NCBI GenBank assembly: GCA_032718865.1
Contig: JALUTQ010000006.1
Location: 186,001-250,000 of the forward strand
Length of the DNA: 64,000 bases
Direction of reading: 5' to 3'
From: Tilletia caries
Taxonomy: Eukaryota > Basidiomycota > Exobasidiomycetes > Tilletiales > Tilletiaceae
Both the position numbers and the translations under genes were made by a program. The first letter of the stretch is position 1; every line of letters starts with the position of its first letter. Below, one piece after another: positions 1-64,000 of this stretch. The notes beneath the pieces are model-generated. The model made no database searches. It had not been told where the DNA came from and worked only from the letters and a program-made list of their open reading frames with translations.

Positions 1-1588
1 GATCTACGACCGACAGAGTGGGTTCAAGCACGACGCGCTTGTCTCGCTGGCGTTGTACGGCTTGGGGAACCCAGACGCGCGCGAATCGGAAGACCGCGTC
101 GAACGCGCCCGAGCGATCTTACCGGGTCTACCCGTGCACGGTCTACTGGCGCACTCGAGCGACGACCAGCTCCCGGCGAGCAGCATGCAGATCCCGCGGA
201 TGAACAAGTTTATCGTTGATTCGAGCAAGCTGGCGCGGTTGGATGAGCTGCTGCGGGAGCTGAAGCAGGGCGGACATCGGTGCCTTGTGTACTTCCAGAT
301 GACGAAGATGATTGATTTGATGGAGGAGTATTTGATCTATCGGCAGTACAAGTATTTGCGCTTGGATGGTGCTTCGAAGATCTCGGATCGGAGGGATATG
401 GTCACGGACTGGCAGACGAAGTGAGTCTTATTCTTTCTTTCTTTTCTTCCCTGGTTGAGGCGCCCGAACGTGGGCTGGGTTTTCTGACCTTTTGTTCTTT
501 GCTCTCCCTTTTTCGTTCAGCCCGGAGTTGTTCATCTTCCTGCTTTCTACCCGAGCTGGTGGTCTTGGCATCAACCTGACTGCGGCAGACAGTAAGTCCG
601 AAGCATCTTCAGATTGATAGACCCGTTTCCTGACTCGCCGTATGATTCTCCCTCTTTAGCCGTCATCTTCTACGACCATGACTGGAACCCTTCGAACGAT
701 TCGCAGGCAATGGACCGTGCCCACCGGCTGGGCCAGACGAAGCAGGTGACAGTTTACCGCTTGATCACGAAGAGCACGATCGACGAGCGCATCGTAAAGC
801 TGGCGCGAAACAAGAAAGAGGTGCAGGACATCGTCGTCGGAAACAAGGCCTACACCGAGTCCGGGATGGCCAAACCGCAAGAGATCGTCTCGCTCCTGCT
901 GGACGACGACGAGCTGGCAGAGAGTATTTTGCGGAAGAAGCAGGCGGAAGAGGCGCAGACGGCGGAGCAGAAGGCGGATATGATGCGTGCGTTGCATGCG
1001 AAGAGGAAGTTGTTGAAGGAGAAGGGTGGGAAGGAGGCTTCGCCTGCGCCTGTGAGGGATACGCTTGCGTGGACTTTGGATGAGGATGAAGATGACTTGT
1101 GAGTGCTTTTTCCCGCTCATTATCTTCGTGCACACTTCTTTTTCAGCAAGAGCGAGATAACTCAGAACTGGAACCCCTTGTCCCTTTCTTCAACAATTTT
1201 TTTCTCCTGCAGCTTTGGTGCGAAGCCGAGTGCGCCCAAGGCGGAGGACGAGGAGGAGGTGGTGCCTGAGGGCGCGGGTTCGTCTACGCCAGTCAAGAAG
1301 AAGAAGTCGGGCGCCGGCGGTGGGGCTGGCGGCAACCCGAGTCACAAGCGCAAGAAGCCAGATGCAAGTGGAGAGAACGGCGCCTCGAGCAAGTCGACCA
1401 AGCCACGTTCAAAAGCGACAAAGGCGACGAGCAACAGTAAAGATGATGCAGCCGACGATTCAGCGCCCACCAATGGCCATCCCGAAGGCGACGGCGACGC
1501 GAGCGGTGCGCCGCCAAAGAAGCGGAAGAAGACGGATCGGCGGAAGAAGACGATGGATGAGATTGCGCTTCCGCCGGAGGACGACTGA
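1..1588 (+). CDS. INO80: Chromatin-remodelling ATPase INO80, C-terminal part (5' truncated by window)
   Basis: Encodes the second RecA-like lobe and tail of the INO80 catalytic subunit, the Swi2/Snf2-type ATPase that moves and exchanges nucleosomes in the nucleus. Exons run from the window edge to 420, then 521-591, 660-1098 and 1213-1588 (TGA), all with GT-AG introns and matching phase. The segment holds [36 protein letters not shown] (motif V) and [19 protein letters not shown] (motif VI), which are close to yeast and human INO80. The last exon is a lysine-rich, low-complexity tail with likely nuclear localisation clusters. The N-terminal HSA region and first ATPase lobe lie outside the window. 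Reading frame at the left edge begins at base 2. Identification is firm because the QTK-PELF splice region and the helicase motifs match this subfamily rather than SWR1 or SNF2. Confidence 0.93.
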
Positions 1589-2604
1589 TGGCGATGGCGG
1601 GAACCCACTCTTTGAAGACGAGACAACACCCCCCAGTAGACTGTAGAAGTTGCGCTCCGCGCACACCAAAAAGCTCGAATGAGAGCGAAACTCTTCCGTC
1701 CGACCTGGCACCCACTTAAATCAACGCACGATCCGGCTCTTGCTTTTGGGCACACATCATCCTTTGTTTGCCTCCACGAACACCTCAATTCGCTCGCCTC
1801 GCCTTGCCTCGCCAAGGACGACACTTACATCCATCCATCCCTCTGGGCGATGAGAACTGCCCATGTAACACACGCACTACTTTAACAAATCCTGCAAATG
1901 AATAATGGTTCCTCCTCAATTTCACCTCTTCCCATGCACCCGCCTTGACGTTGACGCTGCCAAGTGCCAACCTGGACAGTCAGTGGACACCTGGTCGCAT
2001 TATGAATCGTTTTATCTGATGGTGATGGTTGATCGGAAGTATGTATCGTACTGATTTCCCACGGACTCACGGACCCTTGTCATGCGCTTCCCTTTGTTCG
2101 CTTCCCTTTGTTCTCCCCCAACTGATCTCATTCTGATTTCAGATTCTGTTGCGAACGATGAGCGATGAGCACGCTGCACGAGCAGGAGTAGTGCAGATGG
2201 GATCAGCTGCGCAATTGGCAATGAATAATGAATAATGAATAATGAATAATGCTGCCTGCCGCCTCCAATCAGACGCAGGGAAAGATGGCCGGGATCACGT
2301 CTTGCCTGGCGGCTGACTGATGGTGTAATCCAGAAAGGTGAGTGAAGCGCTGGGAAGTGGGAAGTTGGAAATGGGAAGCTGGAAGCATGTGCACTGATCC
2401 AGTGATCCCCAACTCTGAGGCAACATGCAGGTGGCGAAGCTGGGAAGCGGGTGGATGTGAGATGGGAGATGGGACGGGATCCGGGCGCGTCCCCTTCCAC
2501 CATCATCTCGACCCCCGCCCTCGATCTCGACTACGAAGGAAACGATACATACAGTACGATGTCCACAGCTACCCACTCCGCCGGTGGTCCCCTCCAGGCG
2601 CTGT
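1589..2604. other. Intergenic region, INO80 to HapX
   Basis: About 1 kb without a supported gene. It holds the INO80 3' end and the presumed HapX promoter. A short tandem repeat of an AATGAAT-like unit lies at about 2219-2251. Open frames here are short and of low complexity. An ATG at 2559 opens a frame that overlaps the HapX N-terminus out of phase, so an alternative or upstream HapX start cannot be excluded. Confidence 0.5.
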
Positions 2605-3516
2605 ATGGTCCACATGCCACCTCATCAGCATCAGCATCAACACCCGCTGCCCCGACTCGCCCCGCTCCCACCCAAGCCACGGCCCAGCATCCTCCTGCCC
2701 AAGCCACCCGCGCCTCGGCTCAGCATCGCAGCTGCTGCTTCTGCTACTGCTCCCGCCAGGCCCATTACCATCGCATCAGCATCAGCACCGGCTCCGGCAT
2801 CATACAGATCCGACTCCCCAGACTCCTCAGCACCCTCCAGTCCGTCGCAGGCCGACTCGCCAACAATCAGCGGCTACAGTCCGCCCACCACAGACGGTAG
2901 CAGCGGTGGTAGTCGAGCAGCAGCGGCGGCGGCAGCAGTAGGAGGGGGAGAAGGTGGAGATGCTGCCGATGCCGCATCATCTCTGGCACAGCCCAGCAAG
3001 CAGTGGGTCTTGCCTGCCCGCGCCAAGCCAGGTCGGAAGCCGATCAAAAAGGGAGACGAAGACAAAGAAGAGACTGTGAGTTTCAAGATTGGAATCATGC
3101 CAGATCGAAGTGGGTCTCATCTCAACTTGATGATATCCTGCAGAAACGCAAAGCGCAGAACCGCGCCTCCCAACGCGCATTCCGCGAACGCAAACAGGCA
3201 CACCTCGCCGAACTCGAGGCAAAAGTAGAGTCCTTCGAGCGTCAGGGCGTCCAACAGGCCGTCGAGATACAGCGCGTCGCCCAACGAGTCCAAACCGAGA
3301 ACGACACCCTCAAGACCGAGGCCGACATGCTGCGCGCACGGAACACCGAGTTGGAAGCGGAGATGGACATCCTCAAAGCTCAGATGGACAAGATGAAAGC
3401 GGAGCTGGCGATGGCGATGAAGGCAAATCAGCAGTACGAGCTCTATCGGCGGCAGCAGAGCTCCTCTGCTGTCGGGAACGAGTATGGTTGCAGACCGCCC
3501 GCACACGAGGCACCTC

Positions 3517-3559
<43 letters not shown>

Positions 3560-5687
3560 CAAGAGCGTGTTGCCTAATTCATCTGTGGGGGCAGGCGCGA
3601 CGGGCACCGCCAATGGCAAGAAACGGAAGCGGGCCTCGCGATCGTCTTCGGAGATGGCCGCCGATGTCGTGCAGATGTCACCAGTCCCGCTCCGCTCTCA
3701 GCACGAGGAAGCACTGCCCGCAACAACAGCCGTCACCCCTCTCGCTTCAATGGCAGACTCTCCTCCACCGACGCATGCCACAGCTACCAACAACAGCAGT
3801 CCCGACTTCGCCAAGTTGCTGAACGACAACGACGACGATTGCGGCTTCTGTGCCGAGAACACGCCCTGTCCATGCCGGGACGAGATGATGGCTCCTCCGT
3901 CTACGTCACCGACGTCGACCAGGAGGAGGACATCGAACGAATACGTATCTGTGGCGAATAGTAATGGTAGCAGGGTCCTTCTTGCTGCTGCCGCTGCCAC
4001 GGAGGCGTCCCCGATCCAGGTTCGGATACCGCCCATGTCCTCTGCACCGCTCGCTCAACAGCAGACGACGACGACGAAGAAGAAGAAGTTGTGGTACACT
4101 TTACCAGCACCCGTCGCCATGAGCAGGGGCACCAACAGCAACAACAGCAGCGACGAAGAGGGCGTCTGTACGGGCGATCCCAGCAAGTGTTCGGCCTGTC
4201 AACGCGATCCGACACTGGCTGAGTTCTGCGGTGCCATCTCCTCCATCGTTGACTCCGGCCCTAGCGCCAGCTCTGGTCCTGCCTCCTCACGCCCGCCGGT
4301 CTCTCGTCAGTCGTCTTCGACAAGTAGGAGGCTGTCTTCCTCTTCCTCGGCGGGAGTCGGTCTGGGTATGGGAACTGGAATGGGGATGGGACCACCGCTC
4401 GTGAGCCCAAGTCGGACGATCAGCGTCGCGCCGATGCCCTTCTCCCCGACGAGTCTGTACTCCAGCACCTCCCGGCCTAACCGCTCGAACTCCATCACCA
4501 CAGCGAGCGGTAGTGGGCGGCCGAGGCTGCTGTCGAGCTTGAGCGGGTCCGTCGTTCCTCCTGGCGTTGGTGTTGGTGCCACGTCGCCACCGATGTTGTC
4601 GAGTTCGTTTGGCGGTGGCGAGATGTCATCATCAGCAGGAGCAGTCCGACCCGGCCAAAGCGGTTTCTTCTCCTCACTTCAATTGGCTCCATTGCCACTC
4701 CTTCGCAACCGCGCATCGGCATCGGCCAGGGGAGTCTCTTCACAGCAGCAGCAGCAGCAGCAGCAGCAGCGCCGACTGTGGTACCTTGAGAAGTCAACCA
4801 GTAGCAGTAGTGTGCTGCCCTCGTCTAGTACATCCCCAACGACGTTCTCCCCTGCTTCGTTCTCACATAATGGCACGATCACGGCGAACGGGAATTCGAT
4901 TACTCTGCCTCCTCCGGCTTTGCCCATTCTGGCGGCGGGGTCAGGTTCCCGATCGGGTTTCCAGCAGAGTTCCTCCCGCGGCTCGCTCCGCCCTTCGTCC
5001 GACGCCTCCACTTCCTCCTGCGCCTCGCGCTCGCAACAACGTGCTCCTTACACCACAACCAGCCGACGTCTCCTTCCCCATCTTTCTTCATCTTCTTCTG
5101 GCAGCAGTGGTGGAGAGCGAGGAACGTCCGCGAGCAGCGTATCGCACGCGTGGGCGCAGATCCGCGCGCATCCGCATTTCGGGGCGTATATGGGTGGATT
5201 GGACTTGCTTGCGGATGTGGTCGCGCGGCGGTCGACGCCGACGTCGTCCACTTCGCCTCCTCATACTGCTGCCGGTCAAGGCGGAGATGCAAAGGAAGTT
5301 GGGGATGGAGGTGCTGGGTCGCCGTCTGCTGTGTCTGGCTCGACTTCAACTTCAGGGATCGAAGCGCAAGTGACGACTGACAAAGAGGAGGAAGTATCGA
5401 CCGACCAATCGTCCGCAGCCGCACGACCAACAACAACAGCAGCTAACCGCCACGAAGAAGAAGGTGAAGGATCATCATCATCAGCAAGTGCAACACGACT
5501 TTCCAAGCGCCGCAAGATCCTCGTCTCGGAGGAAGGCGTTCGGGATGCGTTGGCGTTGCTGGATGGGATCGTACCTGGTGATGGGGACTCGGTGGCGATG
5601 GGCGCGCCGTGTCCGTGTCCTTGGCTGAAGACAGACGGGAAGGAGCGGGAGGGCGAGAGCAGGGCGAGGGCAAGGGCGAGGGAGTGA
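2605..5687 (+). CDS. hapX: HapX-type bZIP iron-response regulator
   Basis: Predicted transcription factor that partners the CCAAT-binding complex and controls iron-consuming and iron-uptake genes. Two exons, 2605-3075 and 3144-5687 (phase 0), give about 1004 residues. Residues about 132-146 read KQWVLPARAKPGRKP, the CCAAT-complex contact motif of HapX proteins. It runs straight across the intron into the basic region KRKAQNRASQRAFRERK and a long coiled coil. Two cysteine-rich regions follow: CGFCAENTPCPC near residue 389 and a C-x6-C-x2-C-x9-C block near residue 500, plus PCPCPW near the C-terminus. These cysteine motifs mark HapX (iron-sulphur sensing) and separate it from YAP1/PAP1. The rest is serine-rich and low complexity, with two polyglutamine tracts. 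The start is uncertain: 2605 is the first in-frame ATG before the conserved motif, with a low-complexity N-terminus. No functional evidence beyond motifs. Confidence 0.85.
3519..3557 (+). repeat. CAG trinucleotide tract (13 Gln codons) in HapX
   Basis: Thirteen uninterrupted CAG codons directly after the bZIP coiled-coil region. A second, shorter CAG tract lies near 4744-4770 in the same exon. Pure tracts of this kind are prone to length change. Confidence 0.9.
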
Positions 5688-6155
5688 AGGTCGCCTTGAT
5701 TGTATCACGATCCGTAATGCAGCTTCTCAAGACAGTTTTGAAGCAAAACAAGGATCAAGAAGGTGATCAAGGTAGGAACTGCAACACCGAGTCTCATACC
5801 GCTCCACTACAGCCGCTCATCCCCGGCCGGAGGCTGCGAAGGTTGCGAGCCAGGGCCCGGCCAAACGTTCCGCTGTTGACTTTCTGCGAGCGAGTGTTGT
5901 GACGCGAATCGTACCGCGGCCATCGCCATCCGCATTTTTCTCATTCGCCCTGGCTGTCTCATGGTCTCACACAGATCTCATCTGACCAGGTCCGCCATCG
6001 CCCATCTCACTGACCTTGTCTCCCACTTCCATCCTTCTCCTCCTTCTTCACCACCACAGTTCGCACCCGCCCTCTTTTCTGGCTCCCTCCCACACCTGTC
6101 CACAGAGCCCTCGCGCGCGCACCCATACAAACACACAACACACGCACACAGAAAC
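5688..6155. other. Intergenic region after HapX
   Basis: Holds the HapX 3' end and a CT-rich stretch (about 6000-6110) that looks like the promoter of the next gene. No coding evidence seen. Confidence 0.45.
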
Positions 6156-6698
6156 ATGACAACAAGACGACCGGACGTCCCACCAGATGAACGCGCGGAG
6201 CTCATCCAGACCCTCGCATCCGAGTTCCTACGCACAGTCACAGCCGCCAAGCGAGCCAGCCTGGACCTGTCCATCCACGCCGAAGCGTCTCGTCGGGCTC
6301 GGCGCGCGGCGTCGTTGCTGGAGGAGCAGGAGCTGTATGACCCGCCAACGACGCCGACGACGACGACAGCGACGACAGCGACGATGGCGATGGGTGGCAG
6401 TAGTTGCTTCTCCATGCTTGGGCCTCCCTCGTCCTGCGCTGCTCATCCCTATAGCGTCGACGAGCGTAACAGCGGCGGAGCCGGAGGTGAAGTGCGCTGC
6501 GGTAGCCGGGTCGAATGCGCTGACCTTCTGGGCTGCCAAGGCGATGGCGATGGCGGTGGGAAGGCAGCAGCAGTTCAAGGACAGAACGGACAGCCTGGTG
6601 GGAGTGACGGCGAACGCAACTCTACAGGCCCGAATCGCTCAGACGCTGCATCATCATCATCATCCTCCTCGGCTCGCATCCGTTTCGCAGCTTGTTGA
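6156..6698 (+). CDS. Hypothetical protein, possibly spliced
   Basis: Not recognised. The ATG at 6156 follows a CT-rich leader and opens 181 codons. The first 70 residues look like a real helical segment (ERAELIQTLASEFLRTV, then SIHAEASRRARRAASLLEEQ). The rest becomes Thr/Gly/Ser-rich and less convincing. A candidate intron at 6400-6472 (GTAGTT...AACAG, 73 nt) would switch to another frame that stays open to 6822 and reads more like protein (ALTFWAAKAMAMAVGRQQQF). That would give a product of about 197 residues. I cannot choose between the two models without transcript data. The gene stands at the left edge of the duplicated accessory block. Confidence 0.35.
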   Translation: MTTRRPDVPPDERAELIQTLASEFLRTVTAAKRASLDLSIHAEASRRARRAASLLEEQELYDPPTTPTTTTATTATMAMGGSSCFSMLGPPSSCAAHPYSVDERNSGGAGGEVRCGSRVECADLLGCQGDGDGGGKAAAVQGQNGQPGGSDGERNSTGPNRSDAASSSSSSSARIRFAAC

Positions 6699-7004
6699 CA
6701 ACGACCAGGCGCAATCGTGTCAGAACGCGTTCGAGCTTCCAAGATCTCATCGGCAAATTAGCAAGGTCCAGCGAGGGGTTCGGCTCACCGTCTATAGGAG
6801 AGGCGCGCGCGTCGGCATGTGAAGGACAGGTTCGGCTTCCTGTAGCAGGGGAAGCAGGGGTTCATCAAACGCAAGGAGGGAAACACATGGCGAGGGCAAT
6901 GCAACCCTTGTTGTGGCTCGACTTCGTCATTTACGCCTGCGCTACACTTTCTCATTTGCCCGTGATTCCCATCTCTTCTCATCTCATCTGCCGACTGCAT
7001 GTGA

Positions 7005-7450
7005 ACCTGACCTTTCTTAGTATTTTCCTTCCTTCGTCTGCTGGCTTCTTCTTCTTCTTTTCCACCACAATCGAGCCCCTTTCCTCCTTCTTCTCTCCCC
7101 ACCCCTTCTTCTCTCCCCACCACGTCCAGAGGCGCTCTGCCGCAATGCCCCCACATCACACACAGCCATTGGAGACGATCCATTCTGATAACTCGTGTCG
7201 GTGTAGCATTTGTTTCCGTCGTGCTATATGTCACCGCGCCCGCACCGTCAAAATGCTTTCACGCGAGCTCGAAGCCAGCAGAAACGGCAATTCGATGGAC
7301 CCCGGCAGGAAGCGCATATCTTCCTCCCTTCCCAGCGGCGATGGCGATGGCGATGTTCTCAGTGGTGACCATGACGATGGCAATGCAGAACGACACGGGA
7401 GCATCATGGGCAGCGGTAGCAATCCTGAGCAGACCTTGGCCCGTGCCTGT
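7005..7450 (+). repeat. Direct duplication D1, left copy
   Basis: This stretch and 9745-10185 share a clearly related sequence in the same orientation. It covers a CT-rich leader with TTTTCCACCACARTCGAGCC, a CCCCCACATCRCACACA block, and a following block GGAAGCGCRTA...CCCTTCCCAGC with GATGGC repeats. The copies differ by substitutions and by indels of tens of bases, so the duplication is not very recent. Boundaries are approximate. Confidence 0.75.
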
Positions 7451-7702
7451 CCGAACTTTCGCCTACGTGTCGAAGGTTCGCACATCAAGTCCCTGGAGGT
7501 GTCATCCTCGTCGAGCGGCGACCAGCACAAAGTCAAATTCACATCGACAGCTCCTCGGTCCAGTGAAGCCTTTCGGCTGCTCGTGGACGATTCGCAGTTC
7601 ACCTCTTTCCAACTCTCGTCCAGGTTCGACGAGCATCGGCACGAGGTTGAATACTGCAGCGAGTTCAGCCTTGTGCCGTCAGGCGCGCGGGCGAGCATCT
7701 GA
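7145..7702 (+). CDS. Hypothetical ORF within duplication D1
   Basis: Not recognised. The ATG at 7145 opens 185 codons ending in TGA at 7700-7702. The N-terminal third has CRCSICFRRAICHRA, a cysteine cluster that could be chance. The middle is Gly/Asp-rich from a GATGGC repeat. The C-terminal 70 residues (RLRVEGSHIKSLEVSSSSSG, later FRLLVDDSQFTSFQLSS) have an alternating polar/hydrophobic pattern suggestive of beta strands. The paralogous segment at 9745-10185 preserves part of the reading frame but not this C-terminus. It may be a lineage-specific gene or a decayed copy. Confidence 0.3.
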   Translation: MPPHHTQPLETIHSDNSCRCSICFRRAICHRARTVKMLSRELEASRNGNSMDPGRKRISSSLPSGDGDGDVLSGDHDDGNAERHGSIMGSGSNPEQTLARACPNFRLRVEGSHIKSLEVSSSSSGDQHKVKFTSTAPRSSEAFRLLVDDSQFTSFQLSSRFDEHRHEVEYCSEFSLVPSGARASI

Positions 7703-7828
7703 AGGGTGAGTTGCGTATCGCCGTGCTCGATTCGTGTGCTCTAGATGCTGAGACCGGACATTAGCAGTCGCTCATCGCGGCTCATCGTCAACAGTCGGTG
7801 TGAGGCAGTAAGGACCCGGGTTGACGTG

Positions 7829-7852
7829 GCGGGGGGGCGGGGGGGGGGGGAT
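7829..7852 (+). repeat. G-run, possible G-quadruplex
   Basis: Two adjoining runs of seven and twelve or so guanines separated by a C. This is the most G-rich spot in the window and lies between the D1 left copy and the inverted duplication. Confidence 0.6.
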
Positions 7853-8545
7853 GTTCGGCAAGATGAGCGACAACGACCATCTCCGGAAGGCTGTTGGAGG
7901 GAAACAAGGGTCAGCTAAATGACAGGAGCGAAGCTCTGTTTGTTCACGGGGCGAAGAGAAATGAATCATGGTGTAATGTGTAACGCGTTTCGTTCGCGCC
8001 TGCGCTGCACCTGCCCAATTGCTTGCTGATCTCTTCTCGTCACATCTCATCTTCAGCCCTGCCTTCGATCTGACTTACGCTTCGGTTCAATCTCTTGTCC
8101 TCATCTGCATTCTTCTTCCCTCCCGTCAACGTCGCACTCGTCGGACGCCCACTCATCGCCATTATCATGCTTGACTCATTTTCCCACGCTCTCCAAGACT
8201 GGTCTAGTGCCCAACCTCTCGGAGACCTCCGCGGACAGCAACAGGGAATGGCCGCCAGGCGCCAGCAGAACGATTCAAAAACCCGCACAATAGTACATAC
8301 TTAAGAAAGGTGGGGGCTGGGCCCTCAAAGATTGTACGGGACATCCATAGGCCCCCAAATCGACTGCGGGCCCTCTCATATGTATGGATTTCATACATGT
8401 CGGCTGTCGCGATGAGGAAAGTTGTGCCTTCATATAACATATAGCAAACTGACAGCCTGGCACGCTGGCGCCTGGCACGCTGGCGTATGGCACGAAGACG
8501 GCTTCTGACGACGACAAGAAGGGAACACGCCCCATTTGCGAAAGG

Positions 8546-8553
8546 TATAAAAG
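8546..8553 (+). promoter_or_regulatory. TATA box of secreted-protein gene A
   Basis: TATAAAAG, 150 bp upstream of the ATG at 8696. The same box occurs in the inverted copy at the same distance from its ATG. It is preceded by short GGCACGCTGGCG-type repeats at about 8455-8500. Confidence 0.7.
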
Positions 8554-8695
8554 ACAAGCCTGCGTGCCCTACACCAAGTATCTGCTCACCCCTTCTTCCA
8601 ACACCACTTCCCACTCATCTGCCACACGTCTTCATCAGCGTTCATCGATTCCTTCTTCTTCTACCCATCTCGTACCGTCACCTCAGCGTCCCAGC

Positions 8696-9218
8696 ATGCG
8701 CCTCGCTACTCTCTCGTTCCTCGCCGCCATCTTTACTGCGGCTGTTGCAGATGGCCTTGTTGTGGCTGTTGGAGTTGACCACGAGCCAAAGGTAAGTTCT
8801 TATATCCGCATCGTTACAGTGGGCAGCTTCCATGCTGACCCAGTCTCCGTTATGTATCTCAGCATAGTGCCGGATGGGACGGCTGCGTCAGATTTATGAA
8901 GTGTCGGGATGGCACGACGGTCGCCTCTCAAAACCTCATGCACTGCATGTACCAGCATTGGGCGGGATTATCCAACGACGAAAAAGTGAGTCGTATCGTG
9001 AGCCGCCCGGAAGGACCGGTGAGGGTGTGCCTATCTCAGAAGTCTGACTCTGCGCTTCTATCCGATCACATCAGTGTCCCTATCCGGAGGTCGGCTGTCA
9101 TTGCTACAATGGCTGTGTCGCAGAAATGTGGAGCGCGGAACGCGCTGAGAGGTACGACTACGGCGCAGATTGTCGGTACTGGTGCCTCGGGGGCACGAAG
9201 CAGCCGGCTAAGTGCTGA
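8696..9218 (+). CDS. Small secreted cysteine-rich protein, copy A
   Basis: Three exons, 8696-8791, 8863-8985 and 9075-9218, all phase 0, give 120 residues. Residues 1-18 (MRLATLSFLAAIFTAAVA) form a clear signal peptide ending in a good AxA-type cleavage site. The mature part of about 100 residues has ten cysteines, enough for five disulphides. The spacing C-x5-C-x13-C in exon 2 and the pattern YNGCVAEM...CRYWC in exon 3 are shared with copy B. I do not recognise the family. Size, secretion signal, cysteine content and placement in a duplicated accessory block are typical of fungal effector candidates or secreted antimicrobial proteins, but this is inference. The gene is intact: good start, good splice sites, no internal stop. 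Confidence 0.8.
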
Positions 9219-9597
9219 AGTATTGAGCATCCACGCACGCCTTTCACCCCTGAGAGGGCTCAACAAATGCACCTCCCGGGCTTCACGCAGCGATTCGAGC
9301 AGCGAGCTCGTCCAGACGTCCACTCCAATTCGAATCTCTCAGCTCTCTTCACCACCATCTAGCCATACGTCTCGGTCGCCCCCTCAAATGCACAAAAAGT
9401 TGACATCCAGTCATTCATTGAGAGTCCTTGCGACGCATATCTCCCCATCGCCCTTTGCAGACTGCCTCACGCACGCTGCCGTTCTGGAGCATCATACTCT
9501 CGAGAGTGGACCCAGTACTCTCACTCTCCACTCTGCTCTCTGCTCTCTGCTCTCTGCTCTCTCTATACACTCACTCTTTTGTTCTGCAGATAATACT

Positions 9598-9665
9598 TCC
9601 AGCCCACCGCACACGCCATCCGCATCCTCTCCAGACACACAGGCGCAACCATCGCGACCCTGACC
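9598..9665 (+). pseudogene. WD40 gene exon fragment (left copy)
   Basis: Directly after a TTCTGCAG acceptor, the frame QPTAHAIRILSRHTGATI-like is readable. It matches the start of the larger WD40 fragment at 10900-11850 on the other strand. Only this exon start is present here; the continuation is lost at the edge of the inverted repeat. Confidence 0.55.
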
Positions 9666-9744
9666 CCACCCGCGCCGCATCCCTCCTCTCTTCCCTCTCG
9701 CCTCTTGTCTCCACGTCTTCGGCCACCCCGCCGACGTTTTCATG

Positions 9745-10185
9745 CCAACCTGACCTTTCTAACGTTTTCACCCTTCGTCTAGTCGGCTTCTTCTTCTTTT
9801 CCACCACAGTCGAGCCCCTTTCTTCCTTCTTTTCCCCTCACCACGTCCACAGCCGCTCTGCCGCTCTGCCCCCACATCGCACACAACCATACTCGGGTGA
9901 TTGTTCGAAATGCCGTGGCCTCGGGAGCCCTCCATATGTCCTCAGGAGCTCACCGTATGCCCCTGGGAGCCCGTCGGTCATACAACCCCAAGGTCAGCGG
10001 AAACGGCAATTTGATGGCCCCCGGTAGGAAGCGCGTAGCTTTCACCCTTCCCAGCAGCGATGGCGACGGCGATGCTCTCATTGGTGTCCATGGCGATGGC
10101 GACAACGAAGGAAATGGCAATGCAGAACCACACGGGAACCTCGCGAGCAGCGGTAGCAACCCTGACCGCACCTTGACTGGGAAAC
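9745..10185 (+). repeat. Direct duplication D1, right copy
   Basis: Counterpart of 7005-7450. It begins right after the left arm of the inverted duplication and ends at the breakpoint of the antiporter fragment at about 10190. Its position at two breakpoints shows the region was built in several steps. Confidence 0.72.
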
Positions 10186-10189
10186 ATCA

Positions 10190-10604
10190 GCACACTCAAG
10201 AAGATCGGCATCGAAATCCCCGTCAGGCCCGCAACTGTCGCCAGATCTGCGTTCCCCCAGTCCGAGAGGACGTCCAAGCGGGTCTCACTCCCTCCTTGGA
10301 CGAGGAGCAAAATCAGACCGAGATAACCAATGCTCGACACAGCGCGTTGTACGTCCGATTCCAAAATAGACGACAGCGGGGCGCCGTAGATGAGACCGAG
10401 CAGGAGCGGGCCCAGGACGGGTGCGGAGGCGGAAAGGAGGTGGGAGAAGAGACGGGGGAAGAGGGAGAGGAGGAGGAAGGAGGTTAGAGTGAGCAGGGTT
10501 TGGATTGGGGGGGCGATGTAGGGGAGGGAGGTCAGGGATGAGATAGCATCTGCGGAGAAGGGAGAGGTTGATGAGCTGGACGCTGCTACTGCTGTGCTTC
10601 TCAT
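10190..10604 (-). pseudogene. Cation/proton antiporter N-terminal fragment 1
   Basis: The minus-strand frame from ATG 10604 reads SLPYIAPPIQTLLTLTSFLL, later VLGPLLLGLIYGAPLSSIL, SSIGYLGLILLLVQGG and GLTGISMPIFLSVLMF. This is the membrane-embedded N-terminus of fungal KefB/CPA2-type Na+(K+)/H+ exchangers. The family is several hundred residues long; here similarity stops at about 10190, where the D1 duplication begins. The frame stays open to 9978 only because it runs into antisense D1 sequence, so the apparent 209-residue ORF is chimeric. Likely a truncated, non-functional copy. Confidence 0.65.
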
Positions 10605-10895
10605 CAAGAAGTCTCATGCTCTCATGCTTTCCATCATTGTGATTCGTCTTCACTCTCAGTCTATCTCAGTCCTGCGTACGTCGTGGTCGTGCTAATGGAT
10701 CGTAATTGCCTCTCTCGAACGTCCTCAACCTCACTGGCGACAAGTGAGCAGGGATCAGCGATCAGCTCAGCGTGTACAGATTCATTGCAATGGAAAGTAA
10801 AAGTTGAGTCCAACACGCAAGCACAGGGAACGCTCCCCTCCCTCATCCCTAGTCACTCTCGGCCCTATTCTCATTTTCTTCCCCGTCCTCTTCCA
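10605..10895. other. Spacer between antiporter and WD40 fragments
   Basis: No coding evidence seen in about 290 bp. Confidence 0.4.
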
Positions 10896-10899
10896 CCGC

Positions 10900-11850
10900 C
10901 GCCGTCGTCGCCATCGTGCCTCCAAGAGGTCGAACCGCCCGCTGCGGATCTTGAAGGTGATGTCGCCAGGTCGCGATGGACTTCTCGGTCGGGTGGACCG
11001 CAAGCGCGGTCACGGTGTCCGAGGTGGTGAACTCGGCCAGACCCTCGGGACATGCGATGATATCTTCGTCTTCCTTCTCAAGAGCGCCGTCGACGAGCAT
11101 CCCCTCCCCTCCTCCTGCTGATCCTTCGGCGCGCGTGCGTTGGAGGGAGGCGACGTAGATCTGTTCCGCCTGTGGACAGGAAAGGATGGCGGCTGGGATG
11201 AGCTTGATCCTGCCGAGACGGGACTGGGTACGCGGGATATAGACTGGCACGCTTCTCTCCTTCCCTCCCCCTGCTGATGCGGTGGGCATGCTGATGTGCG
11301 TGATTGGCTCGAATGAGGGATCTGTGGAGGAGGAGGAGGACGGCGAGCGGGCGAGGGATAGACGAAGGGCGTAGGTGATGGTGCTGTACGTGGTTGGCGA
11401 GGATGAGGAGGACGAAGAGGAAGAGCGTTTGGGTCTGCGGGCACATACGAATGCCCAGTTGGGATGATGTTCTGATGCGACCAGATGAGTGATAACTGAT
11501 AGGCATGCCCGGTACAGCCGCGTCGTCGCTGCTCTTCGTGGTCGTGGTCTTGGTCGTCGTCGCTGCTCCTTCACCTTCGGTTGATAGGGAGGAGGACGGG
11601 AGAGGGAGGAAGAAGATGCGCAGTAGGGCCGCATCAAGATAATCCCACACGCAGATAGACCCATTTGGCCTGGCAGAGAGAAGCTGGAGCGGGTTCGCCG
11701 GGTGTAAGGCGAGCGCGGTGATGGATTGTGATGCCGCGGGGATGGTGTTGTCGGAGAGGGCTTGTGGGAGCGGGGGTGGGGTCAGGGTCGAGATGGTTGC
11801 GCCTGTGTGTCTGGAGAGGATGCGGATGGCGTGTGCAGTGGGCTGGAAGT
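10900..11850 (-). pseudogene. WD40 protein fragment resembling NAN1/Utp17 (WDR75)
   Basis: On the minus strand a frame opens after a TTCTGCAG acceptor at about 11850 and includes ALALHPANPLQLLSARPNG followed by SICVWDYLDAALLRIF, a typical WD repeat. A second frame carries NWAFVCARRPKRS, then later DTVTALAVHPTEKSIAT, again a WD-repeat start. The next WD residues (GDITFKI) are in another frame, so a frameshift breaks the gene at about 10970-10985. The 5' part (start codon, first blade) and the 3' part are missing. The order and loop content resemble the U3 snoRNP protein Utp17, from family memory only. Confidence 0.5.
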
Positions 11851-12191
11851 AGTATCTGCAGAACAAAAGAGTGTGAGCATATAGAGAGAGCAGAGAGCAG
11901 AGAGCATAGTGGAGAGTGGAGAGTAGAGAGTGAGAGTACTGGGTCCACTCTCGTGGGTCTCATGCTCCAGAACGGCAGCGTGCGGGAGGCAGTCTGCAAA
12001 GGACGATGGGGAGGTGTGCGTCGCAAGGACTCTCAATGAATGGTTGGATGTCAACTTTTTGTGTATTGGAGGGGGCGAGCGACGTAGGATGAGATGGCGG
12101 TGAAGAGAGATTCGAATTTGAGTGGACGTCTGGACGAGCTCGCTGCTCGACTGGCTGCGAGAAGCACGGGAGGTGCATTTGTTGAGCCCTC

Positions 12192-12720
12192 TTATGGGCA
12201 CTTGACCTTGACCTTCGCGCCCTCGAAGCACCAGTCCCGGCAAGCTGCGCCGGGGTCTTTCTCCCATGGCGACATTTCCGCGACGCAGGCATTGTAGGCC
12301 AGGCAGCTGATGCCAATTTTCTTATAGTGTTCGGGACACTGATGTGATCGGATAGAAGCGCAGAGTCAGACTTCTGAGATAGGCACACCCTCACCGGTTC
12401 TCCCGGGCGGCGCACAACACGACTCACCTTTCTGTCGTTAAGACTGGGACTTGTCCACAAAATACCCCACCAATACCAGTTCATGCAGTTCATGGTGTTA
12501 CGATGGGAGACGTCTTGATGACCCTTACAGGCATTGGCGGCGGCGCAGTGTTTCCATGCGGGACTGTTCTGAGATACATAACAGAGACTGGGTCAGCATA
12601 TGGAAGCTCCCCACTGTAACGATGCGGAGATAAGAACTTACCTTTGGCTCGTGGTCAACCGTCAACTGCAACAGCCGCAGTAAAGATGGCGGCGAGGAAC
12701 GAGAGAGTCGCGAGGCGCAT
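12192..12720 (-). pseudogene. Small secreted cysteine-rich protein, copy B (exon 1 disrupted)
   Basis: Inverted paralogue of the gene at 8696. Exons by homology: 12720-12642, 12568-12428 and 12338-12192. Exon 1 starts with the same 18-residue signal peptide but has 17 bases net fewer than copy A before the GTAAGT donor, which brings a TGA into frame three codons after the signal peptide. Exons 2 and 3 remain fully open (47 codons, then 48 plus TAA) and keep the C-x5-C-x13-C spacing, a YNACVAEM block and CRDWC. Copy B has nine cysteines against ten in A. Either it is a recent pseudogene, or a GT just after the signal peptide codons (GTTGAC) serves as an alternative donor. That donor would restore phase 0 and give a secreted protein of about 113 residues. 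Confidence 0.7.
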
Positions 12721-12862
12721 GCTGGGACGCTGAGGTGACGGTACGGGATGAGTAGAAGAAGAAGGAATCGATGAACGCTGATGAAGACGTGTAGCAGATG
12801 TGTGGGAAGTGGTGTTGGAAGAAGGGGTGAGCAGATACTTGGTGTAGGGCACGCAGGCTTGT

Positions 12863-12870
12863 CTTTTATA
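12863..12870 (-). promoter_or_regulatory. TATA box of secreted-protein gene B
   Basis: TATAAAAG on the minus strand, 150 bp from the copy B ATG, the same spacing as in copy A. Confidence 0.65.
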
Positions 12871-13349
12871 CCTTTCGCAAATGGGGCGTGTTCCCTTCTT
12901 GTCGTCGTCAGAAGCCGTCTTCGTGCCAGGCGCCAGCGTGCCAGACGTCTTCGTGCCAGGCTGTCAGTTTGCTATATGTTATATGAAGGCACAACTTTCC
13001 TCATCGCGACAGCCGACACGTTTACATATGGGAGGGCCCGCTCTAGAGTCTAGACGGCAGTCGATTTGGGGACCTAATAATGGTATGTCCCCGGCAAACG
13101 TCCAGGGCCCAGCCCTTACGCCTTACCTTTGTAGTTAATATTGTGCGTTTTTTGAATCGTTCTGCTGGCGCCTGGCGGCCATTCCCTGTTGCTGTCCGCG
13201 GAGGTCTCCGAGAGGTTGGGCACTGGACCAGTCTTGGGGGGCGTTGGGAAAATGAGTTCAGCACATTAAGGGCGATGAGTGGGCGACGGCCGACGAGCAT
13301 GATGAGGGCGATGAGGGCATGATGAGAGCGAGGAGCATGACGCATGACG

Positions 13350-13570
13350 AGCGCGAGCAGGTCGATGACGAGCGATCGAAAGACGAGGGTGACGGGAGAA
13401 AGGAGCAAAACAAGACCCGAATACCCAATGTTCGACACAGCGCGCTGCACCTCCGACTCCAAGATCGACGACAGCGGGGCGTCGTAGATGAGACCGAGCA
13501 GAAGCGGGCCCAGGACGGTTGCGGAGCTGTGGAAGAAGGCGGGAGAAGACCAGGGGTGAGAGGGAGAGGA
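13350..13570 (-). pseudogene. Cation/proton antiporter fragment 2
   Basis: A minus-strand frame reads VLGPLLLGLIYDAPLSSILE then VQRAVSNIGYSGLVLLL, nearly the same as fragment 1 at about 10310-10470. Upstream and downstream antiporter sequence is absent. Fragments 1 and 2 are in the same orientation, so this is a third duplication event separate from the inverted repeat, which ends right beside it. Confidence 0.62.
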
Positions 13571-13589
13571 GGAAGGAGGCTTGCTGTTC

Positions 13590-14412
13590 TTGCCCTTGCC
13601 GTCTGATGATCCGGACCCCGACCGAGCAGGCGCAAGCACCAAGCTTCGCACCACGAAGGAAATCTCCGGCACACTCACCACTACCCTCCCGCTCCGGTTC
13701 GCACCATCCCTCGACGTCCGCCCGCTGCCCAGGTCAAAGATCCCAATCCTGGAACACCGCTTGACCTCATCCACAAGAAGCACCCCAAACATCTCCTCCG
13801 CATCCTCCGGCGAGCCAGGCGGGACCGCGATAAGCCGGGCAACCGGCAGGTTCAACTGCCGACTCTTCTTCTTTGACTTCTTGTTGTGCTGTTGTGCTGA
13901 TGCTGCTTCTCCGGCGCGTCGTCCACTCCCTGTTGTCGGTATTGTTGAGGAGGAGACGCAAACGACCGATTCCAAACGACACCCCCACTCAACAGATCCC
14001 AGCGAACGGCAACCTCCGCCGACGCACCGACGACAAGCGGACCGCCCTGCCAACGAACGCGACCTCCCGCGCGCTCTCCGTCAGCTGCTCGCCCCCCTCA
14101 TGCGAAGACGAAGAGGAACGGGTAGAGGCAGAGACAAGCTCAGGCGCACAGAGCCGAGCGCCAACACGAGCGCGTTCGAGGCCGGCTAGAGCTCCCAGAG
14201 ATCTGTGATTGCTCTTGCTGCTCTTGTTCTTGCTGTGCTTTACCGTCTTGAGCGCGTGTCCATTCAATTCGCAGTGGCCGTGGTAGCAGCAGCTGGAATG
14301 CTCTTGCTCTTTGACTTCGACTTGGCTGCCGTCTTGCTGGGCGTAGGCGTGGGAATGAAAGCGTCCGCCTGAGCGAGTGCTGCTGCTGGTTTGCGTCGCG
14401 TGTCCACCATGC
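13590..14412 (-). pseudogene. Unrecognised gene, probably broken
   Basis: Minus strand. The ATG at 14412 opens MVDTRRKPAAALAQADAF and a Lys/Ser-rich stretch, ending at a TGA after 48 codons. One base out of frame, the sequence goes on as protein-like (LGALAGLERARVGARLCAPE, EQLTESAREVAFVGRAVRLS), then through a likely intron at about 13920-13985 into LNLPVARLIAVPPGSPEDAE and RVVVSVPEISFVVRSLVLA. It then ends near the antiporter fragment. I do not recognise the protein. The frame break near 14265 can be a frameshift. Alternatively, translation may start at an ATG near 14262 with a 41-nt intron. The 3' end is cut by the mosaic breakpoint. Confidence 0.4.
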
Positions 14413-14744
14413 TCGCTGCTGTCCTCGCTGTCCTCGCTGTCCTCGCTGCTGCCGGTGTCGATGTCAAGATTGCGCCGAAATGAAGTTGAGAAGGGAAGGT
14501 GGCTCGCTTCGTGTCGACACCCTGTTGCGAATTATCATCGGTATCTGCACGGTACAGCCCCATCCGCATCTCTCGCACGAGACGGATTCAGTTCCACACC
14601 ACGTGACTCTTGTTCGCCACGTGAGATTGGAGAAAAGTGGAGAAGGGTGAGAAAATTCCCTTCGCCTCCCGACCTTCTCACCGCCGTCCGCATCCAGCCA
14701 TCACCACTCTCTCCCACCCACCAACACTCCTCAAGATCAGCAAC

Positions 14745-15853
14745 ATGGTAAGTCTCTCCTTCGACAGCAGGATCGTCGCTCCTGATGCTGCTGCTGCTGC
14801 TGCTGCTGCTTCTCGGATCGGCGACGAACGGCGGACATCGGTCGGATGGCGTGCGCCCATCTGTCTTGCGGACCATCGCCATATCGGAAGCGGTGCGAAT
14901 ATGGACGGATCCCCACGGGCGACGGCTCATGGAAACGTGTGGGCGACTAGACTTCTGTTCTGGGTGCGGAGGGTGCATTCATCGTGGATCTGTGCCAATG
15001 TCGGTCAGGAGCATCAAATGGGCCAGATTCGGGAGGAAGACGCTGCACACCCAGACGATAGCGGACAGCGGCATGATTCGATACCGCACTCAGGGCGCGG
15101 AACGAAGCGCCGTGCTGGTGCTTGACGGCAGGGTGGCAGAGCGTGATGTGATGGGTTGTCTTTGGGGGTCGGGGTCAGGCTCGGATTACAGGCTCGAGGG
15201 ACATATGCGGCAGACGACGGCGGTTTCTTCGAACTCGGCAGACATTCTCAACCAGTCATCTCCCCCTTTTCTGCAGCGGCACACTCCGAAACGAATCAGC
15301 GCCACGGACGACAACGACAGCAGCAGCAGCAGTAGCGGAGATTTCGGTTATCGACCCATTCAGCGCATTTATTGACATCTTCTCCCACCTTCTCCCCCCG
15401 CAGTCCTCCAAGGTCCGGGCACACGAGCTCCAGAGCAAGTCGAAGGCCGACCTGGCCGCCCAACTGACCGAGCTCAAGGAAGAGCTCCTCAAGCTGCGCG
15501 TCCAAAAAGTCGTCGGCGGCGCATCCTCCAAGCTGACCCGCATCAACACGGTCCGCAAGTCCATTGCCCGCGTGCTCACCATCACCAACCAGAAGCAACG
15601 CACCAACCTGCGCGAGTTCTACAAGGGGAAGAAGTACCAGCCCCTCGACCTGCGTGCCAAGAAGACACGGGCGATCCGACGCAAGCTGAACAAGGTGGGT
15701 TTTGATTTTTGGGGGTCGTAGACTGTGGATACCCGGTGAGGCTGACTCTTTCTCTCTCATGTGTATGAACAGCACGAGTCATCGCAAACGACACAGCGCA
15801 AGGCCAAGTCGCACACCCACTTTGGCCAGGTCCGATACGTCCTCAAGGCTTAA
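14745..15853 (+). CDS. RPL35: 60S ribosomal protein L35 (uL29)
   Basis: Three exons: 14745-14747 (the ATG alone), 15404-15694 and 15773-15853 (TAA), giving 124 residues, the normal length. Sequence landmarks are [40 protein letters not shown] and [15 protein letters not shown]. It is a component of the large ribosomal subunit near the exit tunnel. The first intron is 656 nt, by far the longest in this part of the window, and separates the start codon from the rest of the protein. It contains a CTG/GCT repeat at about 14782-14810. Ribosomal protein genes often keep a long first intron with regulatory roles; I saw no convincing box C/D snoRNA in it. Confidence 0.95.
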
Positions 15854-16308
15854 GTGTCTGGGTCCCCTCTACATACACATGTCGTATCTTTCTCTCTCTC
15901 TGTTCACACATTGCACATCACACCCACACCCACACCCACACCCAACCCATGTCTTCTCTCTCCCATAAGCTACTGCATGGTACCATTGCGTGAAAATGAG
16001 TGTCTGTGTGACGGATTTCGGCCGAGTGAGATTCTTGGAGACGAGAAGGTTGATGGATAAATTTTGGCAAGCTGTTGGATGAGCTGGATGACGACGAGCA
16101 TCGCAAGGACGAGGTCGAGCTCAGCCAGGTCAAGAAGCTTCTCTCTCTCTGCCTTTCCATCCTGTGTGCGCTTGTCCCTTGTACCTCTGTACTTGCAGCT
16201 CCCACTCACTCACTCACTCCCGCCTCGCCTCGCCTTCAAGTCTTCCAAGTCAAGCAGATCGAATCCCCCCCGCTGTAACAGACATCCCTCTTCGTTACCT
16301 TCGCAATC
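15854..16308. other. Intergenic region after RPL35
   Basis: Includes a CACACC repeat at about 15918-15948 in the presumed RPL35 3' UTR, and a CT-rich leader before the next gene. No coding evidence. Confidence 0.45.
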
Positions 16309-16825
16309 ATGGATGACGAACTCGATCTGTACGGCGTGAGTCTGCTTTCGGTGGTGTGCCCCAGGGCCTGGCAGTCATGCTTGAGCCGCGTGATGGATGG
16401 GCGGATGGATGAGCCGACTGACCTTCTCTGTCTCTCTCTCTCCTCCCCAACTGGCAGGACGACATCTACGCAGACGCGACAAACGTGCCCGCGTCTGCAA
16501 CCCCAGCCCAGCCCTCCGCCTCCGCCTCAGGCTCATCCTCAACCCAGCCCGGCCCAGCCAAGAAGGAAGCAACGGAGGAATCCCTCTACGGCGATGTCGG
16601 TCCCGCTCCCGGCCCTGGCGCAGGTCCAGGTCCAGGTCCAGCCTCAGCAGCCCAAGGCTCCTCCTCAGGCGTAGGCGTCAAACGCGAGCGCGAAGATTCC
16701 GCAGGCGGCGGCGGTCCGAATGGCACTGGGAACGGGAATGGATACAACGGCGGCGGAAGGGACCCGCATGACGGCCGGACGCCGCCCCAGCATCAACAAA
16801 ACATGATGATGGGAGTCGTACCCGG

Positions 16826-16856
<31 letters not shown>

Positions 16857-18034
16857 CAGGGGTACGCCCAAGGTCCAGGCCCGAGTCCACTCCGCCCTCC
16901 GACGCTCTCCCGTCCGAAGAACCATGACCCGAACGTGCAGGACGCGGTATACATCGGCGAGCTTCAATGGGTGCGTCCATCCCTTCCCCCCTCCCTCTTC
17001 CCTCACAGAAAACTAACCCTTCAGATAAAAACAGTGGACATCCGACGAGCACCTGCGCGAAGCAGCCTCGCACGCGGGCGTCTCGATCAGCATTAATGAC
17101 GTCTCCTTCTCGGAGCATAAGGTGAATGGGAAGTCGAAGGGCGTTGCGTATGTGGAGACGGGGGGCGCGGGTGAGGCGGCACGGTTGAGGGATTGGTTTG
17201 AGAATAAGTGAGTTTTTTCTCTTACTTTCGGGGGTTGATGCGCAAGGGAGGGAGAGGCTGATTTTTCTCCCACTTTCTCCGTGTGATGTGCAGCGAGTTC
17301 CAGGGACGTAAGGCTAGCGTGACGCTCACGACCAGTGCGAATGGGAACCCCTTCCGCGCCATGCCAAAAGGTAAAGCAACCCTTCCATCCAAGACTCGCC
17401 TACTCTCATTTAACAGCGTTTTTCGCATACTGACGTCAACATCATCCTTGCAGATCAACAACGCAACACCAACAGACCCCCCGGCAGCGGCGGACCCGGC
17501 GGACCCAACACCCGCGGCGGCCACAACCAAGGCGGCGGCAGACACAACTCCCCCGGCAGCACCGGCCCCCCACAACAACAACAACAACAACAACACATGC
17601 CCCCAATGGCAGGCGCCCCCATCCGCATGGGCGGCGGCCCACCCGGAGGCATGCACCCGTCCATGGGCATGATACCCGGTATCCCGCCCATGATGGGCAT
17701 GGGCGGCATGGGCGGGGTGAATTCGGCGATGATGATGAGTATGATGGCGGCGGGCATGGGTGGGGGTGGGCCGCAGGGTGGCGGAGGAGGGGGAGGGGGG
17801 AGAGGAGGCTATGGAGGACGGGGCGGGGGTGGCGGTGGAGGGATGGGAGGTGGAAGGGGTGGGATGCGGGGTGGACGTGGAGGCGGTGGAGGAGGAGGAG
17901 GAGCTGGAGGTCATTACAACCCGAACTTCTACGGCGGCGGTGGAGGTGGAGGAGGCGGAGGTGGTGGGATGGGCGCAGGAGGGGGAGGGGGAGAAGATCG
18001 TGAGCGGAAGCGGCATCGGTATGATGATCCATGA
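16309..18034 (+). CDS. CPSF6-like RRM protein (cleavage factor Im large-subunit type)
   Basis: Five exons (16309-16335, 16458-16970, 17035-17207, 17294-17370, 17454-18034), phases consistent. The N-terminus is acidic ([15 protein letters not shown]), then a Pro/Gly/Ser-rich linker with a short SQ repeat. A single RRM begins with [20 protein letters not shown] and contains [18 protein letters not shown] (RNP1). The C-terminal half is glutamine- then glycine-rich with RGG motifs, ending in [11 protein letters not shown]. The RRM sequence, with WW after RNP2 and [13 protein letters not shown], matches the CPSF6/CPSF7 family of metazoan cleavage factor Im. That complex acts in poly(A)-site choice but is absent from budding yeast. 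A nuclear pre-mRNA 3'-processing role is inferred. The low-complexity regions are typical for this family. Confidence 0.8.
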
Positions 18035-18256
18035 GAGGGGAGATCATGTATCGTATTCCGTACCTCGCTGCCCGTTTAGAATTTCAGCTTTCTTTCTTCG
18101 TCTCCTACCCCGAGCCCCTCTCATTATTCTGCTTTCCCTCCTTTGTCCACTTCCCATGAATCATGACAACCAGCGTGAAAAGATAGCTTCGATGCATTTC
18201 AGCAAAAGGGATGACAACGGGAAGTGAACACGCCAGGGAGACGAGCTCCCAGCCCC
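18035..18256. other. Convergent 3' region between RRM gene and aminopeptidase gene
   Basis: About 220 bp separate the two stop codons; it must hold both 3' UTRs. No other feature seen. Confidence 0.4.
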
Positions 18257-20463
18257 CTAATCAACAGTAAGCTCCCCATCAACCCCCTCAAACCGATTGA
18301 AAAAGCTCTCAAAAAGCCGAATCTTCAACTCCACATCCCCACTCCCACAAGTCTCCCGAATCGAATGCATCGACAACTGCGGGTTGCCCAGATCCACCGT
18401 CCGGATCCCCGTCTTGCTCATCATCGGCCCAATCGTCGAGCCGCACGGCATGTCGTTTCGCACTTCGAACTCTTGTAAGGGTACGTCGGCTAGCTTGGCG
18501 AGCCGGCGGAGGAGGAAGGTCGTTGGTGCTGTGGAGGCGTAGCGCTGTTTGGCATTCGTCTTGATCACGGGGCCGCCGTTGATGCGCTGGGGAGGAGATA
18601 AGGTCGTGTATGTCAGTAAGAGGAAGATGGACTGTTCAGTAGTTGAAAGTACGTACAGGGCGATGGTTGTCCTCGTAGAAGGAGCTGTAGTTGGGGTGGA
18701 AGCCTGTGGAGAGGAGGCGGAAAGATGTGTCAGGAACATGTAGAGGACTGCACTCATGTAATACCAAGCAAGGACTAACCATGAGCCATATCCGAGCTAA
18801 TCAAGAACGACTTAGCAATCGCCCTCTCAAACGCCGTCGCACTCCTCCACTCGCTCTCCTGAATCTCAATCCCCTCAATCGGCATCGAGGCCAGCCGACG
18901 GACAGTAGACGCGAGCATGTTCGACTCGGCACCGTGCGTGGAGACCGAGCCGACTTCCTCGTTGTCGAACAGGGCGATGGCGCGGATGCTGGAGGAGAGG
19001 GAGAGGGGCTCGTCGGTGCTGGTGGTCTTGGAGTCGGTGCTGGAGGGGGAGAGGGAGTTGATGAGGGCTTCGGTGGCGCAGAAGCAGGACACTGGCGTAA
19101 GTGAATAGCAGAGAAGAGATGAGAAACAAGCAGAGAAAAAAGCACATGGGCAAGGTACCTTGAGGGATAAGCGTGGCAAGAAATACACTCACTCTGATTA
19201 TCCAAACGAGGACTGTGAATGAACTCATTGTTGAGCCCACCAATCGCAGCGGGCTGGACGTCGTACAGACTAAGCTCAAAGTCCTGAATCGCCTCAACAG
19301 GCACACTGAGCTCATTCGCGATGAGCTCAAGGAAGGCCGGGTGGTGCTTGCTCTGCATGGTGGGGGAGCCTACTGCTGACTCGTGGACTTCGGCGGCGGA
19401 AGGGTCGGTTTCCGCGGCGGAGTCAGAGGAGACGGGCTTGTTCAACGTTTTGGCGGCTTCGAGGCCGAGGATGGGAACCATGTTGTCTTCCTGGTTGACT
19501 GCGAACGATCGCCTCGACCTACGTTTAGCTATGCTTGTCTCCAGGAATAAGAGGACTGCAACACGGAGAGCGAGGCAAAGGGTTCTGATCATCCCCACTC
19601 ACACTTGAAAGCATCGTTGGCAGTCCGGTTCAGGTGAATGGCGAGGGTGGGGATGCGGAGGATGGGGCGTCGGATGTGGATCAGCTGGGAGGAGAAGGAC
19701 TTGTTTGACTTGGAATCGGCCACGATGACTCGTCCTGCGAGAGACAGGTCGCGGTCGAACCTGAATCAATTCCAAGGATGAGCAGATAAACCAAATTCAG
19801 AAATGCCAGCTGGGTATCAGAGAGAGACAAAGGCTTTGGGTTCTCACCAGGTGCTCCAGAGTCCGCCTCCGTAGGTCTCCACGCCTAAGGGAACGAACGT
19901 GGAAGTCAGCACTCCTCAATCCGTCTGAGCAAGGTCTCGATCTCTCCCAAACTCACTGCATTGCAGATAGCCTTCCTTCTTCTTCGTAGAGACTGGCTTG
20001 ATATGGAAGTTGGGCGAGTCGGTCTGGAGAAGATGTAGCTACATGCGTCAGTACATGCAGCTACACTCAGCATCTTGAGCTCATTTTTGCAACTCACATG
20101 CGCTCCCACGAGATGAACACCATTGCCCGGTCGGAACTTATGTCCAACAGCAAAAGCGACAAGTGCAGACTGGTTCCGCGTGAAAAAGTACCGACCACCC
20201 TTCTTGACTTTGCCCTCCCACGGCTCGGACTCGCGCAGACGCTCAAAGCCAGCGTCCTGGAGCATGCGCGCCGAGACGGCGGTTGCGTGGAAGGGAGTCG
20301 GGCTGGCGTCGACGTAGCGCAGGAAGCGCAGGGCTGCGGGCGGTGGGGAGGGGCCCTTTGTCAGGGGGGCGATGGCGACGGCGGCAGTCTGCTTAGGGGG
20401 ATCGCGAGTTGTCAGTGCTGCATGTATGCTCCCCTCTTTACGCGAAGGGCACTCACTCACCAT
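18257..20463 (-). CDS. Aspartyl aminopeptidase, M18 family
   Basis: Zinc-dependent peptidase that removes N-terminal Asp/Glu; relatives are human DNPEP and yeast Ape4. Exons on the minus strand: 20463-20461 (ATG), 20388-20098, 20023-19957, 19884-19848, 19760-19603, 19498-19193, 19091-18780, 18703-18657, 18586-18257, about 516 residues. Conserved blocks are [13 protein letters not shown] (metal-binding His/Asp), [49 protein letters not shown] (catalytic Glu), [26 protein letters not shown] and HSIRETCG. Loops near the middle are longer and Ser/Thr-rich compared with DNPEP. An upstream in-frame ATG at 20565 would add 34 residues. The first intron (72 nt) has no in-frame stop, so its retention would also be translatable. 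It shares a 285-bp promoter with the gene at 20749. Confidence 0.92.
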
Positions 20464-20748
20464 GGCAGTAGTTCTCGGCGTGGGTTCGTGCTCGGTCTCT
20501 GTTCTCTGCGGTGGTGGTGGTGGTGGTCGTGCGTGGGACTCAGGCTCGGTGTCGTGCGACCTCATCACCGTGTCCAGAGTGTGATGAGAAAGCCGGGCGG
20601 GAGTGGGACTCACTGGGACTGGGAGGTGATGGCACATCCCTTCTTCCGGGAGCGAGGTGGTCTGTGCAGCGATGAGCTCGGGACCCATGAACTCGACACC
20701 GACGACATCAACAACAGCGAGTAGTGTACAAGTACTCAGCAACCAACC
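20464..20748. promoter_or_regulatory. Shared divergent promoter, aminopeptidase / ISC1
   Basis: The two start codons point away from each other with 285 bp between them, or 183 bp if the upstream aminopeptidase ATG is used. No TATA box is evident. Confidence 0.55.
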
Positions 20749-23022
20749 ATGGCAGCAGTAGCAACGACGGCGAGGAGGAGCTCACACAATGCTGAGCGCT
20801 CCTTGCGAGTGCTCACCTTGAATGTATGGTCAGTCTCTAGCAATACTGCATCACATTCAACTCATCTTCACTGACACTCTTTCGTTTCCTTCTCAGGGGC
20901 CTCAAGTACGTCTCCAAACTGCGTACCATCCGACTCCGCGCCATTGCAGACCGACTCGGCTCCGTCCCCGCCACCCCTCTACCCGCAGGCTTCAAAGCCT
21001 CCTCCTCGAGCTCCAACGGGCCCGACCAGACGAACGCGTACGACACCGAGGAAGACGATGGCCGGGATCATGCAGCGGAGGAGGAGCAGGCAGCGGAGGA
21101 CGACGACGAAGATGCGTACGATGTGATTGCGCTGCAGGAGATTTGGGTCGAAAGCGAGGACTGGCGGTACATGCGCTCTCGCTGTGCTGAACGGTATCCG
21201 TACGCCAAGTTCTTTTATACGTGAGTTCTCAGCCGTCAGGTACTTGCTGTCCACTGAAAGCCGCGTTCAGGCGTCACTGATGTATTTGATGTCCCCTTCA
21301 CAGCGCTGCCGTCGGATCAGGCTTGGCGATTATGTCTCGCTTTCCCATTGTCTCGACGCATACACAAGCCTACCTGCTCAACGGCGTACCCATGTACGTA
21401 TCCCACGGAGACTGGATAGCAGGCAAGGCGTTTGGAAGTGTCACCATTTCTCATCCGAGACTTGGCCTGGTGGATATCTATAACACGCATGTGAGTTGGG
21501 GTGCATTTCCTTCGAAGAAAATGGTTCGAATGGGACTGAATCCTGGTCTGTTCTCTCATCCCACCAGACGATGGCGGCAGGAGGTGAAGACGGTCCCGAA
21601 TTCACACGAGCGCATCGGGTAGCTCAAGCATGGGAACTGGCTACCAAAGTACGGGACAGCGCCGAACGCGGTCGACACGCCATTGTGGTGAGTATCAATA
21701 CTTCCTGGATCAAAGAAATGATATGCTCAAAGCTCTTGCCTCTTTCAACAGATGGGCGACATCAACTCCACCCCACCCTCCCTAACCATCGCAGTCCTTC
21801 GAGACGTCGGCGGCCTCCAAGACGCATTCCTCGCCTCCCACCCCTCCTTACCAGCCCACGCCGTCTCCCTCCCGCCCTCGGCAGCCCACAGCGGGCCAGC
21901 GGACCCACATCGCGCCCTCGTCGAACTCGGAGTCACGTGCGACTCGCCGCTCAATACGTGGACGGCGGGGAAGCCGCTTGATCCGCGTGCTCGGGCGGGC
22001 GCGGGCAAGAGGCTGGATTATGTCTTTTGGCGCGGGCCGAACGATCCGCCCTCCCGTCCCTTCGGTCTGCTGGGCTCGGGAATAGGAGAAGGGAACGTGA
22101 ATGGTGGTGATGGACCTGTGCATCAAGATCCGAGGGGACGATTGCGATGTTCCCAATCGGCCGTCGTCTTTACCGAGCGACTGACGCACCGGCCGGACAT
22201 CTCCTTCAGCGACCACTTCGGCGTCGCAGCCACCTTCACCATCATCGACGACGCCGAAGCTGCAGCCACTCAACCACAACAAGACGGCGCTATCATCGAT
22301 GCAGAGAACGGGGCCCGCACCCCTCCGACGGGAGCGAAGAGTACCGGCGCAGGACTGAGCCCACCCATACAGAGAAAGAGGGACGACTCCCGTACGCTCC
22401 AGACCCTGACCTCGGCCTTACACGCCCTCTCTGGCGCCTCCCACATCGCCCGCAAACTCCAGCACACCCACTACCTCGCCTTCCTCGCCAGTGTAGCCGC
22501 TGCGGTTGTGCTGATTGTGTTGGCGGGCATCCTGGTGCCTGTGGTGGGCGAGGGGAGGACGGAGAGTGCAGCGTTGGGTGCGGTGCATGCTTTGTTTGTT
22601 CTTCTGGCGGTGGGCGCGGGCTTTGCGGGGACCACGATGCTGTATAGCGCTTTCATTGGTGGGGAGTGGGAAAAGCGTGAGTTTTCGACCTCTATCCTCG
22701 CAGTTCGGAAAGGAGGAGCACTGACCCCCCCCCCCTCCCTTTCTTCTTCCTTCTCTTTCCGTTTCCAGGCTCGCTGCGCACCATCATGGAGTCCATCGAG
22801 CTCGAGCTCACGCCAATCAAACAGCGCCTGAACGAATCCGACCCACGCACGTCCGGCAACCTAGCTCCATCATCTTCCTCCTCCGAAACGACGACTGGTG
22901 CTGCTCATAGAGGCTCCGGTTCGGGCTCGGCGCGACAACGGAATGGGGCCAGCGATATGGGCGAGGGTCCGCTTGGTGGATTTTCTGCCCAGCGGACGGC
23001 TCCGGTTGAGAGTCTTATATGA
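20749..23022 (+). CDS. ISC1: Inositol phosphosphingolipid phospholipase C (neutral sphingomyelinase family)
   Basis: Six exons (20749-20828, 20897-21220, 21304-21490, 21568-21687, 21752-22676, 22769-23022), 629 residues. It is predicted to cleave inositol phosphosphingolipids to ceramide in internal membranes. The endonuclease/exonuclease/phosphatase fold is visible in order: LTLNVWGLKYVS (first metal site Asn), IALQEIWVES (metal Glu), AAVGSGLAIMSRFPI, DWIAGKAFGSVTI, VDIYNTH, VMGDINSTP (catalytic Asp) and ISFSDHFGVAATF (catalytic His). Two hydrophobic segments near residues 455-530 (YLAFLASVAAAVVLIVLAGI and ALGAVHALFVLLAVGAGF) are the C-terminal membrane anchors of this family. An insert between the catalytic Asp and His is rich in Gly and Pro and longer than in yeast Isc1. 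All key catalytic residues are present. Confidence 0.92.
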
Positions 23023-23760
23023 GGACCGAGGTTTCCCTGCTTCTTTCTTCCTTTCGTTCCCCTTTTCTATTCATGAAGATCAGACCTTTCCCGCCTGTTT
23101 GTACCACTTACGGGGAGCCCATACACGCAATTCGTACTTCTATTCACGCAGCAACATCATCGCTTCACATAGACAGAACGCTTTTGACCAGGGAAGAGGT
23201 CATGAAGGGCCGCTTTCTATCGTAGCGATTCTTTCCACGCCTTGCTTGCTCAGTGATGTGGCCACGTGTAACGTTTCTGATTGTTACTGGTTCTGGTCTG
23301 GATACATGCGCCTATGCACAGCGTGTGCAGTGAGGGTTGGGTAAGAGCGTTCCCGCTCGCACGTCGATGCAGTCTGACCCGGAGCGTTGGGGCGACGCAG
23401 ACGCAAATGGGGAGGACCCGGGGAGGTGGGTGGGTCCTTGAACAGAGCGTATAGCGAGCAAGTCGAGCGAAGTGATGGTCACTCGCCACGTCAGTCGTGT
23501 CTCTTTCTCATCATTTCTATTCCGCTCTCCTTGCACCTCCACTTCCCTCGCAAGGCTCTGCGTCCCGCTTACTCCCGCGCAAGACTATCAAAGAGCCATG
23601 AAACGATGAAAAGAAATCAATGGCATGAAACTTGAGTTTGTCAAAGATGGGGGGAGGGGGAAGGTTCGCTGCATATATGATGCCTTAAAAAGGAGAAGTC
23701 TTCGTGTTAATCCTTTCCTCGCCATCATCCGCAACTCCCGTCCTTTGGACCCCCCGACGT
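23023..23760. other. Intergenic region
   Basis: About 740 bp between two convergent genes. It has a poly-pyrimidine 3' region of ISC1 and otherwise unremarkable sequence. No gene supported. Confidence 0.4.
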
Positions 23761-24607
23761 TCACGTCCGCTTCCGCTTCGCGGTTTGGCGACTTGGCTCG
23801 ACCGTGCTCGGGGCAATGATACTGGGTGCGGCCGAGGCGGGTTGAGGAGCCTGCGACGATGATCCTGCAGCTGGGGGCTGGTACGGGGGTGGGGCCACTG
23901 CTAAATAACGTTGAGGAGTCGAGGCAGGTCCGGGCTGTGGCACCGCTGCCGGCCTTTTAGGAGCGAGAGGGAGAAAGGAGGTAGAGATTAGAGTTCGGAC
24001 AGGGCTGGGAGGAGGGGATGGCGAGTCTGTTAAGACAGGAGCCGGAGAGGTCTCACCTGGCGGCAGACCCAGCGTTGAAGGCGTAGAGTTGTTGTGGTTG
24101 ACTACTCGTCCAGGCGACCTGTCTTGCATGAGCAACCTGGGACACCGACGTTCGAGCCGCCTTAACTTGCAGAAGCAGGTTCTCCAGGATCTTGTTCGAA
24201 TAGTCCTCGGCTGCCTTCACGCTGGCCTGGATGTGTGCGGAATTGGCGTTACACTGGCGCTGTAATCCATCCAACTTGGTCGTCGCATCTTGCCGAGCTT
24301 GGCCGTCGTGTGGAGATTTCGACAGCACTTCGGCCCAATGCGCTCTGGCTTCAGATGCAATCACGCCCAGGAGAGCTCCTACATCGCTGCGAACCTTGAG
24401 ATGGAGCGATTGCAGGTATGCCTTGTTCTGTGCCAGAGCGGCCTGAATGAAAGCCTCCATGCCTGCGAGCTGATGCGAGCCGTCCGTTGTCGGTGCGGCG
24501 TAGATGTAGGCTGGGTGAGGCAGTAGTGCGTAGCCTGGCAACAGATGGGGAGGCACGGACGCCATGGTCGGTACAACCTGTGCGAGTACGATGTAGGGCG
24601 CTGCCAT
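23761..24607 (-). CDS. Unrecognised basic-tailed coiled-coil protein, paralogue 1
   Basis: Two exons on the minus strand, 24607-24057 and 23953-23761, give 247 residues. No known domain recognised. The N-terminus is Pro/Ala/Tyr-rich. Residues about 50-170 look helical and probably form a coiled coil (AALAQNKAYLQSLHLKVRSD onward). The C-terminal part is Pro/Ala/Gln-rich and ends in TAKRKRT, a likely nuclear localisation signal. The intron splits an Arg codon after its second base. The neighbouring gene at 25509-26210 has the same plan, the same intron position and phase, and a matching promoter block (TCTTATATA plus GTCAGGAT). The two arose by tandem duplication. Function unknown; a nuclear role is suggested only by the basic tail. 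Confidence 0.65.
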
Positions 24608-24779
24608 TGTTCGTTAGAAGGGAAGGCTTCTGGTGTGCGTTAGGGTATCAAGGTGGGATGGGCGGAAGGGCAAAGCAGAAACGGGGGTGAGGAGGTGAGG
24701 AAAGGGAAGGGAAAGGAAAGGGAGGGGTGAGCGGTGAGGCGGTGAGGCGGTGAGGCGGTGAGGAGAGAAGTCAGCTCCA

Positions 24780-24870
24780 AGAATTCAGTTCAAAGCATCT
24801 TATATATGTATGGGATGTCAGGATTGTGGAAGCCTTGCAGACGTTCAGAAGTGGTGCATCTGGGTGCATC
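24780..24870 (-). promoter_or_regulatory. Conserved promoter block of paralogue 1
   Basis: GAGAGAAGTCAGCT, then ATCTTATATA and GTCAGGAT with GGAAG, recur upstream of paralogue 2 at about 26385-26450 in the same order and spacing. The TATATA stretch at about 24800 is a probable TATA box. Confidence 0.5.
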
Positions 24871-24887
24871 CGGGCAGCATCTGGATC

Positions 24888-25465
24888 AAATATTAAATAT
24901 TAAATATTAAATCTCCAATGTCTAGCGTTCTGCTTCAAGGTTAGTCGTGTGAGCGCGTGTGAGCTTGTGTGAGCTTGATGTGAGCGCGCATGAGCTCGTA
25001 TGAGCTTCATATGAGCTTGATATGAGCTTGTGTGAACTTGGTGTGAGTTCGTGTGAGTTCGTGTGAGCTTCGTGTGAGCTCGTGCGAGCCTGCTCCAGGA
25101 TCGATTCATTGATTCTGCTTCAGAATCCTTGCTGCAAGGGTTCCTACCTGCTGCACGAGATGTCCGGAGGCCTGATGCAGGAGATCTGAGGCTCTGAGGC
25201 CTGAGGCCTGAGGCTTGCAGACCATGCATGTACTGAGCCTTGCAAAATGGTGTACTGAGCTTCTCAGGATGTCCTGAGACTTGCATATGGTGTACTGAGC
25301 TTCTATGGCTCTGAGGACGAGGTCCTAATAACAGCCTCAGAATTTTGTGGCTTGACGCTTAATTGATGCATTGATGTGTGTACTGAGATCTGAAACTGTG
25401 TACTGAGAATGTACTACTGAGAGGTGTACTGAGATTTTACTGGTTATTTCGTTGACGTTCTGGAC
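24888..25465. repeat. Degenerate tandem repeats between the paralogues
   Basis: Three kinds follow each other: an ATTAAAT unit repeated about three times at 24890-24912; a GTGTGAGCTT-like unit of about 10-12 bp repeated over a dozen times at about 24945-25092; and a GTACTGAG-containing unit with CCTGAGG repeats at about 25180-25440. All are imperfect, so old or drifting. Confidence 0.7.
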
Positions 25466-25508
25466 ATATTCGGGAGTCGATGTCTGGGTACTGCCCTTCG
25501 GGTGAGGT

Positions 25509-26210
25509 TCACGACCGCTTCCGCTTGGCGGCAGCTTTGCGAGGTTGTTCCACAGAGCTGGGAGCAGCGACGCTGGTTGTGGCCACGCTTTGAGGGGCCG
25601 AAGGGACCGACGAGAGGGGTTCGGCCCGCGCTTGGTGTTGAGGTGGGGGTCCCGTCGCTTTGGCCTGAGAAGAACAGACATGTACAGGTTGTTGCCCCGC
25701 TGCAGCTCTGTCACACCGAAGAAAGAAAAGTGAGAGAGAAAGGAAAGTCAGCGCCTGGTCAGGGTTCGGAGTGAGGGGCACATATGACGACGGGGGAGAA
25801 GCATCTCACCGTGCGACGGATTCCGTTGAACTCATCGTAGATACCGGTGGAGAGGGAAGGGACACGCACAGATTGGAGGTAATGAGCTGCCGAAGCACGA
25901 TCTCCAAGTTCTTGCTCGATTGTTCGACACCCTTCAGGTCGGTTTGGATGCGCTCGGTCGTAGTATAGAACAGACGTCCGATCTGCCTGACCTCAGCTAG
26001 AATCTCTTCTCGAGATTGGACCTGCTCGAGCCCCCGTAGCTTTTGCCGCCCATGGGCCATGGCCAACCATGCAGTTCGTTTGCTGAGGTTGTCGACATCG
26101 TCTCGGATCCTCATGTGGGCTGATTGCAGGTATGATCTGTTCTGCTGGAGCGCATGGTCGATCATGATGTCCAAAGGTGTGGGATGCGCCATCCGGGTTG
26201 CAGGCTGCAT
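25509..26210 (-). CDS. Unrecognised basic-tailed coiled-coil protein, paralogue 2
   Basis: Two exons on the minus strand, 26210-25810 and 25707-25509, give 199 residues. It aligns by eye with paralogue 1: HALQQNRSYLQSAHMRIRDD against AALAQNKAYLQSLHLKVRSD, and the C-termini PSSVEQPRKAAAKRKRS against PSTVEPSRQTAKRKRT. The intron interrupts an Arg codon after its second base in both. The Pro-rich N-terminus of paralogue 1 is missing or reduced. The middle is a predicted coiled coil. A second TTCTCAG acceptor inside exon 2 would break the frame, so the upstream acceptor at 25708-25709 is preferred. No function can be assigned. Confidence 0.62.
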
Positions 26211-26504
26211 CGATACAGTCGAGCTGGTAATTTTTACCGAGGTCTTGGCTTGTTTGCGGTTCCCTGCGGGAGAAAGAGAGGAAAGTAAGGGAGGATGGGT
26301 TGGATTGGTTGAGCGGGAACTGTGATGGGGGAGGAGGATGAGGGCGAGGCAGGGTTAGAGGGAAGATGGTAATGAAAGGGTGAGGAGAGAAGTCAGCTAC
26401 AAGAATGTCAGTCCAGCGCATCTTATATAGGGAAGTCAGGATAATGGAAGGCCGCGAAGTTGTGCTTCAAGTTTGGAAGACTTGAGAGTAGCATCGAGAT
26501 ATAA

Positions 26505-26740
26505 AGTTGAAAGGGTTCCAACTTCCATGCTTCCATCCCCTCATCTCATTCCCGAAGTTGAAAGGGATTCAACTTCTCCCCCCATCTCATTCCCGAAGTT
26601 GAAAGAGTTTCAACTTCTCCCCCCATCTCATTCCCGAAGTTGAAAGAGTTTCAGCTTCCATACTTCCATCCCCCCATCTCATTCCCGAAGTTGAAAGAGT
26701 TTCAGCTTCCATACTTCCATCCCCCCATCTCATTCCCGCA
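26505..26740. repeat. Minisatellite with internal inverted repeat
   Basis: Five units of about 42 or 52 bp, each with CCCATCTCATTCCCGAAGTT then GAAAGAGTTTCAACTT. GTTGAAAG and CTTTCAAC-like halves make each unit partly palindromic. Units two and three are the short form (42 bp); units one, four and five are longer and add CCATACTTCCATC. Confidence 0.8.
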
Positions 26741-27216
26741 TGCCCACGCTACGTTGCACAGTCGCTCCATGCACTCCATGTACTCCGTGTGGACTCCATG
26801 CTGCACTCAGACTAACTCGACGCACTCGAGCACCCCATGCTGTACTCACCACCAACTCGATGCACTCGATGCATCCATCAAGCAGCTCCACGCTAGACAA
26901 GGGTTGGAAGGGCTCCGTCTCCAAGCACACTGCTATTTTGCTCGATGGGCGATGGTTCATGCTTCGCGGCCACCCAACCTCGCTTAGCACTGGCGTAGTC
27001 CTTATCCGGGGGCCGTGGAGTGTGGACGATGGTGCCCGTGGTGGACGCTCGGACATGGCGGTGGACGCTCAGGGTGGACGCTCGGCGACGATGGACAACG
27101 CTCCTTTAATGTTCCCGAAGCGCGAGACCGGTCTGCGTCAGAAACTGCCGGAGGGCGTCTGTCAGTACGATTGCAAATAGAAGATTAAAGATGTTACAGA
27201 ACGGTGCCTGACCAGT
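26741..27216. other. Intergenic region with short direct repeats
   Basis: Contains CTCCATG/CACTCGA-type short repeats at 26765-26880 and a GGTGGACGCTC repeat at about 27040-27090. No gene supported. Confidence 0.45.
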
Positions 27217-28357
27217 TCACCGCCTCGAGGCCAGCAAGACGGCCATCTCCCACGAGAGATCGAGTTGGGATACAGGACCGCCCAGCGCACGTTCCAGCTC
27301 GGCCAGCTTGCTCTCGTACTCGGCTGCGAACTCCGGTTTGGACTTGTACTTCTTCACGACCGAGAAGCTGCCGACGTAGGCTTTGAATAGGTCGAAGGAG
27401 TAGACTCTGCGACAGGCCTGGTCGTCCTGGTGGACGATGTTGATGCAGTCCTTTCCGCGCTCGTCGAGGGCGAAGGACTGATTGGCGAAGATGGTGCGAT
27501 GGGGTCCGTCGGCATTGGCACTTTCTGCGCTCCACAGAACGCGTGTCTCCTGGTCGAAATGCTCAGCTGGGATGGGAATGTTCTTCATGAGCGAGTCATT
27601 CACGCTGAAGTTGTGTTCGAGCGTTTTCCGCTTGATAGGATCGTCGCCGATCTCCCTCCAGCCCATGGAGAAGAGGAATTCCATAAAGGAATCATACGCG
27701 GGCCGGGCTTCGGCAGGGCTCTGCAGGTATGCTTTACTGCTGTAGGCGACGACAGCTAGCGTTCCCTTGGGCCTGAGAACGCGCTGAACCTCGTCCATGA
27801 ACCGATGCTTGTCGATCCAGTGGATGGCCATGAATGCCGAGAGCAGATCGACCGAACCGGGTTCGAAGAGCGAGAGGTCTTCGGCCGACCCCTGAAGAAA
27901 CCTTGCGTGAGGAACGCCATGCTTCTTCGCATACTCGGTCGCCACAGGCAGGTGATCTGGGAAAAGGTCGACACCAACAACATCCTTGAAGTCGCTGGCA
28001 AGCTTGACGGTAGAGTTGCCTTCGTTGCCACAATGAGGAGAAAAGGGTCAGGAACCAAGGGAAATGGATGATAAGCTGGGAAAAGAGAGAGAGACCTCAC
28101 CTGGTCCACACCCTACATCGACGACTCGATCCTTCCCTCCACCGTTCTTCTCATGATAGTCCAAGATGGTCGAGAACACATCATCGCGGTACGTCGGCTG
28201 GGTTGGGGGCCGAGAGGCAGCGTTTCTTTCAGCTCGATGCAAGAATGGACCATGTTGGAACGCAATAGCAGGACTTCGTAGAACTCACCCGTCCGTTCAG
28301 ATACAACTCCCAGTCCCAGCCGCCCTTGTCCTTCTCTACATCGAGCCGGGCGGACAT
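27217..28357 (-). CDS. SAM-dependent methyltransferase, class I (Methyltransf_11 type)
   Basis: Three exons on the minus strand, 28357-28289, 28197-28101 and 28019-27217, give 322 residues. VVDVGCGPGNST is motif I, the SAM-binding loop, completed across the second intron. DVVGVDLFPDHL supplies the acidic residue that binds ribose, and VDLLSAFMAIHWIDKHRFMD with VLRPKGTLAVVAYSS are the later motifs. The architecture and C-terminal length resemble the yeast Crg1/Tmt1 and trans-aconitate methyltransferase group. The acceptor substrate cannot be told from sequence. A cytosolic location is likely, since no targeting signal is seen. Confidence 0.85.
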
Positions 28358-28694
28358 TATGCTTATTCGCTGATATGCGTGTGAAGACTGAAGATGCTGT
28401 CTTGCTGTCGTGAGTGAGTGATGGTGATGGTCAGGTCCCTCAACCACGCGCACCGATCGTCATCCTCTCCCTTTGTCTCACGCTCCAAGCTCAACCGAGT
28501 CACACATACGAGAAGTAGGGGAGCATTCCAGCCAGTTGCAAATGTATCCAGCTCCCGCTCCGCCTCCAGTTCAACATGTCGAAGTCGCGACCGCCTGACA
28601 TATGTAGTTCCGTCTAGATTTAATAGCATTGAGAATTTCTCTGCCGTCGTTCACACCCTAACAGATGTGCTCTTACTCTGAAGCAAAGGGGAAA
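28358..28694. other. Intergenic region
   Basis: About 340 bp between the methyltransferase start and the RRP5 stop. It serves as the methyltransferase promoter and RRP5 3' region. Nothing else seen. Confidence 0.4.
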
Positions 28695-31600
28695 CTAGTC
28701 CTCCTCCTCCTCCTCGCCGTCGTCCCCATCCGCAAAGTCGTCGCCGTCCTCGTCTTCCTCCTCCTCCTCCTCCTCGTCCCCCTCATCCCGTTGAGCAACC
28801 GCACCCGCCGCACCCTCCCGTTTCCGCATCGTAGCCTCGACAAACTGCTGAGCCCGCTTCACCACGCGCTGGACGTCCTTCGGCCCACCGTGCTTCTGCT
28901 CGAACGCGTGCCACTTCTTCAGCACGGCTTTGGCCTTCTTTAGCGACTGCGGTAGGACGAGCACGCGCTCGAAGATCGATCTGCGGAAGGGAGTTGGAGA
29001 CGATGAGCTAACTTTCGTAGAGCATGTTCCTGAAGAGCAAGGAAGGGAAAGAAAACTCACCTCGCCGCAGGCACGTTGCCCGCCTTGGCCTCTTGATCAA
29101 TGTAAAGCCACCAAAGGTCAAGCTTCTTCGGATGACTATCCACCAACCGCTCAAACAGCGTCCGCCCGCGCTCCGGCTCGCCCGTGCTAAACTCAGCAAG
29201 CGCAAACGACTTCACCAACTCCACATGCCGCGCCTTCGGCAAACTCTGCTGCGCACGCGCCATCAGCGACCGCACGTCGTCCTCCCGTCCATGGCGGAGG
29301 TAGAACTTCGCAAAGCCGGTCCAGACGGGGACGGAGGTGTTGAACTTCTTCACCGCGCGCGTCCAGATCGTCTCCGCCTTCGCGAGCTTGTTGCTCTTCT
29401 CCAGAATGGTCAACATCCGCACGTACACCGTCTCCGCGTCGTTAGCCTGGACGGCCTCTTTGAAGGTAGTATCCAGCGAGTCTTCGGAGCCGAACCGGTC
29501 CTCGAGGTTGAGCAGCGCAATCCAAACGTTGAGCTTCTCCTGCTCCTCGCGGTAGTTGATCACCTTCAGCGCCCGCTGAGCCACCTGACGCGCAGCCTCG
29601 ATGTCCGAAAGTTGGAGCTGGAACGACATGAATTGGATCCAGAGGAACGAGTTGTTCGGCGAGCCGAGCAGCAGACGCTCAAAGTCCGAGACGGACTCGG
29701 GCAACTTCTCGTCGAGGTCCGCAGCAGCGCCCTTTTGCGCACCTGCTGGGTCCTTGCCTTTGCCCTTCGCCCGCTTCGGCTTAGCCTCGGCATCGTCCGC
29801 CTCGCTGCTTGAGTCGGAGTCGAACCCAGGCCCGTCTCCATTGGTCTCATCGTCTTGACCCACGCCGGACCAGCTGAAGCCACCGGCGAGTTGGAGAGGC
29901 GCGATCTTCTTCTTCTTCGAGTCGACAGTTTCAACAGATGCACCTCCGTTGACGGTCGATACGGCCCGCATGTCGATTGCCTCCTCGTCGTCGTCATTGT
30001 CCACATCGTTCATGTCCTCATCTTCGGAGTCGGCATCACCTTGAGCCAACGATGTCTCGTCCTCTTCCTCGCTGTCAGCCTCCTCATCCTCCTCGTCATC
30101 ATCATCATCCTCCTCGTCGTCGTCGTCATCATCGGCTCCAGCCATAGTCTCATCCTCCTCCTCCTCATCGTCCGAATCCACAAAGTCGGCGTCGTCAAAG
30201 TACGAAGGCTTCAGACCGAAAGAGACCTTCTTGTCCTCGCCATGAACCTTGAGGATGATCGCCTTGACACGGTCACCGACGCTGTACGCCTTCACCGCCT
30301 CGGGCGATCCGTTGTCCGCGACCTGAGAGAAGATAAGGGAAGAAGTGATCAGCCCAGGAAGCTCTCCTGGCGCGGAGATCATACCCGGGAAGATGATCAA
30401 AGCTCACCTCAGACTTATGACAAAGACCGCTAACATTCGTCCCCGCCTTCTCGATCTGCAAGAAGAGCCCGATCTCCTCCTTGATACTCTTCACGAAACA
30501 CTTGACCTTCTGGCCCTTCTTGAACTCGTTGAGACCGTGTTGGAAGGGAAGCTGCGCCTTCTTGCCGTTCGCTGCCGCTGCCTTCTTGGACTTGTCCTTC
30601 TTGTCCTGCTGTCGCTGCTTCGCGAGATCCTCCTTGGGCGTGCGGAGCGTCATGTCGATCACTGTCTTGTTTCCGTTCTTGTTGATGCTATTGGGAGTAA
30701 AGAGATTCGGAGTGATCAGCGCTGATACATCAACATGACAGCCATACAACCTTGTCACGGGAATAGACGACTCACCTCACGATTCTCCCCTCAACAGGCT
30801 TCCCAACCTCGAACTCATCCTTCCACTTAGAAGTGAGCACATCAACAGCCTCCCTCACCCGCACCCGCGCCTGCACGTTCTTCCCCAGATCAACAGTCAA
30901 CCCACCATCCGCAATCGCACGCACAAAGCCGCTGTACTTGCTCCCCACAAACAAGTCGGCCGCCTCGTTGATCACCGGCTCACGGGCCGACGATGGTGCT
31001 GGGGTTTTGGCTGGGGTTTTAGGAGCGGGGCGCGTCAGCCGGAGGGACGCCATCAGTCGGCCGGTCTCATAGTCGATATGGGTCAGTCGGACCTTGACGA
31101 CTTTCCCATCAAAGAAGCGGGTGTTCAGATCCTCCGCGGTAACCACCTCCGTCGACGTCGAGCTCTCACTCGTCTCCTTCGCCGGGATGAACGCTCGCAG
31201 TCCGCCGTAGAGATCAACAAGGAGACCCCCCGCTCCTCCCTTTCCGGCCTGATTGCGGGTCGGGTCCGGCAGGCGCGACACCACGGCGTGCGTGATGTCA
31301 CCAGCACGTGCATCTTTCAACGAGCTCACGACGGGCAGGTCACTCTGGAGCAACGACTTCTTGAGTGTCAAGACAATCCGATTCTTCGCCGGGTTCACCG
31401 CCCACACGCGCGCCTTGACACTCAGACCCGGCTTGTACTTCGCCAGCGCCTTCTTGCTCTTGAGTTGGATGTCCGAGAAGTGCGAGGGGAAGACGATGCC
31501 GTTGTGTGCGCCCCCAATGTCGACCACGATCTTGTGCTCGTCCGCATTGGTGATGGTCCCGCGGACCTCGTCACCGACGACAACCTCGCTGACCCGCATG

Positions 31601-33716
31601 AACTTGAGCGCCAGGACGGAGGGCTTCATGGAGAGGAGGATGAGTCGATCGGTCGGCGCGTGGGAGATGACACGGACCTCGTGCTTGCTTCCGACGCAGT
31701 ACGGCGCCGAGTCGACGAGGGAAAGCGTGTCGATGTGCGAGTCGGACACGGAGGAGATGTGGACGAAGCCCTGGATGGAAGCAGCGTCCGATCCCATCAG
31801 TATCCGTTGTGACTCGTTGTTGGCGAGGGAACAGAAGAGACCCCAATCCTCGTCCACGCGGGTAACCGTGACGCGAAGCTTGGTGCCGATGGGGAACACT
31901 TCAGAGAGGGCCTTGCGCGGGATGGAAGGGTTGATCCCTCCGACGACGGACACGACGGGCGGCTCGAGGGCAAGGACGTGATCAGCAGCGCTAAGGGCAA
32001 CCTTGCGGTACTGTCTCGCGCCGGGCCCACCGTCGTCGTCATCACGCTCTCCAAGAGCAAGCTGCTCAGCGTAGAGGTCCCCGAGTTCCCAGAAGACGCG
32101 GGCTCGGATCTTCTTGCCTTCCTTGAAGTGCGTCTCGTACTCCTGCCCGTCTTTGAGGGTGGGCAGATGGGCTCGATCGATAGTCGCGTCGAAGAGGCCG
32201 AAGAGCTTGACGTTCAGTCCCGCCGGAAGGTTCGCGGTGATGAGGGCATCGAGGGCCAGACCGGGGAGAAGGCCGGAGAGGGAGGGTGGAGTTGACTTGC
32301 TTCCGAGGAAGGCGGAAGTGATGTCCTTAGTTTTCAAGGTGACAGTGGCCGAGCGTTTGTTGTCGGCAATGGAGAGCACGTTGGCAGGTACGACCTGTCC
32401 GACATGCAGCTTGGGGCCCTTCTTCCCACCCGGAGTGTCCTTGAACGCACAGAACGCAGACAGTGGCGACTCAAGCCCCAAATCGAGGATGTATCCGTGG
32501 TCCTCGACCGACTTAACAGCGGCTGGCAAGAGGAAGCCCGGGCCGAGCTCTTCGATGTTGACACCCTGGTTGAAGAGCGTGGGGTCGAGGGAGAGTTCGA
32601 CGCGGCGGGATTCGCGCTCGTACTCGCCTCCTTCGCGAGATCGCTGACCGTTTGAGGATTCGTTCATGGCGGCCTTGTATGCGCCGGAGGAGAGGACATT
32701 TGTGACAGAGGCGTGAACCCACTGGCCAACGGTGAAGAGGTCGCGGAGTTCAGGTGCATCCGATGATCGTTTTGATCCGCGCCTCTTATCTTGACCGTCA
32801 TTGTCGTCATCGCTCTCGTCCTCGTCGCTGCCTTCATCCTCCTCGTCATCGTCATCTTCGGCGGCATCTGCCATGGACTGGAGCCTTTCTGTGAAGGAAG
32901 GGCTGATGGCTGTGATGGGAACGTGACCGAGCAGTTGACCGGGGAGGGAGAGGACGAGGGCAAAGGGGTGAATGGCGAGAATGGTGCAGAGCAAGCGTGC
33001 GCCGGTTTGAAGACGCTGTGGGAAGTCATCTTTCGATTGTCAGTCTGAATGTGCAAGATGAGGGGGACACGGGGTCAGAAGGAGAGACGGACCTTGTAAT
33101 TGATGCGCTCGATCCGAAGGAAGTCTTTCTTCGCTGCGCCCGACTGTCCCTGAGGTGCGGCATCTCCTGGAAGCGCGTGTTTCTTCTTGAGGGCATTTTG
33201 CTTGTCTCGATTGTATTTTTGCTTTGCGAGACCGGCCTTGTTGCGCTCTGTATCCACTACCGCATCGCCAGCACCGCCAGATGACTTGGGCGCGGTCGAT
33301 TTGTTTGCGGGCGTGGTGCTGTCCTTGAAGAGTGCGTCTGCTTCTGCGCGTGCTTCTCGGAGTGCCTGCCGGTGTTCGAGGGGAGTGAGGACGCTGCCTC
33401 CGCCGCGAGGGAAGTCGGTCTCTGCTGAGGAGAGCAAGACGGAGCTTGATGCTGGCCTTGCTCCTGCCCCTGCGCCTGTCCCTGCGCCTGAGAATGTCGA
33501 TTTCGATGCTGCCGGCTTCTCCCGCTCGCCCGTCTTTGCCTTCTTGTTGGCCGATGAGGATGCAGCTGCGGGTTGGGTTGACGCTGCGCTGGAATCGAAG
33601 CTCTTGCGCTTCTTCGCTGCCGATGCTCCGGGCGGCGGTGCTGAGCGCGTGGTAGAAGCAGACGCGCCGTTCGCACCGCTTCCCTCCGCTGATTTCCTCG
33701 GCGCCGTGTTCTTCAT
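28695..33716 (-). CDS. RRP5: rRNA biogenesis protein RRP5 (PDCD11 family)
   Basis: Five exons on the minus strand: 33716-33093, 33015-30776, 30687-30408, 30322-29061 and 28980-28695, about 1563 residues. It is an essential nucleolar factor in processing of both 18S and 5.8S/25S pre-rRNA. A basic N-terminus (AKKDFLRIERINYK) is followed by multiple S1 RNA-binding repeats, seen as recurrent patterns such as GARLLCTILAIHPFALVLSL, VGDEVRGTITNADEHKIVVD and VGDRVKAIILKVHGEDKKVS. A long acidic linker (about 29990-30180) leads to C-terminal HAT/TPR repeats (RLLLGSPNNSFLWIQFMSFQ, VWTGFAKFYLRHGRE, LDLWWLYIDQEAKAG). The protein ends in another acidic stretch. The length is slightly below the roughly 1700-1870 residues of yeast and human proteins. 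Order of domains is fully conserved. Confidence 0.95.
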
Positions 33717-33956
33717 TCTGTCAAGATCAGGATGAGGATGAGGATGAGGATGAGGATGAGGATGAGCTGGCTGTCAGTCAGAGAGCGAGCGAGTCAGTGG
33801 AAGGTCCTCCCAAATTTTTTGCTTGCCATGCTCAATCGCCGACTTGGGATGCCGCGATATCCGAAACGCCGATCTCGACACACTCAACGCTCGCGATGGC
33901 AGCGACGGGCTTAGCGATGGCATCGAGCACAGCGGTGGTACTGGCAGCAGCAATCA
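33717..33956. promoter_or_regulatory. Shared divergent promoter with GAGGAT repeat
   Basis: 240 bp separate the RRP5 ATG from the ATG of the small gene at 33957. A GATGAG hexanucleotide repeated about six times lies at 33729-33765, immediately upstream of RRP5. Confidence 0.6.
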
Positions 33957-34377
33957 ATGGCACAGGCATCAGCGAGTGCGCAGGAGGTGCAACCCTTCAA
34001 TGCGTCCGAAGTCACGCAGTGGCTCAACCATCGCTTTCGTGCCATCGAAGCTGAGGCTCTCAATCTCTCATTACCACCAGACGGTCAGTTTCATCATTGC
34101 CATGTGTTCACAGCTACGTGCTGACCCGCCCTACTCTCTCAACTTGCAGCGCGACCAGAGATCGTGAAAGTGTCCAAGCCAGCAGGTGGCCCGACGCCGG
34201 GCGCGACAGGAGGAGCCGGCGCGTGGGGTGGCAGCAAGCGTGAGTACTGCCCCGCATACATACATGGACATATGTAGACCGCTGATTCCCTGCTTCTCTT
34301 CTCCAGGACAAGGCGTCAGCTTCGTCGCCGACGTTCTCAAGGCAGCCCAGGCGGCGGGGGTCGCGGACAGGACATGA
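33957..34377 (+). CDS. Small conserved-looking protein of unknown function
   Basis: Three exons, 33957-34083, 34150-34239 and 34307-34377, with consistent phases, give 95 residues. The N-terminal half has an amphipathic helix (ASEVTQWLNHRFRAIEAEAL). A Gly/Pro/Ala-rich linker follows, and a second helix ends the protein (VSFVADVLKAAQAAGVADR). No family recognised. The splice sites are standard (GTCAGT, GTGAGT donors), and the frame closes exactly with the third exon, so the gene model is probably right. It is divergent from RRP5. Confidence 0.55.
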
Positions 34378-34901
34378 CGAATGTTCGTACTGCTGAACGA
34401 GGCGATGTCCCCGCGGCAGGTGTTCAGATTGAAGCGTACCCAGGGCATCTGCCGTCCTCCCGAGGACCTTGCTACCGGCCAACTGTACGACATCGTGCGC
34501 TATCCACGCAGACAGCTGCACATCCCGACCCGTCCCTCCTCAAGGCCAGATATGTCGGTCCGATCTTCCCAGCGAGTTTGATCCCACGGCTGCTGTATGT
34601 CCTGGGCGGGCATATTGGCGCCGGACTTGTTGTCATGCCTCTGGAGTCTGGAGGCAGGGAAGACGCCTTTGTACACAGCCTTAGGGTATGCCTTTGGTCA
34701 CTCTGTCCGCTTTGTGGAGTGCTGTGTGATTCATTCTGCTCGTAGACGCACATCATCCGAACCCTGACCTAAATAGGTGACCCAAATCCAGAGCAATCAT
34801 TCCATCTTGACAACGACGAGCGAGCGACAGAGTGGGAACAGGGAAGCAAGAGCCGGTCACGACTCACGGGTCAGTCGATGCCTCGAATCTCGATCTTCTC
34901 C
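34378..34901. other. Region with unsupported ORFs
   Basis: Several overlapping ORFs of 60-130 codons occur on both strands, none with recognisable features or good splice signals. One on the plus strand from 34374 overlaps the stop codon of the previous gene. It may be 3' UTR plus remnants. Confidence 0.35.
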
Positions 34902-34911
34902 TCCGGCTTCC
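34902..34911 (+). repeat. Target-site duplication, left (10 bp)
   Basis: TCCGGCTTCC, repeated exactly at 35433-35442 on the other side of the 521-bp element. Confidence 0.9.
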
Positions 34912-35432
34912 TAGTCTGATCACACCAGACCGTCGCACGCACGTGATGACAAGGACAGGATCCCGTGGAGACGGTCTGGGGACATTCGACGCGATTTACT
35001 TAGTAGGTGGCCCATACAGAACTGAAAGTTGTCGCAGACACTGCTCCAGTGCCCAACTTCTCGACGATCCGTCAAAAAAGAGGCCCGTGCGAGCTGTCTG
35101 GTGTCCGCTCCACACGACGCAGTCAACACGAAGATTAGCTGCTCTACAGCGACGAACACAATGGCCAGCCGTGACACAACAAAGAAGCCAATGGCAAGGA
35201 AAACACCATGGCGCTGCTCCTTGTCTGCTGAGCTCGCGGCAGCGCTGTCTTTGTGCTGATTTCGTTTGGCGAAAATGGAAGCTGAGAGGAGGAGAAGTGG
35301 GCCTTCAGACGGTGTTGGGTCAAAAAGTTGCAGGCACCTTCCAATTGAATCGGGTCGAATGTCCCCAGACCGCGTACGCGGTATAGTGCTTTAGCTCATT
35401 TGAGAGTTACAAGGTCTGGTGTGACCAGACTA
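34912..35432. mobile_element. 521-bp non-autonomous TIR element (MITE-like)
   Basis: The element starts with TAGTCTGATCACACCAGACC and ends with the reverse complement of TAGTCTGGTCACACCAGACC, a 20-bp TIR with one mismatch. A second inverted pair, GGTCTGGGGACATTCGAC, lies about 45-60 bp inside each end. A perfect 10-bp target-site duplication flanks it. No coding capacity was found inside. The same terminal and subterminal motifs start the large element at 57927, so this is likely a deletion derivative or relative mobilised by the same machinery. Target duplications of 9-11 bp are typical of Mutator-like elements, but no Mutator transposase is present in the window. Confidence 0.88.
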
Positions 35433-35442
35433 TCCGGCTTCC
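35433..35442 (+). repeat. Target-site duplication, right (10 bp)
   Basis: Exact copy of 34902-34911. Confidence 0.9.
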
Positions 35443-35490
35443 CAAATCCGCTGCCAATCAAGAATCCATGCACGATCGGAACGAGGACGG

Positions 35491-35498
35491 AAAAATCT
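35491..35498 (+). repeat. Target-site duplication of the 5.9-kb transposon, left (8 bp)
   Basis: AAAAATCT, repeated exactly at 41428-41435 directly outside the other TIR. Confidence 0.85.
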
Positions 35499-35835
35499 AT
35501 GGAGCGCCGAAGTGATCACCTTTTTGATTTGATTTCTGATCTTGATTCTTGACCACCACACCCACCACACCCACCACCACATCACCTCGCGCGCACATCA
35601 AGTTCTCTGCAAGGGTATGTATTACGGTTGCTCTAGGAAACTCTTCTCCCGGTCTGCTGACATCTCCTTCTCTTCTCTTCTCTTCTCTGCTCATCAGTCT
35701 GCCACAGTGCCACCGACGACTGTCCTTGACCTGCTGCTCGTCCCCGTCGCTCGCCCACCGTCGCTCGCCCACCGTCGCTCGTCCCCGCCCTCGCTCGTCC
35801 CCGCCTGCGCTCGCCCTCGCTCGCTCGCCCGTCGC
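35499..35835 (+). repeat. Terminal inverted repeat, left
   Basis: Matches the reverse complement of about 41090-41427. It includes a CCACCACACCCACCACACCC block and a TTCTCTTCTC repeat. It grades into CGCTCGTCC repeats at its inner end. Confidence 0.88.
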
Positions 35836-36330
35836 TCGTCCCCGCCCGCTCGTCCCCGCCTCCGCTCGTCGTCTGCCTGCGCTCGCCCGTCGCTCGCTCG
35901 TCGTCCGCCTGCGCTCGCCCCCGCTCGCTCGCCCGTCGCTCGTCGTCCGCCCGCTCGTCCCCGCCTCCGCTCGTCGTCTGCCTGCGCTCGCCCGTCGCTC
36001 GCTCGTCGTCCGCCTGCGCTCGCCCCCGCCGTCGCTCGCTCGCCCCGCGCTCGTTCGTCCTTGGCCTGCTGCTGCCTGCTCGTCCCCGCCGTCGCTCGTC
36101 CCCGCCGTCGCTCGTCCCCGCCGTCGCTCGCCCCGCCGTCGCTCGCCCCGCCGTCGCTCGTCCCGCCGACGCTCGTGCTGCTCGTTGCTCGCCCGGCCGT
36201 CGATCGGCCCGCCGTCGCTCGTGCCGCTGCTCGTCCGCCTCGTGTGGCTCTCAGCCCGCCCTCCGTCCGGACTCGCCCGTCGGCCTCTCGGCTCTCGTCC
36301 GCGGTCCGGCTGCTCGTGCGATCCGCCCGT
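35745..36330 (+). repeat. Expanded CGCTCGTCC-type tandem repeat inside left TIR
   Basis: Nearly 600 bp of short GC-rich units built on CGTCGCTCG and CCCGCCGTCGCTCGTCC. The right TIR has only about 110 bp of the same, so the array expanded on the left side after or during insertion. Long ORFs here on both strands are composition artefacts. Confidence 0.85.
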
Positions 36331-36600
36331 CGCGTCCGTTTGACGCGGCTGTCGGTTGCTGTCTTCTTTCTCTGCGGCTGCTCTGGGGGTTTCTGTATTG
36401 CGTGAGTATTTAATATTTATGGCAGCGCGTTCATTCATGAGTGTTTGCTGAAAATGATTATGTTTCTGTTGATTGATCCGGCTCAGGGCTCTTCACTGTG
36501 TGGTTCTGCTCTCCTTCTCGTCTTTCTGGGCAAGCAAGGATCGTCGAAAACGTCGGCCCTGCTCGCGTGCGCGTCTGGTCAGACTCTTCACACCCTAGCC

Positions 36601-38491
36601 ATGGAAGACGCTGGTTCATCTACACCTCCTGCGCCTCCTCATGTCTCCGCTGCTACCGACCCTCTACACTCCACTGAAATACGAGACTTAATCGGTCACA
36701 CTGCGTCTGCTCTCGCCCCGTTTGAATCATTCATTGCCGATCCCAGCAGAGACGTTATGATGATTCCGGCCCATCTGCTCGCCTTACAAGAGCTGATCGA
36801 CGGTTGGGCTTTGTGCGTCCACCTCCTCCCATCCCCTCAATACGATCCACTCATGCGAAAAATGCTTTTTGCCCGAGAAGAGCTAGATACGTTGGAGCGG
36901 ACTATGCCCGAGACGCGGCAGCAGGCATTGTGGGAGCGTACTGCGCGAGGGCAGCTTCGACTCAACGTCAACACCGACACCCTCTGCGAGCTCGTGGAGC
37001 TTCAGTTCACCGACGCAACAATCTCGATAATGTTGGGCGTCTCTGCGATAACTGTGAGGAGACGGCGGCGCAAACTGGGGCTCGTACGTAGGGGGGACAC
37101 AATGGTTTCCGACGAGGACTTGATAGCTGTGAGTATGATTCAACCTAGAGACCAGCTAGTCTTCCATGTTTGCTGACAAACCTTTATGCTCCTGCCTGTC
37201 CATCTCGATTCTGCTCGCCTCATCCTCATTTCCTCACCTCTGCTCTGTGCTACTCTAGGCCATCGAATCTACATATGGGATGGGCATGAGTGTTGGAGAG
37301 AGGGGAATGCGCGGTGCGTTACGCGCAGTTGGAGTCAGTGTCAGTCGCGCACGTTTGCGGCTGGCATTGCAAGCAAACAATCCTCATCGTGTGCAGGCAC
37401 TCTGGGCGAAGACGACCAAGCGGCGGGATTACTACGTCCCGTTCGTTAACAGTCTCTGGCACATCGATGGGCATCATAAGCTCATCAAATACAAGATCGT
37501 CATACATGGGGGGGTGGATGGGAAGAGTCGGGTGGTCACGTTCATGCGCGCCAACTCAAACAACCGCGCCGACACCGTCGCCGACTGCTTCCTCGAAGCC
37601 ACGGAGAGGTGGGGATGGCCGAGTAGGGTCAGGGCTGATCACGGAGGGGAGAATCTGGAGGTTATGAGGTTGATGGAGGAAGCTCGAGGTGAGATGATGA
37701 GGTTTCATGCTGCACTTAACGCGTAGTATGAAGCCAAACTGACGTCGTTCTTATCCATTCATCAGGACACAATCGCGGTTCGTTCATTCAGGGTCCTTCG
37801 ACCCGTAATCAGCGCATCGAGAGGATGTGGGTCGATGTTCAACGATGGACCACGGCCAAATACAAAGCCCTGTTTCAGGCCATGGAAGAGAGCGAACTTC
37901 TCGACGTGAACTGCTCCATTCACTTGTGGTGTCTTCATCTCGTATTTTTGCCGCAACTCAACAAGGCACTTGATCACTTTCAAGACGTGTGGAACATGCA
38001 TCCTGTGCGGACAGCGGGCTCCAACTGGAGTCCTCAGCAAATGCACACGGCAGGTCAGTGAGAAGAGTGGTGTTGGGATTGCAACATACTGAATCATTTT
38101 GTGACTTCCAGGTGTTCTGGAAGCCGAGCGCAAGGGTTTCGACCTCCGGACTCGACCTGCTGTGCTGGAAGAGGAGGAAGCTGCCGAGGATATCAGACAG
38201 CACGCTCTGAGAAATTTTGCGGAGTACGGAGACGATGTGGCACGAGAAGGGAGGGAACGGCGAGAGAATGATCCTCATGTCGTGCTGGATCCGGTAGAGC
38301 GGGATTTGCCGGCGCTGCTACTGGATCCTGCCGTGCGAGAATGGGTCGAGGCGGAAGTGCCACTCCAGTGGCCTCCTGGTGAAGACATGGGGTTGGGAAG
38401 GTACACCAAGGTTTTGGAGGTTGTTTCCGAATTGCTAGAGGCAGCGGAGGGGCAGGAAGGTGAAGGTTCAGTGGAACACTCCCACGCGTAG
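36601..38491 (+). CDS. DDE integrase-type transposase
   Basis: Four exons (36601-37128, 37259-37688, 37766-38053, 38112-38491), consistent phases, 541 residues. The N-terminal part has a helix-turn-helix-like segment (LQFTDATISIMLGVSAITVR then RRRRKLGL). The catalytic core shows the triad: Asp in NSLWHIDGHHKLIKYKIVIH, Asp in WPSRVRADHGGEN, and Glu in TRNQRIERMWVDV, with 34 residues between the second Asp and the Glu. This is an rve-type fold as in IS3-group and retroviral integrases. The C-terminal part is acidic. An in-frame ATG-rich stretch upstream (36445) could extend the N-terminus. The exact splice sites and closed frame argue for a functional gene. It lies inside the 35499-41427 element. 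Confidence 0.85.
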
Positions 38492-38619
38492 CGTAGAGGC
38501 TGAAGTCAACGGGAAGAGAATACCTACCGCATCAATGACGCCGAACAGCCTTCCTACCCAGTGTCACACACGCTCCGCACGTCCACAGACAGCCATCTCT
38601 GGGACGGTTCTCGTACTGC

Positions 38620-40895
38620 TTATCTTTCGGCCGTTCTTGGGCCTGAACACCAAGCAGGCCTTGTGATACTAGTTGATGTGGAACAATTGAACTTTCAGCG
38701 CAAGAATCACGCGCTGCGCGCAACTCTGGAGCCTGGAGGAGAAGGAAGGACTGACCCACTGCTGACACTCGGGAACATCGCACTGAACCCACTGCAAAGG
38801 AGAGCAGTAATCCAGAATGTCAACATATGAGTAATCAATCGATCTGCATGAATCGTGATGAAGAGAAGAGAACCTCACATCATCAACTGGATCTCCCTCT
38901 CCCTCCTCCGCCTCGCTGAAAAGCTCTGGCGCTTGACGGCTGCAGCACACTGGACAAATCTCCAGCATGCCCAGCTTTGAGCTTCCGGCGGTGGAGTTAG
39001 GCTGGGCGCGGCGCGCATGTTCTGCCTTCCCCCCTTCCTCACTGCCTCGAGCCTTTCGCTTCCGTATCTCCGGGCGCGCTCGAGAGGGGATGGAGAGAGG
39101 AGGGGTTGAAGTATCCTTCAAATGTAGAGTGTACAGTATCAGTAAAGCAGAACGAAATGACACGCCACTTTCCTCTCACCTTCCCCATTCGACCCACATC
39201 AGAGTCACTCTCGCCGCTCGAAATAGAGATCTGTAGAGAGTGCAGTTTGAATCAGCTTTGAGCTTGGGCTGGAACCGTAAAAAGGGAGAAGGAAGTAGCT
39301 CACTGCGTCGTCAATAGTATTGTTCATCTCTCCCGACAATCCTGGCTCCTGCTTCACACTACCTGGTTCGTGTTTGACTTTGTAGTCAGACCGGACACAG
39401 GTGTGCTGTGCGAGGACGTGGGGCGGCATACGAACGCGACAATGTTCGCACTGGTTCTTGCCTGTCTCTTTGCCTGGCCGAGAACCTGAAGCTGCTGCAG
39501 ATCCCCCTCCCTCCCATCGCGACCTGTCGAACATGACCTCGAGACGCGGGAGGTACGAAGAGGGAGGAGCAGCAGGGGGTTCATCACGGTTCCCCACCAC
39601 GTAGGCCTGCTTGCCTGAGTAGATGGCGGCGAGGTCGGCTCCGGTGGGGAACAGAGGGGCTCCATCTTTGTCCCGTTCTTGCCACAGTCGCAGAGCCGGG
39701 GGGGAAGCACTGCACCACCTGATAAATGAGGTAGAGAAGGGTGAATCAGCAATCCTGACCGACAGCAGCTGAAAGCGTGTTAGTGCAGCTGCTACGTACG
39801 TGAAACCCAATGTCTCGATGTCTTTGGCAAACCTCGGGAAAGAGCGACGCACAAAATTCCACACGTCATCTGCACTCGAATCAGCAGTCAGATTGGGACT
39901 AGTAGCCACGCAGTCCCACCGACCCAGCACCATGTGCAAGTTGGGCGTGGCGACACGCTGACTGATGGCGCCCGACCAAGGCACGTAGTAGATCTGTGCG
40001 TTCGTCGAGCCATAGAACGTAGGTAACATCAGCATAACTGGTCCCAAACAGTGTGTAAAGTGCTGGGGAGGGGAAGAGAATTGGAGAGGTCTTACGAACG
40101 CTGTCATTCTTGAGCTTGATCCGATTGAAAGAACCCTGGCGCTGATTGGTAGCTGAGGCGAACCCCAGCGACGACGCCGCGGAAGACAGGGACGAAGCAG
40201 AACGACCACTCGCCCCAATGTTCCGCAGCAGCTGCGCGGCGCGGAAGCCTGAATTCGTGCTCGCGCGCAGCTGGCTCGGAGCGGAGGAAGACGAGCCGGC
40301 AGAGGAAGAGATGGTGGTGAGCCCAGGTCGAGGTCGTAGCGCTGCATGAGATGAAGAGAGTTTGGGGTTCAGTAGCCTGCCTGTCAATCCATATAGTAGA
40401 TTGACTATGATATACATACCCTCAACGTGATCTCCTTCCCCAGTAACGTGAGGAGGAACACGAGACGGAAGAGCAGACAAGGGAGAGGGCTGCCCAGTCT
40501 GCAGCTGGCGGAGCGACATCAACTCCTGCCGCAGCCCAGTGACCTCCTGCTGCAGCCCACGAGCATCTTCCGCGGACTGCTTCAAGTATTCGAGCTGGCT
40601 TCTGGAGACTGACTGCAACAAACGTACAGTTAAATTTGAAAGGGTCAGTGCCATAACCCACAGCGAGCACGACGCCGGAGACGCGTTGCTGCTGTGCACT
40701 CACCACTCGCGGGCTGATTGATGTAGTGCCGTGCACATGATGCGAAGGGGCTGTGTGTAGGGAAAGAGGGTTATGAGAAATGAAGGGAGGAGGACAAAAT
40801 TATTGTTCAGCATTAAGAGCAAGTACGACGGGTTGCCGCCCACCGGTCACGCCTCTGGTGCCATACTCACAAGGGGATCGTGAGTTCCCCTCCAT
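38620..40895 (-). CDS. Transposon-borne accessory protein with coiled coil and zinc-finger motifs
   Basis: Ten exons on the minus strand: 40895-40871, 40750-40704, 40612-40420, 40341-40096, 40037-39800, 39718-39304, 39230-39180, 39115-38879, 38791-38756 and 38691-38620. All phases agree, for about 519 residues. Order of features: a leucine-rich coiled coil (SQLEYLKQSAEDARGLQQEV), a Ser-rich linker, a conserved-looking globular part (MLMLPTFYGSTNAQIYYVPW, NLHMVLGRWDC, DDVWNFVRRSFPRFAKDIET), CEHCRVRMPPHVLAQHTC as a C2HC-like zinc knuckle, a basic stretch (RARPEIRKRKARG), and a C-terminal ICPVCC...WVQCDVPECQQW that resembles a PHD or CW finger but lacks the usual His. The last short exons are less certain. 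No known family recognised. Its place beside the transposase, inside the TIRs, suggests a DNA- or chromatin-binding partner in transposition. Confidence 0.7.
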
Positions 40896-41089
40896 GGTGA
40901 TGGTAAAGCAGGCGCGACCGAGAAGAGAAACCAGCCCAACGCAGGCCGATGCAATTAACAGATAGACTGCTAAATGAGAAAAGTGATGGGAAAAGGAGTT
41001 GGGAATCAGCGACCATACGTCCAGTGGTAGCGTGCAGACGAATGACACTGTTACTCACGCGTGAAAGAACGAGAGGCAGCGTCAGACAA

Positions 41090-41427
41090 ACGAACGAACG
41101 AGCGCGGGCGAACGAGCGACGGCGAGGGCGAGCGCAGGCGGGGACGAGCGAGGGCGGGCGAGCGACGGTGGGCGAGCGACGGGGACGAGCAGCAGGCCAA
41201 GGACAGTCGTCGGTGGCACTGTGGCAGACTGATGAGCAGAGAAGAGAAGAGAAGAGAAGCAGATGTCAGCAGACCGGGAGAAGAGTTTCCTAGAGCAACC
41301 GTAATACATACCCTTGCAGAGAACTTGATGTGCGCGCGAGGTGATGTGGTGGTGGGTGTGGTGGGTGTGGTGGTCAAGAATCAAGATCAGAAATCAAATC
41401 AAAAAGGTGATCACTTCGGCGCTCCAT
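41090..41427 (-). repeat. Terminal inverted repeat, right
   Basis: Reverse complement of the left TIR, nearly identical over about 265 bp from the end. Confidence 0.88.
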
Positions 41428-41435
41428 AAAAATCT
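41428..41435 (+). repeat. Target-site duplication of the 5.9-kb transposon, right (8 bp)
   Basis: AAAAATCT, identical to 35491-35498. Confidence 0.85.
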
Positions 41436-41897
41436 GTCGACGAGGTTCCGCCGACCGCTGCGCGCTGGGGCCTGGGAAATGCTGGGACGGGCGGGCGTTC
41501 CCGGCTCCGCTGGGCCTGGGACCTGCATGAGAAAGTCAGAAAGGGGGCTTTCTGTTTCAAGTCGTCCGCATCCCGTCTCTTCTTTCCCAGGCGCACGCAT
41601 CCACCCGGATCTCCCTGACTCTGTGGCCGTGGCCAGGTGTAAATGATGGGAAATCTTTGACAGTAGGCTGGGCGCTGACTTGCCTCCGACCCCCGTACTC
41701 CGTCGCTGTGAATTGTGATGCTGCTCCCCTGCTGACACTTCTTTGCACATGCTCCCTGCCTCTGAAAAGCGTATAACATGGATGGCTTCTGCTCAACGCT
41801 CAACGTTCTCCCCTTCTGATCTCCCCCTTCCTCAGCACTTCAGCCCTCCGTCCTCTCATCCATTTTCCCCACTCCGCCTTCTATATAGCCTCTCGCC
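41436..41897. other. Intergenic region, promoter of secreted Cys-rich gene
   Basis: About 460 bp between the transposon and the next ATG, ending in a CT-rich leader with CTTCTATATAG just before the start. No gene seen. Confidence 0.45.
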
Positions 41898-43766
41898 ATG
41901 ATCGCCATCATCGTGAAGGCTGCTGGCCGCAACGTTGCCCTCGCCCTCCTGGCTGCACAGCTCAACACGATCGCAGCAGTCGCCTCCCCTCTCGATCTCA
42001 ACGACGGCAGCCCGGCCCTCTGGTCCCGCGCCCAAGGCGCCAAGCTCGTCGGATCGGTCTGCAAGGCAAACGCAGAATGCTTCTCGGCTAATTGCCAGAT
42101 CACCTCGTCCACAAACACAACCTTGACGTGCCAACTCCAGCCATACCAGGGTCCCTGCTCCGAAGACGGGAATTGCGTGTCGCGGAATTGCGAAAAGGGA
42201 ACCTGCTCCAACGCCGCAGGTCTCCTCGGACCATGTGCGCACGACGACGACTGCGACGACTGGAGGAACTTCAAGCCGGTGGTATGCTCCCAGGGTCTCT
42301 GCAAAATCAAGGAGAACAAGGACTGCAAGGCCAACGCAGAGTGCACCACGGGCCTGTGCGACAACAAGATCTGCAGAAGACCTCCCCAGTCTCCGAATGC
42401 GGCCTGCTTCACCAACTCGGAGTGTCTCTCTGGCTCGTGTAAGGAGCTTCTGCATTGCACCAAGAAGAACGGCACCCTGACGGCCTGTGACTCCGTTTCC
42501 GAAAAGCACTGCAGCCGCTTCCAACTCGGAGAGCGATGTGCCAATACCGGAGAGTGCGCGTCCGGGTTCTGCCGGAACGGCGTCTGCGTCGCGGGCAAAG
42601 TAGGGGATACTTGCCTGGAGCAATACCAATGCTCCGGAAGCTTGCTATGCGGATCGAATGGCAAGTGCTACCAGCCCAAGAACGGAATCGCATCTCCGAC
42701 GGGAACCTGCTCGACCAACTCTCAGTGCGCGAGCGGTCGTTGTCTCGGAACTACACTGGTGCGGGATAGCGATGGCGTCAATGCCTGGAACAACGCGACT
42801 CTCCGCGTGGACCCGAAGCAGTGCGACTACCTCCACGACGGACAGGCGTCCTGCCGTACCTACAAAGACTGCGCCAGCGGTCTCTGCAAGAGTGGAAAGT
42901 GTGCACCAGGCAAGGCAGGCGATCGATGCTTGGTCAACTACCAATGCGAAGGCCTCTGTGGACTTGATGGCATCTGCTTCACCCCGACGCAGCAAGCCAG
43001 CCAGGGCGCCAAGCAGCCCTGCAAGACGGGCTCAGACTGTCTTTCGGACACCTGCGACAACGCCGAGCTCAATACCCTGCAACGCCCCTCCCTCCTCGAC
43101 CCAGAACAGACACTCACCGTGCGGGACGGATCGTGCCAACAGGCATATCTCGGCGAGGGCTGTCGCAAGCTGAGCGACTGCGCCGAGGGCGTCTGCTCCA
43201 GCGGCAAATGCACCCCCGTACGCACAGGCAACACATGCTCCGCCGACGAACAATGCGCAACCCGACAATGCACCAGCGGGACCTGCGTCCTCGCAGGCAC
43301 CGGCATCAATTGCAAGAAGAACACCGACTGCTTCTCAAACGACTGCCATGATTCCCCGTGTTTCTACTACTTCGAGAACCCGTGCACGTCGTACCTCACC
43401 TGCTCGGCGATCCTTACCGGCGGGACGTGTCGGGACGGTAGGGACTGCGAGGGGGATGCGACGTGTGCGCCGGATAGGACGTGTCGGGTTTTGAAGGACT
43501 ACCCTTGTAAGAAGGATGGCGATTGTCTGTCGAAGAACTGTATTGCGAACAGCTTCTGTACGCCGGGCGACTGCTCGACCCCGAAGGTCTGTGGCGATCC
43601 CCTCCGATCGACGACGACCTTGAGCTCGACACCACGAACTAGCAAGCCTCCGACGAGCTCAACAAGGACCGCGAGCTCGGCTTCGCACTCCACGACGAAG
43701 ACGAAGTCGACGTCGAGCTCAAGTAAAACGTCTTCGGCAAGTCCCACGAAGACGTCCACGATATGA
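41898..43766 (+). CDS. Large secreted cysteine-rich repeat protein
   Basis: Single exon, 622 residues. Residues 1-30 are a signal peptide (VALALLAAQLNTIAAVASP at its core). The body consists of about a dozen units of the form C-x4-6-C-x4-C-x3-G-x-C, for example CANTGECASGFCRNGVCVAG and CRTYKDCASGLCKSGKCAPG. They resemble the Dickkopf/EGF-like cysteine repeats seen in many basidiomycete secreted proteins. The last 60 residues are Ser/Thr/Lys-rich, likely O-glycosylated. No C-terminal hydrophobic tail, so no GPI anchor. Lack of introns sets it apart from the many-intron genes around it. Role unknown; cell-wall or extracellular function inferred. It starts 470 bp from the end of the transposon. 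Confidence 0.8.
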   Translation: MIAIIVKAAGRNVALALLAAQLNTIAAVASPLDLNDGSPALWSRAQGAKLVGSVCKANAECFSANCQITSSTNTTLTCQLQPYQGPCSEDGNCVSRNCEKGTCSNAAGLLGPCAHDDDCDDWRNFKPVVCSQGLCKIKENKDCKANAECTTGLCDNKICRRPPQSPNAACFTNSECLSGSCKELLHCTKKNGTLTACDSVSEKHCSRFQLGERCANTGECASGFCRNGVCVAGKVGDTCLEQYQCSGSLLCGSNGKCYQPKNGIASPTGTCSTNSQCASGRCLGTTLVRDSDGVNAWNNATLRVDPKQCDYLHDGQASCRTYKDCASGLCKSGKCAPGKAGDRCLVNYQCEGLCGLDGICFTPTQQASQGAKQPCKTGSDCLSDTCDNAELNTLQRPSLLDPEQTLTVRDGSCQQAYLGEGCRKLSDCAEGVCSSGKCTPVRTGNTCSADEQCATRQCTSGTCVLAGTGINCKKNTDCFSNDCHDSPCFYYFENPCTSYLTCSAILTGGTCRDGRDCEGDATCAPDRTCRVLKDYPCKKDGDCLSKNCIANSFCTPGDCSTPKVCGDPLRSTTTLSSTPRTSKPPTSSTRTASSASHSTTKTKSTSSSSKTSSASPTKTSTI

Positions 43767-43977
43767 TCTACCAGCTACCTGATGTGCTCTGTCAGCACGG
43801 ACATAGAATAAAGCTTCCTCTGTACCAAAGTATGTACGATTGAACAAAGATGCGTGGAGTGAAAAGAAAAGGGTGGAAAATGCATGCAATTCAGCGCTGT
43901 ACAAGGAGGGAAAGATTGACTTGATTGATTTGTGCGGAAACAGGCCGGCAAGGGGAAGTCGACAGCCCTCTTCTGCC

Positions 43978-46320
43978 CTACGTATGTCGAGCAGGCACCA
44001 ACGTCTCCCGACTCGCATTCCCCTGCCCATCCTCCTCCTCCTCCTCTTCCCCATTCCCATTCCCACCACCCATCAACCCCCTCCGCTCCGCCTCCGTCCC
44101 CGCAGACACCTCCCCCGTCCCGGCCCGCGTCACCCGCGGCCGAGCCGTATAATTCTGATCCCCAATCTCCTCCGCGTCGTCCTCGTCTTCTCCGACGGAG
44201 AAGACGACGTCGGCGTCCGAGGACGCGGGGTTATGTTGCCGCGCTGCACCTGCACCTGCGCCTGCTCCTGACCCTCCTGGGTGGGCTTGGGTCCCGCTCG
44301 CTCGTGCGCTCCCGCCGGGTGGTGGGAAGTACGGCGGTGGAGCATCAGCCCCTTCCCTATCCGGTCGAACCGTAGGTCCCGCCCCCGCGCGTATTCGAGC
44401 GCGCTTGGCAGCCTCGAGATCGCCATCGTCGTCGTCATCATCATCGTCGTTGTCGTTGACGCCTTCCCGGGTGGCAAAGGTGTCGATCTCGAAGTCGTTC
44501 GCGTCGTAGTCGTCGTCGGTCGCGACTTCGTCTGACATGGACATTCGCAGGTTTTGGCCTGTTGGGCGCCAGATCCAGGCGATGGACGAGAACACTGCGA
44601 AGCATGAAGTACGGTCAGCTAAAGCTTGAGGCTCTGGATAAGACATTTTCGTAGAATCCTACTCACCGATGAAGTACAGGGTGCCGAGCCATCCGTCGAG
44701 CAGGAGCCAGCGGTACTTCCACGTTCGACTGCTGAAGGTCTCAACTGCGGAGCCGAAGGATACCGTCGAGATGACGAAGAAAAGGAAGATGACGAGAACG
44801 GCGATCGAAAGAATACGATGCAGCTTCTTGAACATCGACACCTTGAATCCTGTTGGTTGAGCAGGGTCAGAACAGCGAGCCACACTCAGAACGATGCTTC
44901 GAGGGGAGAACTCACTCTGCTTGCGTGCAGTCAGATGATCGATCGTGCTGTTCAGTGACCTCAGCGTCCACATCATAAACCCAGTTAGCGTCAAAGAAAG
45001 CGGGAAGATGCTGGAGGACAAGAAGAAATGGCACACGCGCATTCGCAGTCAGCTCGTTGTGCTCGTCCTTCTCTTTTCGGAGAAGACAGAGGTCAACTCA
45101 CAACATAAAAATGAATCCTCCACCAGACTCGAGCGTGATCAAGACGACTCCGACAGAGTACAGCACACCAAAGACGAAATGCAGCCCAGTAAGCATACGA
45201 ACCCTCGTCATGATCGGCCCAATACTAGGCCTAACCACGCCGTATCCCATCGAAACAATGAGCAGCAAGAACAGACTGATGCTGTTCCTGGCCGCGTCCA
45301 GCACGGAGCTGAGGACGAGGAGCGTGCGCGCAAAGATGGTGACGAAGTGGTTCTCGGAGGCGGAGCGGATGGTGAAGAAGTCGATGTCGGTGGCGTTGAG
45401 GTAGGCGTAGTAGCCGAACTGGGCACACATCTCGATGATGAGGAACAGGATGGTCAGGCTGAGGAAGTGCTGGACGGTGAGAAGTCTGTTGGGAAGGTAG
45501 CAAGAGAGATGTGAGTGGATGAGCGCGCATAACAACTTTGCTATGATTCGCGACGGCAAGGGCAAAGTACTCACTCTGAGCGGTGCATGATGGAGAGCGT
45601 GAGCCAGACGACACCCATGACGAGGTACGCCAGAGTGAGGAAACCATAGAAGGCGAGTTTGGGATACTCGGCAGCAGGAAGATTGCCATTGAAGTTGTTG
45701 GTAAAAGTGACGATGCCCTTGTACTGCGCGTGCGTACCGGAAGCGCCATACGTCAACGTAGGCGTCGAGCCATTCCCAGCAGCCGCCGTCGAGGAGAGCG
45801 GCACACTGGCCGTGCAGTAGAACCCGTCCTTGCTGATGGGATACTCGATGCTGAACGGCGCGACACTCTTGCTAAAATCGACCCTCTGCGTCCGGATCGA
45901 CGGCGCCTGCCCATTAACGATAAACTGCGCAAGCTGCGTCTTCCCATCGCACAACCCCTGCGCAGCAGCCGCGTCCGTGCAGATATACGTCTTAAGCGCA
46001 TATCCGAACCGATCCGCCGTGCTCGAATCCGTCTTGCCCAGCGCGTGGAAGTCGGTCCAGTCGTAGATGACGTTGGCCACGATGCCCACGGCGCCCTTGT
46101 CGAAGGTCACCGTGACCCGGCTTCGGTTGGAGCCGGGGGGAGAGGCGCGCACGCCTTCGCAGACTTGGCGGAGCTCGTCCTTGTCGGAGAAGCCGACCTT
46201 GCTGGCGTGCGCGGTGTCGGCGAGAAGGAGGAGTCCGAGCGCAGAGACGAGGACGAGCAGGGCATGTATGCTGCCTGCGCTGGGCGATGAGGGCCGCCGA
46301 CCGAGTGTGAAGAGGCGCAT
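43978..46320 (-). CDS. GOST-family seven-transmembrane protein (PTM1 / lung 7TM type)
   Basis: Five exons on the minus strand, 46320-45575, 45485-45102, 45010-44916, 44849-44667 and 44594-43978, 674 residues. A signal peptide (ALLVLVSALGLLLLADTAHA) leads to a luminal domain of about 220 residues with N-glycosylation sequons. Then come seven hydrophobic helices, among them LAFYGFLTLAYLVMGVVWLT, the ILFLIIEMCAQFGYYAYLN region, SLFLLLIVSMGYGVVRPSIG and ILSIAVLVIFLFFVISTV. The PSIG motif and WLLLDGWLGTLYFIG are hallmarks of the PTM1/GPR107/TMEM87 group of Golgi proteins. The cytosolic tail is acidic (a run of nine Asp) and low complexity. A role in Golgi/endosome traffic is inferred from the family. 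It shares a 184-bp promoter with the QPRT gene. Confidence 0.88.
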
Positions 46321-46504
46321 GCAGGAGTGCCGCGCGCGCGCAGGTGGGAGAGAGTCTCTGTATGCGTGTATGTCGAGATGGTCGACGTCGTCCGCATCAC
46401 CATCGTCCAGAACGAGCGAGGGAAGATGGGCAGGAAGCATGCGCACGCCCTCCATCATCCTCTCCTCACTCACTCACTCCTACACTCGCTCTACACAGAC
46501 AGAG

Positions 46505-47652
46505 ATGGCCGACAAACAGTTCGCGCACCTCCTCCCGCCGTCGTGGAAGAACGTCCTGCACGCCTGGTTCGCCGAGGACTGTCCCTCCTTCGACTACGGC
46601 GGCTTCGTCGTCGGCGAGAGCCCCCTCACCGCAACCCTCTACGCAAAATCAGCGGGCGTACTCGCCGGCGTGCCCTTCTTCACCGAGGTCTTCACGCATC
46701 TGGGCTGTAAGGTCCAGTGGAACTATGCCGATGGCGATGTGCTCGGCGGCGGTGGAGGAGGGAAAGAGGAGGGGGGCAAGATGAAGGTCGCTGTTGCGAA
46801 GGTGTCGGGGCCTGCGCGACTTATCCTCCTCGGCGAGCGCGTGGCTCTGAATACCTTGGCCCGCTGCTCAGGCGTCGCGACTGCGTGAGTTGCTCTGTCC
46901 CTTTGCTTTTGGTTCTCGCTATGTACTGATCCGAGATATGCGATCCCACAGCTCCCGCGCATTCCTAGACAGCGCCCGCGCCTCAGGCTACGAAGGCATC
47001 GTCGCCGGCACCCGCAAGACGACGCCCGGCTTCCGACTCGTGGAGAAGTACGGCATGCTCGTCGGCGGCGTCGATGCGCACCGATACGACCTCAGCTCCA
47101 TGGTTATGCTCAAGGACAACCACATCTGGGCTTGCTCCCGGCCTTCGACTTCTTCTTCTTCTTCTTCCTCCTCCTCTGCTTCGACGGCAGACTCGAACTC
47201 GAATGAGGCCCCGATCACACGTGCGATCCAAGCGGCTCGACGAGTCGCCGGGTTCGCGCTCCGGATCGACGTCGAAGTGCAGTCCCTCGACGAGGCCCGA
47301 CTCGCCATCGCTGCCGGCGCCGACGTCGTCATGCTCGACAACATGCAGGGCGCCGATCTCGTCGAGGGAGCGAGGACGCTCAAGCGGGAGATGCAGGAGG
47401 CTGCGGTTTCTGGCAAGCTTGCGAGACCTACGCTGCTGGAGAGCAGTGGTGGGATTGATATTGGCAATGTGGCACAGGGGGGACATATCGACAATGGTGA
47501 GCCTCTTATGCGACTCGGCATACTAATCCGCAGCTTTCACGTAGACCTGACGACGTCCTTCTTGTCCTGCAGCGATCGACATCATCTCCACCTCCTCAAT
47601 CCACCAGTCTACTCAGCACGTCGACTTCAGCTTGAAGATCGACCAGCAATGA
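46505..47652 (+). CDS. BNA6: Nicotinate-nucleotide pyrophosphorylase (quinolinate phosphoribosyltransferase)
   Basis: Three exons (46505-46884, 46952-47496, 47573-47652), 334 residues. It makes nicotinate mononucleotide, CO2 and PPi from quinolinate and PRPP, the last step of the de novo kynurenine route to NAD. Key sequence: [29 protein letters not shown] (substrate-binding Arg/Lys), [40 protein letters not shown] and LLESSGGID. All active-site blocks are present. Two insertions are unusual: a Gly/Lys-rich loop near residue 85 and a polyserine loop after KDNHIWA from a TCT/TTC repeat (about 47150-47185). Length is above the usual 290-300 because of these. Confidence 0.94.
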
Positions 47653-47820
47653 ATGAACAACTATTTCAGTAGGACAGGATCGAATGTAGATTGGGACAGA
47701 GATCGAATGCAAAAGAGTGCAATTAGGGATGTCATCGATGCGTTGCAAGAAGAAGAGGCACAAAAAAAAGTAATGGGGCAAGGTATAGACAGTTCGTAAG
47801 GCGGTGGGCAATGCAGATTC

Positions 47821-50226
47821 TCACTCAGGCGCAGGACTCGCTCGAGGCGTCCACCTGATCTGCCGCAGCCGATCAAGCGCAATTTCCACCTCCCTCCCAC
47901 GCACACCGACGTCCTGTCTCCGCTGTCTCTTCCGATCCTCCTCCGTCCCCTCCCGCGTCCCCGTCCGCGTCGGCGTCCGCGTCGCACCAAATGCAGAAGG
48001 GGAGCCTTGATGAAGGGAGGAGGGATGCCCGCGTTTGCCCAGAAGCGTATCGCCTAAGCGAGAGGAGACCTTCCCTCCCTTCCCTGAAGTCCGCTCCAAC
48101 AAGAGCCGTCCAGCAGGTGAGAGAGTAGCAGCACTGCTCCGCGGAGTAGAAGACGAGCCCAAACCCGCCGAGGTCCTGCTCTTCCTCAACCCACCCGTAT
48201 ACCGCGCCTGGCCATACGGCGTCCCGTCGTCTTGTGGCTTGGGCGTCTGCTGGGCCGTCTTGGATCGGGAGGACTGTTGAGCGAGACGGCGGCCGATTTG
48301 GTCGCGTCGTGGTGCTGGAGGAACGCGAAAGGAGCCGTCGTACACTACAGAGGAAATCAAGCGGGTGTTCAGCACGAGCGCAAACCCCTGGTATCACGAG
48401 CGCAAACCCCTGGTATCATGAAGGGGGACAGAAAACTCACCCTCCTCCGTCTCCTCCTTCGTCCGCGGCTGCACAGGCACATGATCCCGACCCCACCGCT
48501 TAAGCTCGTCCACCCTCCTCTCCCCATCCTCATCAAACACCTCCAGCCCCAGCCGGCGTCGAAAGGCGACGTCGGCCCCGATGGAGTCGAGGTAGTCGCC
48601 CAGTACCGACTCGTCGCGCGGGGTCTGTGCTAAGGGGGTCACGAAGCCGTAGCCGTTCACGCGCGGGGATGCGAAGGCTGCTGAGGAGAAGTCGAGCGAA
48701 TCGTCGAGCGTGTTATCTCCTGCATGCGATGCGCCGTCCGCTGTGCCTAGTTGAAAGAGATGAATCAAAATGGGAATGTTCGTATACAAAGCGGGGAGGG
48801 TGAATGACTCACTCTGTGGTCGACCCGCGATGGCAGCATCTATGCGACTACTGGAAGGCGAATCTGGCCCACGCGACAGTCCAGCCTCACTTCGAAGGGC
48901 ACTATCACTCCCGTCCAAATCAGGCATCCGAAGCGCATTCAGTCGAATCCCCGGCTTCTCAGCCTTCACTTTCCGCGCAGTATTCGACTTAGCAGGGTTT
49001 GCGCCTGACGATGATGCTGCGGGCGGTAGGCTGGAGGTACTGCGGTCGTAGGTGTTGATGTTTGCGTCCGGTCCAAAGTGGAAGGCGTTGCGTGCGGTGA
49101 AGCGCCAGGAGGGGAAGCTGGCGGGGCGGGTGTCTTCTACTGGTCTGAGAGCGGCGTCGGGATCGAAGTTGGGATCCTCCTTGTCTGGGTCAGCAGTTCC
49201 TTCCTGTCCTTCCGAGGTGGAGGGCCCAGCCTCGATGAGAAGCTGTCGCTCCTTTCCCTTGAGCTTCTTCTTGAAGTTGGGGTCGGACTCGAGGGCGGCG
49301 GCGATGGCCAATCTCTGACCGTGATGCGCCTCCAGCCGGCCCTTCTCCTCAGCCACGATGCGTTTCTGATTGGCCGTCTGCTCCGCCTGATAGGCCCACG
49401 CATAGCGCTCCCTTCGCTTCATGGCATTAAGCTGAAGCAGGCGGGAGAACGAAGCGTTGTCCTCGGAGGTATATGCGCGTTGGAAGGCTGTGAGGCTGAG
49501 GGACGTATCGGCCGGAGGACGCAGCTGCCGTTCGTCGTCGAGGGTGGACTGGCCCGCTTCGGACTGCGCATAGCGGGAAGGACCCGCGGTGGAGCGGGTG
49601 TCCGGGTAGCGAGAGTACGGCGTTGGGACTGTACCCTGCGCGAGCGAGCGGAGCGGGGTCTGGTCGTCGTCCCAGCCGCGCTGTCCGAGCGCTGGCCGTC
49701 GTGGAGTCGAGGCTGCGCTGGGTGCCGGTGAGGGAGAGGGGCCTGGTACGCGGCCCACCCTCGGGAGCGGAGTGCGAGTGGGAGTGGGAGTGGGAGTGCT
49801 GCGCGCCCGAGCAGGGGTCAGCGACGCTGCCGCATTGGCCGCGACGACCTCGTCCGCCCTGCGCTCCGCCCTGACAAGGGCCCTGACAGTAGCCTCGATC
49901 CAGTCCTCCTTCCCACTCTGGAGCGCGTCCAGGTACTCGTTCTCCGCCCTGAGGCGGTCGAGGTCTGGGAAGAAGTCGCGCTGGATGATGGAGGAGACGG
50001 AGTGGATGTAGTGCTCCTCGGCGAGCACGCTCTGTCCGCGCAGACTGACTCCGCCGGCGTCGGACGGGGACCCAGCATGAGCATGAGCATGAGCATGAGC
50101 ATGAGCATGAGCATGAGCATGAGCATGAGCATGAGCAGGGCGAAGCAGCGCCTTTGACGATGCCATCTCACCAGTCACAGCTAGTACTGGCTCTGAGGCC
50201 GAGCTCATCGACAGCGAGCGCGGCAT
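47821..50226 (-). CDS. Splicing-associated protein ESS2 (DGCR14 / Bis1 family)
   Basis: Three exons on the minus strand, 50226-48813, 48746-48441 and 48344-47821, about 747 residues. It is a nuclear protein found with the spliceosome C complex in animals and called Bis1 in fission yeast. The N-terminal block VLAEEHYIHSVSSIIQRDFF followed by PDLDRLRAENEYLDA is the Es2 signature. LTAFQRAYTSEDNASFSRLL and RRERYAWAY complete the first conserved region. The C-terminal exon has YDGSFRVPPAPRRDQIGRRL and LSPAGRLLLER. An Ala-His repeat near residue 35 comes from a GCATGA hexanucleotide. The first intron (66 nt, 48747-48812) is a multiple of three without an in-frame stop, so a 22-residue longer isoform is possible. 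Confidence 0.9.
50077..50138 (-). repeat. Hexanucleotide repeat encoding Ala-His
   Basis: GCATGA repeated about ten times; the minus strand codes (Ala-His)n in the ESS2 N-terminus. Confidence 0.9.
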
Positions 50227-50444
50227 CGAGTTGGAGGGCCTCGCTGTTACGCACGTAAGTTACGTAAGGAGCAAAAAGGCTCCGCTCCACCTCCACCTTC
50301 CCCCAGCTGGACCCCGGATCCCGATCAAGGCATAGGCGCGGGCCAGAATCCAGATTGAGGTCAGCATCGCCATCGCCATCGCCATCGCCATCAGCAGCAG
50401 CGACAGCAGCGAGGTTGGCGGCGACGAGCACGAGCACGAGCACG
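50227..50444. promoter_or_regulatory. Shared divergent promoter, ESS2 / DCAF11
   Basis: 218 bp between opposing start codons. It contains a GCCATC repeat at about 50365-50395 and GAGCAC repeats just before the DCAF11 ATG. Confidence 0.55.
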
Positions 50445-50447
50445 ATG

Positions 50448-50478
<31 letters not shown>

Positions 50479-53400
50479 CCTGCGACCGCGCCATCGACCG
50501 CGCCCCGGAAGCGCATCAGCCAGCCAGCACCGACAGCGCTAGCATCCCATCAACACTCCCCAGCGCACACCCAGCATTCGCAGAGCAACAGCAAGAGCAT
50601 GACCCCGACCCCGACCCCGACTCATTCGTAGATGCCGACGAAGGCCAGGACGAAAATCCCGACGGCGGAGATGAAGAAGATGACCACGGCGACAATGCTC
50701 GCCATTTCCTCCTCAACGCCGCATACGAGTTCGGCGGAGACGACGACGACGAAGACTTCTACGCCGCAGAGGACGACATCGACGAAGACATCGACGAGGA
50801 CGACGACATCGATATCGACGACGACCACCCCGACGTTCAGGAGTTCATCTCCCGCCTCACTGCCGGTCAGGCCCAAGACGGCGACGATGATGACGACGAC
50901 GAGGACGACGACGACGACGAGGACGACGACGACGACGAGGATGTGGAAGAGGAGGGGGAACAGGAGGACGAAGATGCGGAAGCCGGCGCTGCTCAGCCCG
51001 GAAATGCTCGAGCTCCCCTCATGGCCACCGTCGAGATCAACGGAACCCAGCAAGAAATGGGCCTGCTCGGTCAGTTCACAGCTGACTGATCATGCATACA
51101 TTTCCCCCCTCTCAGCAGCTCACCTCCTGACCTTCCGATTCCCGCAGAACTCCTCGCCGCACTCACCCAAACTCGCGGCGCTGGCGGTCTCTCGGCCATC
51201 GCTGTACGCACCCTGCGCCAGATCGCAGCTAGCACAGCCCAAGTGCCCGGCGCAAGGAGAGCCGCTACCGTCAACAACAACGGGGACGACGATGATGAGG
51301 ATCTCTACGACGATGATGATGACGACGACTATTACGACGAGGAGGATGATGACCAGCCGATGACCTTCCTTGGCCATGCCCGGTCACAGAATGTGAGTGA
51401 TGCGCGTTTCATCCTGTGTATATGCAGATTCTGAGAGCTCACATGGACTCATCACTCACAGGCTCGACCAAAGATGACCGATCGATGGGAGAAGATCACC
51501 GAGCCTGTGACCGCAGGAGTCGAGCTTCTCATGAGTGGCGACTTCGGTCAGGTACGTCGCCCTCCCAGCCCCGACATATCCCGCATACATGCATGTTTAC
51601 TGGCTCTTTCGCCCCCCTCACAGCCTCCCTCCCGGCCCACAGATGCTCCCAGGAGCAACTTCGCTCCGTCCCGGAACCTGCACGGCATTCTCAGCGCTCA
51701 TAAGACATCTACTCGGCCATTGGCCAGATCGAAGCTTTCGGTACGCTGCCAATTGCACCTCCTCCCGAAAAACGATCATTGCCCTTCACTTCGTTTGACT
51801 GACCACTTGCGTGTAATCGGATCGTAGCACTACGTGCCTAACAGTGCAGGGGTTGAGGTAGCGAGATATGACGATCGCTGCTACTGTGGGCAATACTCCG
51901 AAGGTACGATGCGATGGCCTGTCTCCATTGCCTTCTTTGGCAGCAGGCGAAACTGACGCGTCTCATGCTTCCACCCCGCATTAGATTCGACATTCTTCTA
52001 CTCCTGTACAAAGAGCTTCATGCTGCATGTGAGTGTCAGAACCCGCCCTTTGGCGCTGGAGATCTTCAAGTAGGTTTCCATGTCTCCCGCTCATGCTGAA
52101 TGCAATCGTCATCCTTCCGCAGATGTACGACACCACCATGCCGCAACCGCCGCTCTCCTCCGTCGCCCGTCACGGCTTCGGGCATAGGTACCGCGCCTCC
52201 GGCTCCCAAATAACCAGCCTCCGCACGATCAAGTCCATCAAGTGCCGCGAGGGCCAATGGACGATCACCGACGCCAACCTGAGCCCAGACAACCGGTTCA
52301 TGATCTACAGCTCCATCACGCCGTATGTGCATCTGGTGCCCACTGGGCTGGGGGACGTCCAGGAGGGCTTTGTGGACCATGGCGAGGTTGATTCGGATGA
52401 GGATGTGGTCGACCCGGATAACCCGGCGCATAGTGCTCGGCAGGTCCAGCTTGATTTTAGTGCGCCGGGGAGTCGGAGGGGGTGGTATGGCGGTGGCTCG
52501 GTGAGTTCACGAGCTCCTTCAAGTACCGAGCCTTGTTCCTGTTTGAACCTCACAGTCTTGACGATTTTTTTTTTTTTTAATCTCGATTCCTACCAGCTCT
52601 GGTCGATTCGCTTCTCGGGAGATTCTCGGGAGATCGTGGCTGGAGCGGGAAGCGGCGACATTGCTGTCTACGATATCGAGGCGCGCCGGCAGACGCTGCG
52701 AGTGTCGGGCCACGCAGACGATGTGAATGCTGTTGCTTTTGCGGACCGGGGCAGTGGTAACGTGCTGATCAGTGGGAGCGACGATAGCTACGTCAAGGTC
52801 TGGTGCGTAGAAACCGGTTTCCACTCTTGGTCAATGTTCGTTTTCGCTGATTTCCATCATTCAAATACTTCCACAGGGACCGGCGATCGCTCCACCACGG
52901 CAAGCCTGCCGGAGTCCTCGTCGGCCACACGGAGGGAGTAACCTACGTCTCCCCCAAGGGCGACGGGCGGTACTGTGTCTCGAACGGGAAAGACCAGTGC
53001 GCGAAGCTGTGGGATTTGAGACAGATGCATTCGGGGGGCGACTTTGAGCGGATGATGAGGGCAGAGCGGAGTTCGAGAGGGTATGGGATTCCTGGGTTTG
53101 ATTATCGGACGGATGTGGTGCGTCTCGCCCGTTTTCTCAGCAGGAGCTACTGTACGCGACGATAAGCTGACTCTCATGTTTGATTGGGTCCACTTCGCAG
53201 TATCACGCCCCGGCATACGAGACTCGTCCGGATGACTGCTCGCTGATGACGTTCCGCGGTCATGCAGTCATGCAGACGCTCATTCGCTGCCACTTCAGCC
53301 CCGAAGCGACGACGGGCCAGAAGTACATCTACTCCGGGTCGACGGATGGTCTGATCCATGTGAGCAACCGAGACGCTTCTTCTTCTCTTCCCTTTGCCCT

Positions 53401-54011
53401 CTCATAGCGATGTGATACTGACCCCTGGGTTGCTATTTTCTGGATTCCTCAGATCTGGTCTCTGGACGGTCGCGTAGTAGAAGTGATCGACCGAAGCAAG
53501 ACCCTCCCACTCGTAGCGGACCCCGTGGCCGGCGCCGGCGCTTCCTCCGCGCCTGACTTTGAGCTCGACGTCGACATGGACGAATCGGCGGCTGAGTCGC
53601 TGACGTATGACGGCTTTGAGGGTCGGTATCGGCCGGTGCATAATGCGTCGAGAAAGGGGCCGACTTGTGTGAGGGATGTGAGCTGGCATAGTTATGAGCC
53701 TAGTATGATGAGCACTTCGTGGGGTGCGAATGGTCGAGGTAGTGAGTTGATCACTCGCTTTTGCTTTCAGCATTCAGACGTACTGAACTGGATCGCTCTC
53801 TCATCGACCGTTTCTCTCTCTTTTCCTCTAGGCATCGCAAAGCATGTAAGTCACCTGACAGATGAGAGACAGCTTTCTTGTCTGCGTGCCATCATAGACT
53901 GACCAAGTATGCAAACTTCTGATCCTCCCACAGGAATGGAAAGACTTCGGCAAGCAAGGGCTTTCCTTCGAAGACGCGCTCGAGAAGGGCAGACTGGAAG
54001 CCTTGCGCTGA
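50445..54011 (+). CDS. DCAF11/WDR23-type WD40 protein (CUL4-DDB1 substrate receptor)
   Basis: Thirteen exons: 50445-51069, 51148-51392, 51462-51551, 51624-51740, 51828-51903, 51985-52028, 52123-52500, 52597-52802, 52877-53117, 53201-53359, 53453-53738, 53832-53845 and 53934-54011. All phases match, 852 residues. Exon 12 is only 14 nt. The N-terminus has polyserine and long acidic runs. The WD repeats include LWSIRFSGDSREIVAGAGSG, ISGSDDSYVKVWDRRSL, GKDQCAKLWDLRQ, YIYSGSTDGLIHIWSLDG and VRDVSWHSYEP. The order, with IWDRR-type DxR boxes (VKVWDRR, KLWDLRQ), matches LEC14B/DCAF11 proteins. In animals these present substrates, notably Nrf2, to CUL4-DDB1. The fungal substrate is unknown. An intron at 52501-52596 has a 15-T run. 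Confidence 0.9.
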
Positions 54012-54428
54012 TCGAAGGGCTCGGCAGCGGAACGTTCTGTGGCTCTATGACTGTACGATCCTCTTCTTTGTAAAACATGGATTCGCCAGCGAACCGTTGC
54101 ATCATAATGACAGCTTCCCCACTCCCCGTTCTCATCTGTACACATGCGTTCGTTGTGTATCGTGATTGGAACGCATCTCCTTCGTGAACGGCATGCCGGC
54201 CCGCTCTCGCCGTTCCCTTCTTTGGGATTCGGAGCGACCAACAACGCGCGGGAACTTGGAGCTTGAAACGCTTTTAACCACAACGCAGCTCGGATCGCGA
54301 CTGGCTGCGATACGCGTCCTTGCATCCGAACAACACGCCGAGGGACATCGACGGGAAGAGCAGTGAAGCAACGCGCATCCGTGCATCCGCGCATCCGCAC
54401 ACCCCCAGCCAGCCAGCCACAGCCCAAC
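54012..54428. other. Intergenic region
   Basis: About 420 bp; ends in a CATCCGCGCATCC repeat just before the APSES gene. No coding evidence. Confidence 0.4.
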
Positions 54429-56079
54429 ATGCCCGCGGTGCGCTTCGACATGACCTACCCGCAGCGCGAAGGCTTCACCCGCCAGATCATCAAGGACATC
54501 GACATCTGGGCCTACACCATGCCGCTGCCGGAGGGCGAGAGCCAGTACGGCCCGCCCATGACGCGCAGGGTCGACAATGACTACGTGAACGCGACGCGTC
54601 TACTTCAGCTCACGCGTCTTAACCCCAGCCAGCGCGCGCGGGAGCTGGCCGTGCAGCCGACGATTATCATACGTGGAGGCCTTAACAACATCCAGGGGAC
54701 GTGGTGAGTTTCCTCCCTTACATGTCTGAACCACGTCTTCATGCGCGCCTCCCTCTCTTCTGCTTAGCTGACTCAGTGCAACGTAATTCCTTCCCGTTTC
54801 TCCATCTGCGCCGTGGTCTGACAGGGTCCCTCTCGAGCGCGCCAAGGAGCTCGCCAAAAGATACGAGATCGAGCAGATTCTCGAGCCAATTCTCTTCGAT
54901 CCCGATCAAGCTCCCAAGGACTTCGTCGATGAGCGCCAGCATCCTCAGCACACAGCGCCAAAGAGGAAGTTACCAGCGACACCCACAACGCCGGCAACTC
55001 CTGCCACTGATGCTGCTGCTCCAACCCCCCGGGTTGCTTCTACTCCCGCACCTTCCGGACGCCGAACTGGAACCACAGCTGGACGTAGTTCAGAACCGGG
55101 AGCACGCGCGAAGGGCAAGGCGGCTGTCGCAGCTGCCGCCCAGGCGCTAGCGTCTTCCACAGCAAAATCAGCCCCATCCAGTCCTGCCGCCCGACAGTCC
55201 GACACCAAACTGGGCAAGCGGAAGTTCGGCGCAATGGACTCTACGGGCCCCTCACCTTTCCCCACGCCTGCAGATGGTCGTCCTCAGCAGGTCGAGATTG
55301 CGTCCTGGACCGCTCGCTCGCAGGGCGGCGATTCGGGTCCTCAGGCCACTTGGCTCTCACGATCGGGTAGTGGCTCGGTGCCGTCGGGCAGCTCGAACGG
55401 CGATGCTTCCATAGCCAAGACGGCGGCGATAGGGACGGATCTGAAGCAAGGTCTCGATGCCGCCGAACGGCTCCGTCCACGATCGCCCACGCTGTCCCAG
55501 CTGCAGAGTATGCTGCAATCGAACAAGCGGAGAGAGTCCAGTCCTGGCTTGCGCTCGACGGCTGCTTCTAACTCGGCTCGATCTTCGTTGAGAGGAACGG
55601 CTAACACCGCTGGACTTCCTCGGGAGAACGACCGGTCGACTGCTGGGCCCTCTTCTGCTTTCCCCAAGACGGGCTCAAGCTCATCCTGGTCCGCCGACAT
55701 TGGCTCATATTCTACCTTCTCCGGATCCAACCCGTCCGTGCTGAATGGCGGGCCATCCCATCCCAGCCACTCGTCGTCGTCGTCCTCGACCCTGTCCGTG
55801 CACGACCCGACGACATGGGACAGCAAGTACGTCGCCGCCTTCGGTCGGAGCCGGGGCTGGAACGAGCAACGCGTGCTGTCCAAGCTGCGGGATAGCGACA
55901 TCGATGGAACCTTATTGCTCAGTCTCGACCTGAATCAGCAGAGCGTCTTCGTGCTCGATCGGTGCGGGATCACCGTGCCTGGCGACCAGATGCGGATCAT
56001 CCAGGCCGCACAGTTCTTGAGGGAGATCTACCCTACGGGACCCGAACATCGTCTCTTCGGCCAGGCACCCAATGCTTAA
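54429..56079 (+). CDS. APSES/KilA-N transcription factor with C-terminal SAM-like domain
   Basis: Two exons (54429-54703, 54825-56079), 509 residues. The first 125 residues form a KilA-N/APSES DNA-binding domain: RRVDNDYVNATRLLQLTRLN, then PTIIIRGGLNNIQGTWVPLE and RAKELAKRYEIEQILEPILF. APSES proteins control cell-cycle entry and morphogenesis in fungi. There are no ankyrin repeats as in MBF/SBF subunits. After a long Ser/Pro-rich linker, residues about 430-495 (SKYVAAFGRSRGWNEQRVLS, DIDGTLLLSLD, VPGDQMRIIQAAQFLREIYP) look like a SAM domain, which may mediate oligomerisation. KRKFGAMD is a candidate nuclear signal. The APSES-plus-SAM combination is the notable feature; I know of no well-studied orthologue to name. 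Confidence 0.82.
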
Positions 56080-56712
56080 GAACGGGGGCACGCGCGCGCA
56101 GCCAAGAGCATGCGATTGGCGCCATCTACAGCCAGTCCCCTCGATTATCGTCTCTTCCCCAATCAATTCGTCTTGCAATGACCTGCTTCAAGGACCAGCA
56201 GCCAAGCATATGTTCCATTTCCCAGGCACGCCTTCAAACCATCTCGCCGCGGGATTTTATCGTCCAGGATCCTCCAAGTCCTTTTCTCCCTTCCTCTTCT
56301 TTTTTTTTCGGCCTTCGTCCCTCTTCCACTCCGCGTCGTCTTACTACATACGACCTTACCCGCACAGTCGGCAGCCACAACCTTATCGTTCCGGGCATTC
56401 TTCAACCGTTCTCCTGCCCGCGCTTTTCTTCCCTCTTTGTATGTCACAAGCGTCACAATTGTGCGTCAGTGTAATAAGCAGCACTCCCTTACTCAAGGGG
56501 AAATCAATATCTCGTTGATCAAGGAAGTGAGGGTCGACTTGAGCGGCCTACCCTGCTTTGTAACCTAGCAACGGACACCATGGTCGTCTCTGCGTCCACG
56601 TAATGATTCATTCCGACGAGCCGGCCGTGACTCTTGTTGGGATCCTGTGAGGATGAGCCGGGTGAAAGGTGTATCATTGCGAAGGAAAGCATGACCATCA
56701 GTGAGAGAGAGT
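56080..56712. other. Convergent 3' region
   Basis: About 630 bp between the stops of the APSES gene and the proteasome gene. AT-richer, with a poly-T near 56310. A GGATCCTGTGAGGATG-type sequence at about 56639-56656 recurs at 56820-56837 across the PRE5 exon 2 boundary, together with GAGCCGGCCGTGACTCTTGT, a short direct duplication. Confidence 0.5.
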
Positions 56713-57657
56713 TCACTCCTGCATGTCGCCTGTCCCTGGGTCTGCGGATTCTGTTGCTTCTGTTGATGTCTCTGTTGCTGCTGCTGCTGCGGCCGCCGCG
56801 GAGCCGGCCGTGACTCTTGTTGGGATCCTGTGAGGATGGAAGCCAAGATAGAGAGTTTAAAGGAGGGATGTCAGCGCATGTGTTGATGAACAGGAGAGAC
56901 AAGCACAAACGCACCGGTCAAAGTAGGGCTTGAGCTCGTCTCCCTCGATGATCCTGAACTTCTCTCCGGACCGCGCAGCGGCGGTGTTCAAGTCGGCATC
57001 CGCGCCCGGCCCGACAAGCGAGACGGAGATGGCATCGAGGTCGAGCTCCTTGCTCTGAGGCAGGGTGTCGCGCAGGGCTGTGAGGCCGTGGAGGAGCAAG
57101 TCGTCGAGGGAAGCCTCGGGGAACTTCTCAAAGTTGCGCTCGAGGTATGTCTTAGCACTGGCAGAGCGCGCACCGAGCGCCATGGCGACGTATTCGAGGC
57201 AATTTCCGGTTGGGCTGAATTCGAAGAGGTGGGGGCCAGCGCCGTCGACGCCGATGATGAGGAAGCCGACACCGTACGGGCGCTTGCCGTACTGCATTGT
57301 GTTGAGCTGGGCGCGGTCGGCAAGGGCGGAAGCGATGCGACTAAGAGGCAGGGGTCGGGCGTAGAGCATGCGGGAGGAGAGGGCGAGCTGGCGCATGTAG
57401 TTGGACAGCACACGGGCGTCGGAGGTGAGGCCGGCGAAGGCGATGCCGACGTGGTTGTCGACGCGGAGCATCTTGTTCTGGTAGGAGGCGAGCTCGGAGG
57501 GCGCGCGCTTGAGGGCGACGAGGACGGCGTGTGTGTTGGAGCGGAGGCCGACGACGGCGCTGCCCTGCTTGATGGCCTCCTGTGCGTATGCGATCTGCCA
57601 GATCTGCCCCTGCGGACTGAACACGGTGATGTCGGAGTCGTACGTGTTGCGGAACAT
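56713..57657 (-). CDS. PRE5: 20S proteasome subunit alpha-6 (PSMA1 / Pre5)
   Basis: Two exons on the minus strand, 57657-56915 and 56827-56713, 285 residues. It is a structural alpha-ring subunit of the 20S core. MFRNTYDSDITVFSPQGQ is the family N-terminus; AVVGLRSNTHAVLVALKRAP, FAGLTSDARVLSNYMRQLAL, YGKRPYGVGFLIIGVDGAGP and ALGARSASAKTYLERNFEKF are all strong matches. The helix that normally reads FQ(I/V)EYAxEA is IWQIAYAQEA here, so a nearly invariant Glu is Ala. The C-terminal exon gives an Ala/Thr/Glu-rich tail (ETSTEATESADPGTGDMQE) as in other fungi. The 5' leader has a GTGAGT repeat. Confidence 0.94.
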
Positions 57658-57668
57658 CGCTGCTATTC

Positions 57669-57714
57669 AGCGTGAGTGAGTGTGAGTGTGAGTGTGAGTG
57701 TGAGTGTGGGTGTG
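57669..57714. repeat. GTGAGT/GTGTGAGT simple repeat in PRE5 leader
   Basis: Six-base GTGTGA units repeated about six times, 12-57 bp upstream of the PRE5 ATG. On the minus strand it reads CACTCACACTCACA. Confidence 0.8.
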
Positions 57715-57926
57715 GATGCTGGCACGGTGATGGTGATCGTGAGCAGCGACCTCGGGATGAGCTGGCGTGATGCGTCTGTGCGAAGCTGAGTGGAGAGCGA
57801 GGGAGACGCAACAGCGGAACAACGCGGGATGCAGCGAGCCCGGCCTGCTCCGAGCCAAGCTTCCCACGGCCTTCCCTTTGTGCCAACTCCCACTCGGATA
57901 CATAGGAGGTAAACCACAGGATGGTA

Positions 57927-57946
57927 TAGTCTGGTCACACCAGACC
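57927..57946 (+). repeat. Left TIR of large element
   Basis: Identical to the right TIR and one mismatch from the left TIR of the 521-bp element. It is itself partly palindromic (GTCTGGTCACACCAGAC). Confidence 0.85.
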
Positions 57947-58074
57947 ACTCCAGTCAGCTGTACGTGGTCTGGGGACACTCGACCCGATTTTATTAGTATC
58001 TGGACAACCCCAAATGTACTACTATCACCATATCCCCATGCTTCACACCGGAACCAACACGCATCCTCACAAAC

Positions 58075-60963
58075 ATGACGCCCCAAGCAGAGCACCCTCG
58101 GTGAGTATAATGCACACACGTTCAAACAGCCATGTTGCGACGGTGCAGCGGCTTGCTACTGTGCTGCAAGCGAGGAAGGTGACAACCGCAGTTTCGTCCA
58201 TTGGCGGGTCTATACTCTATAGAATTACTGACAGCCATTGTTCCTTGTTGCACAGAATTACGCGGCTCGAGAAGACAGAAGCTGTTCATGCGGCTATGGT
58301 GGAGGTCGGTCTATCCTTCTCCGACTTTTTAGAGGAGTTCCTCACCACCAAGGCCAGTAGCTTGCAGCGCATTCGGTCAATCTGGCTTTCCTACCGCTCC
58401 GATCGTCAATACGGACCTCTACGCCTCGTTCAGCTGCTTAGCGAGGCCGTGCGCAGTGCTGGAGACGATGGAGCAGTCGCGTACGACAAAGGGGTTGCAT
58501 CTATCCTCTCCGACACCATCGCTGACGAAAAGAACCAGGCCTCCCACGTACCCGGATTTCGATCTTCCGACTTTCTGAAAGATTCTTCGGCACCGGAAAC
58601 GAATCAACTTCGATACCTGAGCACGTTGATGGAAGAGCATCTTCCCGTGACGTTATGCGTCGCAGATTGTCTATGCGGAACCATCAACCAAGAAGGCCCT
58701 GTCTCTGACGGTCAAAAGGAAATCGACGGCCACATGACCGAGGACCCCCCAGTACTGTCAGAATCTCGGCAGGTGAGCAAGCTGATTAACGTATCATACA
58801 GGCACCACTCACCAGTTTCCTGACTGAACAGATGGCTTTTGATTCACAGGCAGCCGTTGTCTGCCTATCACTTGCTCTGAACCTGCGCAGCGAACGAATG
58901 AACAGACTGCAGACGGTCCTTGGTCTGTTTCTCAGGTTCAAACACACGCCCAAACCAATCCACACGATGCTCCATCGGCTAGGACTAGCGACTTGCCCGA
59001 AAACCAGCTCTCGTCACCTGGTCGAATTCAACAAGATCTCTCTTACCAAAGCCAAGACCATGATGCAGAATCCAGAACGAGTCCACACCCTCGTTTACGA
59101 CAACTTCGACATTTATGTTCAAGAGTTGTCCAATCGGGTCACATCAGCAACTCGAGTCGTCAACCTTACCTGTCGAATGGTGGTCGAGCTTCCAGAGTCG
59201 TTTTCCTCCGCAGATATATCCACGTCCATCCTATCCACCGTCAACGCTCCGCGAGATTTGAAGGAATCCGAAGTTCTGGGTGATGATGCGTATCTGACAC
59301 GCGCTGCGCATCTGTTCTTGGCCCAAGAGCTGCTCCAATCGAAGCGCGCAGCGAGCGATGCTCAAAGCAAACGTGTGCGGGACACCATTCGACTCCTGCG
59401 GGACTACATTCGAGACCTCCGTGACGCTCACCGCGTAGACGAGCTCTCAGCAGCGCGATGGCAGGTAGCTCCGCTTCCATTGATAGAGGCGAACGAAGGG
59501 AGCCTTGACGGAACTCTGGCTGTGATGGAGGATACTTCAATCATTCTGGGCGTTTACGATGAGGTTGAGATTGCCGACACTACGGCTGCATCTCAAACGT
59601 CTTCCTCCTCACCAAACCAAACCAGGTGGGACATTCGGCGCTCCAGCGTTTTGCCAATGGACGGCGTCTTGCTGGTCGTTGGAGATTTAAAGACGCACAG
59701 GAATGCCGAGGCAGCATTGAAGGGACGTAGCCGGCATACTAAAGCTGAAGACAGGTATGAATTTATACATTCAATGTCTGCTCCCTGGCATTTGCACCTT
59801 AACTGGGTGTGGGCGATATTCAAAACACACTTCTCGACATCCAAGGTTGGGTATCAAGCGAGCTTAGAGCGTCTTCGTGACGCGCTCCGTCGAGGCAAGA
59901 CAGCGCTGCGAGAGGATGAACCGCTGTACAACGAAGCCTGGGCTTTGATCCAGCATACGTTTAGCGGGTGGATCCGATGCCTGTTTGTTGCACAGCTAGG
60001 CAAGCAAAGGAAAGATTTGGCGACATGGACGCCGTCCAACGCTGATGCGGTTCGCGAGCTCGTAGACGCTGTTCGTAATGCAGCGTTGACGGAACCATCG
60101 ATACATGCTGCCGAGCTACTTCAAGACGAGGTCGGGGCGAACGCGCGTCGATTCCTACGCGATGCACTTCTGGCGATAGAGTGGAGCGACGCTTGTCGGA
60201 CGGGAGACGTTGGGAGGATGCTGATGGCCCAAAGGTTCCTGGCTGTTGCGTTTGCCGGCGTCGGCAAGCACCAGTACTCGCAGACGTGCCTGGACGAGAT
60301 CTGGGCCCATAAGGTACTACCGGTCAAAACATGGCGAACCCTGGCCGCCGCCCGCCTCATCAATCGCTTTGGGGTCCAGAACGGCTTCATCGGCGCCGAT
60401 CTGTACCAAGAACACTTGAACAAAGAGCTACAGGTCAGTGGGGGGTAAACGACAGAAGAGACCTTTGAGGATGCGGTCGCTCACCTTTCCTTGTATCTCC
60501 GATTTCCATTCAGCGGGTAGATACCAAGCACGGAGCAGCAACGGCGGTTTCGAGACTGCGGGATTGCTTCTCGGCTATTGCGGAGATTTCGAGATCCCTG
60601 AACGATGCCCATCCGGAGCTCTTCGACAAGAACGGACGAAGGCTGAAGGATGACGATGGTCATGTCAAGGATGTTGAGCGGGTTTGCAATCTGGCTCAGC
60701 AAGACGGACTCTTCGACGTACATTCGGGTAGATTGTCAAACGAGACATTGGCCGCACGCGTCAGTCGTAAGCCAAAACCAAACGCGGCAGGGGTTCCGAC
60801 TGGGATGGATTTGATCGCCGATCTGCTGCCAACGCAGTGCGGTACCGATGTGCTCGAGAAGGGGTTGAACTACTTGAGAGCGAAGGGACTTCAACAGTGG
60901 AAGAACGCAAGATCAGCATGGTGTCGATACGAGGCCTTGCTGCGAGAGTCACAGAGAACCTAG
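58075..60963 (+). CDS. DUF6589-like protein, putative transposition-associated protein
   Basis: Exons 58075-58100, 58256-58772, 58832-60433 and 60514-60963, phases consistent, about 864 residues. A 30-nt mini-exon at about 58149-58178 is possible. The central part has RVHTLVYDNFDIYVQELSNR, VLLVVGDLKTHRNAEAALKG, EDRYEFIHSMSAPWHLHLNW and VWAIFKTHF. The pattern of GD, a D followed by an aromatic-rich stretch, LH and N, then a basic loop, matches the fungal DUF6589 family. That family is expanded in many basidiomycetes, its function is unknown, and it may hide an RNase-H-like nuclease core. After 60963 an acidic frame (LLDSEPDILSDDARRALEEE) stays open to 61202; an unrecognised intron near 60900 might join it as the true tail. 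Confidence 0.68.
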
Positions 60964-61300
60964 AAACAGATCAGGAAGAGGGTCTCGTAGTCGCGACTGA
61001 GGAGGACGCGGTTGACGTACCTAGACTTCTGGATTCCGAGCCCGACATTCTCAGCGATGACGCCAGACGAGCCCTAGAAGAGGAACAGATGCATCGGAAT
61101 TGGTTGCGCAGGGAGGAAGAAGCTGAAGCTGAATTAGCGCTGGTGGACGAGGATATCACAGGGGATGGTGGTGAAGAAGGATTGATAGTGAGACAGGAGT
61201 AATCGTAACTCACCTCTGCGTTTGCGTTGATGTGTAGGTCCGCACAAGGCTGCTGAATGAACGAAGCTCATGCCTTAGATACCCATCCGTTTCGGGTTAA

Positions 61301-61699
61301 TCATGCGGCAATGGGAAGGGTGAGGCTGAGCGTAGCCCACTCCAACAGGGCAGGCAGCAACGCAATGGTATGTTCCTCTGACATGCCGGAAGAATGGCCA
61401 AGCAGAGACCGTATGTAAGAGTCGTCGATGCCCTCCTTGAACACGGCACGTGCGAGTAAGCGGGGTGCTCTGTCGATCAAGCCGCCCATCGTTTCGTCTG
61501 GCATCACAGATCGCTCCGTCTTCCACTCACGCACGCCGGAGCGGCTTTTGTATACGTTCCTCCTCCAAACAAACAAAGCCCTTCCCAAGCTGCGACAAAG
61601 CTCGACAGTATCGGAATGGGCAGGTGGAGCAGTCAGACGGCCCACGGCAGTAGAAACGCCGACATCGATTGGCAATCGTTCGACAGTGTTGCTGTCGTG
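61301..61699 (-). pseudogene. Former C-terminal tail of the helicase, in frame after a TGA
   Basis: No ATG begins this stretch, and its frame is the same as the helicase frame. It codes about 133 residues of plausible helical protein ending in LLPALLEWATLSLTLPIAA. The simplest reading is that one TGA at 61700 separates it from the helicase. Confidence 0.5.
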
Positions 61700-63951
61700 T
61701 CACTGGGAGCAGCAAGTGGGATTAGTGCCCTCCATTGTGCCTAGATCCGTGGTATAGCCAGCGTTCGGAATTCTCCTCCAGTAGAAGGACGACAGTGTGT
61801 CTTTGATTGGCCCATCACCGATAGATTCGGTGCTGACTGATGGAGGTGTCGGATTGTGCGGCTCGACAGTCTGAATCACAGGTTTGAAATCCAGCCGAAG
61901 AAGATCCGTGATTGCGACCCGCAAACATCCCGGAGTAGAAAACCATGTCTTGAGTTGGGTGTCGAGGTTGCTCCACTGCTGCTGCAGATGAGGAGTCAGA
62001 CTGGATGCCGGTGGCGCAGACTCCGGCGACGCTTCGTGCACTCGCCGAGCTTTGTAAAAATTCCGACATCGTTCGACCCAGTCAGGACACAGCAGGAGCG
62101 CCACTGCGCGCGATCCTGGGCCGCGAGCTCCACGTCCGAAGTGCTGGACCAGTCCTCGAAAGTCCTTCGGCAGCTCCCACTGGATGATCATATCTACGTC
62201 GGGTAAATCGATACCCATTCCGAGAGCCTCTGTGGCAAAGACGACTCGTATCGATCCTGAACGTAGGCCGGCCATCGTTTTTCGCTTCTCGTATGCGGAG
62301 TCCATAGCCGTGAACGAAGCAACCTGGTCCCTCAGCGATTCCGGGAGATGTTGTCGAAGTAGCTCCGCAGCCATCGTAGCCTTACTCCGTGAATTGACGT
62401 ATATGATCGTCTTTGGTAGCACGTTGGACCCATCCCTCGATTGGAGTATCGTAAGCAGATCGTGGAACGATGAAGCCGCATGCCGAAAAGGCTGAATGTC
62501 GTACGTGCACCCGTCTCGTTCTTTACCGACATCCAGCGCAAAGAAGGGAAACCGACCGAACTGTAGTGCTGAGCAAATTGAAGGCAGGGATGGTCCACTC
62601 AGCGTAGCTGACATGGCGAGTAGAGGAACGTTGGCGTTGAGCTTGGCCCGCAATAAACCGAGCTTGCCGAATTCCGGCCTGAAGGCCGCCCTTCCGGAGC
62701 CTGAGGCGATTCCCCAGTCGTACACGAGGTGTGCTTCATCCACGACAACGGCACGCAAGTCTCTGGCCCACATGCTCTCGCTGACGGCTTTGCCAACCCT
62801 GGTATTGTGGAACAGAACCTCGGGCGACAGAAAGACAACTTGCGCGGTGTTGTTCTCGATCTCTTGTATGGGATTGAATGCGCGCTCCTTTGACCCTCGG
62901 CCATGTATAAGCCTGCGCCGGGGACACTGCAAATGGTTAAAGATCACATCGGTCAACACGTCTGCCCTTAGCCTTACGCGCTGATTTATCCCGTTCAATG
63001 GACTGACCTCTGCACCGAGAGTGTCGGCGTTGAGCGCGACTGCCGATATACCCAGCTCATGCAAGATGTTGGTCTGGTGAATCATAAAGGTCTTCAGAAC
63101 ATATGTATGCAAGACAGAATGAATCGCGTTTATGTATCCTACCTGCTCCAACTGGATCTCTTTGAGTCCAGTGAAAACCAAAAAATTGGCCTTGGGAAGA
63201 CGAAGAAGAAGGGAGGCGAAGACCCAGATCATACTCTTGCCTGATCCCGTCCCCGCAGCAACGACTCCATCCATGCCGCCGAGCAAACGATAGACCGCCT
63301 CAACCTGCCATGGCTTCGGCTCCAATGGAAAATCACGAGAGCCCATGGCAGCGCGCACCCTCTCAATCAATATGTGTCTGGGAGGTAGCACATCTCGCTC
63401 CTTCCCAGACAGGCGAGGTCGCACTCGAGTTGTATTGGGTCCTGTGTTGTGGAAGGGAAAAAGAAAGGTAACCAGAAAAAATCTGTAAATGAGTAGCCGG
63501 CAACAGTCCACATAATCACACATCGAAAGCAACTCACTTATGCGTTTGCTGGCGCGTGTCTCAATGCCATGTGAGGCAGACGCGGCGGAAACTGGTTCAT
63601 TGTGACGGCTGGTGAATGCGGTTGGCGTGGGGGTGTTCAAGGAGAGGGATGCGGCCGTTTGGTCGGTCGGCGACGGCTGCGCATTGGGCGAACCCAAAGA
63701 ACCGTGCCAGAGCGCGCACAAAGCCTCTGCGCCAATCCGTTCTTCATTCGAGATGTGAAGATCACTGTATAAGTGTGATCAAAGTAGCAAGCATATGTAA
63801 ATTGTCAGCATTTATGCCCTGAAGTCTGCTCAACTCGAGTCTCAGTCATAAGATGCATCCATGCTCACATTTCCATGTCCTCCACTTGATCTGATCCCTG
63901 CCGAGCATTGATTGGCCCAACACCGGGCTCCGGCGAAGAAATCCGACGTCT
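61700..63951 (-). CDS. RecQ-like SF2 DNA helicase (5' end beyond window; in-frame stop before C-terminal tail)
   Basis: Minus strand. Upstream exons visible are 63951-63869 and one starting at 63764 (ISNEERIGAEALCALWHG). At least three further introns follow (about 63533-63442, near 63147-63079 and near 63005-62931). Motifs: AAGTGSGKSMIWVFASLLL (Walker A), VVFLSPEVL, VVVDEAHLVYDWG (DEAH), LLAMSATLSG (motif III), TIIYVNSRSKATMAAELL, VVFATEALGMGIDLPDVDMI and QHFGRGARGPGSRAVALLL (motif VI). This is a RecQ-type core without the recognisable RQC/HRDC modules. The frame ends in TGA at 61700-61702, but the same frame continues immediately for about 133 protein-like codons to 61301 (ELCRSLGRALFVWRRNVYKS, RAPRLLARAVFKEGIDDSYI). 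The C-terminus may therefore be lost by a nonsense change, or read by other means. Several introns are multiples of three without stops. Confidence 0.82.
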
Positions 63952-64000
63952 CTGGGCGATGAGAATAAGAGAAAAGATCACAGTCAGATATTAGCCGCGT

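What the first reader, a model, noticed from the sequence alone, without database searches (positions are those of the whole stretch)
57927..64000. Candidate undescribed transposon family: DUF6589-like protein plus RecQ-like helicase behind a defined 20-bp terminus
A DUF6589-like gene and a RecQ-like helicase gene sit tail to tail just inside a terminus that is proven mobile elsewhere in the window: the 521-bp element at 34912-35432 has the same 20-bp TIR, the same subterminal motif and a perfect target duplication. DUF6589 proteins are abundant in basidiomycetes but, to my knowledge, without assigned function. If they are the transposase of this element, that would give them a role and define a helicase-carrying cut-and-paste or replicative family. 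Linking the genes to the terminus is inference, because the right end is outside the window.
Basis: partly seen in the sequence, partly recalled or inferred. Interest (0 to 1): 0.9.

Follow-up and report, generated by a model that had tools for sequence, protein, structure and literature searches.

The report
DUF6589 transposase in helicase-carrying fungal transposon
The end of this fungal window holds most of a complete jumping gene that carries a likely DNA-cutting enzyme of a so far unexplained protein family (DUF6589) and a DNA-unwinding enzyme; it most likely belongs to the known AcademH group, and what it adds is a probable job for DUF6589.

Summary
The missing right end lies just past the window: the element is window 57927-64768, 6842 bp, with identical 20-bp TIRs and a 9-bp target duplication. 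It carries a DUF6589 gene (Pfam E 6e-49) tail to tail with a RecQ-like helicase. The pairing is a system: 42 of 48 DUF6589 loci in this genome have such a helicase downstream and convergent, and 10 of 11 TIR-bounded pairs with both flanks read have 9-10-bp duplications, in several divergent families. "Undescribed family" is not: helicase, 9-10-bp duplications and fungal host are the published hallmarks of AcademH (Kojima 2020, known here only through citing papers). The likely gain is a function and a testable catalytic triad for DUF6589. Comparison with reference Academ transposase sequences could not be made.

The parts
57918..57926 (.). left copy of the 9-bp target site duplication AGGATGGTA (right copy outside the window, window coordinate 64769-64777)
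57927..57946 (+). left 20-bp TIR TAGTCTGGTCACACCAGACC, itself a GTCTGGT-CAC-ACCAGAC palindrome
57966..57982 (+). subterminal repeat GGTCTGGGGACACTCGA, also present, inverted, inside the right end
   Evidence: sequences of both ends printed
58075..60963 (+). DUF6589 gene, the proposed DDE transposase; exon model 58075-58100, 58256-58772, 58850-60433, 60514-60963 (858 aa plus stop). Splice sites inferred from the sequence; the three junctions agree with the annotated T. controversa protein P0001, which itself lacks a stretch inside exon 3 and has a longer C-terminus
59099..59101 (+). codon of proposed catalytic Asp 1 (D84 of exon 3)
59684..59686 (+). codon of proposed catalytic Asp 2 (D279 of exon 3)
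60410..60412 (+). codon of proposed catalytic Glu (E521 of exon 3)
61703..63778 (-). RecQ-like SF2 helicase, 692-aa open frame with AGTGSGKS, DEAH, SAT and QHFGRGARG motifs (motifs named from recall); further exons probably upstream, partly beyond the window (inference)
61304..61699 (-). C-terminal continuation of the helicase in the same frame, separated by an in-frame stop in this copy where the C27 copy stays open
57927..64000 (.). in-window part of the 6842-bp element; it ends at window coordinate 64768 with the inverted TIR (C6:250749-250768)
34912..35432 (.). 521-bp non-autonomous relative; both ends match the sister subfamily at C25; 10-bp duplication TCCGGCTTCC

Best explanation
This is a DNA transposon of the AcademH kind. 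The DUF6589 protein is its DDE transposase: it binds the palindromic TIR and the subterminal GTCTGG repeats at both ends, cuts there with D-D-E active-site chemistry in an RNase-H domain interrupted by a helical insertion, and joins the ends to target DNA at a 9-10-bp stagger, which gives the duplications. The RecQ-like helicase, transcribed toward it, is an accessory protein that probably unwinds ends or strand-transfer intermediates or helps repair the gaps. The same kind of proteins moves gene-less copies such as the 521-bp element in trans. Shown: ends, duplications, gene pairing, predicted fold, conserved acidic residues. Inferred: DNA binding and cutting by DUF6589, the helicase's step, mobilisation in trans, and that the transposase belongs to the Academ clade.
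Confidence: 0.82

Rival explanations
1. An unrecognised transposon superfamily that resembles AcademH: DUF6589 is a DDE transposase unrelated to Academ transposases, and the helicase and duplication length are convergent.
For: No Academ sequence was available to test homology; 'DUF6589' occurs in 0 papers of the library and 'PF20231' in one unrelated optics paper.
Against: Every AcademH hallmark that could be tested is met. A Pfam family newer than the 2020 AcademH paper would not be named there (dates recalled), so silence is uninformative.
Confidence: 0.12
2. KolobokH: a Kolobok transposon with a RecQ helicase, known only from fungi.
For: RecQ helicase in a fungal DNA transposon (PMC9587614 passages).
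Against: Kolobok makes TTAA duplications; the ten found here are 9-10 bp and none is TTAA. The C/DxxH signature is absent at the conserved H314: the residue three before it is A, G or H in all 27 rows with a letter.
Confidence: 0.02
3. The DUF6589 and helicase genes are cargo; another transposase mobilises the TIRs.
For: Two TIR pairs contain other transposases (L010: DDE_1/HTH_Tnp_Tc5; L012: DDE_Tnp_4). L012 has a 10-bp duplication; L010 and L011 have none. Three long TAGTCTCAT pairs hold no DUF6589 match and were not read.
Against: In L010 and L012 the transposase lies in an insertion at about position 407 and 444 of an element whose remaining ends are 97-99% shared with each other, L011 and L006, with inverted repeats at or near the insertion's ends. 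The same two inner transposases are of two different kinds, whereas DUF6589 with helicase recurs in 10 duplication-flanked elements of several families.
Confidence: 0.03

Closest known systems
AcademH (Academ superfamily; Kojima 2020, Mob DNA 11:15, not held; known through passages of PMC10045372, PMC10799480 and PMC6416283)
   Same: Helicase-encoding DNA transposon in fungi, 9-10-bp duplications, RecQ-family helicase, DDD/E-type transposase
   Different: No difference established; identity of the transposase sequence with Academ's was not testable, and the gene arrangement of published AcademH was not seen
P element, hAT (Hermes), Transib and RAG1 recombinases
   Same: Predicted RNase-H fold with a helical insertion between second Asp and Glu
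   Different: No sequence similarity detected; 9-10-bp duplications; helicase partner; C/DxxH signature of hAT and P absent
KolobokH
   Same: RecQ helicase, fungal
   Different: TTAA duplications versus 9-10 bp here

Membership tests
AcademH | element encodes a helicase | tested here: met
AcademH | 9- or 10-bp target site duplications | tested here: met
   10 of 11 DUF6589-helicase elements with both flanks read; criterion
AcademH | DDD/E transposase | tested here: inconclusive
   predicted fold and conserved D-D-E favour it; Foldseek alone not significant; no activity shown
AcademH | transposase sequence falls in the Academ clade | not testable with these tools
   no Academ reference sequence at hand; Kojima 2020 not held
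AcademH | occurs in fungi (also animals) | tested here: met
   fungal host: all 17 proteins are Tilletia, one Ceratobasidium; animals not reached
KolobokH | TTAA target duplication | tested here: not met
   criterion; duplications
KolobokH | RecQ helicase in a fungal transposon | tested here: met
   criterion
hAT / P / MuDR / Kolobok / Dada group | C/DxxH signature between second D and last E | tested here: not met
   absent at the conserved H314 in 27 of 27 rows with a letter; criterion
Helitron | Rep/PIF1-type protein, no TIR, no target duplication (recalled) | tested here: not met
   TIR and duplication present; no such Pfam domain in the five ORF stretches scanned

The most novel reading that the evidence does not exclude
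DUF6589 defines a transposase superfamily of its own, with palindromic TAGTCT termini, a P/hAT/RAG-like insertion-bearing DDE domain and a near-constant convergent RecQ helicase, that has either been taken for Academ or overlooked; the helicase points to a transposition step needing strand unwinding that simple cut-and-paste elements lack.
Probability: 0.12. Interest if true: 0.7.

Novelty: new member of a known kind. Interest (0 to 1): 0.48.

Why it matters
Pfam lists DUF6589 as a family of unknown function, and the members found here are named hypothetical or unnamed proteins. Recognising it as the transposase of AcademH-type elements, with a proposed catalytic triad and defined termini, would let such genes be taken out of host gene counts, let short non-autonomous copies in fungal genomes be assigned to their drivers, and make the role of a RecQ helicase in transposition testable.

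Tried and rejected
Tried without result: Kojima 2020 by DOI and PMC id (not held); paper searches for DUF6589, PF20231 and Academ with XPG; protein searches meant to reach distant relatives returned 17, 1 and 11 proteins, 27 of 29 named Tilletia, with only about 8000 candidates scored in each; Foldseek on the exon-3 model, no E below 0.001; the ends of the C23:430k / C27:384k pair, homologous for 2.75 kb on the DUF6589 side with no match in the stretches fetched on the helicase side.

Rejected: another transposase as mobiliser (nested); KolobokH; Helitron.

Counting notes: clusters rows typed; the search calls those lists lower bounds. Its single 'same strand' pair (C1:1389758) points to a helicase that belongs to the neighbouring DUF6589 locus. 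One search uses typed best bit scores for 40 of 42 pairs; C13:236717 and C5:164534 had no row. In one search, C28 and C36 print 0 because the script wants the left flank to match from the first letter of the right flank; they were compared by eye. One search pairs only the first 100 of 126 TIR sites: 17 inward pairs under 12 kb, of which 2 enclose a DUF6589 match. That the TIRs begin with TAGTCT is partly built in: the C5:81928 left end was picked by looking for TAGTC, and the C5 and C13 pairs came from a search with that TIR, up to 2 mismatches; the C39/C40 left ends came from where copies stop matching. The C28 right and C25 left TIRs have 1 mismatch.

Full report
What is there. The window is C6:186001-250000 of a 38.1-Mb assembly in 40 contigs. 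The TIR at 57927 has its partner just beyond the window's edge at C6:250749-250768. The element is 6842 bp, flanked by AGGATGGTA on both sides. A second copy with both genes lies at C27:1113934-1121152, 98% identical in two long blocks, with the 10-bp duplication AGAAAATCCC. The exact TIR occurs 126 times in the genome and 0 times when read backwards as a control. All 17 proteins found with the DUF6589 protein are from Tilletia species, the best from T. controversa, so the window comes from that genus or near it.

Genes. The 538-aa frame that contains exon 3 matches DUF6589 at E 6e-49. The reverse gene has helicase domains and RecQ-family relatives in the PDB, best Bloom protein at 5.5e-15. 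In this copy the helicase frame is cut near its C-terminus by a stop that the C27 copy lacks, and the DUF6589 protein ends earlier than P0001; the C27 copy's DUF6589 exon is split between two frames.

A system, not one locus. The DUF6589 profile gives 75 matches in 48 clustered loci and the helicase 66 matches in 50; 42 of the 48 have a helicase 0.8-3.8 kb away, downstream and convergent; random placement gives about 1. Five DUF6589 loci have none, one has only a neighbour's, and eight helicase loci are unpaired. Distant pairs keep the arrangement although helicase identity falls to about 28-31% and DUF6589 identity to about 25-33% over partial alignments.

Ends and duplications. Copies at C28 and C36 (same subfamily) and C25:113545-120569 (sister subfamily) have the TIR, one mismatch in one end of C28 and of C25, and 10-bp duplications. 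Much more distant families at C39, C40, C5 (two copies) and C13 have TIRs of the form TAGTCTCAT-N-CAGAC and 9-bp duplications: GTTCGTTGG, CTGACAGCT, GTTCGAAAG, TGCGACGCG, ACGATCCCC. C36:685385-685935 is a 551-bp gene-less member with a 9-bp duplication. The C4 pair has none, and the C5:265880 copy shows no right terminus in the stretch read. Of eight TAGTCTCAT-type pairs, three enclose DUF6589; five do not, three of them long and unread. Of 17 exact pairs of the window's TIR among the first 100 sites, two enclose DUF6589, most others are under 1.5 kb, and three (2.6, 3.6 and 4.1 kb) carry insertions; the 3.6-kb one (L011) has no 150-aa frame and no duplication. The TIRs are palindromic: the window's folds at -6.1 kcal/mol as single-stranded DNA, equalled by 1 of 200 shuffles; the other three tested are weaker, with 10, 32 and 29 of 200.

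The 521-bp element. Its ends match the sister subfamily's ends better than this copy's; its middle found no match in the end stretches compared. So it shows that TIRs of this kind are mobile, driven most likely by the sister subfamily's proteins (inference).

Fold. Exon 3 was modelled with 28 sequences; the first sixteen VIA rows are transposases or RAG1. A full-length homologue, P0003, was modelled with 26 sequences at lower confidence, and its first 37 rows are transposases or RAG1. Along exon 3 the order is strand with D84, strand, helices, strand, helix, strands, D279 at a strand's end, helix, strand, long helical stretch, last helix with E521, which fits insertion-bearing DDE transposases (recalled). 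E216 and R293 are in 28 of 28 rows and H314 in 27 of 27 with a letter, roles unknown. Foldseek alone was not significant, and sequence search of the PDB found nothing.

Known kind. PMC10045372 (passages) states that AcademH makes 9 or 10 bp duplications and AcademX 3 or 4, and relates this to helicase versus nuclease. PMC10799480 (passages) says AcademH occurs at low copy in Basidiomycota, Ascomycota and Mucoromycota. PMC6416283 (passages) says 81% of fungal Academ copies contain recognisable domains, for example DEAD/DEAH and recQ_fam, and are often annotated as host genes. PMC8290104 (passages) reports widespread putative non-autonomous Academ elements in Marasmius oreades. These fit. I therefore file the element as AcademH on structure, with the transposase-clade test open. 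No paper found names DUF6589 as a transposase; preprints and most subscription papers are not in that library.

Mechanism. Shown: termini, duplication length, gene pairing, conserved acidic residues on a predicted transposase-like fold. Inferred: end binding through the palindromic TIR and GTCTGG repeats, cutting and joining, and helicase action on ends or intermediates.

Noticed in passing
L010:290-2840 (C1:1449289-1451839) and L012:275-4340 (C12:47774-51839): A DDE_1/HTH_Tnp_Tc5 (pogo-like) and a DDE_Tnp_4 (Harbinger-like) transposase inserted at nearby inner sites of the same non-autonomous TIR element.
   Followed up: partly
C21:395841-395972: Three copies of the 20-bp TIR in the same orientation, 56 bp apart.
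   Followed up: no
TIRs of the families whose ends were found: Each TIR is itself an imperfect palindrome (GTCT...AGAC), strong only in the window's family; possibly a dimer site or hairpin.
   Followed up: partly
C7:625627-633023, C19:512874-516852, C1:2075361-2086863: Long TIR pairs of the TAGTCTCAT type with no DUF6589 match inside; contents not read.
   Followed up: no
window 61703-63778: The helicase's best profile in the anti-phage library is DpdF, E 5.6e-30, presumably through shared RecQ-like ancestry.
   Followed up: no
C23:424000-434700 and C27:378300-388900: A divergent DUF6589-helicase pair in two copies, its DUF6589 94% identical to a T. controversa protein, whose ends were not resolved.
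   Followed up: partly
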